Part shown: piece after piece, positions 1-43,799 of the stretch
Position numbering within the stretch: the first letter of the stretch is position 1
Layout of the letters: every line of letters starts with the position of its first letter
Assembly (NCBI GenBank): GCA_002725315.1
Contig: PBOL01000044.1
Span: 1 to 43,799, forward strand
DNA: 43,799 nucleotides
Source: Methanobacteriota archaeon
Lineage (GTDB): Archaea > Thermoplasmatota > Poseidoniia > Poseidoniales > Thalassarchaeaceae
Reading direction: 5' to 3'
Program-made: the position numbers and the translations under genes
Notes under the pieces: model-generated
Seen by the model: only the letters and a program-made list of their open reading frames with translations
Database searches by the model: none
What the model was told of the DNA's origin: nothing

Positions 1-125
1 ATGAAATACCCTGCTCTTGCACCCCCTATCGGGGGCCAAGTCATAATTGTGGTTAACCTCCTAAACCACGAAAAGTCTCGTGGCCGCACTTCCTCGGCTG
101 CGTCCTGCCTGAAGGAAGACGTCAT
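1..125 (-). CDS. possible partial gene downstream of secY (N-terminus only)
   Basis: An open frame starts at an ATG whose first base is position 125 and runs off the left edge after about 41 codons, beginning MTSSFRQDAAEEV. A weak GGTG lies just before the ATG, inside the perfect palindrome GCACCTAGGTGC. The gap to the secY stop is about 110 bases, so it could be the next gene of the cluster. In many archaea adenylate kinase, a DUF106/EMC3-like protein or cmk follows secY. I see no P-loop here, which argues against a kinase start. I do not recognise the sequence, and it may be non-coding. Confidence 0.3.
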   Translation of the reverse strand, partial: MTSSFRQDAAEEVRPRDFSWFRRLTTIMTWPPIGGARAGYF

Positions 126-235
126 GGCACCTAGGTGCTCGGTCTCCAACGCCAGCTGGACGCAGCATCCCGCCGACCTTCATGCGGTATAAGAACGTGA
201 CGAGAGGTCAAAAGGAGGCCTGCGGGGCTATTGGC

Positions 236-2155
236 CTACTCGGCGCCGAAGAACTCCCTCAGGACTGGGTGCATCTCCATCGCCTGCTCCTTCTGGATCT
301 GCTCGTATGTCCTCAGGATGATGCCCACTGCCAGTAGCAGCCCTGTCCCGGTTGCGTTTCCAACGGTTCCAAGGAGATCCGCCCCAGCAGCTAGCAGACC
401 GACGAACGCACCGGAGAAAAGCGTCACTGGGGGGATGTACCTCTCCAGTATCCTCTCTAGGACTACTGGGTTCTTTCGGAACCCGGGAATCTGCATCCCT
501 GTCCTCTCGATCTGCTTTGCAACGTCCTTGGCGCCCATGTTGGTAGTCTCGATCCAGAACTTGGCGAATACCGTCGATCCAGCGGTCATGAAGAACACGT
601 AAACGAAGACATGCGTCATAATCTGCCCTAGGGAGTGGCCGTGGACGTCGCCCTGCTGGTTCAGCAACGGGATGAGCCAGTCCCCTACTCCGTTGACCAT
701 GGAGGAGTACCATGCGAACCCGTCATGGGGAGTGGTTGAACCCTGGTAGTAGGAACCGAACCACTCGGATTTGCTCCACATTCCCTCGGAACCCAGTATT
801 GGAACTGTCTGGAGTGTCGGATGGCTGTGGAATAGCAAGGTGAACATGTTGATGTTCGCAAGTAGTGCGGCCATCAGAATCACAGGGATGTTGCTGGCGT
901 AGACTAGTCTGATTGGGTACTGTCCCCTATGCCCCCTAACCTTCCCATGGGTAAGTGGCAGTTCCAGCTTACTAGACTCAGCATAAGCTACAACCAGGAA
1001 CACGATAATGCTCGATATCAGCGCCACTATCGGATTTGCGTGTTCTAGTAGCATCATCTCGAATCCGTTCTCGCTAACCAGTTGCTGGTTACTCGCGGTT
1101 CTCAGGGTGTAGAAAATCATGGGCAATGTACCAGACGGGGGGTTGTCGAATGAAATGGGCGCGCCCTCGATGGTGGGAAGGGGGGACAGGGTCCCAACGA
1201 AAGTTGACTGGGCCACTCCTGCAGCGATGAAAAGGGATATGCCGCTGCCGATTCCCCACTTGCTGACCAACTCGTCAAGGAGGAAGACGAGGAGGGAGCC
1301 GAGGAAGAGCTGGAAGACGATAATCCCCTGCGCCCATCCCGAGCCGTAGTCCAGAATCAGGGTCTCAGAGGGGTCTAGGAACCCGAAGACCTGGGGGATC
1401 GACTCGACGGGGATCATGATCAGTACCAGAATCTTCTGAACCCCCTGGTAGAGCTGCTTGTCGGCAGAGTCCTGAAGATCTAGCTGGATTATCTTTGCAC
1501 CAGAGAATAGCTGCATGATGATTGAACCAGTGACTATCGGCCCTATGCCCAGGTGCATTATCGAACCGGAGGCCCCGGCCATGATTGCCCTGAATGACGA
1601 GAAGACGTCCAAGGTGGTCTCTGAAAGGCCGTAAATCATCACGTTGGTCATTATGAAGTAGATGATTAGAACCAGGGTGGTTGTCCACAGCTTCTGGTTG
1701 AATCTGACGTGCCCGTCCGGCTTCGAGATGCTTGGGTAGACGTCTACGAGCCTCTTCAGGCCGTAGAGGCGGCTATTTTCCTCGCCCGAATATAGAAGGC
1801 AGGACATTGCCAGTCCGGCTCCCAGGCCGAAAAGGGCGACGCATACCATCAGGAACCCGAAGGCTTCCTTGTCCACCCAGCCCCACCAGCACAGGAGTAG
1901 CATGATGGCGAGCCAGGCGTACACCTTGGCGTACTTGCCGATGATTGGGATCCTTGTCACTGGCTCCGGGGTGTCGAACATCGTCCCAGACATTATGAAG
2001 GCGACGTAAGGAATGGATATCGCGAATTTGATGATTGCTCCGTTCTGGACTTCTGATACTCCCGAAGAGAAGTCGTCCATCAGCCAGTAGTATAGTGCCC
2101 CCCAGTAGATTGCAGCCACTGCGATGAATCCGGGAATGAATGGTTTCTTCGCCAT
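236..2155 (-). CDS. secY: preprotein translocase subunit SecY with N-terminal membrane extension
   Basis: SecY is the pore subunit of the archaeal Sec61-type translocon and moves secretory and membrane proteins through or into the cytoplasmic membrane. The canonical archaeal core begins around residue 140 (SISKPDGHVRFNQKLW, the helix before TM1) and continues with the plug/TM2 region GSIMHLGIGPIVTGSIIMQL and the cytoplasmic loops. The protein has 639 residues where archaeal SecY is usually about 450-500. The extra roughly 140 residues at the front contain about four hydrophobic segments (near 8-26, 42-58, 79-94 and 98-118). The ATG lies 23 bases after uL15, and the gene is last in the ribosomal cluster, the usual place for archaeal secY. 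Identity is certain; the role of the extension is unknown. Confidence 0.97.
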   Translation of the reverse strand: MAKKPFIPGFIAVAAIYWGALYYWLMDDFSSGVSEVQNGAIIKFAISIPYVAFIMSGTMFDTPEPVTRIPIIGKYAKVYAWLAIMLLLCWWGWVDKEAFGFLMVCVALFGLGAGLAMSCLLYSGEENSRLYGLKRLVDVYPSISKPDGHVRFNQKLWTTTLVLIIYFIMTNVMIYGLSETTLDVFSSFRAIMAGASGSIMHLGIGPIVTGSIIMQLFSGAKIIQLDLQDSADKQLYQGVQKILVLIMIPVESIPQVFGFLDPSETLILDYGSGWAQGIIVFQLFLGSLLVFLLDELVSKWGIGSGISLFIAAGVAQSTFVGTLSPLPTIEGAPISFDNPPSGTLPMIFYTLRTASNQQLVSENGFEMMLLEHANPIVALISSIIVFLVVAYAESSKLELPLTHGKVRGHRGQYPIRLVYASNIPVILMAALLANINMFTLLFHSHPTLQTVPILGSEGMWSKSEWFGSYYQGSTTPHDGFAWYSSMVNGVGDWLIPLLNQQGDVHGHSLGQIMTHVFVYVFFMTAGSTVFAKFWIETTNMGAKDVAKQIERTGMQIPGFRKNPVVLERILERYIPPVTLFSGAFVGLLAAGADLLGTVGNATGTGLLLAVGIILRTYEQIQKEQAMEMHPVLREFFGAE

Positions 2156-2178
2156 TAGCTAGCCTCCAATTGTGGGAG

Positions 2179-2601
2179 CTACTCCTCTTCCCACTCACCC
2201 CATTCCTCGTCATCACCGGTCTCTACTGAGCCACCGGCGGCCTCTACCTTCTCCACGGCCCTTGAGCTGGCCTCGCGTACGGTAATCTTCAGGGCCCTGT
2301 CTATTGACCCTCTGCCGAGTAGCTTATCGAAGCCCATCTCGGTTAGATCTATCGAGTCCCCCTCTGCAATCTCCGCTACGGATCCAAGGTTGATGGAGGA
2401 GTTGACCACCCTGAGTCCTGGGTGCCTGTTGAAGCCGTGCATGCCCCAATGTCCGGGCATGTACTTCAGTCTCGTCATCACCTTATGCTTGTTCAAGCCT
2501 GCGTTACCTCGGCCTCCCCTCTTTCCTGCGCCCCTTCCGGCCTTCTTGCCTCGACCGTGGTAGCGGCTCCTTCCTCGGAACTTGTTCGTCCTAGAAACCA
2601 C
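2179..2601 (-). CDS. rpl15: 50S ribosomal protein uL15
   Basis: Large-subunit protein that reaches into 23S rRNA with a long basic Gly-rich arm. The 140 residues start with FRGRSRYHGRGKKAGRGAGKRGG, the typical archaeal/eukaryotic L27a-like arm, followed by the LNKHK and PGHWGMHGF segments. The C-terminus is strongly acidic (DDEEWGEWEEE). The start is a GTG at 2601 with the site GAGGTGAT six bases upstream; no in-frame ATG fits the family N-terminus. It lies between uL30 and SecY, its normal archaeal position. Confidence 0.96.
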   Translation of the reverse strand: MVSRTNKFRGRSRYHGRGKKAGRGAGKRGGRGNAGLNKHKVMTRLKYMPGHWGMHGFNRHPGLRVVNSSINLGSVAEIAEGDSIDLTEMGFDKLLGRGSIDRALKITVREASSRAVEKVEAAGGSVETGDDEEWGEWEEE

Positions 2602-2611
2602 TCATATCACC

Positions 2612-3082
2612 TCAGAACATCCTCTCTGCGAGTGGGACAATCGCATCCCCTCTGAAACCCAGCGCACCGCCGATGGAGTAGGCTCGCTTGATGCCACCCC
2701 ATCCCTTCGGGCCTCTTGGCGGGTGGAGTCGGAAGACTGGCTTCATCCCCTCCACGTCCTTGGTAGTGGCTTCGCCGGAAGCTATGGCTTTGGAAAGTGC
2801 CTCGATGGATGAGTGGCTGCTTGATGACTTTACTTCGGCATCGGTAACTGGGTTGTCACCCACCATCTTCCCCCTCTCCTTGATCAGGTTGCTGATTGTT
2901 TCGACGCCGACCTCGCCCCATGTGACGTAGTCCTTGACCTTCTGGAGCATGCCTTCGTAGCTCGCTGTCTGGGGGATCAATACTGCGTGATTGACCCTGG
3001 TAAGGTTGAGCATCGCCATGGTGTCGCGGATCTTCTTTGTGACCCCGCGATCGCTCCTGACCCTGATTACGAGAAAAGTCAT
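2612..3082 (-). CDS. rpl30: 50S ribosomal protein uL30
   Basis: Large-subunit protein of the L7/L30 family in its long archaeal form, 156 residues from MTFLVIRVRS. The N-terminal half is the universal L30 fold (IRVRS, NLTRVNHAVLIP). The C-terminal half carries the archaeal extension ending FRLHPPRGPKGWGGIKRAYSIGGALG, which matches the family. The frame stays open further upstream, but that part lies inside uS5 in another frame. The ATG at 3082 overlaps the uS5 stop as ATGA, so translation is probably coupled. Confidence 0.95.
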   Translation of the reverse strand: MTFLVIRVRSDRGVTKKIRDTMAMLNLTRVNHAVLIPQTASYEGMLQKVKDYVTWGEVGVETISNLIKERGKMVGDNPVTDAEVKSSSSHSSIEALSKAIASGEATTKDVEGMKPVFRLHPPRGPKGWGGIKRAYSIGGALGFRGDAIVPLAERMF

Positions 3083-3849
3083 GAGTGTCGCCTCCCTTCC
3101 GTTATGTGGAGCCTCTGGCGGATTTCGTCGCTGACCTTTGTCCTTCCTAGTTCTTCCAGTGCGTTGAAAGTGGCTTTTGCGAAGTTGATGGTGGATCTCG
3201 TTTGCCCGGCCGATCGGGACAATACGTCTGATACCCCTGCCAGGGTCAGCACCCTTCGCCCGTAGTCGCCAATTACCAGCCCCTTGCCCGAGGGCGCAGG
3301 GATGAGGGTCACTCTGGTCGACCCGGAGCGGCCTGTGACCTTGAAGGGGATACTGTTTCCAGGGCCCTCTGCCGACTCCCATGAGCCGTTTCCTCTGTAT
3401 ACCGGGATAAGGTTCAACTTTGCTTGGTTGATTGCCTTCTGGATGGTGCTTGCGACCTCCTTGCCCTTGCAAATTGACAGGCCGACATAGCCGTCCCCGT
3501 TTCCTACGGCACATAGGACGTTGAATCGCACCCTCCTTCCCGAGTCAGTCATCCTCTGGATCATGTTGACGCTCAGAACATCGTCCTCTAGTTCGGGCAT
3601 CAGGGCGTCGACGATCTCGACCTCGCGAATGGGGAATCCGGTCTCAAGGGCCTGCTCGTATGTCAGAATCTCTCCGTTCATCACCATTCGACCGAGTCTC
3701 GTCCTCGGTTCCCACACACGCAGGGCCGCCAATGGGTCTGGGCCGCGCCTCCTCGGAGCGTCCTCGGGACCTTCTGATGGGGAATGGGCCATGGCCAGGC
3801 CAGGTGCGAGTTGTGTGATTTCCTTCACGGCCTCCCCCTCTTCACTCAT
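3079..3849 (-). CDS. rps5: 30S ribosomal protein uS5
   Basis: Small-subunit protein at the mRNA entry site and decoding centre. It has 256 residues with a Pro/Gly-rich N-terminal region, then the double-stranded RNA binding domain (RRVRFNVLCAVGNGDGYVGLSICKGKEV) and the C-terminal domain with PAPSGKGLVIGDYGRRVLTLAGVSDV. The ATG at 3849 overlaps the uL18 stop as TGATG. A GTG one codon earlier is possible but less likely. It ends overlapping uL30. Confidence 0.96.
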   Translation of the reverse strand: MSEEGEAVKEITQLAPGLAMAHSPSEGPEDAPRRRGPDPLAALRVWEPRTRLGRMVMNGEILTYEQALETGFPIREVEIVDALMPELEDDVLSVNMIQRMTDSGRRVRFNVLCAVGNGDGYVGLSICKGKEVASTIQKAINQAKLNLIPVYRGNGSWESAEGPGNSIPFKVTGRSGSTRVTLIPAPSGKGLVIGDYGRRVLTLAGVSDVLSRSAGQTRSTINFAKATFNALEELGRTKVSDEIRQRLHITEGRRHS

Positions 3850-4361
3850 CACTTAGAGCCCCCTATCGACTTCTTCGTCTTCTCGACTGCCTTGGCCAAA
3901 CCTTCGTCAATGTGTGAGCCATTGATTCTTTCATCAGAGGGCAGAACATCGTCTGAGTGAGGTATGGCGAGTCCTCCCTCGGTCATCCCCCTAAGGGCGG
4001 CGTAAATCCTGCCTCCTCGTGTTGAAGCGGCTAGCCCTATGTCAAGAATTGCCTCCTTGTGGCCATCACCTACTGCCTGCTTTGCCATAGCCAGCCCTGC
4101 TAGGTAGCATGCTGGAACTGATTTTCTGGATGCATCCAGGGGCCATTTGTGATTGTCGACCAGGCTCTTGCCAGTGGCCGAGGCAAGTATTCTGTCCCCA
4201 TCGATCTCGTAGGAAACCAACTGGCAGGTAACTTGCGTGTTGGAAACTCTGACTACTGCCCTGGGGACGCCGCCCTTCAGCATGCGCATCCTCCGGTGGT
4301 AGTCTGTCTCTGCGGCCCGCCTTCGCTTGAAGCGGAGCCTCTGGTTCCTGCCCTTCGCCAT
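3849..4361 (-). CDS. rpl18: 50S ribosomal protein uL18
   Basis: 5S rRNA-binding protein of the central protuberance. The 170 residues start MAKGRNQRLRFKRRRAAETDYHRRMRML, the usual archaeal N-terminus, with the conserved YLAGLAMAKQA and LDIGLAASTRGGRIYAALRG segments. The ATG overlaps the eL19 stop (TGATG), and its site GGAGGTGAT is embedded in the last codons of eL19, so the two genes are coupled. Confidence 0.96.
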   Translation of the reverse strand: MAKGRNQRLRFKRRRAAETDYHRRMRMLKGGVPRAVVRVSNTQVTCQLVSYEIDGDRILASATGKSLVDNHKWPLDASRKSVPACYLAGLAMAKQAVGDGHKEAILDIGLAASTRGGRIYAALRGMTEGGLAIPHSDDVLPSDERINGSHIDEGLAKAVEKTKKSIGGSK

Positions 4362-4837
4362 CAGCTATCACCTCCGAGGGAAATACCTTCCAGTTCGATA
4401 TTGCTCTTCATATGGGCAATTGAACGGTAGGAGCCTCCCTTTGCCTTCATGTAGAAGTGCCTGTACTGGGACGCAGAAATCGAGCCTTCGTCTCTGAGCT
4501 CCCGGAGAGTCCTCCTCTGTGCTCTAATCTTCGACATCCATCTCTGCTTCTTGGGACTCCTTGAGTTTGCGCTACCGCTTCTGGAGCCCTGGCCCTTTCT
4601 TCGTCCCTTGGACTTCTGAATAGTGGCCTTCCTGGCCCTTGACCTGCTGGTTCCCTTGATTGGCTTGGCCTTGATTATCCCGTCCTCAATGAGATTCCGG
4701 ACATCGGCCTTCTGTACTGCGTCAGAGACCTCGCTTAGATAGTCAGGGTGAACCCATACCCTGTGGATCCCGACCGTCTTGCCCTCTCGGCGTGAGAAAA
4801 TCTCCGCAGCCATTCTCTTCTGGTTAGTTATCATCAT
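4361..4837 (-). CDS. rpl19e: 50S ribosomal protein eL19
   Basis: Archaeal/eukaryotic-specific large-subunit protein, 158 residues. Recognisable family segments are NQKRMAAEI, VWVHPDYLSEV, a long basic linker (KGRRKGQGSRSGS) and the helical tail WMSKIRAQRRTLRELRDEGSISASQYRHFYMKAKGGSYRS. The start is the ATG at 4837, overlapping the eL32 stop; a second ATG one codon later is an alternative. Its neighbours eL32 and uL18 are those expected in archaea. Confidence 0.96.
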   Translation of the reverse strand: MMITNQKRMAAEIFSRREGKTVGIHRVWVHPDYLSEVSDAVQKADVRNLIEDGIIKAKPIKGTSRSRARKATIQKSKGRRKGQGSRSGSANSRSPKKQRWMSKIRAQRRTLRELRDEGSISASQYRHFYMKAKGGSYRSIAHMKSNIELEGISLGGDS

Positions 4838-5547
4838 GAGATGTCACCCTTCCTTTCTATCGATCTACGATTTAGTACCCTGAGTCCTAGGTCATCCGCC
4901 CTGTCGTGAATCCTGGATCTCTTCCTGTTGCCTACTGATGAGCCGATTCGTATTGCCTGTCTTTCGGGATCGATCCCATCGAGCTCGTCGATATTGTGCA
5001 CTAGTACTTCCTCGAATCCTGATGGGTGGAGTCCTCTTGCTGAGGCCACCTTGCCGTATCCGACCCTAGCCATTGGTGATCTATACTTCCTGTTCATCCT
5101 CATCTTGGAGTCCTTCCCCTTTGGTTTTCTGTACCCTGTCTTCGAGAGGCGTCGGTACCTGAACCACTCCTGCCTCCTGAACGCGGGTTGCTTCTTCGAC
5201 TGGGCGGCTCGCATCTCCAAGGCGGCCTTGGTCGATTCGTCGAGAACCGGTTTCTGCCTAGCGGTGTGGAAATCGTCCTCCCAATCGTCGTAGTCGCCTT
5301 CGTCCTCGTAGAATTCCTCGTCACCTTCTTCCTCTGCCTCGGGTGCCTCTTCCTCTGCCTCGGGTGCCTCTTCCTCTACCTCGGGTGCCTCTTCCTCTGC
5401 CTCAGGTGCCTCTTCCTCTGCCTCGGCGGGGGAGGAGTCGGCCTCGCCTAGTCGGGAAATTAGATCGGCCTTCTTTCCGGATACTGGTAGGCCACGCTCT
5501 CTGAGCAGCTCTTTCAGTTCAGCTACAGTCATGCCATCGTACGCCAA
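4834..5547 (-). CDS. rpl32e: 50S ribosomal protein eL32 with N-terminal SAP-like domain and acidic repeat
   Basis: The C-terminal part (about residues 110-237) is a normal eL32: the RRQEWFRYRRLSKTGYRKPKG segment, HPSGFEEVLVHNIDELDGID and IGSSVGNRKRSRI. In front is a region of about 110 residues. Residues 6-36 read MTVAELKELLRERGLPVSGKK and on to LISRL, the pattern of a SAP (SAF-A/B, Acinus, PIAS) nucleic-acid-binding helix pair. Residues 42-76 are five copies of the heptad EAEEEAP or close variants, and more acidic sequence follows. The start is a TTG at 5547 with AAGGGGG about eight bases upstream; the ATG at 5532 is an alternative and would still include the SAP part. Haloarchaeal eL32 also has an acidic N-terminal extension, but with a helix-hairpin-helix-like domain. 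Confidence 0.93.
   Translation of the reverse strand: MAYDGMTVAELKELLRERGLPVSGKKADLISRLGEADSSPAEAEEEAPEAEEEAPEVEEEAPEAEEEAPEAEEEGDEEFYEDEGDYDDWEDDFHTARQKPVLDESTKAALEMRAAQSKKQPAFRRQEWFRYRRLSKTGYRKPKGKDSKMRMNRKYRSPMARVGYGKVASARGLHPSGFEEVLVHNIDELDGIDPERQAIRIGSSVGNRKRSRIHDRADDLGLRVLNRRSIERKGDIS
5326..5424 (-). repeat. 21-bp in-frame tandem repeat in eL32
   Basis: About five tandem copies of a 21-base unit (plus strand GCCTCGGGTGCCTCTTCCTC plus one base) encode the heptads EAEEEAP, EAEEEAP, EVEEEAP, EAEEEAP and EAEEEGD. The copies are nearly identical at the DNA level, so recent expansion or contraction by slippage is likely. There are no spacers, which excludes a CRISPR array. Confidence 0.9.
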
Positions 5548-5549
5548 AA

Positions 5550-6101
5550 TTATGCCCCCTTAGAAATGATGTATATCCCATCCTGGAAAACTCTGGGATC
5601 GCGCTTCTTGACCTTGCATGCACGCTCTATATTGGCGGCAGTCTGCCCAACCTTCTCCCTGTCGGCTCCAGAAACGACTACATCGGACTTGTTTTCGATC
5701 TTCACTTGGACATCTGCTGGAGTCCATGGCAGGGCTGCTACCCTCGGGACCTTCTCCCCCAGCATGTTTGTGATCGTGAACTTGTTTCCCTCTACCTTCA
5801 ATGACATTGGGAAGTGGCTGAATACTGCCTTGAGCCTGTACTCGAATCCTTCTTCTAGCCCCTTTGTCATGTTCCTCAGGTGCGCTGCCCAAGTTCCGGC
5901 GATTGCCTTCTCGGACCTGCGTGGGAGTGAGCAGAATACCTGCAGTGCTCCATCGGACTGCTTGACCGAGACCCTATTGTGGGCGAAGGTCCTGCTGAGC
6001 GAGTCGCCATCCTTGGACAGAGTCACCTTGTCCCCGTCAATACTTGCGCTGACCCCATCTGGGAGTTCAATATCGTGTGACACTTGGGCTACCCTTACCA
6101 T
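5550..6101 (-). CDS. rpl6: 50S ribosomal protein uL6
   Basis: Large-subunit protein near the GTPase-associated centre. The 183 residues form two repeated L6 domains; the start VAQVSHDIELPDGVSASIDGDKVTLSKDG and the segment GTWAAHLRNMTKGLEEGF are typical of archaea, and the C-terminal part ends DPRVFQDGIYII. The ATG at 6101 has GGGAGTGATT just upstream. It lies between uS8 and eL32 as usual. Confidence 0.96.
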   Translation of the reverse strand: MVRVAQVSHDIELPDGVSASIDGDKVTLSKDGDSLSRTFAHNRVSVKQSDGALQVFCSLPRRSEKAIAGTWAAHLRNMTKGLEEGFEYRLKAVFSHFPMSLKVEGNKFTITNMLGEKVPRVAALPWTPADVQVKIENKSDVVVSGADREKVGQTAANIERACKVKKRDPRVFQDGIYIISKGA

Positions 6102-6114
6102 TCAAATCACTCCC

Positions 6115-6504
6115 CTAGAACACGTATGCGAGCAGTCTGCCGCCCACCCTCTCTTTCTTCGCCTCGAAGTGGTTCATCACTCCTTGGTTGGTAGTCAGAA
6201 TCAGTAGCCCGAAATCTCTAGCCGGGAGGTATCGGGACTCCCACTTATCGTAGTCCAGGCGCTTTACCGAGTGCCTTGGCTTGATGACGCCACACTTGTT
6301 TATCGCGCCGATTAGCTCGATCCGGAACGCCCCTCCCCGGCCATCCTCCAGTTGCTCGTACTCGCCGAGGTAGCCGGAGTTCTGCATAATGGAAAGCATG
6401 CTTCCGAGGAGCTTGCTTGCCGGCCGCACGGTAACCTCGTATTTTCCTGCGTTCTCTGCGTTGTATATTGTCGTGAAAGCATCGTTCAATGGGTCAAACT
6501 GCAT
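6115..6504 (-). CDS. rps8: 30S ribosomal protein uS8
   Basis: 16S rRNA-binding assembly protein. About 129 residues starting [24 protein letters not shown], matching the archaeal N-terminus. A GTG three codons upstream is in frame, but that GTG sits inside the ribosome binding site GAGGTGATT, so the ATG at 6504 is preferred. The C-terminal part [21 protein letters not shown] and the end [11 protein letters not shown] are the conserved S8 tail. Confidence 0.95.
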
Positions 6505-6514
6505 CTTAATCACC

Positions 6515-6667
6515 TCATGAGTATTTCTTGAATCCTATATCCGGAGCAACGTCTCGGAAGCACTGCCTGCAAAGGCGTAGGCCGTGCCGCCTGATCATGC
6601 CCCTCTTTCGTCCACAGCGTCGGCATCCGACGCTCCTTCCAATTCTCTCTCCGTGGTCGCGCGCCAT
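6515..6667 (-). CDS. rps14: 30S ribosomal protein uS14, zinc-binding type
   Basis: A 50-residue protein beginning [15 protein letters not shown]. It has two CxxC pairs, Cys15/Cys18 and Cys33/Cys36, which hold the zinc of the archaeal S14 type, and ends [10 protein letters not shown] as expected. The ATG at 6667 is preceded by GGAGGAG at six bases, three bases after the uL5 stop. Position between uL5 and uS8 is the canonical one. Confidence 0.95.
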
Positions 6668-6670
6668 AAC

Positions 6671-7198
6671 TTACTCCTCCACAATTTTTAGTCCGTATTT
6701 CTCTACGAGCCACTCCTTCGACTCTGCCCTGCCCACTCTGTGGGAGATCGCGACCTTCGATTTGCGACGCCTCCTCCGGGAGACTCTGTGACCGGGCCTC
6801 TCGATGACCACATTGACGTCCATTCCGAAAATTCCGATGTCTGGGTCGTACTTCTGGTCGGGGAAGTCCGTATAGTCCGAAATCCCGAATGATAGGTTGC
6901 CCTGCGAGTCGAAGTTGTAGCCCGGCAGGGTGTGGTCCCGAACCCAGAATGCGTCCTTCAGGAACGACTCGATCGATTTTGGATCGCGCATTGTAATCTT
7001 GCACCCGATTGGGGCTCCCTTCCTCGTTCCCAGGTCCCTATTGGTCTTCGTCGACAGGGTCCTCTGGGGTTTCATCCCAGTGAGTACCTCGAGGACCCTT
7101 TCAGCTAGCTGAAGCCTCTGTCCTCCCTCTCCGACCCCTATGTTTACCGTCACCTTCGTGATACCGGGCACCATCATCGGGTTGCTTGGTTCGCTCAT
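6671..7198 (-). CDS. rpl5: 50S ribosomal protein uL5
   Basis: 5S rRNA- and P-site tRNA-contacting protein, 175 residues. Family segments are ITKVTVNIGVGEGGQRLQLAERVLEVLTG, TNRDLGTRKGAPIGCKITMR and the FGISDYTDFP motif. The basic stretch HRVSRRRRRKSKV is the archaeal C-terminal part. The ATG at 7198 overlaps the eS4 stop (ATGA). Confidence 0.96.
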   Translation of the reverse strand: MSEPSNPMMVPGITKVTVNIGVGEGGQRLQLAERVLEVLTGMKPQRTLSTKTNRDLGTRKGAPIGCKITMRDPKSIESFLKDAFWVRDHTLPGYNFDSQGNLSFGISDYTDFPDQKYDPDIGIFGMDVNVVIERPGHRVSRRRRRKSKVAISHRVGRAESKEWLVEKYGLKIVEE

Positions 7199-7893
7199 GA
7201 CTCGGCCTCCAGCGGTAGGTCCGACTCCTTGCCGATAACGAAGACGTAGTCAGTTACCGTTCCGAAGTCATCGAAGAATGTCTCGTTTGGCTTGGAAGAG
7301 CGCTTGATCTCCTGCTCCTTGATAGAGGATGTCTCGCCGATGTGGCTCCCTCCCGTCAAATAAGCAAGGGATCCCTTCTTCATCTCGAGGTGCTTGGAGA
7401 CTGTTTGGTCGGGGAGGGAAAGCACCAGGGAGTCGCCTGTGCTGTAGGCCGTGGCTTCATCCATCAGAATGTTCCTCCCATCATGCAGGTGTACCTGCGT
7501 TCTCCCGCCCCTTACCGTGGTCTTGCCCATTACCCTGCAGATCTTGCTGGAAGCGGCCTTCTTCGCTATTGGTCGATATCGGAGCTTCCCATTTCTGTCG
7601 ATAATGCACCGGTAGTTCTCATCGCCGACCGTCAGAACGTCCATTAGGCCGACCGCTCGTGCCCTGTCGGTCTCAATCTCGCCGTCCACCAAGACCTTGC
7701 GGGAGTGCAGGATTCGCTTCGCCTCCTTCATGTTGTGGGCAACTCCAAGAACGTCTCGGAGGATTATCCCAAGAGGCATGCACATCTCTATGGGGTGGCC
7801 GCTAGGATTCGGTTTCTGGATCCAAATGTTGGTCTTCCTCGTCAGTGGCCAACTGCGCGGCATCACTAGCCTCTTGTGATGGCTGCGGCTCAT
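7195..7893 (-). CDS. rps4e: 30S ribosomal protein eS4
   Basis: Archaeal/eukaryotic small-subunit protein, 232 residues. Begins MSRSHHKRLVMPRSWPLTRK, followed by an S4-like RNA-binding region (RDVLGVAHNMKEAKRILHSRKVLVDGEI) and a KOW-type C-terminal part with DGRNILMDEATAYSTGDSLVLSLP. The ATG at 7893 overlaps the uL24 stop. Normal archaeal order uL24-eS4-uL5. Confidence 0.96.
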   Translation of the reverse strand: MSRSHHKRLVMPRSWPLTRKTNIWIQKPNPSGHPIEMCMPLGIILRDVLGVAHNMKEAKRILHSRKVLVDGEIETDRARAVGLMDVLTVGDENYRCIIDRNGKLRYRPIAKKAASSKICRVMGKTTVRGGRTQVHLHDGRNILMDEATAYSTGDSLVLSLPDQTVSKHLEMKKGSLAYLTGGSHIGETSSIKEQEIKRSSKPNETFFDDFGTVTDYVFVIGKESDLPLEAES

Positions 7894-8327
7894 TCTGAGT
7901 CACCCCCTACCGTTCTGTCTACGATGCGCTTTATTCGGACTGGGTCTCCCTCGTACAACTTGGTAACGATCACGTTTGATGGGCTCAGAGGCACTGCCTC
8001 TTCCTTGCCATCGGCAGTGGTCTGAGTCAGGCCGTCGACGAAGATGAATCCGCCCTTTGTGTCGACAGAGGCCACCTTTGCCTTCACACCGGCCCGTCCC
8101 CTTGGTTGTCCGAGTCTCTTCCCTCGAGTATCTGCCTTCACGCTGTTGGGATGGCTGAAGTCTCCCCTGGTTACTTCAACTTCATCGCCCACTCTGATTG
8201 TAACCGACCTGACGTGCTTCAGGTCTGGGTCTTCCGTTACGAGGCGGGCCCGCATTCGCTTTCTCTTGATGTGGGTTGATGCGTCTCTCTGGGAAATTCG
8301 CTGTTTTCCTGCTTTCTTGCTCTTCAC
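7890..8327 (-). CDS. rpl24: 50S ribosomal protein uL24
   Basis: Assembly-initiating large-subunit protein, 145 residues, with the KOW motif (VTIRVGDEVEVTRGDF). Relative to the usual archaeal form (about 120 residues) there is an insertion after the KOW strand, roughly residues 58-80, rich in Arg/Gly/Lys. The start is a GTG at 8327 with GAGGTGAT upstream; the nearby ATG is out of frame. Overlaps eS4 at its end. Confidence 0.94.
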   Translation of the reverse strand: MKSKKAGKQRISQRDASTHIKRKRMRARLVTEDPDLKHVRSVTIRVGDEVEVTRGDFSHPNSVKADTRGKRLGQPRGRAGVKAKVASVDTKGGFIFVDGLTQTTADGKEEAVPLSPSNVIVTKLYEGDPVRIKRIVDRTVGGDSE

Positions 8328-8336
8328 ATAATCACC

Positions 8337-8735
8337 TCACACTATCTGCTTCGCTGTCGCAGCGATCCTAGGCCACCTCTCAGCGGCTTCTCTGCTGACG
8401 GGCCCCTTGATGTCGGAACCCTGGACATCCCCTCTTTCGTTGGTAATCACGCAGGCGTTGTCCTCGAACTGGACCCATGTGCCATCTACTCTCCGGAAAG
8501 GTCGTGACTGGCGTACTATTACAGCATTGAAAATCTGACGTCGGGTCTCTGGGGTACCCCTTCTCACTGTTACTCGAATCATGTCCCCGACTCCCGCGGA
8601 GGGGTATCTCCTAGCGACTCCGCCCTTTTTCAGGACGGTAATCAGTTGGACTACCTTGGCTCCGGTATTGTCTACGCACTCCAGGCGTGCCTGGGTCGGA
8701 AGGCCGGAGGTTACTCGTCCCGGTACTCCCTTCAT
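8337..8735 (-). CDS. rpl14: 50S ribosomal protein uL14
   Basis: 132-residue large-subunit protein at the subunit interface. The core TQARLECVDNTGAKVVQLITVL, the GVGDMIRVTVRRGTPETRRQIFNAVIVRQ strand set and the FEDNACVITNERGDVQGSDIKGPVSREAAERWPRIAATA tail are diagnostic. The ATG at 8735 overlaps the uS17 stop. Confidence 0.97.
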   Translation of the reverse strand: MKGVPGRVTSGLPTQARLECVDNTGAKVVQLITVLKKGGVARRYPSAGVGDMIRVTVRRGTPETRRQIFNAVIVRQSRPFRRVDGTWVQFEDNACVITNERGDVQGSDIKGPVSREAAERWPRIAATAKQIV

Positions 8736-9064
8736 TCGCTCGCCTCCTTCTCAATGACGCAGAACTTCACCGTCTTGGAGAGTGGTCTGCACTCCATTAT
8801 CCTGACATTATCGCCTGGTGACAAATCACCTATGCAACTGGGGAGGTGGGCAGAGTAGCGCCGCGTCCTCTTTTCGTACCTCTCGAACTTAGGCATGTAC
8901 CTGGTTGTCTTCCTCTCCACCACTACTGTGTCCTGCATGCCCTTTGAAGAAACAACACCCTTGATGATCTGCCCTCGGACTCGGAGACTGCCGTAGAATG
9001 GGCAATTATCGTTCCCGTCCCAATCCCCCTCGGGAGTCCTTACGTCAATCCCTATGTCCCTCAT
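8732..9064 (-). CDS. rps17: 30S ribosomal protein uS17
   Basis: About 110 residues from MRDIGIDVRTPEGDWDGNDNCPFYGSLRVRG, the typical archaeal S17 start. The frame is open 21 codons further upstream, but that part overlaps rnp1, and the ATG at 9064 is preceded by GGAGGAA at seven bases, so the shorter form is chosen. The OB-fold segment MQDTVVVERKTTRYMPKFERYEKRTRRYSAHLP and SPGDNVRIMECRPLSKTVKF confirm the family. Confidence 0.95.
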   Translation of the reverse strand: MRDIGIDVRTPEGDWDGNDNCPFYGSLRVRGQIIKGVVSSKGMQDTVVVERKTTRYMPKFERYEKRTRRYSAHLPSCIGDLSPGDNVRIMECRPLSKTVKFCVIEKEASE

Positions 9065-9065
9065 C

Positions 9066-9320
9066 TCAGTTCCTCCGGTATCTCTTGCCCACTCTTTCCT
9101 CGGGCCTCTGACCGACTTTCGAGCCATCTATCTCGACATCGTCGATTTTGAATCTGATTGTGTCCTTTGCGAGAGTCTTGGTCCCTCGCTCGGTCTGAAC
9201 GGTGATGGTTCTCCTTGTCTCATCCTGGACCATGCCGGTTACTCCGATCAGCGTTGGGTCAGTGGACTGGGTTACCTCCAGGTTCCTGGCTAGCCATGGG
9301 AGATTGATGATGTTGGACAT
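9066..9320 (-). CDS. rnp1: RNase P protein component 1 (Rpp29/Rnp1)
   Basis: 84-residue Sm-like-fold subunit of archaeal RNase P, which matures tRNA 5' ends. Recognised by the strand pattern DPTLIGVTGMVQDETRRTITVQTERGTKTLAKDTIRFKI (family GIEGxVVDETxNTLxI) and by position: between eIF1 and uS17, where archaeal rnp1 lies. The ATG at 9320 directly abuts the eIF1 stop. Confidence 0.92.
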   Translation of the reverse strand: MSNIINLPWLARNLEVTQSTDPTLIGVTGMVQDETRRTITVQTERGTKTLAKDTIRFKIDDVEIDGSKVGQRPEERVGKRYRRN

Positions 9321-9620
9321 TTAGCGAACCTCCACCTGGTATCCATTCTGCTCGAGGACCTTCGCTGCCCTCTTCTTGTGATCTCCCTGGAGTTCAATTG
9401 TCCTGCCCTTTACGGTGCCGCCGCTAGCGCAGGCTCCCTTGAGGATCTTGGCAAGTTGGCCAATATCAATCGCTGTGTCATCGATTCCCTCCACCATAGT
9501 TACCATCTTACCATACCTCCTCCTAACTACTGAAATAACCGCTTTCTGCTGCTCCTTCGCTATCTCCTGACAAATACAGAGCTCATCGGGAAGGCCACAA
9601 AGGTTGCATATTCCCGCCAA
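9321..9620 (-). CDS. translation initiation factor eIF1/SUI1 family protein
   Basis: 99 residues: a short N-terminal cysteine cluster (CNLCGLPDELCIC, Cys positions 5, 8, 15 and 17) followed by the SUI1 domain with LAKILKGACASGGTVKGRTIELQGDHKKRAAKVLEQNGYQV. Archaeal aIF1 binds the 30S subunit and checks start-codon choice. The start is TTG at 9620, with GGAGTGAT immediately upstream and no in-frame ATG. It follows uL29, a common archaeal arrangement. Confidence 0.94.
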   Translation of the reverse strand: MAGICNLCGLPDELCICQEIAKEQQKAVISVVRRRYGKMVTMVEGIDDTAIDIGQLAKILKGACASGGTVKGRTIELQGDHKKRAAKVLEQNGYQVEVR

Positions 9621-9621
9621 A

Positions 9622-9825
9622 TCACTCCTCCTTTTCCTGTTTCATCTTGGTTAGGAGCCTTGCTATGCTCCTTCGAGTCTGCTTGTATGCTCCTGAGTTC
9701 GAGGCTGATCCACCGAGGGCCTGCTGGGCCCTGAGCTGTAGCATCTCGTCTCTTAACTCCTCCAGAGCAATATCCCTCTGCTCTTGGTTCATCTCGTCTA
9801 TTTCCTTCGAGCCAACGTGCGTCAT
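9622..9825 (-). CDS. rpl29: 50S ribosomal protein uL29
   Basis: 67-residue helical hairpin protein near the exit tunnel. KEIDEMNQEQRDIALEELRDEMLQLRAQQALGG and YKQTRRSIARLLTKMKQ match the L29 family. The ATG at 9825 sits one base after the uS3 stop, whose last codons supply GAGGAGTGAC as ribosome binding site. Confidence 0.95.
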   Translation of the reverse strand: MTHVGSKEIDEMNQEQRDIALEELRDEMLQLRAQQALGGSASNSGAYKQTRRSIARLLTKMKQEKEE

Positions 9826-9826
9826 G

Positions 9827-10522
9827 TCACTCCTCCTCCTTCGAAGACTTTTCCAGAGCCTCCTCGAGCTCTAGTGGGACGAAACCGGAGGCCTCGACAA
9901 GGTCGGGCAATCCGGATTCGCTTCGTTCTTGAATCGAAATCTCATGCGGGAGCTTGGTTCCCGGGCGCATAATCCTGACAGTGCAGCCGACCGTGCCAAG
10001 CTTCTTCACCGCAGTCGAGAATCCTACATCCATGAGCTGTAGGGCAGTTTCCCCGCAGTACTTGATGTGGCCTTTCTGGAACTTCTCAACCCTGTGGCGA
10101 GCACCAGTTATCTTCCCGCTGAGGATTACGATGCACCCCCTAGCACCGGCATCCATAATGTTCTGCACTGTGCTGTGCCCAGCCCTTCGGAAGAACCAGC
10201 CCCTCTCCAACGAGCTGGCAAGTCGACTGGCCATCACCTGGGCATTGATTCGAGAGTCCTCTATCTCCTCGACCTCTAGTTGGGGGTTGGTGAGATTGAA
10301 ATCCTCCTGGAGCCGCCTCTGCAGGTCGTGGATTACCTTGCCTCGCCTCCCAATCACCCTTCCGACCTGTTCCGCGCTGAGTGTTACCTTGGTTCCCTCG
10401 GGGGTTCGGTTGAAGGTGAGGCCGCCGAATCCGGCACGCTCAGTCTCCTTGAGTAGGAACTCTCTGACCAGCTGCCTCTCGACATTGCGACCAATCATGT
10501 TTCTGATTGTGTTCTGCTTCAT
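9827..10522 (-). CDS. rps3: 30S ribosomal protein uS3
   Basis: 231-residue small-subunit protein at the mRNA entry. It has an N-terminal KH domain (GRVIGRRGKVIHDLQRRLQEDF, GxxG loop present) and the S3 C-terminal domain (GARGCIVILSGKITGARHRVEKFQKGHIKYCGETA). The last 30 residues are acidic. The ATG at 10522 follows AGGTGA. Normal position between uL22 and uL29. Confidence 0.97.
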   Translation of the reverse strand: MKQNTIRNMIGRNVERQLVREFLLKETERAGFGGLTFNRTPEGTKVTLSAEQVGRVIGRRGKVIHDLQRRLQEDFNLTNPQLEVEEIEDSRINAQVMASRLASSLERGWFFRRAGHSTVQNIMDAGARGCIVILSGKITGARHRVEKFQKGHIKYCGETALQLMDVGFSTAVKKLGTVGCTVRIMRPGTKLPHEISIQERSESGLPDLVEASGFVPLELEEALEKSSKEEE

Positions 10523-10531
10523 TCCTTCACC

Positions 10532-11065
10532 TCAGAACTCCTCTTCCCGGGATTCTTCCTCGTCCTCTTCGAAGAACTCCAGGAATATTTCCAGATTTAC
10601 TTGATAGTGATTGCTTGGTGTTGCCCTGCCCCTGGCCCTTGGCCTCCAGTTCTTTGCAACCTGCCCCCTATGTGCTGCTACGTGGGTGATGACCATGTCC
10701 TCTGGGTCGATTGTGTCGTACCTCTGCCTAGCGTTGTCCATTGCGCTATTGATCAGCTTGATGAACTCCTTGGAAGCCTTGTTGGGGAACTTTCCTGGTC
10801 CCATCTTCCCTTTCCTGTGACCGGCCATGGTGTTTCCCCCTCTTCCCTTTCTAGACCTCCTCTGGTAGGGAATTGCACGCTTTTTCTGCACAACGTCCTC
10901 AAGGTATCCCACTGCTTCCTCTGCATTCATCCCCCTGATTGCTTTGGCAATGTGGTAACAGTGCTTGTGATGGCAATCGAGGTTCACAGCTCGGGCTGTG
11001 ACGAGGTTTGAGCCCTCCAGAAGCTGGGTGTATCCGCTCTGTGGACTTCCTCTAATTCTGCTCAT
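10532..11065 (-). CDS. rpl22: 50S ribosomal protein uL22
   Basis: 177-residue tunnel-lining protein. Contains CHHKHCYHIAKAIRGMNAEEAVGYLEDVV, the loop region KKRAIPYQRR and the C-terminal block ITHVAAHRGQVAKNWRPRARGRATPSNHYQVNLEI. The archaeal tail is acidic (FFEEDEEESREEEF). The ATG at 11065 has GAGGAAAT seven bases upstream. Confidence 0.96.
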   Translation of the reverse strand: MSRIRGSPQSGYTQLLEGSNLVTARAVNLDCHHKHCYHIAKAIRGMNAEEAVGYLEDVVQKKRAIPYQRRSRKGRGGNTMAGHRKGKMGPGKFPNKASKEFIKLINSAMDNARQRYDTIDPEDMVITHVAAHRGQVAKNWRPRARGRATPSNHYQVNLEIFLEFFEEDEEESREEEF

Positions 11066-11074
11066 ATTATTTCC

Positions 11075-11569
11075 TCACTTCAATGCAACGTGCTGGGAAG
11101 ACCGCGTGGCGCCGACACCTGGCCCGGTGTGCGTTACTGACTTCCTAGTCTTGGCGAATTCGCCCAACGAGTGTCCAATCATCTGGGGTGCAATCTCGAT
11201 TTTCACGAAATTCTGTCCGTCGTGCACCGCAATTGTTGTCCCGACCATTTCAGGCAGGACGTACATGCCTCGGCAATGCGTCCGAACCACCTTGCCGTTG
11301 CTACCTCTGATCCTCTCTAGCAGCTTCTCGCACTCTGGGTCCAATCCCCTGGCGAGGGAACGCTTCACCCTTGATGGCATTAGAGTGGCAATTGAGGTTG
11401 CATCGGGGTCATCTTCAGGCGGGTACAGTGGCATAACCTGCAGTTCCTCCAAGGAGTAACCCCTCCATCGGAACTCCTTCTTCCTGCGCTCCGAAATCTT
11501 CGAACGCCTCTTCCTAGCCTGCCTTCTGGCCATCTTTGCCGTTCTGAACATCTTCCTCTTCCTAGCCAT
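11075..11569 (-). CDS. rps19: 30S ribosomal protein uS19
   Basis: 164-residue protein of the 30S head. The archaeal/eukaryotic S15-like core [16 protein letters not shown], the tRNA-proximal stretch [31 protein letters not shown] and [31 protein letters not shown] are diagnostic. About 30 very basic residues precede the core. Start is the ATG at 11569, six bases after the uL2 stop. Confidence 0.96.
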
Positions 11570-11575
11570 TCCAAT

Positions 11576-12292
11576 CTACTCCTTCTTCGACCTTCCTCGG
11601 CCTGTTCTCCGAGGTGCGATGTTGCCGACCTTCTGTCCTGGAGGCGCATTTCTGCTCACTGAGCTGGGGCCGTGGACCGCCTGGTGGTTTCCTCCTCCGT
11701 GAGGGTGGTCCACTGGATTCATTGCGACCCCACTCACAGTAGGGTAGAGTTTGCCCCGGGCCTTTGCTCGGTGATGAGCGGCACCGGCCTTCATTAGAGG
11801 CTTCTCGGTCCTTCCATGGCCACCCAGAACCCCTATTGTAGCCCTGCACTTTGCAGGCAGGTCCTTTGAACGGCCGCTCGGGAGTTGTATCCTAACATAG
11901 TCCCCCATACGAGTGTCCACCATCGCCGAATTTCCTCCTGAGCGGGCAATCTTGCCCCCATCTCCTGGCCTCGCCTCGACATTGCATATCTGGGTCCCCT
12001 CGGGAATCTGATCAAGAGTCGTTACGTTTCCGGGCCTTAGTGAGACCTTGTCGCCAAATGCGACGGTCTGTCCGACGGCGACCCCCTCCGGGGCACCTAG
12101 ATGAGCCACTGAGCCGTCTTCGAACTTTACTTTGGCCAGAGGAGCGGTGTGTGCTGGGCTGTGTACTAGGTCCACCACCTCCGCAATCTCTCCGCTTACC
12201 CTGGGAATTCTGTTTGCTGCCGGGAAGCGGTGGCTGGAAACCCGGTTCTTGGGACTTGAGCCCTTTCTCTGTGAACGTGTCCTCTTGCCCAT
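11576..12292 (-). CDS. rpl2: 50S ribosomal protein uL2
   Basis: 238-residue protein next to the peptidyl transferase centre. Shows the OB/SH3-like regions (GEIAEVVDLVHSPAHTAPLAKVKFEDG; GTQICNVEARPGDGGKIARSGG) and the diagnostic GVAMNPVDHPHGGGNHQ, whose His is the conserved residue near the catalytic centre. ATG at 12292, with GTGATC upstream. Confidence 0.97.
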   Translation of the reverse strand: MGKRTRSQRKGSSPKNRVSSHRFPAANRIPRVSGEIAEVVDLVHSPAHTAPLAKVKFEDGSVAHLGAPEGVAVGQTVAFGDKVSLRPGNVTTLDQIPEGTQICNVEARPGDGGKIARSGGNSAMVDTRMGDYVRIQLPSGRSKDLPAKCRATIGVLGGHGRTEKPLMKAGAAHHRAKARGKLYPTVSGVAMNPVDHPHGGGNHQAVHGPSSVSRNAPPGQKVGNIAPRRTGRGRSKKE

Positions 12293-12303
12293 TTGATCAC
12301 CTA

Positions 12304-12591
12304 TCAGAACGCTCCTAGCTTGAGCGCTGCCTCCTCTGCGTCATACTCGTCCTTCAGACGGACGCTGGCATGCTTGCCAGTCCGGTTGATCCTAACGTTC
12401 ACCTTGGCGACTTGTACGTCGAGTAGGGATTCGATTGCCTCCTTTATGTCCTTCTTCGTCGCTTCTCGGCGAACGATGAACTCTATCCTGTTGTTGTTCT
12501 CACGGTGGCCCCCTTCGGGATCGGCGATCCTCCTTGCCTCCAGAGTTTTCTCTGTTATCCAGGGCATCAGGATTACGTCATATGGGTCCAT
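12304..12591 (-). CDS. rpl23: 50S ribosomal protein uL23
   Basis: 95-residue exit-tunnel protein and docking site for SRP and translocon. Segments DPYDVILMPWITEKTLEARR, IEFIVRREATKKDIKEAIESLLDVQVAKVNVR fit the family. The frame also offers a GTG three codons upstream, but that GTG is part of the GGAGTGATC ribosome binding site, so the ATG at 12591 is chosen, as for uS8. Confidence 0.95.
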   Translation of the reverse strand: MDPYDVILMPWITEKTLEARRIADPEGGHRENNNRIEFIVRREATKKDIKEAIESLLDVQVAKVNVRINRTGKHASVRLKDEYDAEEAALKLGAF

Positions 12592-12596
12592 CTTGA

Positions 12597-13475
12597 TCAC
12601 TCCAATGCCTCAATTGCGGACTTAGTCCAAACAGTCAGCCTTCCAACATCGCCACCAGGTGCCAGGTCCTCTGCGCTCAGATCCTTAGCAGTGACGACAT
12701 CGACGCCAGGTATGTTCCTTGCAGCCTTGTCTAGGCCGCACTTCTCTGAGACCACCAATAGTACGCTCTTCGGGGTCCTGTACTTCCTGCCCCTCATTGT
12801 CCCCTTGCCTGCCCTGATTCGGCGTCCCTGCTTCGAGCGCTCCAGATCTGAGCCCAGTCCTAGGCCCTCCATCATGGCGACGAACTTTCGCGTTGAGTAC
12901 TGGAGGGGGATTTCCTCGATATCGTACTTCTCCTTGCTGCTGCCCCGTGATTCAGTATAGCCGTCAATGACTATCGGGAATCGCGTTGTCTCGTCAAATC
13001 TGTGGCCTCTGGAGGAAACTGTGGATGGATCGCAACTGGCCGCAATTGCGGAGTTCCTAGCAATCCTTCGCTCCTTGGTGTTTAGCTTCTGTGACCAGTC
13101 CTTGTCGACCTTGGGGCCATGGGCCCTTCGGCCCCCCCTGGTGTGTGGGTTTTGAGCACCGGTGCGCTGCCCAGTCTTCCTCATAATTCGGGAAACTCCG
13201 CGACCCTTGCCCCACCACTCTACGGAATGCTTCATACCCGGCTGCGGAGCCTTCTTTCCATCGTGCTCGCGATGGCCATATGACTGTCTTCGATTGGCTC
13301 GGGAAGCGTGGACTGCAGATCTGACGATGTCGGACCTGATGGGTGATGAGAATGCCTCGGGAAGGGTGATTTCCTTCCCGTCCTTGGTTGCCACTGAGTA
13401 TGTCTCGGCCAGAAGCCCCGCATCCATCTCCTCTTGGACTACGGAGTTTTCCAGGTTGTAGGGCTTAGTCTTCAA
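12597..13475 (-). CDS. rpl4: 50S ribosomal protein uL4
   Basis: 292-residue tunnel protein of the L4/L1e family: LPEAFSSPIRSDIVRSAVHASRANRRQSYGHREHDGKK, WWGKGRGVSRIMRKTGQRTG, HGPKVDKDWSQKLNTKERRIARNSAIAAS and the C-terminal PGVDVVTAKDLSAEDLAPGG. The start is unsure. An in-frame stop lies directly before a TTG at 13475, which has GTGATTGA upstream; the other candidate is the ATG at 13427, which would remove 16 residues and leave a 50-base gap to uL3. Four bases separate it from uL3. Confidence 0.93.
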   Translation of the reverse strand: MKTKPYNLENSVVQEEMDAGLLAETYSVATKDGKEITLPEAFSSPIRSDIVRSAVHASRANRRQSYGHREHDGKKAPQPGMKHSVEWWGKGRGVSRIMRKTGQRTGAQNPHTRGGRRAHGPKVDKDWSQKLNTKERRIARNSAIAASCDPSTVSSRGHRFDETTRFPIVIDGYTESRGSSKEKYDIEEIPLQYSTRKFVAMMEGLGLGSDLERSKQGRRIRAGKGTMRGRKYRTPKSVLLVVSEKCGLDKAARNIPGVDVVTAKDLSAEDLAPGGDVGRLTVWTKSAIEALE

Positions 13476-13479
13476 TCAA

Positions 13480-14559
13480 TCACACTCCTTGCTTGCTCGA
13501 TGTACTGACGTACGTTACTTCGACGTCGCCAACGGTCTTTCGTGGCCTTGTAGCGTCACGGAATCGGATTAGGCGCTTAGCCGGCCCGGGTAGGCTTCCT
13601 TGGATAATCATGTATGGATTCCGAACCTCTCCGTAGTTCAGGAAACCCCCAGCTGGAGTAATCTCTGACTCATCAGGATTGGAAATTCTTAGGATCCTCT
13701 TGTTCAGCTCGGTCCTCTTGTGGTATCCCACCTGCCCGGCCTGTCGGATGGTCTTTCGAACGTATCCGGTTCCAAAGTCACCCATGTTTCCACCTTGGCG
13801 TCTTCGCTTGCTGTTCTTGTGGCTGAGAAGTTTGAGGCCGAACCTCTTGATCGAGCCTTGCCAGCCCTTGCCCTTCGTCACCCCTACAACATCTACTTCC
13901 TGGCCGGCCTCGTAAACGTCTTCCAGTCCAATCTGGCCTCCAAGTCTCTCCTGAGCCCAGTCTAACTTCTCGTTTACGTCCCCGCCAATCAGACCCATCT
14001 CCATTATTTCAGGGGTTTTCGAAGGAACGCTGCCAACCATATGTGGCTGCGTGCTGACGATTAGACGTACCTCACACAGGTCCTGTTCCCTGAGGGAATT
14101 TATTGACTCATCAGCAGATGAAGAGCCTCGCTGGGGAATTCTTCCGCCCCTCTTGGATGGCTTCCTCCCCTCTTCGATATCCCTCTCACCTCTTGTCTGG
14201 TTTGCCAGACGCGGGAAGAGGTTCTCAGGTGAGTCATCTGATACATCCGCCCAAGCCTCTCCAGCAGTTTGCATCCCATATGGGGTCATCCTGTATCCCC
14301 GTACTGCAAGTACATTCATCGGAGGTGCCTCCACGACTGTTACGGCCTTACGGACTTCCTGCCCGGCAGATGTCGACTTCGGGTTTGTGTCTCTCAGAAG
14401 AATATGAGTCATACCGGCCTTCCAACCAGCGAATCCCTGGACCCTTACTTCCGAGGACTCGGTTTCTGGCCAGGAGTTGATCCTTGGGAACTGCCGGATA
14501 GCCCTCTTCCTAGGGCTATAGCCCATGCTACCTCGACGGGGTCTGTGTCGGTCTGCCAT
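13480..14559 (-). CDS. rpl3: 50S ribosomal protein uL3
   Basis: First gene of the cluster; L3 helps fold 23S rRNA around the peptidyl transferase centre. 359 residues from MADRHRPRRGSMGYSPRKRA, the standard archaeal start. The ATG at 14559 has GGAGGAATT eight bases upstream; the open frame continues 26 codons further, but that part has no family similarity. The core GVTKGKGWQGSIKRFG and GGNMGDFGTGYVRKTIRQAGQVGYHKRTELNKRIL is diagnostic. A central stretch (about residues 120-150, rich in Arg, Lys, Gly and Ser) is lineage-variable. Confidence 0.96.
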   Translation of the reverse strand: MADRHRPRRGSMGYSPRKRAIRQFPRINSWPETESSEVRVQGFAGWKAGMTHILLRDTNPKSTSAGQEVRKAVTVVEAPPMNVLAVRGYRMTPYGMQTAGEAWADVSDDSPENLFPRLANQTRGERDIEEGRKPSKRGGRIPQRGSSSADESINSLREQDLCEVRLIVSTQPHMVGSVPSKTPEIMEMGLIGGDVNEKLDWAQERLGGQIGLEDVYEAGQEVDVVGVTKGKGWQGSIKRFGLKLLSHKNSKRRRQGGNMGDFGTGYVRKTIRQAGQVGYHKRTELNKRILRISNPDESEITPAGGFLNYGEVRNPYMIIQGSLPGPAKRLIRFRDATRPRKTVGDVEVTYVSTSSKQGV

Positions 14560-14585
14560 TGCAATTCCTCCTATTACCGATTTTG

Positions 14586-14599
14586 TGCCGCAAGCGGCA
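14586..14599 (-). repeat. hairpin with CUUG loop in uL3 leader
   Basis: Perfect 5-bp stem UGCCG/CGGCA around the tetraloop CUUG on the minus-strand transcript. G(CUUG)C is a known exceptionally stable tetraloop. It would lie about 15 nt before the GGAGG site of uL3. No U-run follows, so it is not a simple terminator. A role in translation control of the cluster is a guess. Confidence 0.5.
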
Positions 14600-14768
14600 A
14601 AAGCCGGGCCTTCAGCGCTAGGGAGGTACCGTGACACCGGGCCGGAACCGCGAATGCGGACTCCAGATTTAGGGGTGACTTGCAGAGCCCTGTGGTGTCT
14701 GGTACCTCACGCTGTGAGCGGCCTTGCGACAAACATACCCTATTTGAACGAATCGGGATTGGAAAAAC

Positions 14769-14783
14769 CACCCCTACGGGGTG
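14769..14783. repeat. inverted repeat in the uL3/helicase intergenic region
   Basis: CACCCC and GGGGTG flank the triplet TAC: a perfect 6-bp dyad about 60 bases upstream of the helicase ATG. It could be an operator or a transcript hairpin; nothing in the sequence decides. Confidence 0.5.
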
Positions 14784-14842
14784 TGATTCCGTTATTGGCT
14801 GAATGGAACGATTTTGTACCCTGACTTTCGAGTCCCTTGTCC

Positions 14843-16582
14843 ATGAGTGCATTTGTGAGGCATCCTAGACTCAGATCCGGGAAGGTCGAGGCTAGGGCAT
14901 ACCAGCTTCTAGCACTTGACGAAGCAATGTCTGGTTCCATGCTACTAGTCCTTCCTACCGCGGCAGGGAAGACCGCGGTTGCATGGATGGCAATAGCAGA
15001 GAGGCTGGAAACCGTGGGAGGCTGGGCTCTTGTTATCGCTCCCACTGTGGCACTGGCGAATCAGCATATGGAAGGCGCAGTTCCGGTTCTTGGGGGGGAT
15101 GACCTCAGGCCCACTACCCTCAGTGGGCAACAACCTGCAAAAAAACGGGAAGATCTTTGGACTAGCTCTCGTCTGATATTTGCCACGCCACAAGTAGTCA
15201 GGAACGACGTAAGGAATGGCACTCTTTCACTAAATGATTGTTCGATAATGGTAGTTGATGAGGCCCATCACTGCACAGGGAACCACGCCATGGCTGAAGC
15301 GGCAGAACTCTACATTTCACATTCAGGAAGCCCACTAATTCTGGCCACTACTGCGAGTCCGGGATCCAGGAGGGAGCAGGTAGAGGAGGTCTGTTCCAGA
15401 TTGAGAATTAGCAGGGTCCACTTGAGGACTCCAGATGACCCGAGCATGTCCGAACATCTTTCCGAATTGGATATCAATGAAATCAAGGTAGAAGTTCCTG
15501 CTCAGATTAGGGAGCTTGCAGAGCCATTCAAGATATGGCAGGAAGGTATTGTAGACAGTGAGAGGAGGCTTGGAAGGTATGTGATTCCTGGAGCAATCAG
15601 TCACAATGGTTTAGCGAACGCAATGCAGAGGGCCCAGATGGCAATAACAAGAGGGGATGCAAGCGGTTACAGATCATCTTCTAGAATTGCCACGGCAATG
15701 AGGTTGCACCATCTGATTAACCATTTACTGTGCCAAGGAATATCTGCAACTAGGCAGTTTCTAATTAGGATGGAGGAGGAAGAGGGCAAGAGCAAGTCCG
15801 CCAAAGAATTCCTGAGGGATACAAGGGTAAGAGATCTGAATAAGGCGATGGGGGAGATGGAAGAGATTCACTCCAAGGTTGGAGCGGTTAGGAGGCTTGT
15901 CAGGGAGAGGATACGCCTAGACCCAAATTGTAGAGTCATTGTTTTCGCGAACTACAGGGATACAGTCGAGTCGTTGGAGGTAGCCATTCAGGACCTAGAT
16001 GGGGCGAATCCGATTAGCTTCGTAGGGCAGTCCAGTCGTGGAGGTTCGGTGGGACTCACTCCAAAAGAGCAGATTGGGAGGCTGGCTGACTTCAGGTCGG
16101 GAAAGGGGAACGTCCTAGTTGCGACTTCGGTCGGAGAGGAGGGGCTAGACATCCCCAGTGCTGACCTGGTCATTTTCTATGAACCGGTGTCTAGTGAGAT
16201 TCGGACCATACAGAGAAGAGGGAGAACTGGAAGAGCGCGAGAGGGCGAGGTAGCAGTCTTGATCGCTGAGGGAACGAGGGACGAAGGGGCCAAAGAAGCG
16301 GCAAGAAGGAAAGAGGAGTACATGCACAAAACGGTGAGAAGGGTAGCTAGGGGCTTGTCAAGAGTACCTCACAAGGACCTGTCGAATTTGACGGGATTCG
16401 AAGTGGAGACGGGAGAGGGAGTGGTCTCTGCGGCTGAGTTCGTTAGCGAGTCCCGCGAGAGGCACAAGAGGGAGTTCGCCGAAATCGATGTGACTCCCCT
16501 CAGGGGCGTTGTGGAACCCCAACAACAGGTCCCTCCAGAGAATTTCAGGCCTACGGGGCAGACCGGACTTGACCAATTCTAG
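14843..16582 (+). CDS. Hef/FANCM-type DEAH-box helicase, nuclease-less
   Basis: 579-residue superfamily 2 helicase that in archaea acts on stalled forks and branched DNA. Motif I is PTAAGKT (38-44), motif II DEAH (139-142), motif III TTASPG (169-174), motif V VGEEGLDIP (430-438), motif VI QRRGRTGR (457-464). The run FVGQ...GLTPKEQ...FRSGKGNVLVATSVGEEGLDIPSADLVIFYEP is characteristic of Hef rather than of generic SF2 proteins, and residues 225-345 correspond to its helical insert. Hef of Pyrococcus and haloarchaea continues into an XPF/ERCC4 nuclease and HhH domain of about 200 residues; here the protein ends after a basic tail. The ATG at 14843 is preferred over a TTG two codons earlier. It is transcribed divergently from the ribosomal cluster and converges on the CCG gene. 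Confidence 0.93.
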   Translation: MSAFVRHPRLRSGKVEARAYQLLALDEAMSGSMLLVLPTAAGKTAVAWMAIAERLETVGGWALVIAPTVALANQHMEGAVPVLGGDDLRPTTLSGQQPAKKREDLWTSSRLIFATPQVVRNDVRNGTLSLNDCSIMVVDEAHHCTGNHAMAEAAELYISHSGSPLILATTASPGSRREQVEEVCSRLRISRVHLRTPDDPSMSEHLSELDINEIKVEVPAQIRELAEPFKIWQEGIVDSERRLGRYVIPGAISHNGLANAMQRAQMAITRGDASGYRSSSRIATAMRLHHLINHLLCQGISATRQFLIRMEEEEGKSKSAKEFLRDTRVRDLNKAMGEMEEIHSKVGAVRRLVRERIRLDPNCRVIVFANYRDTVESLEVAIQDLDGANPISFVGQSSRGGSVGLTPKEQIGRLADFRSGKGNVLVATSVGEEGLDIPSADLVIFYEPVSSEIRTIQRRGRTGRAREGEVAVLIAEGTRDEGAKEAARRKEEYMHKTVRRVARGLSRVPHKDLSNLTGFEVETGEGVVSAAEFVSESRERHKREFAEIDVTPLRGVVEPQQQVPPENFRPTGQTGLDQF

Positions 16583-16596
16583 CCGAATTGCGGGCT

Positions 16597-17457
16597 TCAG
16601 TCTCCGATCACGGCTATCCTAGTACGTAGTTGGGCAAGTCTGCTATTGTAGTGTCCGAACGCGAACGAGAGTAGCTCGGTCAGGTGTATCACCGGAATGT
16701 TCGTCGAAAGGCCCGTGGACCTGCTCGCCTTTCCTTGGTACACATCAAGGACAGTATGCGAAAGAGTGCAAGCGCTGACGATCATCTCGGCTCCCTCCGA
16801 CTTAGCGTCTGAAATCGCGGCGGCCGTCTGTGACAAGACCGTGGGCTCCTCCGAGAAGAGTCCGGGTACGCCTACGCTCTGTGTCCTGCTGGCCCACTGA
16901 ACCGGTTCCCCTCCCAATGCGGAGATCAACTGCTCGAGATACTGCGGGTCGTAGACATCGTCTTCCCCGCATGCACCCGGTTGCTGAATGTTGGGGCCAT
17001 AGAATCCGGCTATTCGGAAATCTAGGGGGTTGCGGAGCTTGGTCTCGACCTTGTCGAGCCCAATCTCGTCGACGATCACGTGGAGGAGGTGCTGTATCCG
17101 CACCTCGCCAGTCAGGGATAGGCCGGAGGTCCTTCCTAGGATGTCATTGGTCTTGGCAAGGAGCAAGGGGTCGTCCCTAAGGCGGGACAGGTCCTCGTGT
17201 AGGGTTCCGGCAGTAGTGGCGCATGGAGTGATGATGTCCATCCCCATTGACTCGGCCATTGCCATCGTTCTCGCATTCAGCGTGATCTGAAGGACGTCGT
17301 TGGCCTGCCTGATTATACCTGCCCCGCAGCTTGTTGCCCCCTCCAGGGGATGGAGTTCTATTCCAAGGGTTCTGGATGCCGGGATCATTGTGTCGGCAAC
17401 CTCTGGCGCGCTGCTGTGAGCAACGTTCCCAGGATGATATGCAAACTTCAGCGCCAT
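16597..17457 (-). CDS. HdrB/SdhE-like CCG-domain protein lacking most cluster cysteines
   Basis: 286 residues with the two-repeat layout of CCG proteins (HdrB, SdhE, the C-terminal half of TfrB, GlpC/LutA), which normally bind unusual 4Fe-4S clusters through CxnCCxnCxxC in each repeat. The framework is clear: FAYHPGNVAHSS (usually YYPGC), ATSCGAG (CCGA), IITPCATT (CxxC), then GFYGPN (HYGCH), RTQSVGVPG (CCG) and VSACTLSHTVLD (CPLCHxxLD). Of ten expected ligands only Cys44, Cys79 and Cys230 remain; Cys163 is the only other cysteine. An intact cluster is therefore unlikely. The ATG shares one base with the stop of the upstream gene (TAATG), so the two are coupled and probably form a complex. Annotation pipelines may call this heterodisulfide reductase subunit B; that activity is not supported. 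Confidence 0.82.
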   Translation of the reverse strand: MALKFAYHPGNVAHSSAPEVADTMIPASRTLGIELHPLEGATSCGAGIIRQANDVLQITLNARTMAMAESMGMDIITPCATTAGTLHEDLSRLRDDPLLLAKTNDILGRTSGLSLTGEVRIQHLLHVIVDEIGLDKVETKLRNPLDFRIAGFYGPNIQQPGACGEDDVYDPQYLEQLISALGGEPVQWASRTQSVGVPGLFSEEPTVLSQTAAAISDAKSEGAEMIVSACTLSHTVLDVYQGKASRSTGLSTNIPVIHLTELLSFAFGHYNSRLAQLRTRIAVIGD

Positions 17458-19433
17458 TAGAATCGACCATCCAGCTCGTTGAAAATTGCCACTACCTCGT
17501 GGTGCTTGTCCACGGATGAGTTGAACTGTTTTGGCATCTTTCCAATTCCCGCAGGTGGGGCGACCATCCCCAGCATGCCGTTGAACATGTTGCCGCCCGT
17601 CCTTGTGAAGCCCAGGACCATTCTCGCTGTGACTCCAGAAATAAGGTTCCCAATAAGGCCGGCAGGGCCGAGAACCTGCCTGTAAATCACAGTGTCATTC
17701 ACCTTGCCACTGCTCTTCACCGTCCAAGCGTACCACCAGACGTGCTTTCCATGCCGCCCATTGAATGCGTCTTTGGTCAGGGCAGAGTTTCGAGCATCGA
17801 GGAGCGCGGCCGAAACGGCTGGTGGATTAGAGGTCTGACGCCTTATAGGTGCTAGGTCAGTCTCGGCCTTGATGCCATTTCTGGAGCCGATCAGCGCATC
17901 GATAGAGGCTTGCTTGGAGGGTGCCGTGCGTGGATCAATTCGCCGGGACCAAGACCTCGCAAGGACTGCGGGGCCCAAGTATCCGTTGGCATGTGGGACG
18001 GCGTCTGAGCTAGCATGAAGCAGGTTCTGACTCTGGAAGTTGCAAATTGAGTGGAGATGAGCGGAAACATTGGGATCCATCGTGCCAATGGGGCCCTGGG
18101 GAGTATCGGAGCCCTCCCTGGTGGCTGTCATCATCCATGGCTCGCTTGACTCGCGCTTTCTCTCTAGGGACCATGGATCGATAGCGAGATCCCTGATCAC
18201 ATCGAAACCGGGTAGTGGCTCTATCCTAAGAGATACTGAGCCGTTTCTCAGAGGTGCCACAGCGTCTACACGGGTGAGTCCCGGAAGGACCAATCTTCCG
18301 TTTACCGAGACTGCTGTGTTCGGATCCCCTGGAGTGCCGTCTCGGAATGTCAGTGAACCATCCTGGGAGTCCTTCAGGGCCCTGAGTGCGGACAGCAGCG
18401 ACATGTGACCAGGAAGGGCGCAAATCCAAGTGTCGGTTCCCGTGCTCTCCGACGTAGGGTCGTATCTGAATACAGTCATCTCGACCTGGATGGGTTCGGA
18501 TACGACCTTGGGTAGAGAGAAGCCGTCTTCGCCATCTGCTCCAGAATCGCCGCCACTGGCGTAATTCTTGATAGCTTCAACCATGTCCTCGTGGAAGGTT
18601 CCCGTATCGTCAACTGCAGCGAGGGCGGGTAGTGCCTCCATTGTCCACTCCGCGGCAGGAGCGTCATAATCGACGTCGCAGTCGACCCTAGGGACCACGC
18701 GCGTGGCTCCTAGCGCCTCGAAGCGCCCATCCCAATCCTTCCCGGACTCGCAGAAGAACTCGTAACTGGTGTCCCCTAGAGCGCAAACCGAGAAGTGCAC
18801 ACCATCGAGCCTGGAGGCCGAGTCAGAGTTTGCAAACTGCCAGAGGTCCTCTGCGTTGTCAGGCATTTCGCCCTCGCCCCAGGTGGAGCAAACAATCAGG
18901 ACCCTCTTCTTCGCGGATAGGGAGTTGAAGTCGAAGCCGTCCATGTCGTGCACGGTTCCCTCGAGGCCGAATGCCTTGGCCTGCTTCGAAATCTTCGCTG
19001 CGAGGCCCTCGGAGTTTCCGGACTGAGAGCCGAATAGAATGTCGAGGGTGCGATCCCCGGATGATAGGAGGTCATCGAGGCCCTCGGCTGGAGCCGACGC
19101 CTCGGCTTGGGCCTCGGGTTCTTCGGGAGTAGCCTCCTGTGCCTCTGGCTCGATAGCCGGAGATGCTTCTGCCTCACCCGAGGAAGCCTCTACGACTATT
19201 ATTACGTCTACTGGGCAGGCATCGGCAGCATCGTAGATGTCATCCTCTAGTGACTCGATTACTGCGGGCTTGAGTCCGGCCTTGCCGTCATTCCTGTCGA
19301 ATCCGCCATCCAATCTTGCGTCCGGCTTGATGAAGCAGGTGTCGTCAGTTACCTCGAAGACATCGGGGGCTGCCTCCTCGCAGGCATCGCAAGTGATGCA
19401 CCCCTCTTCGATGAAGACGCTGATGATTGACAT
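17457..19433 (-). CDS. ferredoxin-flavodoxin-SdhB-like fusion with cysteine-less SdhB part
   Basis: 658 residues in four parts. Residues 1-80 are a single-cluster ferredoxin with Cys12, Cys15, Cys18 and Cys73-Pro. An Ala/Glu/Pro linker covers 82-120. Residues 128-275 are a flavodoxin of the sulfite reductase/CYPOR type: phosphate loop GSQSGNSE (135-142), STWGEGEMPDNA (183-194) and LGDTSYEFFC (219-228). Residues 315-560 follow SdhB/FrdB: VEMTVFRYDP, LKDSQDGSLTFR, VNGRLVL, IEPLPGFDVIRDLAID, then YLGPAVLARSWSRRIDPRT. At every place where SdhB has its 2Fe-2S, 4Fe-4S and 3Fe-4S cysteines other residues stand (for example DGTPGDPNTAV after FR). The last 100 residues are unassigned. The ATG at 19433 follows AAAGGAG at eight bases, and a TATA-like GTTATACG lies about 33 bases upstream. 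The function is unknown; electron transfer through the ferredoxin and flavin parts is the likely core. Confidence 0.85.
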   Translation of the reverse strand: MSIISVFIEEGCITCDACEEAAPDVFEVTDDTCFIKPDARLDGGFDRNDGKAGLKPAVIESLEDDIYDAADACPVDVIIVVEASSGEAEASPAIEPEAQEATPEEPEAQAEASAPAEGLDDLLSSGDRTLDILFGSQSGNSEGLAAKISKQAKAFGLEGTVHDMDGFDFNSLSAKKRVLIVCSTWGEGEMPDNAEDLWQFANSDSASRLDGVHFSVCALGDTSYEFFCESGKDWDGRFEALGATRVVPRVDCDVDYDAPAAEWTMEALPALAAVDDTGTFHEDMVEAIKNYASGGDSGADGEDGFSLPKVVSEPIQVEMTVFRYDPTSESTGTDTWICALPGHMSLLSALRALKDSQDGSLTFRDGTPGDPNTAVSVNGRLVLPGLTRVDAVAPLRNGSVSLRIEPLPGFDVIRDLAIDPWSLERKRESSEPWMMTATREGSDTPQGPIGTMDPNVSAHLHSICNFQSQNLLHASSDAVPHANGYLGPAVLARSWSRRIDPRTAPSKQASIDALIGSRNGIKAETDLAPIRRQTSNPPAVSAALLDARNSALTKDAFNGRHGKHVWWYAWTVKSSGKVNDTVIYRQVLGPAGLIGNLISGVTARMVLGFTRTGGNMFNGMLGMVAPPAGIGKMPKQFNSSVDKHHEVVAIFNELDGRF

Positions 19434-19463
19434 GTTACCCGCTCCTTTCGGATGGTCAGGCCA

Positions 19464-19471
19464 CGTATAAC
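19464..19471 (-). promoter_or_regulatory. candidate TATA box upstream of the ferredoxin-flavodoxin gene
   Basis: On the minus strand GTTATACG lies 31-38 bases before the ATG at 19433. A start about 25 bases downstream would fall just before the AAAGGAG ribosome binding site. The element stands in the 90-base gap after the thermosome gene, so the redox pair probably has its own promoter. Confidence 0.4.
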
Positions 19472-19523
19472 CGATTATTGAATATGCGCATCTAGATTGC
19501 TGACGAGAGGTGAAGAGTTGGGA

Positions 19524-21140
19524 TCACATGTCCATTGCATCGAAGTCCTCGCCACCCATGGGCCCAGTGCTCTTGCTAGAAATTACGTCGTCTATCCTGA
19601 GTATCATTACAGCGGTCTCCGAAGCACTCTGGATGGCCTGCTCAACCACCCTGCTTGGCTCGTATACTTTGGCCTTGGCCATGTCCGCGACACCTCCCTT
19701 GAAGACGTTCACCCCATGGCTGGACTTGCCCTCTGAGTGGGCCTTCCTTAGGTCAATTATCGTGTTTACTGGATCTAGTCCGGCATTCTCTGCGAGGGTC
19801 CTTGGGATTACCTCCAAGGCACTGGAGAAGGCCTCGATTGCCATCTGCTCTCTTCCTCCGATGCCCTCGGCGTAAGACCTCAGGTCCCTGCTAAGAGCAG
19901 CGATTACAGATCCTCCTCCTGTCAGAACCGAACCGTCCTCGTGCGCTACTGCCACGACACCTATTGCGTCCTCGAAGGCCCTCTTGACCTCGTCGACTAC
20001 GTGCTCGGTACCTCCCCTAAGGAGAACTGAGACGCTCTTCGCTTCCTTGCAACCCTCGACAAACACCATGTCAGAGTCTCCGATCTTCCTCTCTTCGACC
20101 GTTGCTGCAGAACCGAGATCTTCTTCGGAGAGATCGTCAATGTTGGTGACTATCCTGCCGCCAGTAGCCTTGGATAGAGCCTCCATGTCACTTTTCTTGG
20201 CCCTTCTGATTGCGAAAATCCCTTCCTTCGCCATGTAGTGCTGCGCGAGGTCGTCTATGCCTTTCTGGCAGATTACGGCATTGGCCCCGCTTGACTGAAT
20301 CTTTTCGACGAGGGTTCTGAGGAATTGCTCCTCTTCATCCAGGAACTGGGATAGCATGTTTGGGTCAGTAATCTGAATCTTGGCGTCGACCTCTGTCTTC
20401 TTTACTTCGATTGCGGAGTTTACTAGGGCTACTCGGGCGTTGGAGATCGACCTTGGCATTCCGCTGTGCACCCTCTCCTTGTCCAGGATTATGCCATCTA
20501 CGAGCGTGCTGTCCCTAATCGAGCCTCCTTGCTTCTTCTGGACTTTGATATCATCGAGATCTACAACAAACCCATCGGCGCCCTCCTGTGCTACGGAAAG
20601 TACAGCTTGAACACTGATGTCGGACAAGAACTCCTTCACTGCCCCTGTGCTCTTTCCGGTCAATGCGGTCTTTGCCACCTCGGAAAGCATCCTCTCGTTC
20701 ACTCCCGAGCCGTGCTCATCGATTAGTTCGACTGCTTTGTCTGAAGCAAGTCGGAAACCCTCGCATATCACCGTTGGGTGGACATTCTGCTCGACAAGTT
20801 CCTCGCTTCTCTTGAGGAGTTCGCCAGCGATTACCACGGCACTTGTTGTACCGTCGAAGCAGTGTTGCTCCTGGGTCTTGGCGATTTCGATGATCATCTT
20901 TGCGGCAGGATGTTCAATCTCCATTTCCTTCAGGATTGTTGCACCGTCGTTGGTGATGACTACGTCGCCCATTGAGTCGACCAGCATCTTGTCCATGCCC
21001 TTGGGGCCCAGAGTTGAGCGCACGGCATCGGCAACTGCCTTGGCTGCTGCAATGTTGTTGCTCTGTGCACCTTTCCCGCTCGTCCTAGTGGTTCCCTCCT
21101 TGAGGATGAAAATCGGCTGCTGTCCGTTGTACATGTCCAT
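19524..21140 (-). CDS. thsA: group II chaperonin (thermosome) subunit with altered GDGTT motif
   Basis: 538-residue subunit of the archaeal ATP-driven double-ring chaperonin. N-terminal [53 protein letters not shown] (Asp65) and IDDVISSK at the C-terminus are family hallmarks. The normally invariant GDGTT nucleotide motif reads C-F-D-G-T-T-S (residues 94-100): Asp96 is kept but the first Gly is Phe. The usual GGGAxE reads GGGSVI. The catalytic Asp in FEDAIGVV is present. The first codon of the open frame is TTG, directly followed by the preferred ATG at 21140, four bases after GGGAG. The tail lacks the usual Gly/Met-rich repeat and ends [18 protein letters not shown]-like CTTATGA lies near 21180-21187. 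Confidence 0.95.
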
Positions 21141-21221
21141 CAAACTCCCATTTTTGGGGACCGTTGCACCAGAGGGGGGGTCATAAGGCCTCCCAATACG
21201 CTACCAGTGCCCCATTGACCC

Positions 21222-24200
21222 CTATTCCTTCTGCGAGTCAAGCCATTGCTGCCCATAGTGCTGCCACTGTTCCATTGTCCATCCCTCGGGGAGTCCGGAC
21301 TCGGGCAGGGGCGGTCCCAGGGCAGCATCATGATGTTCAGCGGGTTGTTCTTGGGGAGTCGGGGAAGAGGGAGGAGGTGGTTGCTCGAACAGCTCTTTGG
21401 AGCCACCATACATCGAGTTGGCAATATCGTCTGCAGATGGAAGCGGGGACTCAGAGGCCTTGCTGCCGTCCCATCCCTCAACCGTCATCCTGTAGTCGTC
21501 TAGAGAAGAGAACTCCTCGAGTGGGGCCCTTGCATCCCTAAAGACTCTGAACGCTGCTAGGAGGACTACGCTCATCACTGCGAGACCAGCTGCAATCACC
21601 AGGTAGTTGGCCCCCTTCCACGCAACCTCCTCGACATCGGTCCCCTCGGGAGCGGGATCGGGTTTGAATAGGGTTATCTCCGTTGTCTTTGATGTCGTAT
21701 CAAGATCGCTAATGATGACCAGAGTGATGCTGATCTGTTCTTGGTTGGCAGCGAGATTTTCGAGATGCTCATCCCTAACGTCGATATGGATAGTGACGTT
21801 CCTCTGCTCGCCGGCCTGCAAAACGAAATCACGATCTTCCTCGGCCACCCTAGCATCGTAAATCTTCCACTGCACGTATTCAACTTCTGTCCTGATCTGC
21901 TGTTCTAGCTCTGGGTGAGCGCTCCTGATTGGCATAACTATCACGTAGTCGTCACCCGACTCCCTGATCTCAATTGCATTTGATGCGGATGAGGCTGGGT
22001 AAACCAGCAGGTACCCCACCGTGCCAACATCGAACCTAGCCTCGCCCTCGCTGTAGACACCTGCCGCTACGCTTGTGGCCTTCAGGTTGATCGTCCTAGC
22101 GCCATCGACTCCGGAAGAGAAGTTGTAACTGACGCTTAGGTTGTACGAAGAGCCCGGTGCAATGACGGGGGTCCTGAACTGGTTTTTCCCCTCCACTTTG
22201 GCGGTGACATCGGACGGGAAGTAAAGTTCAATGTCGTACGAGTCATCCATGTTGCCGTCGTTCCAAATCTCCCACTTGAGGGTTCGAGGATCAGTCCCTG
22301 CTGCGAAAACCTCGTCCGAGAGGTCGATGTCCTCTACCTCGACCATGTAAGTCTCGGGCACGGTCAGATAGAAGTTTGACATCGACTGGTAACTTGGATC
22401 GGATTGACTGGTAGCGACAATCGAGACTCGATATGTGCCGTTGAAAACACCCTTTGGCATTGGAAGTATGAGTGAGAGGGTGGTCTGGCCGCCGTTCTCT
22501 TCCAGGGTGACTGTGTGGGAGCTGATGTCGGCTAGTAGGCGCCAATTGTCCGTGTCTACCCTGACATCGAAGGTCTCCTCGGTATTTCCGTAATTGAAAA
22601 AGAACACCTGTACTATGTTCTGCTCGCCGTTTGCTGGAGCCATCATTGCATTCCTGACCGGAGCAATAGCGAGATCATGATAGACGGGTACTTCGATGAA
22701 TACTTTCGAAGAGGCCAGGTAAGTGTTAGGCAACCTTGGGTTGGCCTTAAGATCAAGCTCATACAAGCCTGGCGCTAGGCCCTCGGGAATGGACACCCTC
22801 GCATTTAGAGAAATCTCCTCGACGGGGGTCATGTTGATCATAGTCACCTCCTCGCCGGACAAATCGTACCACTTCAGATTCTCAGCGGCAGATAGTTGAG
22901 TAGTTCCTGGGAAGGTTCCTCCAAGGTTCCAAGATGAGTACTGGTTACCTGTGTTCTTCAGATCCATCGTGATAGTTGCAGTACCCCCTGGCAAAATGGT
23001 TGCCGCTGGATTGGCGAGAGTCTTTTGTTTCAGGGTCATCCTGTAGGTGGACTGGACGCTGACTGGGAGTTCGACATAGTACTTGATCCCTGAACCGTCA
23101 CCTGATTTGTTCACAATTCCGTCATTTATCCAGGTATACCAAAAGAGGTCTTGGACGGGTGCCCCGTCAGGAATTGAAAGGTTGAACCATGTGTCGGTGT
23201 AAGTCCTGGCCTTGACGACTGTTGACTTGACGAAGTTATCATGATCAATAGGGTTATTGGAGTCGATTCTCAAGGGGTAACCCGACATCCACGACCAGTT
23301 CGATACCTCCGTGTAATACCAAAGAGTCGTGTCTACGTATCCCCTGTTGAAAATGTTGCAGTGTAGGGAAGGGGGATCGGGGTCCGCTGCCTCCACAAGT
23401 ACTGTGTTACCCCCCTCCGATTCGGGATCGTATTCCATTGTACCTCCAAAATTGTCGGGGAATGTGCATCGCGCGTCAAGAGTGTACTCTTCACCCCTCT
23501 CTATTGCAAAAATGATGAATGAGTCAAGGTGGATCCCCTCGGAGGCAAATGAAGAGTCGGACCTGAATAGGAACGAAGTTGTGAATCCCTCGTTAGGATG
23601 AAGCCCGGTGGCATTCCAGACAAGTCTTGTCCATTCTCCCTCGGACGAAGATATGTTTTGGGATGAGTAGTTCAGATACTCCACGTTCCCGGCGCTGCCT
23701 GAGTCGGTCTCAAGCAGGATTGTGTCACCCTCGGCCATCTCGCCCCAAGCGTCTGTAGCGATTTGAACGGAATACAGCAAAGGAGCATTGAGTTTCACCA
23801 GACACAGGTTTGCACCATGTATTGACGAGACCGTGGAATCGTGCTCCCCGTATCCGAGGCCATGCTCGTATCCATTACCCCAGACCCCGTCGGCACACCC
23901 ATCCTGGCTGTTGATCCTCTGCCATGCCCATCGAAGCCTGTCAAACCTGTTCGAGGCATATTGGTCATTAGCCCCAGAAACCTTCCAGTGCCACTCTCCT
24001 GTTGCACTGGAGTCGTTCTCCATCCTCCATGTACCAGTTGGGAAGTCGGTGTCTGCCTGATATCCATCAGAGTATCCAGCAGCATACCAAGTCGGATATC
24101 CATAGGGGACAGCAGTGTTCGAGCAATATTTCCCTTCGAAGGCCTCGTCATTACAGAATCCATTCTCCATGGGATCGTACCACAGGGCAATCGGGACGTC

Positions 24201-24725
24201 CCTGTCGAGTTGATCGTTTGTATCATCGCCGTCTATGCCAATACCGGCAGAAACAGCCCCCCTGAATGTAACGCCGCCACCTAGCCAACCGTCATCGGAC
24301 AGGGTACTGTGGGCAATTGAAGGAGTCCAAACGAATGGTACCCTGATTGATTGGCCGGCGGCTAGGGTGATGTTGAAGGTCCATTCGTAGATTACAATCC
24401 CAATGGGATGCCAGATCTCAAGTTTGGCATCGGCGGTAATTGGAGATGGGTCTACTCCCTTCTGGTTGAAGGTTACGTTAATCTGAATAGTTTCGCTCTT
24501 AGTCATGTACTCGATAGTAGATGCGTCCGGCTGAACCCATGTCCTAGGAGAAAGCGTGCTGTTACCTACCTCAATTCCCGTCACTTCGAAGTCGACTGGG
24601 TTGTTCCTAGGAGCGACTTCAGAGATTTCCGCCGAGTCAACTGAGAGGTGCAGTGGAGCATGCGAGAAGCTAACAGCGACAATCAGCGAGGAGAGAAGCA
24701 GTGCGCGAAATGTTCCCATGAGCAT
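21222..24725 (-). CDS. large membrane-anchored surface protein, type I topology
   Basis: 1167 residues. An N-terminal signal sequence (GTFRALLLSSLIVAVSFSHA) is followed by about 1000 extracellular residues of beta-sandwich character, with many N-glycosylation-type NxS/T sites. The middle resembles repeated CARDB/NEW3-like modules (LKNTGNQYSSWNLG, FFNYGNTEETFDVRVD, EIWNDGNMDDSYDIELYFP), which bind or space domains in secreted archaeal proteins. One membrane helix near residues 1045-1063 (NYLVIAAGLAVMSVVLLAAF) precedes a cytoplasmic tail of about 100 residues with a PPPPSSP stretch and the end LPEGWTMEQWQHYGQQWL. The cysteine-containing segment at 190-320 may be a ligand-binding or jelly-roll domain. 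The ATG at 24725 was chosen over a TTG before it; another ATG at 24719 is possible. No enzymatic motif was recognised. Confidence 0.85.
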   Translation of the reverse strand: MLMGTFRALLLSSLIVAVSFSHAPLHLSVDSAEISEVAPRNNPVDFEVTGIEVGNSTLSPRTWVQPDASTIEYMTKSETIQINVTFNQKGVDPSPITADAKLEIWHPIGIVIYEWTFNITLAAGQSIRVPFVWTPSIAHSTLSDDGWLGGGVTFRGAVSAGIGIDGDDTNDQLDRDVPIALWYDPMENGFCNDEAFEGKYCSNTAVPYGYPTWYAAGYSDGYQADTDFPTGTWRMENDSSATGEWHWKVSGANDQYASNRFDRLRWAWQRINSQDGCADGVWGNGYEHGLGYGEHDSTVSSIHGANLCLVKLNAPLLYSVQIATDAWGEMAEGDTILLETDSGSAGNVEYLNYSSQNISSSEGEWTRLVWNATGLHPNEGFTTSFLFRSDSSFASEGIHLDSFIIFAIERGEEYTLDARCTFPDNFGGTMEYDPESEGGNTVLVEAADPDPPSLHCNIFNRGYVDTTLWYYTEVSNWSWMSGYPLRIDSNNPIDHDNFVKSTVVKARTYTDTWFNLSIPDGAPVQDLFWYTWINDGIVNKSGDGSGIKYYVELPVSVQSTYRMTLKQKTLANPAATILPGGTATITMDLKNTGNQYSSWNLGGTFPGTTQLSAAENLKWYDLSGEEVTMINMTPVEEISLNARVSIPEGLAPGLYELDLKANPRLPNTYLASSKVFIEVPVYHDLAIAPVRNAMMAPANGEQNIVQVFFFNYGNTEETFDVRVDTDNWRLLADISSHTVTLEENGGQTTLSLILPMPKGVFNGTYRVSIVATSQSDPSYQSMSNFYLTVPETYMVEVEDIDLSDEVFAAGTDPRTLKWEIWNDGNMDDSYDIELYFPSDVTAKVEGKNQFRTPVIAPGSSYNLSVSYNFSSGVDGARTINLKATSVAAGVYSEGEARFDVGTVGYLLVYPASSASNAIEIRESGDDYVIVMPIRSAHPELEQQIRTEVEYVQWKIYDARVAEEDRDFVLQAGEQRNVTIHIDVRDEHLENLAANQEQISITLVIISDLDTTSKTTEITLFKPDPAPEGTDVEEVAWKGANYLVIAAGLAVMSVVLLAAFRVFRDARAPLEEFSSLDDYRMTVEGWDGSKASESPLPSADDIANSMYGGSKELFEQPPPPSSPTPQEQPAEHHDAALGPPLPESGLPEGWTMEQWQHYGQQWLDSQKE

Positions 24726-24861
24726 CAAATTGCGAAATTCATTTGTGTAAGAAGGTTGGGGAGTAAAGTTCGGTGAATTGGTGACGCTCGGAACTCGGAT
24801 AGCAGTCTGAGAAGGGGGGACTGGGGTTCTTCGACGATGAAGGCCTTATGGTACTAGTCAG
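24726..24861. promoter_or_regulatory. divergent promoter region
   Basis: 136 bases between the surface protein (minus) and the membrane protein (plus). I see no coding frame. On the minus strand there is no clear ribosome binding site before the ATG at 24725, consistent with a leaderless transcript. No clear TATA box was identified on either strand. Confidence 0.4.
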
Positions 24862-25977
24862 GTGCGTGACGCTGTGGTTGACCGCTCCCTATTGCTCAAG
24901 AGGTTGCTACTCGTTCTGATGGTTGTTGGTCAGGTCACTCTGGCCCCAATTGTACTTTTCTCGTTGACCTACTTGCCGGAAATAAACTACGAAGAGGCAT
25001 CAATAGGACTTCGGACACACCTAATCTACTGGGTGGTAATTGCAGGTATTTCGTATGGCATGGTCTCGATCGTTCTAGCCCTGGTTGTTGGTGGTTTCAG
25101 GCCGTTTTTCATTGCAAATCAAGGGGGCTTGATTCCATTCTTAAGATTGAGTCCCAGAAGGGGCGACCCAGAATTGGTCGATAGGGCAAGACTCGCCCTC
25201 CAGAATAGCCCGTATGGGAGGATGGCCCAACTTGTCAATATCAAGACCAAGGGGGAGGAGCATGAAATTTTGGCTATTCACGGTGGACTCCAGTTGTTGG
25301 CCGTCCCTATGCAGGTGATACTGATTGCCGTCCCGTTGGCAATAATGGAATGGGTCCCAGATGAGATGGTCAGAGATGGGAGAGCATTCGACTTGGGAAT
25401 GGCCGGCTACATAGTCGCATTGTGGATTGCAGTGAGGATTCACCCCGTTGTTTCGTGGCAACTCGTGGGAATTGCAGCCATGTTCAGAAATGTTGTGTGG
25501 AGGGTCTCTAAGCTTTCGTGGATCCTACCCATATTCCTTTACTGGCTAGTTGCAAGGCTGGTACTGACCGCTTCTCTGAACTGGTTGGAAATTGACTATG
25601 CGCAATGGCATGAGATGCAGTTAGAGAAGATTATTCTGCAGGCGGTTGCACCTGAGGCGGAAATACCCCCTACAGCCATTCTAGACTACATTGTTGCCAT
25701 TTCAGTCCTCCCTATGGCCACATTCACAACCATTTCAGTACTGGGGGGTTCGCAGAATATGCCGGAATGGATGTTTGCACAAGATAGCGGGCTCGAGTCT
25801 CTAAGAGGCGGAGAGCTGAAGGAGTCCTTTGAAGATTCCAACTCTGAAGAGTTCTCAGAAGCGGGGCCCGAACTGGATGAGTCGGGTGATGTTGGCGAAA
25901 ATGAGGAGCGAATAACTGAATCTGAGAGCAGGATGATTGACATCCCGTTCAGCCTTTTTGATGATGACCAAACCTAA
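24862..25977 (+). CDS. multi-pass membrane protein with acidic C-terminal tail, unknown function
   Basis: 371 residues with about six hydrophobic segments (near 13-36, 50-76, 135-156, 174-196, 212-236 and 270-290). Between segments 2 and 3 is a hydrophilic loop with RPFFIANQGGLIPFLRLSPRRGDPELVDRAR. The arrangement vaguely recalls Yip1-type membrane proteins, but I cannot support the assignment. The last 70 residues are rich in Ser, Glu and Asp and should be cytoplasmic or disordered. Start is a GTG at 24862; a stop lies just upstream in the same frame. It diverges from the large surface protein and overlaps the stop of the mini membrane protein at 25974. Confidence 0.75.
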   Translation: MRDAVVDRSLLLKRLLLVLMVVGQVTLAPIVLFSLTYLPEINYEEASIGLRTHLIYWVVIAGISYGMVSIVLALVVGGFRPFFIANQGGLIPFLRLSPRRGDPELVDRARLALQNSPYGRMAQLVNIKTKGEEHEILAIHGGLQLLAVPMQVILIAVPLAIMEWVPDEMVRDGRAFDLGMAGYIVALWIAVRIHPVVSWQLVGIAAMFRNVVWRVSKLSWILPIFLYWLVARLVLTASLNWLEIDYAQWHEMQLEKIILQAVAPEAEIPPTAILDYIVAISVLPMATFTTISVLGGSQNMPEWMFAQDSGLESLRGGELKESFEDSNSEEFSEAGPELDESGDVGENEERITESESRMIDIPFSLFDDDQT

Positions 25978-26204
25978 GCCAGGGATTCTGAGATTTGGTT
26001 CAGAAGTGCCCAGCCCGAACCCAAAAATGTCCCGAAGAAGATTGCATTGGGGCCCAATAATTGTAGGGCCAGACCGGAAATCGCGATAATCAGTATTGCA
26101 ATCGCCAATGGTGAGGCGTGGCCTTCACTCACACTGGCAGAAGGGGCCCAATTGGATGCGACGAATGATGCCGTGCCTATGAGCACGTTTGCTAGTAGGC
26201 TCAC
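25974..26204 (-). CDS. small membrane protein coupled to the aminotransferase
   Basis: 76 residues with two hydrophobic segments (about 3-18 and 33-57) separated by a short Ser/Ala/Glu loop, and a third weaker one near the end. The GTG start overlaps the aminotransferase stop (GTGA) and has GGGGTGAC just upstream, which supports real coupled translation. No family recognised. The 3' end overlaps the convergent membrane protein by four bases. Confidence 0.6.
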   Translation of the reverse strand: MSLLANVLIGTASFVASNWAPSASVSEGHASPLAIAILIIAISGLALQLLGPNAIFFGTFLGSGWALLNQISESLA

Positions 26205-27352
26205 TCGTCACCCCTCAGTTCGGCCAATACCTTCGCGACTCTGTCCATTCCCCTGGAGATGTCTTCCCTGCCGATGGTATAGGCAAACCTGAGATGGCCC
26301 TCGCCCGCTTCGCCGAAGGCCGTTCCAGGCGAGCACAAGACCCCGCCCTCCAGGAGTTTGATTGCTATTTCCTCACTCGTCAACCCTGGAACCTCGACCT
26401 TTGGGAAAACATAGAACGCTCCAGTGGGAACGTGGCAAGTTACCCCTGGCATGGAGTTTAGTCGTTCACATATCAGGTCCCTCCTTTCCTTGAACTCGCG
26501 GCACATCGTCTCGGGATAATCAGGTGCCTTCTCCAAAGCCTCGAGGACCGCATACTGCATTGCGTCGTTGGAGCAAGCAGTAACGTAGTACTGCATCTTG
26601 GTTAGTTCTCGCATAAGATCATCATCCGGCGACAGCAAATACCCTATTCTCCATCCAGTCATCGCGAATGTCTTGGAGAATGACTGGACCATGACAAGCT
26701 TGTCATAACCCGCACCCAAGAAGGAAACGTGCGGAGAGTCGTAAACAATCCTGTCATATACTTCGTCAGTGATTAGCCAAAGGTCATGTGTCCTGGCAAA
26801 TTCTACCAGCTCGTCCCTCTGTTTTTCATCCACATTTCCTCCGGTTGGATTACTAGGGAAGTTGTATAGAATAGCGACCGTATTCTCGTCGACCTTCTCC
26901 TCTAGATCTTCGATGGTAGGGACGAAGCCATTCTCGAAGCGACAAGGATAGAGTCGTGGCTCGCCCCCACAAATTACCACATCTGGGGGATATAGGGGGA
27001 AGTATGGCTCGGGGATCAGTACGTTGTCCCCTGGATTGACAGTTGCTAGGAAAATATCCAACAGAGCATTGGTTCCGCTCATGGTGATACAGACGTTTGA
27101 TTCGTCCAGGCTAGGTACCAAGTGATGCCACATCCCGGCGATTTTCTCCCTAAGTGAAGGAAGTCCCGCGGTAGTTGTGTACTTGTTGCGTCCCTCTTGC
27201 ATAGCTCTAGTGAATGCCTCCACGGCGATTTCAGGAGGCTGGAAGTCGGGCTCACCCAAGCCGAATTGGACAGCATCATCGCTGGCCATGTCAAACATAC
27301 GCCTTACGCCAGTTGGTCGAATGCTATTGGCGCGGTCGGAGAATCGCACCAT
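26201..27352 (-). CDS. class I/II aminotransferase (aspartate aminotransferase-like)
   Basis: 383-residue PLP enzyme of fold type I that moves amino groups between amino acids and 2-oxo acids, usually with glutamate/2-oxoglutarate. Seen: GLGEPDFQPP near the N-terminus, MSGTNALLDI (cofactor phosphate region), NFPSNPTGG (Asn168), DEVYD (Asp196), SFSKTFAMTGWRIGY with the PLP lysine Lys227, and the C-terminal HLRFAY carrying the substrate carboxylate Arg. Length is that of the archaeal AspC family. The exact substrate (Asp, Ala, aromatic) cannot be read from the sequence. ATG at 27352; no strong ribosome binding site, so possibly leaderless. Followed by a coupled mini membrane protein. Confidence 0.93.
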   Translation of the reverse strand: MVRFSDRANSIRPTGVRRMFDMASDDAVQFGLGEPDFQPPEIAVEAFTRAMQEGRNKYTTTAGLPSLREKIAGMWHHLVPSLDESNVCITMSGTNALLDIFLATVNPGDNVLIPEPYFPLYPPDVVICGGEPRLYPCRFENGFVPTIEDLEEKVDENTVAILYNFPSNPTGGNVDEKQRDELVEFARTHDLWLITDEVYDRIVYDSPHVSFLGAGYDKLVMVQSFSKTFAMTGWRIGYLLSPDDDLMRELTKMQYYVTACSNDAMQYAVLEALEKAPDYPETMCREFKERRDLICERLNSMPGVTCHVPTGAFYVFPKVEVPGLTSEEIAIKLLEGGVLCSPGTAFGEAGEGHLRFAYTIGREDISRGMDRVAKVLAELRGDE

Positions 27353-27415
27353 GGCCCATGGACTAACGTTCTAGGATTTGAACAAGGCGGCTCTGGACTC
27401 ACCCCTTGGTTAGCC

Positions 27416-29533
27416 TCAATCATCACCATTCGTTACAATTTCGGCGTCTATAACCTGGGACTTCGATGCCCTAAGATTTGAGATCATGCCATCAATTTCT
27501 ATGTCTGAGCGAAGTCTAACTAACAGTAGGGATGCACACCAAGCCAGGAAAACCAGGCCCACTAGGCCAATAACAATCGGTGGAACTGCGAAGCTTGATT
27601 CCCCGCCTCCTGAGCCTATGAATGACGCAAACGAAGGGAGGGACTGGGCGCTTCCAGAAATAGCCCTAACTTCGATTTCGTGTACCTCCGGGGAAGCCTT
27701 GCTGGAATCTAAAATTACATGCCAAGTGAATGGCTCCAGAGGACCTATTTCACCAGGGACAATAGAGTATGAGGCCTCATACCATTCACCTCCGTCTATC
27801 CTGAACTCCACCCTTTCTACGCTACCCATCTGCCCCCAAGAATGACCTGTGATGTTTAGTTCCCCGAAAGATTGGTTTACGCTTGTGATGTGATTCTGGA
27901 TGTTTACGTCTATTTCCTGAAGATCGGAGGTTTCGGATAGCCGCAGTGCCAGTTCTACTGCCGCATATGCATCCACCATTCCATAACCAAATTCACGGTT
28001 CCAGTATGGGTCTACATCTGGAGCGCTTGGCTCGCCCCTTCTCTCCGAGGTTTGCTTCAGTACTTCTTTGATCTGCAAGGGGGATAGTTCGGGGTTAGCC
28101 TCAATGACCAGTGCGATGACCCCCGTGACTGTCGGAGTGGCGTAGGATGTACCACTTCCCCTGCCAGTGTAGGTGTTGTCCGAGGCATCGCCTCCGAGGA
28201 AGTTGTTGCACCCCCCGCTAGATACACACCCTTCGGCCTGAATAATATTGGTCCCAGGGGCACTGATTTCTGGAATCAACTCGTTCACGGGATTTCCATC
28301 CCCGTTGTCCCTTCTTGGGCCACGTGAAGAGTAGGAGGCAATTGTGTCGTCTTCCCTTGAGACGGTATTCTGGTCATCTGTGGCAGCAACGGTGATTGAT
28401 AATGATGAAGCGCTCATCCCAGATAGCCCGTCATTATCTGGTCCGGAGTTTCCTGCTGCATTTGAGACAGTCACCCCAGCCATCATGGCATCGTCGAGAA
28501 TACGGCTATGCATATCGGACCCATCCGATTCACCCTCCTCGTGACTGGTAATGCCCCAGGAAAGGGATATAATGTCGATTCCGTGGTTTTCTTCGTCCAC
28601 CCCGGGCCATGCGTCATCCCTATGATCGATTATCCACTGTAAACCATTCATGGCAGACTCATAGAACTCCTGCTCCAACAGATAGTTCTCGAATGGGCCG
28701 GCCCCGACATCGGTACCGATTCTCACATCGACTAGAGATGCGTTTGGGGCCGAGCCGTAGAAATCTGATTGGCTGCCATCGGATTCTATTCCTGTTGCAC
28801 TTGCCATCCCCATGCAAGCAGTCCCATGCTGATTTCCGTCATCGGGATCGAATGAGCCATCGTCCTCCCTTCCCCCGGAAAGTATGCACTGGGGGTCGGA
28901 GTGAACGTAGCAGACTGCATCGTATCCCGCTACGAACTTGCCAGATAGGCCAGGATGCTCGTTGTCGACCCCCGTATCAGTTAGGGCTATGTTTACCCCC
29001 TGTCCACTAACTCCGAGATCCCAAGCACCGTTCGGATAATCCGATGAGTTTCGGGCCTTTACCGCGGGAGTCTGAATGTCACCATGAAATACTACTGAGC
29101 CATACCTCTCTACCATTACAACCCCGTCGATTTTTGATAGTTCTTCCACATCCGAAGATTCTACCGGGCCAATAAGTAAAGCATCTATGGCGGGTAGCTC
29201 TACTGTAATTGAGTATCCCATCATCTCCAGGTTATCGCGGTCGGAATCTGTCACTGTCCTACCATATGAGAGGCCGACATTGACAGTGCCAGGAACCCCT
29301 TGAATTGAGTCATGAATTCCATTTCTATCGGAATCCAAGGAGGTCCACGTCCACCATGGACCCGGGTCTGTCCAAGTCACTTCTGATTGACTGGGTGCTG
29401 AGCTCGAAAGCTCCGGATAGGAAACTCGGATGTCGTCTTCCGGAGGCGTATTGGCGCCCATTGTCCCGATGCTACCGGAAACAGGGAGCAGCAAAATTAC
29501 GCAAAATACGGAGATGGCTTTCGTGTCCCTCAT
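27416..29533 (-). CDS. secreted subtilisin-like serine protease (S8), membrane-anchored
   Basis: 705 residues: signal peptide (KAISVFCVILLLPVSGSIG), an inhibitor/propeptide-like region (about 80-150), the S8 catalytic domain and a beta-rich C-terminal domain followed by one membrane helix and a short basic/acidic tail. The catalytic triad is Asp186 (ALTDTGVDNEHP), His236 (GNQHGTACMGMA) and Ser463 (GTSYATPTVTG), with the oxyanion Asn362 (NAAGNSGP). The enzyme should face outside and degrade proteins, fitting the peptide importer further right. The ATG at 29533 is preferred because the open frame upstream starts with TTG and lacks signal-peptide character. A tRNA gene lies upstream on the same strand. 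Confidence 0.93.
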   Translation of the reverse strand: MRDTKAISVFCVILLLPVSGSIGTMGANTPPEDDIRVSYPELSSSAPSQSEVTWTDPGPWWTWTSLDSDRNGIHDSIQGVPGTVNVGLSYGRTVTDSDRDNLEMMGYSITVELPAIDALLIGPVESSDVEELSKIDGVVMVERYGSVVFHGDIQTPAVKARNSSDYPNGAWDLGVSGQGVNIALTDTGVDNEHPGLSGKFVAGYDAVCYVHSDPQCILSGGREDDGSFDPDDGNQHGTACMGMASATGIESDGSQSDFYGSAPNASLVDVRIGTDVGAGPFENYLLEQEFYESAMNGLQWIIDHRDDAWPGVDEENHGIDIISLSWGITSHEEGESDGSDMHSRILDDAMMAGVTVSNAAGNSGPDNDGLSGMSASSLSITVAATDDQNTVSREDDTIASYSSRGPRRDNGDGNPVNELIPEISAPGTNIIQAEGCVSSGGCNNFLGGDASDNTYTGRGSGTSYATPTVTGVIALVIEANPELSPLQIKEVLKQTSERRGEPSAPDVDPYWNREFGYGMVDAYAAVELALRLSETSDLQEIDVNIQNHITSVNQSFGELNITGHSWGQMGSVERVEFRIDGGEWYEASYSIVPGEIGPLEPFTWHVILDSSKASPEVHEIEVRAISGSAQSLPSFASFIGSGGGESSFAVPPIVIGLVGLVFLAWCASLLLVRLRSDIEIDGMISNLRASKSQVIDAEIVTNGDD

Positions 29534-29608
29534 CGAATATGCGGAGCGCGGGCACGACTTCAAACCAACCTCTTAGAAGTGACTGGTGGCATTATTCCGG
29601 ACTGCCCC

Positions 29609-29797
29609 TGGTGGGGGCACTGGGATTTGAACCCAGATCAGCGGGTGTCTTCCGCCTAGCGTGCACCCGGCAAGCGCACGCTCTCGGGTTGCGACGGGTC
29701 GGTGCTCCAGTTGGTCATCAAAGCCATCAGAAAACCCACTCGTCGTCATTCCCGTGCAACTGGAGCCCGCGGTACTACCAGGTTATACTATACCCCC
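29609..29797 (-). tRNA. trnW: tRNA-Trp (CCA anticodon) with intron
   Basis: Exon 1 is 29797-29760 and exon 2 is 29646-29612, with an encoded CCA to 29609. The acceptor stem GGGGGTA/TGCCCCC, D arm GTAT/GTAC, anticodon stem GCGGG/CCCGC and T arm CTGGG-TTCAAAT-CCCAG all form. The anticodon loop is C32 T33 C34 C35 A36 G37 A38, so the anticodon is CCA (Trp). A 113-nt intron interrupts positions 37/38, the standard archaeal site. A bulge-helix-bulge can be drawn: bulges AG^T and AC^A around a central helix CTCC/GAAG with one C34-A mismatch. Confidence 0.95.
29647..29759 (-). ncRNA. tRNA-Trp intron forming a box C/D methylation guide
   Basis: The intron holds box C ATGACGA (29749-29743), box D' CTGA (29730-29727), box C' TGATGA (29720-29715) and a D-like CCGA (29702-29699), with exactly 12 bases in each guide interval. 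The guide before D (AACTGGAGC) is complementary to pre-tRNA positions 31-37 plus the first two intron bases, and its fifth base before D faces C34. The guide before D' (GTGGGT) pairs with positions 38-43, and its fifth base faces C39. This is the arrangement known from Haloferax volcanii tRNA-Trp, where C34 and U39 are 2'-O-methylated. Confidence 0.85.
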
Positions 29798-29827
29798 TTA
29801 GGAGTGCAACGCCCTAGGGCCTTACTC

Positions 29828-29836
29828 TTATGATAA
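29828..29836 (-). promoter_or_regulatory. candidate TATA box for tRNA-Trp
   Basis: TTATCATAA on the minus strand, centred 35 bases upstream of the mature tRNA 5' end. Transcription starting about 25 bases downstream would give a leader of some 9 nt for RNase P to remove. Confidence 0.5.
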
Positions 29837-29877
29837 TCTCGGTCCGACCGGAAATGGCCATTACCTGAAATGTGGAC

Positions 29878-32214
29878 TCAGAACGATCCTAAAATCGGCC
29901 CTACTGCTAAATGAATTGCCATCCAAGCTCCCAAGATTATGGCTGCAAGACCCCACGCTCTGGGCCTTATTCCGACGCTTAGCCAACCGAATGTTCGAGA
30001 TAGTGAACCGGGTGCTATCGCCACTAATCTGGCCAGATTGATGACCAGTCCTGCAACCAGTAACATTCCTGCGAAAGCAAGAATTGAGAGAAAGAGGCCG
30101 AAGATATCTGAGCGGGCTAATGCCCCTATGCCTTGCGGTATTAGTGTGGGAGATCTCAACCACAGTAGCCAAGCTAGCCAAAGTCCCAGATATGCGTCCT
30201 CCTTGAAGCTGGATTCATCTCGCCAATTCCTGAAATCTACCGGCAGTAGAAGATAAATTCTGGATGATGTGATTTCAATCTCGGCTATTTTTCCTCGAAG
30301 TAGCATAGAGGAGCCGTGATACACCATTACTGCTGCTAACACTAATTCAACCCATACCCATACTGAGCCTAAGCCTATTGAAGCCAACAGCGAAACGGGT
30401 AGTGCCCATAATGCGAATCCGGTAGCAGCGGCTGCGGCTGTCATCAGAGATGCGGCGCCCGGGAAGAGTGGCTCTTCTGGAAGTTCCAATTTTCTTTCTC
30501 TAGGCATTGCTAGAATCAAGAGAGGTAGAAGAGCAGTTCCGAGGGTTAAGGAAAGAATGGTTAGCGGGTTTTTTCCAGAGCCTCTCTTCGCAGACTCTAC
30601 TGCTTCCTCAATTTCCATCGCAGACATGGTTCCAGGATTCCAACTGGTAACAAATCCAGCAGAGTCGATGACGATTACAGCGTCAGTGGCTCCGCTTGGA
30701 AATGATTTCCCTACTGAAGCATCCGATTCATCCATTAGTAATGGCCATGATTCATTTAGTTGCATTGAGTAGGTGTCCAAGTCGATTGCTTGAACTCCTT
30801 CTCCAGTAGCGATTTGAACGAAAGCGATATCTTCCTGACTAATCGCTTCGGCCCCTCTGAACTCATTCATCTGCCTAAGTGAATTTGGCGAACCGGGGTG
30901 GAATAAGCCGACAACTAGCGCGTCACTGTCTTCTATGAGATCTGATAGAGAAACTAGTCCCCCATCATGGGAAAGCAGATTGAATGATGGTGCAGCCCCC
31001 TCTTGGCGAGGAATCTCGGAATCTATGTCCGGCAGATGCAAAGCTGGCCCGATTGTAGCGATAGCCAGTAACAGTAGCACTCCGTAGACAGGTAGAGGGA
31101 GTGTAGCCTCACGGATAGAAGCGGCAATCCAACCCACTATGGCAAGTGGAATTATCAGAATAGCCCACATTGAAGATAGGAGTGGCCCCTCTTCAGAAGG
31201 GATCTCGAATCTCAAAACCGCTATTGCATCACACGGCTCACCCGGATCTTGGTCGGTTAGAGCGAAACATGAGTCAATCATGTATTGGCCCGGAGAAATC
31301 GGCTTCTCGGAAGACCAAGTCAGAATCGTTCGGTTTGCCTCTCCAGTCCTAGTTCCATGAGGCATCTCAAAGTGTTCAAGTCGCTGATCCTCCTTGCCGT
31401 GACCATGTACCATTTCATCCCAATCGAGAGGACCTACAATCTGAATCACTTGTCTGTCGAAGTCGCTAGGGCCCCAAGGGGAAATAGGCGTAAATTCAAT
31501 TCGTACCATTCTGTTTGAATCGACCCTGTATTGTAACATCGGTTCAATCACGTTTCCATGGAAGATAATACCAGAAGTCGCATCATAGGTGCCCCACCAA
31601 AGTACGCCTTGTTGGATGCAATCGTGTTCTACATCGACACTCAGTGAAATCAGATCACCTTCTGACAATGAGACATTGACATTGTCGGCCATCACAGTGA
31701 ACTCATGGGCCTCAAGATAGGACTCCTCCATCGCTATTGAATTTGTAATGGCGTTATCGAGAACCAGTGTACTTCCTAGAGACAATGTGACATAGAATCT
31801 AGTCTCGGCACCGGCCGCTCCGGGTAGAACATTGGATAATCTGCATCCGTCATTGGTTGAGTCTAGAGAAGCAAACAGTCTGACAGTAAGATTTCCCTCG
31901 AACCTGAATGAGTTGGAAAGGGGGGCGGACTGAATATCGATTAGGTTCGGATTTAGGGAAGAGCTGGTTCTAGTAAACTCGGCCTTGCCCAATGGCTCAC
32001 CTGTGTTGGTGGACCAATTGCGGTCAAGGAATGGCTCATTCACGGTTCCCTTCAGGTAGAGCATATGAGATTCTGGCAAATCCCAATCTATCCCTGGACC
32101 GTCCATCTCCATTGGATCTTGAGCATGTGTAACCGAGCCAAAAGATAGGGCTAGGAGCAGTGCTACGAGGGCCGTGGCAGCACTCACAGTATGTACTCTA
32201 GAACGATTTCCCAT
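29878..32214 (-). CDS. secreted/membrane protein with cysteine-less redoxin domain and CcdA-like membrane part
   Basis: 778 residues. A signal peptide (1-31, ending THA) leads to an extracellular beta-rich domain (about 40-340), two membrane helices (350-392), a thioredoxin/redoxin-like domain (405-545) and a C-terminal block of about six membrane helices. The redoxin is recognised by GAAPSFNLLSHDGGLVSLSDL, VVGLFHPGSPNSLRQMNEF and the segment DAVIVIDSAGFV. Where TlpA/AhpC proteins have WCxxC it has G-S442-P-N-S445, so it cannot do disulfide chemistry. The C-terminal block (NPLTILSLTLGTALLPLLILAMP) resembles DsbD/CcdA in layout but lacks its cysteines; this is a weaker call. The ATG at 32214 has GGAGG six bases upstream; the frame is open 61 codons further without similarity. 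DUF92 lies 44 bases upstream on the same strand. Confidence 0.75.
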   Translation of the reverse strand: MGNRSRVHTVSAATALVALLLALSFGSVTHAQDPMEMDGPGIDWDLPESHMLYLKGTVNEPFLDRNWSTNTGEPLGKAEFTRTSSSLNPNLIDIQSAPLSNSFRFEGNLTVRLFASLDSTNDGCRLSNVLPGAAGAETRFYVTLSLGSTLVLDNAITNSIAMEESYLEAHEFTVMADNVNVSLSEGDLISLSVDVEHDCIQQGVLWWGTYDATSGIIFHGNVIEPMLQYRVDSNRMVRIEFTPISPWGPSDFDRQVIQIVGPLDWDEMVHGHGKEDQRLEHFEMPHGTRTGEANRTILTWSSEKPISPGQYMIDSCFALTDQDPGEPCDAIAVLRFEIPSEEGPLLSSMWAILIIPLAIVGWIAASIREATLPLPVYGVLLLLAIATIGPALHLPDIDSEIPRQEGAAPSFNLLSHDGGLVSLSDLIEDSDALVVGLFHPGSPNSLRQMNEFRGAEAISQEDIAFVQIATGEGVQAIDLDTYSMQLNESWPLLMDESDASVGKSFPSGATDAVIVIDSAGFVTSWNPGTMSAMEIEEAVESAKRGSGKNPLTILSLTLGTALLPLLILAMPRERKLELPEEPLFPGAASLMTAAAAATGFALWALPVSLLASIGLGSVWVWVELVLAAVMVYHGSSMLLRGKIAEIEITSSRIYLLLPVDFRNWRDESSFKEDAYLGLWLAWLLWLRSPTLIPQGIGALARSDIFGLFLSILAFAGMLLVAGLVINLARLVAIAPGSLSRTFGWLSVGIRPRAWGLAAIILGAWMAIHLAVGPILGSF

Positions 32215-32258
32215 GGTAGCCTCCATACCTCGTACAGTACAAACCTCACTATCACCTG

Positions 32259-33032
32259 TTAGAACACCATGTCCCGAGCAATGAAAGCCATCATCGCTCC
32301 AGAAAGTGTAGCGAGAAAGTTGACGGAGTGCTTTCCAATATACCCCTTGTTCTCCAACAAGGCACCTAGTACTGAGTCCACCTGGCAGCCCATCCATCCC
32401 ACGAATGTAATCAGAACAAAGGCCAGACCGCGATCGTTGACCAGTAGGGTTGTTTCGTGGTGGAATCCATCGTGAGAATATGGAATCATCAGAGCAGTCA
32501 CAATTGCAATAATCAATGAGCCAGATAGGGCAGCGAATGTTCCAGTGGGAGACATTCCCCCATTGGTTCCCGGAGGCACTGCTTCCAAGTTGATGATACT
32601 ACGAGTTCTGGGGTCAAGGCTGCCAATTTCAGATGCTAGGGTATCTGAAAGTGCAACAGAAGCACAGCAGGCCATTCCGAGGAAATACCAATCTCCATCA
32701 CCCAGCCAACTCAGTATGGCTACTATCGAGGGGGCGGCGCCATTAGCTAGAACATTCTTCCAACCTCTGACTCCCTCATTTCCTTCATGAATAGACAAAG
32801 CACGCTTCTCCTCGAACTTCCACCTTGTAGCAAACGAGCCGAACACTAGGAAGACGACCATTATGGCCAGCCAAGTCCAATGCCCCATCAGCGACACCAC
32901 AAGCCCGACTGCCATGGCTGCGAATAAACCGCTGGCATCGAGTATTCTGCGGATTCCCGAGGCCATCAAGAGGAAGGCTACCAGTGCCAGTGAGATTATC
33001 TGGTCCTGAGTCAGATAGTCGGTTGGGTCCAT
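32259..33032 (-). CDS. DUF92 family membrane protein
   Basis: 257 residues, about seven hydrophobic segments. The family signature is present: SVALSDTLASEIG and NLEAVPPGTNGGMSPTGTFAALSG. Members include plant VTE6 (phytyl-phosphate kinase) and TMEM19; the archaeal function is unproven, though polyprenyl-phosphate metabolism is plausible. ATG at 33032. It starts about 75 bases from an inverted repeat shared with the divergent CPBP gene and is followed by the redoxin-like membrane protein. Confidence 0.9.
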   Translation of the reverse strand: MDPTDYLTQDQIISLALVAFLLMASGIRRILDASGLFAAMAVGLVVSLMGHWTWLAIMVVFLVFGSFATRWKFEEKRALSIHEGNEGVRGWKNVLANGAAPSIVAILSWLGDGDWYFLGMACCASVALSDTLASEIGSLDPRTRSIINLEAVPPGTNGGMSPTGTFAALSGSLIIAIVTALMIPYSHDGFHHETTLLVNDRGLAFVLITFVGWMGCQVDSVLGALLENKGYIGKHSVNFLATLSGAMMAFIARDMVF

Positions 33033-33161
33033 GATATCTACTCAGGACGCCCGGAGAGATGGTCATGAAGGATTCCCCTTAGATGAATCCGTTCCTTACG
33101 GAACGGAATGTGTGAAGTCTGTAGGGGCAGGTCTGAAATCACTCGACGAAGTGGTTCGATT
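33033..33161. promoter_or_regulatory. divergent promoter region between DUF92 and CPBP genes
   Basis: About 130 bases that include the perfect dyad at 33088-33107. No gene is supported here if the CPBP start is the ATG at 33162. Confidence 0.4.
33088..33107. repeat. 8-bp perfect inverted repeat TCCGTTCC-TTAC-GGAACGGA
   Basis: Two perfect 8-base arms around TTAC, ending directly before an ATG at 33108. It lies between divergent genes, as an operator would, but could also form an RNA hairpin. No second copy was noticed in the window. Confidence 0.6.
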
Positions 33162-33902
33162 ATGGGCGGGTCGCTTGGGAGTGTGGCCGACGATTCCAAA
33201 TTAGGCAGTCCAGAGGTACGTGGCTACTGGAGGTCTTGGCTAGTAACTCTGATGTTCTGCGTAGTTTGGTTTGGTGTGACTTCAATGGCAATCATTCTGA
33301 CATTCTTAGTTCTTTCACTTATTGGGATTTCTGAGGCATTTTCGATGCATTTGTCAATTTCCTTTGCCTACTTGATATCCATTCCTCTGGCTCTGTTGTT
33401 CATGTATGTCGAGAATCTACTACCAGATCTATCGGGGAAATTTTCGATAAAATCGGCTAAGCAAGCGTTCGTCTTGCTATTAGCAATACCACTGCTAGTT
33501 ACTATAGTCGATTTCATCATCGTTATTGGGTACGGAATCGCGTATGAACTGGCTTTTGGAGTGCCCGATGTCGACACCGATATTGGCGTAGATTGGAGCT
33601 CAGGCCCTATTGCTCTTGGATTGGTTATCATTTCTACAGTAATCATCGCCCCCCTAGCAGAGGAATTGATGTTTAGGGGCTATCTCCTAGACTCGATTAG
33701 AAAGATGCATGGTGAAAGGGTTGCTATTGTCATAAGTTCCATCATTTTCGGGCTTGTCCATATTGAACCTTACACTGCAGGAATGGCAGCAATAGGCGGT
33801 TTGATTTACGGTTTTGTCAGAGTTAGAACTGAGAGTCTTTGGCCCTCAATAATTGGACATATGATGTGGAATGGGGTCGCTCTAGTCTTGACGTATCTGT
33901 AG
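33162..33902 (+). CDS. CPBP family intramembrane metalloprotease
   Basis: 246 residues from MGGSLGSVADD, with about seven membrane segments. The CAAX protease and bacteriocin-processing (CPBP/Abi) motifs are present: EELMFRGYLL (EExxxR), FGLVHIEP (FxxxH) and IIGHMMWNG (HxxxN/D). These residues bind zinc and catalyse cleavage in Rce1-type proteases; the substrate is unknown. The frame is open to an ATG at 33108, but the 18 extra residues (MCEVCRGRSE) overlap the end of an inverted repeat and look less natural. The gene has more A+T and more ATA/TTA codons than the ribosomal cluster. Confidence 0.9.
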   Translation: MGGSLGSVADDSKLGSPEVRGYWRSWLVTLMFCVVWFGVTSMAIILTFLVLSLIGISEAFSMHLSISFAYLISIPLALLFMYVENLLPDLSGKFSIKSAKQAFVLLLAIPLLVTIVDFIIVIGYGIAYELAFGVPDVDTDIGVDWSSGPIALGLVIISTVIIAPLAEELMFRGYLLDSIRKMHGERVAIVISSIIFGLVHIEPYTAGMAAIGGLIYGFVRVRTESLWPSIIGHMMWNGVALVLTYL

Positions 33903-33920
33903 TGCCGCTCAGATCGCCCA

Positions 33921-34004
33921 TCACTCGTAACGCCCGAAGCGCCCGGTGCGGTTCCTCATCACTGCGACGATTGCGGATGGGTTCGCCCCTATGGAATCTA
34001 TCAC
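33921..34004 (-). CDS. possible 27-residue microprotein coupled to the zinc ribbon gene
   Basis: A GTG at 34004 overlaps the stop of the upstream zinc ribbon gene (ATGTGA) and opens a frame MIDSIGANPSAIVAVMRNR ending GRYE. Overlap and frame are the only support; the length is within what chance allows. I do not recognise it. Confidence 0.3.
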   Translation of the reverse strand: MIDSIGANPSAIVAVMRNRTGRFGRYE

Positions 34005-34186
34005 ATGATTGCGCCACAGGCGCCACAGTACAGCTCTCTCTTCGAACTGTCCCGCTGCATACTCCACTGGCCGCATGCCGGACAGGGTGGCAAGCCCTTC
34101 TCACTGGGCTTCACCACGGGCCCAGTACGACGCTTCTTGCGTTCTGGCCTGAACCATCCCTTCTTCGGCTTCTTCACCTTTGGCAT
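34001..34186 (-). CDS. small zinc-ribbon protein
   Basis: 61 residues: a very basic N-terminal half (MPKVKKPKKGWFRPERKKRR) and a four-cysteine zinc ribbon CPACG...YCGACG (pairs 15 residues apart). The basic tail plus ribbon suggests RNA or ribosome binding, but the family is not recognised. Start is the ATG at 34186; an in-frame GTG at 34201 is possible. A longer plus-strand frame overlaps it but shows no family features. Confidence 0.65.
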   Translation of the reverse strand: MPKVKKPKKGWFRPERKKRRTGPVVKPSEKGLPPCPACGQWSMQRDSSKRELYCGACGAIM

Positions 34187-34283
34187 TAGTCTCAGAGACA
34201 CGAGAGAGGGCGTCCCTCAATAGGGTTCTGAACACTGACTTGTAAAGCGACGCAATCATGAGGGGTTTGCACATGCCAACACC

Positions 34284-35219
34284 ATGCGATGCACAGTAGT
34301 GGGAGCAGGAGTTTCTGGGCTTTCTTGTGCCATCAGGCTGCTGGAGACTGGTTACCAAGTAGAAGTAGTATCTGACAAGTTCAGTCCTGACACCGTATCT
34401 GATGTGGCAGCAGCTATCTGGTATCCATTCCTTACGGCTCCAGCCGACAGGGCTGACGGGTGGGGTTTGGAGACCTATGCTGAATTACAGAGGCTCGCTA
34501 ATGAAGTACCTGAGGCAGGAGTCAAGATGCGAGATGGAAGGGAGTATCTGAGGCAGGTAGTTGAGCTCCCTTCATGGGGAGAAGAAATAGCTGCATTCCG
34601 GACCCTAGAGAGTAATGAGATTCCCGAAGGTTACGTTTTCGGATGGGAATTCAGGGCACCAGTCATCGAGATGCCGCTGTACATGCCATGGCTGAAGTCG
34701 AAAGCAGAGAGGATGGGTTGCACATTCAGACAGGGGACGATCCGTGATTTGTCCGAAGTTCCAGGCGATTTAGTTGTCAACTGCGTAGGATTGGGTGCTC
34801 GCGAACTGTGTGACGATAAGGAAGTCGTACCTGCTCGGGGCCAAGTTATTTTCGTCGAGCAGGATCCCGGAATTGGGCACTTCGACCAGCAGCCAGAGAC
34901 GCTTACTTACACCATCCCCCGAAGCGATGTTACGGTTCTTGGAGGTACTGCCCAGTTAGGCGATTGGGATTTGGAGCATAGGGCCGAGGATGATGAGTTA
35001 ATTCTAGGTAAGGTCGAGGCTTTATGGCCCGATTTGGACAGAAGTAAAATCATCGGTGGAACGGTTGGTTTGAGGCCTTCAAGAAGCGAGGTTCGCCTTG
35101 AGGTTGAGTTAATTGATGGGAGAGTTGTCGTCCACAACTATGGGCACGGAGGTGCAGGAGTTACGCTGTCATGGGGTTGCGCTGACGAGGTAGCCAGCCT
35201 GGTGTCTCAATCTGCGTGA
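34284..35219 (+). CDS. D-amino-acid oxidase family FAD oxidoreductase
   Basis: 311 residues, the usual size. N-terminal FAD-binding GAGVSGLSCAIRLLE; AAIWYPF corresponds to the second FAD contact; C-terminal GGTVGLRPSRSEVRLE contains the substrate-carboxylate Arg region (human enzyme: GFRPVRPQIRLE), and HNYGHGGAGVTLSWGCADEV is nearly the textbook DAO signature. It should oxidise D-amino acids (or D-Asp/D-Glu) to 2-oxo acids, ammonia and peroxide in the cytoplasm. Substrate preference is open. ATG at 34284. It converges on the glutamate synthase operon, overlapping its last 13 bases, and the released ammonia could feed that pathway. Confidence 0.93.
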   Translation: MRCTVVGAGVSGLSCAIRLLETGYQVEVVSDKFSPDTVSDVAAAIWYPFLTAPADRADGWGLETYAELQRLANEVPEAGVKMRDGREYLRQVVELPSWGEEIAAFRTLESNEIPEGYVFGWEFRAPVIEMPLYMPWLKSKAERMGCTFRQGTIRDLSEVPGDLVVNCVGLGARELCDDKEVVPARGQVIFVEQDPGIGHFDQQPETLTYTIPRSDVTVLGGTAQLGDWDLEHRAEDDELILGKVEALWPDLDRSKIIGGTVGLRPSRSEVRLEVELIDGRVVVHNYGHGGAGVTLSWGCADEVASLVSQSA

Positions 35220-37783
35220 CCAACCCAGGCTGCCTCTGCGTGCAGAGTCTTGGACTTCACAGGAATAATCTTACGATAAACAGAAGATGGGCTAGAAATT
35301 TCGCCCTCCACTGTTAGTAGTCTCTGTAGCGAAATCCCAAAAAGTTCCTCATTTCGTTGCAATAGGGGTTCGACCACTTTCCAGTCTTCGTCTGACATCT
35401 CGACGAAGGCTCCGCCGTTGAGCTGGGAGTCTGAGAGTCTTTGGTGAGGGTCTCTGACATAGATGGCACCTCCAGAAGCTAGAGAGAATAGATTCCCGCC
35501 AGGATAAGGAGTCTCGAGAGGCGTCATCTCTCCTCTGTCATCGAACTCCATTCCATTGATTACAACAAAGCCCCCTCCATCCAGAGGATCTCCGGCCATG
35601 AACGATTCAGCCAGATAATCGAGCGCTGTGCCGTTGATTACCAACTTGGGGCTTCCCACAGAATTGATCATCGGCCTTCCAGCAGCATTGCCCAAAACGA
35701 ACAGGTTGCCACCCTTGGAGCCGTACCCATAACACTGCCCCACGTCTCCGTGAACGACCAGTTCTCCAGCCTTGTGTATCTGAGCCACTTGGTCCTGCGC
35801 GTTACCGTGCATAGCGATGGTCATGCCATCATTGCCGCTGCCCAGATAATCCCCAACCGCACCTAAGACATCGATCTGGACATTGTCTGAATCGGCGCCG
35901 AATCCATTGCCGATGAAGCGGTGGCCACGGCAGTTAGCGACCACGAACTTGCTCCAGCCGGCCTTGTAGAGAGAGACTAACTCGAGAGCAAGCGAGTCTC
36001 TTCCTTCAGGAGGATATGGGCGGGCATCGACAACAATCCTCTGAGAATCAGAAGAAGGTTCAGGGATGTGCCCGGGAGCCTTTTGCGCAGCGAACTCAGA
36101 ACAAGGATCGTGCTTGGCAGCGGAGATTATCGACACCAAAGTGGACTCGATTTGGTCGAGCCATCTCGACCTTCTCAGCTCTCCCGTATCATAACGTATG
36201 TCAAGCAACATCGTGAGGAGTTGCCAAGCCCACTCGCGTCCTTTCGACTGAGACATAGAGGAAATCTGTTTCAGAGTAGCCAAAGCATCTGGCCAGCCAA
36301 TGTGTGGGAGGCCCTCTACGATAGCATCGAATGATTCCGAAGCGTTGGCAGACAGAGAGAATGGTGAGTTGTCCGATGCTTCTCCCAGAATATATTCTCC
36401 TCCGGGATGAGTGTCAACGAGTTCTCCAAACTTGTTTGTCATAACCAACTCCTTGCTACCGTCATCGTTTGAGATTACATCGAATAGGAAGGCGCCGCCA
36501 TCTGTGTAGGAACCTCCTCTCGCGTTCCAGTACTCATCGGCGCGGCGCCAAAACCTCTTGTCTTCGGATGCGAGGCTATCCAAAACCGCATCAATGACTT
36601 GCTTTTCAGAGCCACAGAATGCTATCGCTGCCTCGCCCCTCTGGTAGGCGAAGACTTGTGGTCTGAGCATGCTCGTATCGGTGATTCCAATCAGCCTGTG
36701 AGTGGGGCCGTCTGACTGTGCGATGATAAAGAACCAGGGGCCGTCGGGGCTGCCGTGGATGTGTGTCTTCTGGATTGCAGAGTAGACTTCCTGCTTTTCT
36801 TCAGGAAGCATCACGAAGTCAAGCTCACTGGTCGGAGCAAGGCTCTCGATGACATTTTCCATGCTGTAATTGTAAACTCTCCTGTGCAGATCGAAAGCTA
36901 GGGCACCGACTTCAGTATCGGTGAAAAACAGAGGTTCCATTCCTCTCTGAGCAAGGTAATCCTTCACCGAGACATAGTTTGAGAAGTCACCATTGTGAAC
37001 CAAAGCGCAGTCTATTCCCTGGCCGAAGGGATGGGCTCCACCAGGATGGGTTACTCTGCCCCGGGTCGGGTACCTGTGGTGGCCAATCCAGACATGGGCG
37101 GTCATGTCATCTAGCAAGTAGAATCTGATTACGTCCTCAGCATATCCAACAATCTTGAGAATCAGCATGTCTCTGCCGTGACTGAGAACGAATGCATCGG
37201 TCCGGCCGTCCTTGGCGTAGAACTCGACGTTGAGATTGTGAGTGGTGTGGAAGACGAACTCGTCTGAGGCTGACTTCCTGTCTTCAGGGTCTATTGGTCC
37301 GTTCAGTTTGGTCTCGATGAACTCGTCAATCGCGCTATCTCTGGGTCTGACGAAATAACAGACAACGTCAGGAGGTCTTGTGTCGAGGTTTGGCAAGTCG
37401 CGCTCCCATGTATCGAGTGTCCCCATCTCATGAGTGTGGTCGAGATGGAAGTTAGGATGGATGAAACTCTCCTCTACTGCATCCCTAACCTCGGAGTTGA
37501 GGTAAGCGATTGCATAGAGGAATGAATTCGACAGGGTGTGGGCGTCAACTTCGAACTGCTCCGGATCTAGCCCGACCATGGCGACTCCTCCTCCTTTTCC
37601 GTTACCTCGGTTCCTCATCTGCTCGAGTGAATCGAAAAGATGGCGGCCCGCGACTGGGACCTCAGAAGCCAAACCGACTACCCCGCAGCCGCCCTCAGCC
37701 GCGTCCTCCTCACGTCGCTCAAACTTCGGATGGCTGGAGGTCATCTCCCTCCTAGCATTAATTATCGTCGAGGGATCGATCAT
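35207..37783 (-). CDS. glutamate synthase subunit: class II amidotransferase fused to GXGXG domain
   Basis: 858 residues. Residues 33-450 are the N-terminal-nucleophile glutamine amidotransferase: GGCGVVGLAS with Cys33, MRNRGNGKGGG, GHHRYPTRGRVTHPGGAHPF, VHNGDFSNY and FFTDTEVGALAFDL. Residues about 600-830 are the right-handed beta-helix GXGXG domain of GltB (GDYLGSGNDGMTIAMHG, GDVGQCYGYGSKGGNLFVLGNAAG). The central FMN domain is encoded by the preceding gene. Cys33 must become N-terminal, so a 32-residue propeptide is implied, as in GltB of bacteria. The ATG at 37783 overlaps the previous stop (ATGA). It ends the operon and overlaps the D-amino-acid oxidase gene tail to tail. Confidence 0.93.
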   Translation of the reverse strand: MIDPSTIINARREMTSSHPKFERREEDAAEGGCGVVGLASEVPVAGRHLFDSLEQMRNRGNGKGGGVAMVGLDPEQFEVDAHTLSNSFLYAIAYLNSEVRDAVEESFIHPNFHLDHTHEMGTLDTWERDLPNLDTRPPDVVCYFVRPRDSAIDEFIETKLNGPIDPEDRKSASDEFVFHTTHNLNVEFYAKDGRTDAFVLSHGRDMLILKIVGYAEDVIRFYLLDDMTAHVWIGHHRYPTRGRVTHPGGAHPFGQGIDCALVHNGDFSNYVSVKDYLAQRGMEPLFFTDTEVGALAFDLHRRVYNYSMENVIESLAPTSELDFVMLPEEKQEVYSAIQKTHIHGSPDGPWFFIIAQSDGPTHRLIGITDTSMLRPQVFAYQRGEAAIAFCGSEKQVIDAVLDSLASEDKRFWRRADEYWNARGGSYTDGGAFLFDVISNDDGSKELVMTNKFGELVDTHPGGEYILGEASDNSPFSLSANASESFDAIVEGLPHIGWPDALATLKQISSMSQSKGREWAWQLLTMLLDIRYDTGELRRSRWLDQIESTLVSIISAAKHDPCSEFAAQKAPGHIPEPSSDSQRIVVDARPYPPEGRDSLALELVSLYKAGWSKFVVANCRGHRFIGNGFGADSDNVQIDVLGAVGDYLGSGNDGMTIAMHGNAQDQVAQIHKAGELVVHGDVGQCYGYGSKGGNLFVLGNAAGRPMINSVGSPKLVINGTALDYLAESFMAGDPLDGGGFVVINGMEFDDRGEMTPLETPYPGGNLFSLASGGAIYVRDPHQRLSDSQLNGGAFVEMSDEDWKVVEPLLQRNEELFGISLQRLLTVEGEISSPSSVYRKIIPVKSKTLHAEAAWVGHAD

Positions 37784-39144
37784 TCGACTCCCTCCTTGCC
37801 AATGTATCTCAGTAAGTCAGTCCTGCCGCGAAGTTGGCTGACATCATCCATAGCGAGTTTCCTAAGGATGTCTCGCAGTCTCCACTGCATTGCCTTGTAC
37901 AGGTTATCGAGTCTCATCTCTGCCCAGTCCTGTTGCACCCATTCCTGCAACTCGATATCGGTGGTTGTAAGCCCCCACGGGCAGCCTCGTCCAGACGGGC
38001 CTCCTTCGCAGTTGGCGCATCGGGTGCAACCCATCCCAACTAGGTCAGTAGTGCCTAGGACACATCCATCGGCACCCAAGGCGATGGCCTTGGCAATGTC
38101 ATCTGCCGTTCTGACTCCCCCACTGGCAATTAGTGTGACCTTGTCTCTGACACCTTCCTTCTGCAGGAACTTGTGGACCTTGGGGATAGCCAGCTCAATT
38201 GGCATGGCGATGTTCTTCTTGGCGATCTCGGGGGCCGCTCCAGTACCTCCGTAACTACCGTCAAGGTGGATTATGTGAGCCCCTGCATAGTATGACCCAA
38301 CCGCCACCATGTCGACATCGTGAGGTGTGCTGACCTTGACCGAGAGCAGTGCTTGTGGGTTCACGGTTTCAATCCAATCAAGGTGCTTCGAGTGGTCTTC
38401 GACCGAGTAGGTCGAGTGGAATGGGAATGGACTAAACAGGCTGACGAACGGAACCGAGCCTCGCAACTTAGCGACCTCTTCGCCCGCCTTGGCAGCCAAC
38501 AGGTGCCCCCCTAGTCCGGGTTTTGCCCCTTGGGCATACTTGAATTCGACAATCGGAGCAGCTTGGATGGTTTCTTCCTCGACTCCGAAGTATCCTGTGG
38601 CGACCTGAGTAATCACGTTCTCCTTGACCTCGTACAGTTCGGTAGGGTATCCTCCCTCGCCTGTTGACATGTAGGAATTCCAACGCTTGGCGTTCTTCGC
38701 TCGGGCCATCATGACATTGATTGAGACGGAGCCATATGACATGCCGCCACCGTACCATGGGATGTCTATTCCGAGGTCGTGCTTGCCGTCGGCGCGGCGG
38801 TTCAGTGGAATCGCGGTGTCAATCTCTTCTGAGTGCTCCAGCCATTCTTCCTCAGGCAGAAACTGGAAGTCGAGTCTGTCAAACCCGCCATCGCTCTTGC
38901 CAGTCTTGAAGTTCATGTCAGAAGGCACCTTGCCGGTTTCAGCCATGTACCAAGTCGACAGGATAAGTTCGTCAGTCCAGCGTGCGTCGCCAAGGGCCTC
39001 GGGGGAAGGATACTCTCCAAAGGCACGAGCATTCATTCCGTTTTGCAGGAGTCCTGTGGTCTTGTGGAGTAAATTATCACTCGGCTTCACTATCTTGCCC
39101 TTGTAGGCGTCATACGCATCAACCAGAATCTGAGGAAGTTGCAT
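37780..39144 (-). CDS. gltB: glutamate synthase FMN-binding domain subunit
   Basis: 454 residues forming the TIM-barrel synthase domain, which reduces 2-oxoglutarate plus ammonia to glutamate. Seen: GGGMSYGSVS (132-141), MSTGEGGYP, VEFKYAQGAKPGLGGHL, LDGSYGGTGAAPE, ASGGVRTADDIAKAIALGAD, and the 3Fe-4S loop with Cys373, Cys376, Cys379 and Cys388 (CTRCANC...GCPWG). The ATG at 39144 overlaps the preceding stop (TGATG) and is preceded by GGAGGTG; a TTG one codon earlier is not needed. No NAD(P)H-dependent small subunit (GltD) is in the window, so ferredoxin is a likely donor. Confidence 0.94.
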   Translation of the reverse strand: MQLPQILVDAYDAYKGKIVKPSDNLLHKTTGLLQNGMNARAFGEYPSPEALGDARWTDELILSTWYMAETGKVPSDMNFKTGKSDGGFDRLDFQFLPEEEWLEHSEEIDTAIPLNRRADGKHDLGIDIPWYGGGMSYGSVSINVMMARAKNAKRWNSYMSTGEGGYPTELYEVKENVITQVATGYFGVEEETIQAAPIVEFKYAQGAKPGLGGHLLAAKAGEEVAKLRGSVPFVSLFSPFPFHSTYSVEDHSKHLDWIETVNPQALLSVKVSTPHDVDMVAVGSYYAGAHIIHLDGSYGGTGAAPEIAKKNIAMPIELAIPKVHKFLQKEGVRDKVTLIASGGVRTADDIAKAIALGADGCVLGTTDLVGMGCTRCANCEGGPSGRGCPWGLTTTDIELQEWVQQDWAEMRLDNLYKAMQWRLRDILRKLAMDDVSQLRGRTDLLRYIGKEGVE

Positions 39145-40679
39145 CAAGAACCACCTCCGACATATCCAGAGATGTCTTCGAAGGCCTCGTACTCGAGATG
39201 GCTTACAAGCATTGAGCGGCCAAATTCACCTCTGAGTCTGCGAACCTCACGGACCCCCATCGCGCCGAGAATCTCAAGCAGTTGATCTCTCCAAGACCCG
39301 CATAGATTGGTCAAGCGCTGCTGCGCCCAATTCTCATCAAGATTCTTTGGTAGCGTGCCTGAGACGAGCGCTCGCTCCTTGAGAGACCCGTGAGAGCGGC
39401 CCTGCAGAGCAAATAGCACCGGGAGGTCTAGAGCGACGGCATCCAGGCCACTGATTATCGCCTTGGGGACATGATCGGCCCCCACGATTCCACCGGCTCC
39501 AATCAGTGTGACCTCATCCCTGCAACCCTGTTCAATGAGCATCATATGGGCCTCCTTGAAAAGCTCAGTGACGAAAGTTCCGTCAGAGCCCTCGCCATGT
39601 AAGTCGGCGAGCAGGTGTATCACCTTCGCTCCCGCATCGATAGCATTTGACATCAGGTCCTGCCATCCTTCTTCGAACGCAATTCGGACAGCGACGATTG
39701 CATCGGTAGCATCGCAAGCCGCCTCAAAGCCGGAGCAATCCCAGCCCCATGGGCGACCGGGAGTAAGTGTGAGTTCGATCATCCTAGCATTGGGGAATTG
39801 GGACGCCCGCGATCCCATTACTGCGTCCATAACTGGAGCGATGTAGGGAGAGTCGAGTCCCTCTCTCAGTACGAGGCTCGCATCCAAGCAGGCGATTGTA
39901 TCTATCTCAGCAGCAGTCGAAGTCACAACTCTGGCCAACTCCTCTGTCCCCAAGTCGCCTGGGGGCAGGTCGAATACGAATGGGACTTGGATTGTGAACA
40001 TCTCAGGAGTTGGCCCTGTGATTCTGCCATCTGAATCGAATGTTAGGTGCATCGGCTTGCTGCCGATGTCCACAGATGTGCCAATCAATTCTCTGCCATG
40101 GATACCATCCCTGCTGGGCCTTACAATCTCGGACATGTCGGTCAGCATACCATCGAATCCAGGGCCACCGAATCTTCCTCGATACCCCTGACCGCGAACA
40201 GGGACCATGCCCTTTCTGGCCTCCTCGTCGATGGCAGTGATGTGTCCATGAGTGGTGTAGGAGTCTCCCAATTCCAGTAAATCTGGATTAGGGAGCACCT
40301 TGACGAATTCCGGATGCTGTACAGCGCATCTCATGCAACCGACACAGAGTTCGGGTTTCGGAGCGAAGCCTCCTACTGGTCCGGAGAACACACCATATGT
40401 ACAGGGCCTTGCGAAGATGACATCGAAATTGGGATCCCAAGGTCGAAAGTAGTGAAGTGTCTCCTTTGCAAGCAATGTTGCCAAACCGACTTTTCCAACC
40501 TCAACTAGGAATCTGTGAGGAAGAGGGTCAGCATCCTCCACCTCTTCTGTATCGATGTGATATCTATGGTAGCTGTCGGCAGTCTCTCTAGCAATCTTTG
40601 TAGACTGGGAGCTGAACCGGTCGAGAGTGAGTTTTCCATCCACTTCTGCATACTCTAGTTCAGTTGTTGATTCCAGCAT
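39144..40679 (-). CDS. glutamate synthase-like FMN protein with ferredoxin-like segment
   Basis: First gene of the glutamate synthase operon, about 511 residues from MLESTTELEYAEVDGK. It belongs to the FMN-binding glutamate synthase relatives that carry EIVRPSRDGIHGRELIGTSVDIG and, later, VTLIGAGGIVGADHVPKAIISGLDAVALDLP. A ferredoxin-type loop CVGCMRCAVQHP has three cysteines, but His where the fourth (before Pro) is usual. The barrel is more divergent than in the next gene. An ATG 45 bases upstream (40724) is also in frame. The nearest TATA-like CATATAGATAC (40747-40737) would start transcription close to or after that ATG, so the downstream one is preferred, with moderate certainty. It may supply electrons to the next subunit; this is an inference. 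Confidence 0.85.
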   Translation of the reverse strand: MLESTTELEYAEVDGKLTLDRFSSQSTKIARETADSYHRYHIDTEEVEDADPLPHRFLVEVGKVGLATLLAKETLHYFRPWDPNFDVIFARPCTYGVFSGPVGGFAPKPELCVGCMRCAVQHPEFVKVLPNPDLLELGDSYTTHGHITAIDEEARKGMVPVRGQGYRGRFGGPGFDGMLTDMSEIVRPSRDGIHGRELIGTSVDIGSKPMHLTFDSDGRITGPTPEMFTIQVPFVFDLPPGDLGTEELARVVTSTAAEIDTIACLDASLVLREGLDSPYIAPVMDAVMGSRASQFPNARMIELTLTPGRPWGWDCSGFEAACDATDAIVAVRIAFEEGWQDLMSNAIDAGAKVIHLLADLHGEGSDGTFVTELFKEAHMMLIEQGCRDEVTLIGAGGIVGADHVPKAIISGLDAVALDLPVLFALQGRSHGSLKERALVSGTLPKNLDENWAQQRLTNLCGSWRDQLLEILGAMGVREVRRLRGEFGRSMLVSHLEYEAFEDISGYVGGGS

Positions 40680-40931
40680 TCTGACCCCTAGGTTCGCCCG
40701 GTATAGAGAGAACGCTATAATCATTGGGTAATTCTAGTATCTATATGACTAGAATCTGTGATAATTCACACTATATAGGAAAAATATTGAACATATGAAC
40801 AATAATCAGAGTGATAATCAAAAATAAATCACAACTCATAAACCGCCGGGCCGAGTGTTTGCTCATCCGTTCATTAGTTCCTGCTCCGAAACTGAGTCAG
40901 TTTGAAGAACGGGCCTCGTAGAGGCCCGCCC
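40680..40931. promoter_or_regulatory. AT-rich divergent promoter region, glutamate synthase operon / MFS gene
   Basis: Bases 40733-40850 are markedly AT-rich for this genome. On the minus strand CATATAGATAC (40747-40737) and CTATATAG (40778-40771) are TATA candidates for the operon. On the plus strand AAAATAAATC near 40820 could serve the transporter. A 7-bp dyad at 40911-40927 precedes the transporter ATG. No gene of its own is seen. Confidence 0.5.
40911..40927. repeat. perfect inverted repeat GGGCCTC-GTA-GAGGCCC
   Basis: Seven-base arms around GTA, ending four bases before the transporter ATG at 40932. In RNA it would fold over the ribosome entry region; as DNA it could bind a repressor. 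Confidence 0.6.
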
Positions 40932-42182
40932 ATGGGCTTGAAGGAAGCTTGGGAGATTCCAGAGTTCCGTCGACTGTTGATCGGCAACGGTGTGAATATG
41001 CTGGGCAGCTCAATCTTCATCATCGGCATGGGCTGGACCATTGCACAAGTCGGTGGGGCCAAGGCATATGGCCTAGTTTTCACGGCCTACTTCCTCGGCC
41101 ATCTCCCTCTGCTACTGTACGGCGGGATGGTCGTAGACAGGATGCCCAGAAGAACAGTTGCCCTCATAGCAGATTTATCCCAAGCAGTTCTTGTCACGAT
41201 TGCTATGCTGGCCCTGATGGCTGGTTTTGATTTGATCAAGACGCTTCTGGTGATTACCTTTCTCACCGGAGGTGCGGGGGCGTTCTCGATACCGGCAATC
41301 GGTGCATTAGTGCCGGACCTAGTAGAAGAGGAGGTTTTGCCTCAGGCCAATGCCCTGAGGGGGGTTGCAATGACTGCTGCTTGGATGTTGGGGCCTCTCA
41401 TTGGAGGATTCACTGTAGAGCAGTGGGGAATCGAGGTTTGCCTATTTGTCGATGTGCTGACGTTCCTATTTAGCGGGGCAGTCTTGTGGACAATATCGGA
41501 GGTTCCGATTCAGAGAGAAGAGGAGACTGAGGGCCTTCGAGAAGAGGTAATCGAAGCATGGGCATTCGTGAAGACTCAGCCATGGCTCTTCGCAGGCATC
41601 TTCATGTTCATGATTTGGCATATCGGAGATTCAGCAATCGAGATTGGAATACCATTCATCATCGAAAGTAAGAGTCTAGGAGCAAGGGAGTTCGGACTCT
41701 TCGGAGCAGTTGGCGCTCTAGGGGCTATGTTTGGTTCAGTGATTGCAGGCATGAAGCCCATTCCCAAGGAGTCCAGAGGTACTGTGTTCTACATGTTCAT
41801 TGGAGGTATTGCTTGGTGCATGCTAATGTGGGCTATGCCCATCCCCTTCTGGCTAATTCTGCTGTTCGTCCTCATTGAAGGCACGCTTGGAGGCACTCTC
41901 GGAGTAATTTGGAGAACTACTATGTCCGACAGCGTGGACCAACATCTGCGAGGAAGAGTGAATTCTCTAGATGCAATTGGTTCTCTAATTTTCATCCCGT
42001 TTGCTCCCGTTCTCGGAGGATGGATGATTGAGACGACGAATGTTCTGACCACATACTCAATCGCTGTAGCCTTCATGGTTCTAACAACGACTGTCGGACT
42101 GATTGTGCCTTCATTCAGGCGCTTTGAAAGAATTGAACACCCAGACTTTCCGATTACTCCTGATCAAAGTCTATCTGACTGA
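40932..42182 (+). CDS. MFS transporter, probable exporter
   Basis: 416 residues with about 12 membrane helices. The loop 2-3 motif DRMPRRTVALIADLSQ (MFS motif A, GxLxDRxxRR) and the second half DQHLRGRVNSLDAIGSLIFIPFAPVLGGW are typical of the EntS/MFS_3-like exporters, which extrude siderophores or drugs. The substrate is not readable. A TTG 30 bases upstream lies in frame but would place the start before the inverted repeat; the ATG at 40932 gives the expected N-terminus (LKEAWEIPEFRRLLIGNGVN). It converges with the small membrane protein, overlapping by 29 bases. Confidence 0.92.
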   Translation: MGLKEAWEIPEFRRLLIGNGVNMLGSSIFIIGMGWTIAQVGGAKAYGLVFTAYFLGHLPLLLYGGMVVDRMPRRTVALIADLSQAVLVTIAMLALMAGFDLIKTLLVITFLTGGAGAFSIPAIGALVPDLVEEEVLPQANALRGVAMTAAWMLGPLIGGFTVEQWGIEVCLFVDVLTFLFSGAVLWTISEVPIQREEETEGLREEVIEAWAFVKTQPWLFAGIFMFMIWHIGDSAIEIGIPFIIESKSLGAREFGLFGAVGALGAMFGSVIAGMKPIPKESRGTVFYMFIGGIAWCMLMWAMPIPFWLILLFVLIEGTLGGTLGVIWRTTMSDSVDQHLRGRVNSLDAIGSLIFIPFAPVLGGWMIETTNVLTTYSIAVAFMVLTTTVGLIVPSFRRFERIEHPDFPITPDQSLSD

Positions 42183-42528
42183 TATCTACTGAGAACCATT
42201 TCTGATAGAAGTCATACTGTACTCTGACAACGAGTATTAGGAGTACGATATACAATGCCCAAGATGCCGCTGTTCTACCCATCATTATCGGCAACTCGAC
42301 AAGAATCAATCCATCGAAAATAATGCATAGCACAGCGTATACTACTCTACCAAGCGTCAGAAATATGCTCTCTCCTTCCTGCGCCATTACTCTCTTCACT
42401 CGGTTCTCGCGCCACCTATCGGCTGCTCTCTTCAACCTCCAGAATGCAGCCTCTGCTTCCTGATCCTTGTCAATGAATGCTGGAGGCGGCTCTGGTGCAT
42501 CTCCCTCAGGAGCTTCTTCAGTCGTCAT
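42154..42528 (-). CDS. small two-helix membrane protein downstream of oppF
   Basis: 124 residues: an acidic/Pro N-terminal part (TEEAPEGDAPEPPPAFIDKD), an amphipathic basic helix (AAFWRLKRAADRWRENRVKRVM) and two membrane helices (about 57-78 and 81-103), ending in an acidic tail. The ATG at 42528 lies two bases past the oppF stop, with GGAGTGA as ribosome binding site; the longer frame overlaps oppF and is less likely. No family recognised; position suggests a link to the importer. Confidence 0.7.
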   Translation of the reverse strand: MTTEEAPEGDAPEPPPAFIDKDQEAEAAFWRLKRAADRWRENRVKRVMAQEGESIFLTLGRVVYAVLCIIFDGLILVELPIMMGRTAASWALYIVLLILVVRVQYDFYQKWFSVDISQIDFDQE

Positions 42529-42530
42529 CT

Positions 42531-43574
42531 TCACTCCGTGTGGATTGGAAGGCTGCCACCAAATTCGACGGGGAAATGACATGCAACCTGATGTCCTTCG
42601 GACAATGATTCTAGTTGAGGTTCATCGACATCACACTTACCCTTCACAGCAATCGGGCACCGAGTATGGAAGCTGCATCCACTGGGAGGATTGGCGGGGC
42701 TAGGAACGTCGCCTGAGAGAACGATTCTCTCGGCCTTCTCCGCTTCCAGAGAAGGCTGAGGTATTGCAGATAATAGGGCGTGAGTATAGGGGTGGGCAGG
42801 GTTGGCAAAGAGTTCGTCTGTTTCGGAAATCTCGACAATCTTCCCCAGATACATCACTGCGACTCTGTCACTGATGTGGTTGACCACATTCAGTGAATGA
42901 GTGATGAAGATGAATGTCAGGCCACGCTCCTTCTGAATTGAGTCTAGAAGGTTGAGAACTTGCGCTTGGACTGAGACGTCCAATGCCGAAGTAGGCTCGT
43001 CCAGTAATATGAAATCCGGATCGAGAGAGAGTGCCCTTGCTAGTGCAATTCTCTGCTTCTGACCGCCCGAGAACTCGTGTGGAAATCGATTCATGTGATT
43101 TGGTTTTAGGCCGACTACTGAGAGCAATTCGGCCACCTTCTTGGTAAGCTCTGCACCATCGGCAAGACCGTTTACAATGAGTGGCTCCCCGACGATTGAG
43201 CGGACTGACATTCTAGGGTTCATCGAACCACCAGGATCCTGAAACACGATCTGCAAGCGCCGTCTCAGCTCCTTCTGATCTATTTCTCTGATATCTTCTC
43301 CATCAAAGGTGATTGTGCCATCCGTCATTGGAATGAGTCCCATTACCAGTCTGCCCAAGGTCGTCTTCCCACAACCGGACTCCCCCACGATTCCAACTGT
43401 CTCTCCTCTATTGATTTCCATGTCCACACCATCAACGGCTCTGACATGGGCCTTAACTGGGGAAAACATCCCCGCTTTGATTGGGAACCATTTCTTAGCA
43501 TTACTAATCGTAATTAGTGGCCCGGCACCATTTGCAGAGTCCGAATCGTTTGATTCGGGAGATTCAATAGTCAC
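42531..43574 (-). CDS. oppF: oligopeptide/dipeptide ABC importer ATPase, OppF/DppF type
   Basis: 347 residues. Walker A GESGCGKTT (64-72), Q-loop FQDPGGSMNPRMSV, signature FSGGQKQR, Walker B FILLDEPTSALDVSVQAQ, and the C-terminal oligopeptide-type domain with CSFHTRCPIAVKGKC...ACHFP, whose four cysteines may bind an Fe-S cluster as seen in some Opp/Dpp ATPases. It powers uptake of peptides across the cytoplasmic membrane. The GTG start overlaps the oppD stop (GTGA) with AGAGGTGA upstream. Confidence 0.94.
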   Translation of the reverse strand: MTIESPESNDSDSANGAGPLITISNAKKWFPIKAGMFSPVKAHVRAVDGVDMEINRGETVGIVGESGCGKTTLGRLVMGLIPMTDGTITFDGEDIREIDQKELRRRLQIVFQDPGGSMNPRMSVRSIVGEPLIVNGLADGAELTKKVAELLSVVGLKPNHMNRFPHEFSGGQKQRIALARALSLDPDFILLDEPTSALDVSVQAQVLNLLDSIQKERGLTFIFITHSLNVVNHISDRVAVMYLGKIVEISETDELFANPAHPYTHALLSAIPQPSLEAEKAERIVLSGDVPSPANPPSGCSFHTRCPIAVKGKCDVDEPQLESLSEGHQVACHFPVEFGGSLPIHTE

Positions 43575-43799
43575 TGAACGCTCACCTCTGATTGTAGAAA
43601 TTGTGAGGCGGAGAAGGCTCGTTGAGCTGCCTCTAGGTCATCGGTGAGTTCGGTATGATGGCAAGATGCAAAGTGGCCCTCTGAGACTTCTTCCATAGGC
43701 GGAGGAGTGGACCTGCACAAATCATCGGCGAATGGGCATCTTGGATGGAACCTACAGCCCTCGAACACGGTGTTCGGATCAGGCACTTGGCCTGGGATA
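43571..43799 (-). CDS. oppD: oligopeptide ABC importer ATPase, OppD/DppD type (C-terminal part)
   Basis: Only the last 75 or so residues are in the window; the gene runs off the right edge. The sequence IPGQVPDPN, FEGCRFHPRCPFADDLC and HFASCHH is the C-terminal oligo_HPY region found in OppD/DppD, with the four cysteines. It directly precedes oppF in the same operon, the usual pair of ATPases. Identity rests on this tail and the context. Confidence 0.88.
   Translation of the reverse strand, partial: IPGQVPDPNTVFEGCRFHPRCPFADDLCRSTPPPMEEVSEGHFASCHHTELTDDLEAAQRAFSASQFLQSEVSVQ

Follow-up and report, generated by a model that had tools for sequence, protein, structure and literature searches.

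A gene pair of Poseidoniales archaea with support for descent from the SdhB and SdhE subunits of E-type complex II and with flavodoxin and ferredoxin domains attached

RESULTS

A core gene pair of Marine Group II

The archaea of Marine Group II (Poseidoniales), which are globally abundant and without cultured isolates (PMC6336850), carry as a core feature a pair of adjacent genes whose descent from SdhB and SdhE of the archaeal E-type complex II (sdhABE) is supported by sequence, tree, C-terminal tail, and gene order (synteny). The mechanism itself we infer, and we give about an even chance to the combined reading, in which such descent goes together with an iron-sparing relay that would carry electrons from NADPH to flavodoxin and ferredoxin on a dead complex II scaffold.

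Within the window, by which we mean the whole 43,799-nucleotide stretch of DNA that was analyzed, both genes lie on the minus strand and have base 17457 in common, confirming the adjacent, one-base-overlapping SdhB-like and HdrB-like genes described in the earlier note. Gene 1 (SdhB', 17457..19433, stop codon included) encodes a ferredoxin-flavodoxin-SdhB-like protein of 658 aa and gene 2 (HdrB'/SdhE', 16597..17457) an HdrB/SdhE-like protein of 286 aa. The gene 1 protein consists of (i) a single-cluster [4Fe-4S]-type ferredoxin domain (residues 1-82, 19188..19433; Fer4_13 at 9-79, 6e-8) with an intact CxxCxxC...CP motif, (ii) a CysJ-type FMN flavodoxin domain (residues 125-275, 18609..19061; Flavodoxin_1 at 132-256, 1.2e-33) with intact FMN-loop motifs, (iii) an SdhB core (residues 312-540, 17814..18500) made up of a degenerate Fer2_3 domain (319-419, 1.2e-7) and a helical Fe-S domain, with 0 of 12 cluster Cys, and (iv) a conserved C-terminal tail (residues 541-658, 17460..17813) that is homologous, apart from an insertion, to the SdhB tail of E-type complex II. 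NCBIfam SdhB models matched this protein over residues ~312-521, and in PDB profile searches, the SdhB-like region matched SdhB chains at 1e-14 and the gene 2 protein matched HdrB chains at 4e-50. Nearly the whole length of the 286-aa protein was covered by the models for HdrB (TIGR03288, 7e-39) and SdhE (NF042965, 6e-32), both matches being under the curated cut-off. The flavodoxin domain matched the cysJ model at positions 58-205 (5.7e-45) and is 39% identical to the FMN domain of Escherichia coli CysJ (1ykg); judged by its sequence, it is the FMN half of CysJ.

AlphaFold models of the 658-aa protein (mean pLDDT of 58) and of a natural fusion of both genes were good for the flavodoxin and HdrB' parts and poor for the SdhB' core, so that no SdhB'/HdrB' interface can be read from them. 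The HdrB' part of the modeled fusion resembles HdrB (5odc_B) with a target TM of 0.86. The fusion itself (G022:C27, L173:3022-5982) comes from a Red Sea MAG, where both genes are joined in frame without ~30 residues of the SdhB' end; it is one observation and may be an assembly fault. Two genes upstream of the pair, the window encodes a 1168-aa protein (21222-24728, minus strand) with weak CARDB/MG2-like matches only, and a large ORF similar to it occupies the same place in both Poseidoniales families. A 371-aa protein without a Pfam match is encoded on the plus strand (24862-25977), with similar-sized ORFs nearby in relatives.

Distribution and selection

The gene 1 protein was matched in 54 of 60 relatives, a count in which a few low-completeness genomes gave flavodoxin-sized matches only, and in all 22 of those that are at least 90% complete. 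When genomes were drawn from the whole phylum, nearly all of those in the two Poseidoniales families had the SdhB' core, as against none of eight genomes of the sister order, and elsewhere there were just weaker SdhB matches. Public genomes contained 378 matching stretches, and the window belongs to a Poseidoniales genome, its closest relatives with a name being MAGs of Thalassarchaeaceae; a near-full-length first ORF was present in 76 of the 80 loci fetched and a near-full-length, separate second ORF in 75, and the order of thermosome, pair, helicase, and ribosomal genes is conserved in both families.

Selection on the pair is strong, with dN/dS values of ~0.03-0.05. When the window was compared with the relative G004, the ratios were 0.04 for the ferredoxin, 0.026 for the flavodoxin, 0.037 for the SdhB core, 0.013 for the tail (the most constrained part), and 0.027 for HdrB', the linker alone being loose (0.33); the ratios are rough, with synonymous sites near saturation, and those of the pair are still far below 1. 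Since the pair is conserved across the matching stretches and its dN/dS is this low, chance or decay is excluded. The earlier note had named the lack of co-conservation and relaxed selection as the outcomes that would tell against a working pair, and what we found was co-conservation at a conserved locus and strong constraint.

Descent from E-type complex II

The SdhB and SdhE homologs lie side by side as in E-type complex II (SdhABE), with the B-E gene order kept, and both the core and the tail of SdhB' align to E-type SdhB, the tail being common to the SdhB of family f6. In a tree that was built without the motif columns, HdrB' forms one clade (100/100), which groups with the SdhE of sdhABE operons from f6 and f27, two families of the same phylum (Thermoplasmatota), at 99/94. 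The sister position of the HdrB' clade to E-type SdhE and the alignment of the SdhB-like tail with that of E-type SdhB make the pair a derived form of SdhB-SdhE rather than a TfrB. The TfrB-like scaffold proposed in the earlier note is therefore replaced by the E-type SdhB and SdhE of other Thermoplasmatota as the nearest relatives; TfrB models themselves matched weakly (7e-4 and 0.05). In addition, Poseidoniales have a separate sdhCAB, with adjacent genes for a canonical SdhB and SdhA and a likely membrane subunit encoded upstream of them, and the old SdhB-SdhE pair would have been retained after respiration had passed to another SDH.

Stepwise loss of iron-sulfur ligands

Across 114 SdhB' orthologs, the 12 columns that hold Cys in related E-type SdhB contain only 3 Cys in 1368 cells, and two of these ligand columns now hold invariant replacements (Ser in 114/114 and Glu in 114/114). 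Among the 10 columns of HdrB, that of the fourth Cys in each half is still Cys in 113/113 orthologs, and that of the second Cys in half 2 is Ser in 113/113; the HdrB-like protein of the window has 3 of 10 CCG Cys left, in the pattern N-S-C-C-T / P-S-V-C-S. No ortholog has any of the three SdhB cluster sites or the second HdrB site left. Nine of 113 orthologs, which are deep lineages of both families, have a complete first CCG motif (G031, G229, and G299 in family f1; G044, G053, G049, G327, G381, and G255 in family f2), and none has a complete second one. Because of these nine, the term "cluster-free" describes the window pair and the larger part of the family, but not every member, and the parallel loss of clusters claimed in the earlier note stands for the window and fails for the family as a whole. 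As read from the alignments, cluster loss is stepwise and not a single parallel event.

How the first HdrB cluster was lost is read differently from the two proteins. In the HdrB' tree, all rows without the first motif group together (99/99) and the monophyly of each family is rejected (p 0.011 and 0.019), whereas the SdhB' tree splits by family (100/98). One clean loss does not reconcile these trees, which leaves either transfer or a loss that happened twice, with convergence. A single genus includes both states, the first HdrB motif being complete in G044 and G053 (L115 and L114) and lost in G360 (L103), a contrast that hints at transfer or recent loss.

Exchangeable ferredoxin and flavodoxin domains

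Among the 45 orthologs in the SdhB' tree, 29 have the ferredoxin-flavodoxin architecture, 14 have two flavodoxins, and 2 have one flavodoxin. The ferredoxin state changes ~7 times on this tree, the domain having been lost about seven times, often with a second flavodoxin in its place; wherever the domain is present, its Cys are intact. The ferredoxin is thus a replaceable part. Of the ferredoxin and flavodoxin additions described in the earlier note, both are present in the window protein, but the ferredoxin is not fixed in the family. Of the 16 genomes without the ferredoxin, 15 had further CysJ-like flavodoxins, as against 2 of the 29 with it (Fisher 6e-9, kinship ignored), these extra flavodoxins being taken from the match list of the gene 1 search in MAGs of uneven quality. 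The informative independent pairs all agree (5/5), with a sign test p of 0.0625, short of significance.

A stand-alone CysJ-type reductase

The other half of CysJ is encoded elsewhere. A stand-alone FAD/NADPH half (G000:C14:5473-6759; L246:3474-4760, minus strand) matched TIGR01931 at 3.5e-112, and such a CysJ-type half is present as a single copy in 57 of 60 relatives, including 22/22 near-complete ones, and stand-alone in most. It often adjoins a biotin-carboxylase-like gene. A sulfite reductase hemoprotein (NIR_SIR, PF01077) was found in 0 of 18 genomes, and sulfite reduction was rejected on this count.

Five genomes (G002, G032, G033, G034, and G054) encode a fusion of the reductase with a flavodoxin that is 47-57% identical to that of the window, the copy in G054 having a stop inside the flavodoxin part; SdhB' is known for four of these genomes, and its ferredoxin is missing in all four. 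The evidence supports, but does not prove, that the FAD/NADPH reductase serves the gene 1 flavodoxin. The reductase gene lies away from the pair in the genome, and the co-occurrence of the two is weak evidence, both being universal in the order. Compared with an SdhA-type flavoprotein, the stand-alone reductase is the better-supported partner of the pair.

DISCUSSION

Proposed mechanism

The evidence supports an origin of the pair as the B-E half (sdhB-sdhE) of an E-type complex II in the ancestor of Poseidoniales. SdhA was lost, as were all three SdhB clusters and the second cluster of HdrB type, and most lineages then lost the first HdrB-type cluster too. The SdhB part also gained an FMN domain of CysJ type and a [4Fe-4S] ferredoxin. 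The two cluster-free subunits may still form one complex that serves as a docking platform. NADPH, the presumed source, would give electrons to the stand-alone FAD/NADPH reductase of CysJ type, and this would pass them on to the FMN in the flavodoxin domain, which would convert two-electron to one-electron transfer and hand electrons to the attached ferredoxin or second flavodoxin and from there to a partner. The one-to-two-electron converter proposed in the earlier note remains plausible.

Flavins in place of Fe-S centers are best read as iron sparing, which may have been the driver of the change. Flavodoxin is described as replacing ferredoxin under iron limitation in marine phytoplankton (PMC10287166). 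Iron sparing gives no account of why the scaffold was retained at all. A bolder extension, a "flavo-complex II" in which the clusters of the respiratory B-E module were swapped stepwise for flavin domains, perhaps in more than one lineage, to give an electron hub driven by NADPH and present throughout Marine Group II, is put forward only tentatively.

Other explanations may be considered for the retention of the pair. The two halves of HdrB' have each kept one Cys in 113/113 orthologs, Cys79 (17221..17223, minus strand; where the former CxxC of half 1 began) and its pseudo-symmetric counterpart Cys230 (16768..16770, minus strand; half 2), despite the loss of most surrounding ligands in most rows. 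These could act as a redox dithiol, or as ligands of a different cofactor, at the place where HdrB splits a disulfide, with the flavodoxin feeding electrons to a cluster-free disulfide/thiol chemistry. The convergence of the halves on x-S-x-C-S/T (Ser in 113/113 in half 2 and 102/113 in half 1) and the low dN/dS of HdrB' (0.027) would agree with such a function; however, Cys79 still lies within a complete cluster motif in 9 orthologs, so that a free thiol pair is unlikely as the ancestral function, and we regard dithiol chemistry as unlikely overall. The emptied ligand positions could also be taken as the mark of a relic under relaxed selection, but this is refuted, to near certainty, by dN/dS values (~0.03-0.05) near that of the flavodoxin domain, by the invariant Ser and Glu (114/114) at the emptied positions, and by the presence of the pair in 22/22 near-complete relatives.

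Two further explanations look to an SdhA-like partner or to a structural or regulatory role, and we consider both quite improbable. The homology of the SdhB core, and ancestry in a complex whose SdhB binds SdhA, would suit the flavoprotein platform of the earlier note, here taken to dock an SdhA-like flavoprotein for fumarate reduction or succinate oxidation, the flavodoxin replacing the Fe-S wire. Yet there is one clear SdhA per genome, adjoining the canonical SdhB; the loci examined have no sdhA beside the pair; apart from this SdhA, the window genome has just one weaker relative among its PF00890 genes; and a second SdhA-like gene (550-590 aa, the size of an aspartate oxidase) is missing from the window-genus genomes searched, where the pair is kept. 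No dedicated SdhA partner is conserved, and the proposal of an SdhA-type partner found no support. Alternatively, the pair might be a structural or regulatory pseudo-subunit, for instance one that serves the canonical SDH, or a different respiratory complex, as an assembly factor or redox sensor, in line with a cluster-free paralog of respiratory subunits being kept in genomes with an intact SDH and lying next to a chaperonin gene. The intact FMN-loop motifs and, where the domain is present, the intact ferredoxin Cys argue instead for electron transfer, as in the NADPH-driven relay that we prefer.

No published description of the pair was found in the literature searched. Both modules and their pairing are already known from E-type complex II (PMC2680327); what is new is the cluster-free state with attached flavin carriers. 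A known respiratory module has here shed five cluster sites while its fold was kept and flavins were added, with intermediates surviving, and there are concrete candidate partners in the CysJ-type reductase encoded on its own and in the reductase-flavodoxin fusion of some genomes. If the flavo-complex II is real, its living intermediates (with one HdrB cluster site, or with a ferredoxin or a flavodoxin at the N terminus) would allow a direct test of how a redox machine evolves to spare iron.

Comparison with known systems

Gene 2 matches HdrB of heterodisulfide reductase (5odc, 8rvu, and 7bkb) over its whole length in sequence and fold, but HdrB has two non-cubane [4Fe-4S] clusters bound by 10 Cys, whereas the window protein holds 3 of these 10 Cys; hdrA and hdrC partners were not seen at the locus of the pair. 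TfrB likewise combines SdhB-like and HdrB-like modules, but as one protein that has its clusters and pairs with TfrA, whereas the pair here is encoded by two genes (one fused MAG copy aside) and has lost its ligands. An uncharacterized Helicobacter pylori protein of 514 aa (PDB 3KWL) is possibly another SdhB-HdrB two-module protein: compared by fold search only, it matched the model of the L173 fusion in Foldseek at 1.5e-13 over 618 alignment columns, with 15% identity and an RMSD of 19.5, that is, without global superposition.

The FMN domain of the pair and the FAD/NADPH half encoded elsewhere together amount to a CysJ, as in the diflavin reductases, but one that is split over two loci, with the FMN half fused to SdhB' and without a sulfite reductase hemoprotein in the 18 genomes searched. 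E-type complex II, as in archaeal sdhABE and the Wolinella methylmenaquinol:fumarate reductase (PMC2680327), agrees with the pair in its two modules, in their gene order, and in the SdhB tail. Its SdhB has ligands for a [2Fe-2S] and two [4Fe-4S] clusters (PMC2680327), its SdhE has the 10-Cys motif of two CCG, and its SdhA is encoded alongside, whereas the pair has no SdhA at its locus, almost no Cys at the SdhB ligand positions, none of the SdhB clusters, and at most one of the two CCG clusters, and carries a flavodoxin and a ferredoxin fused on.
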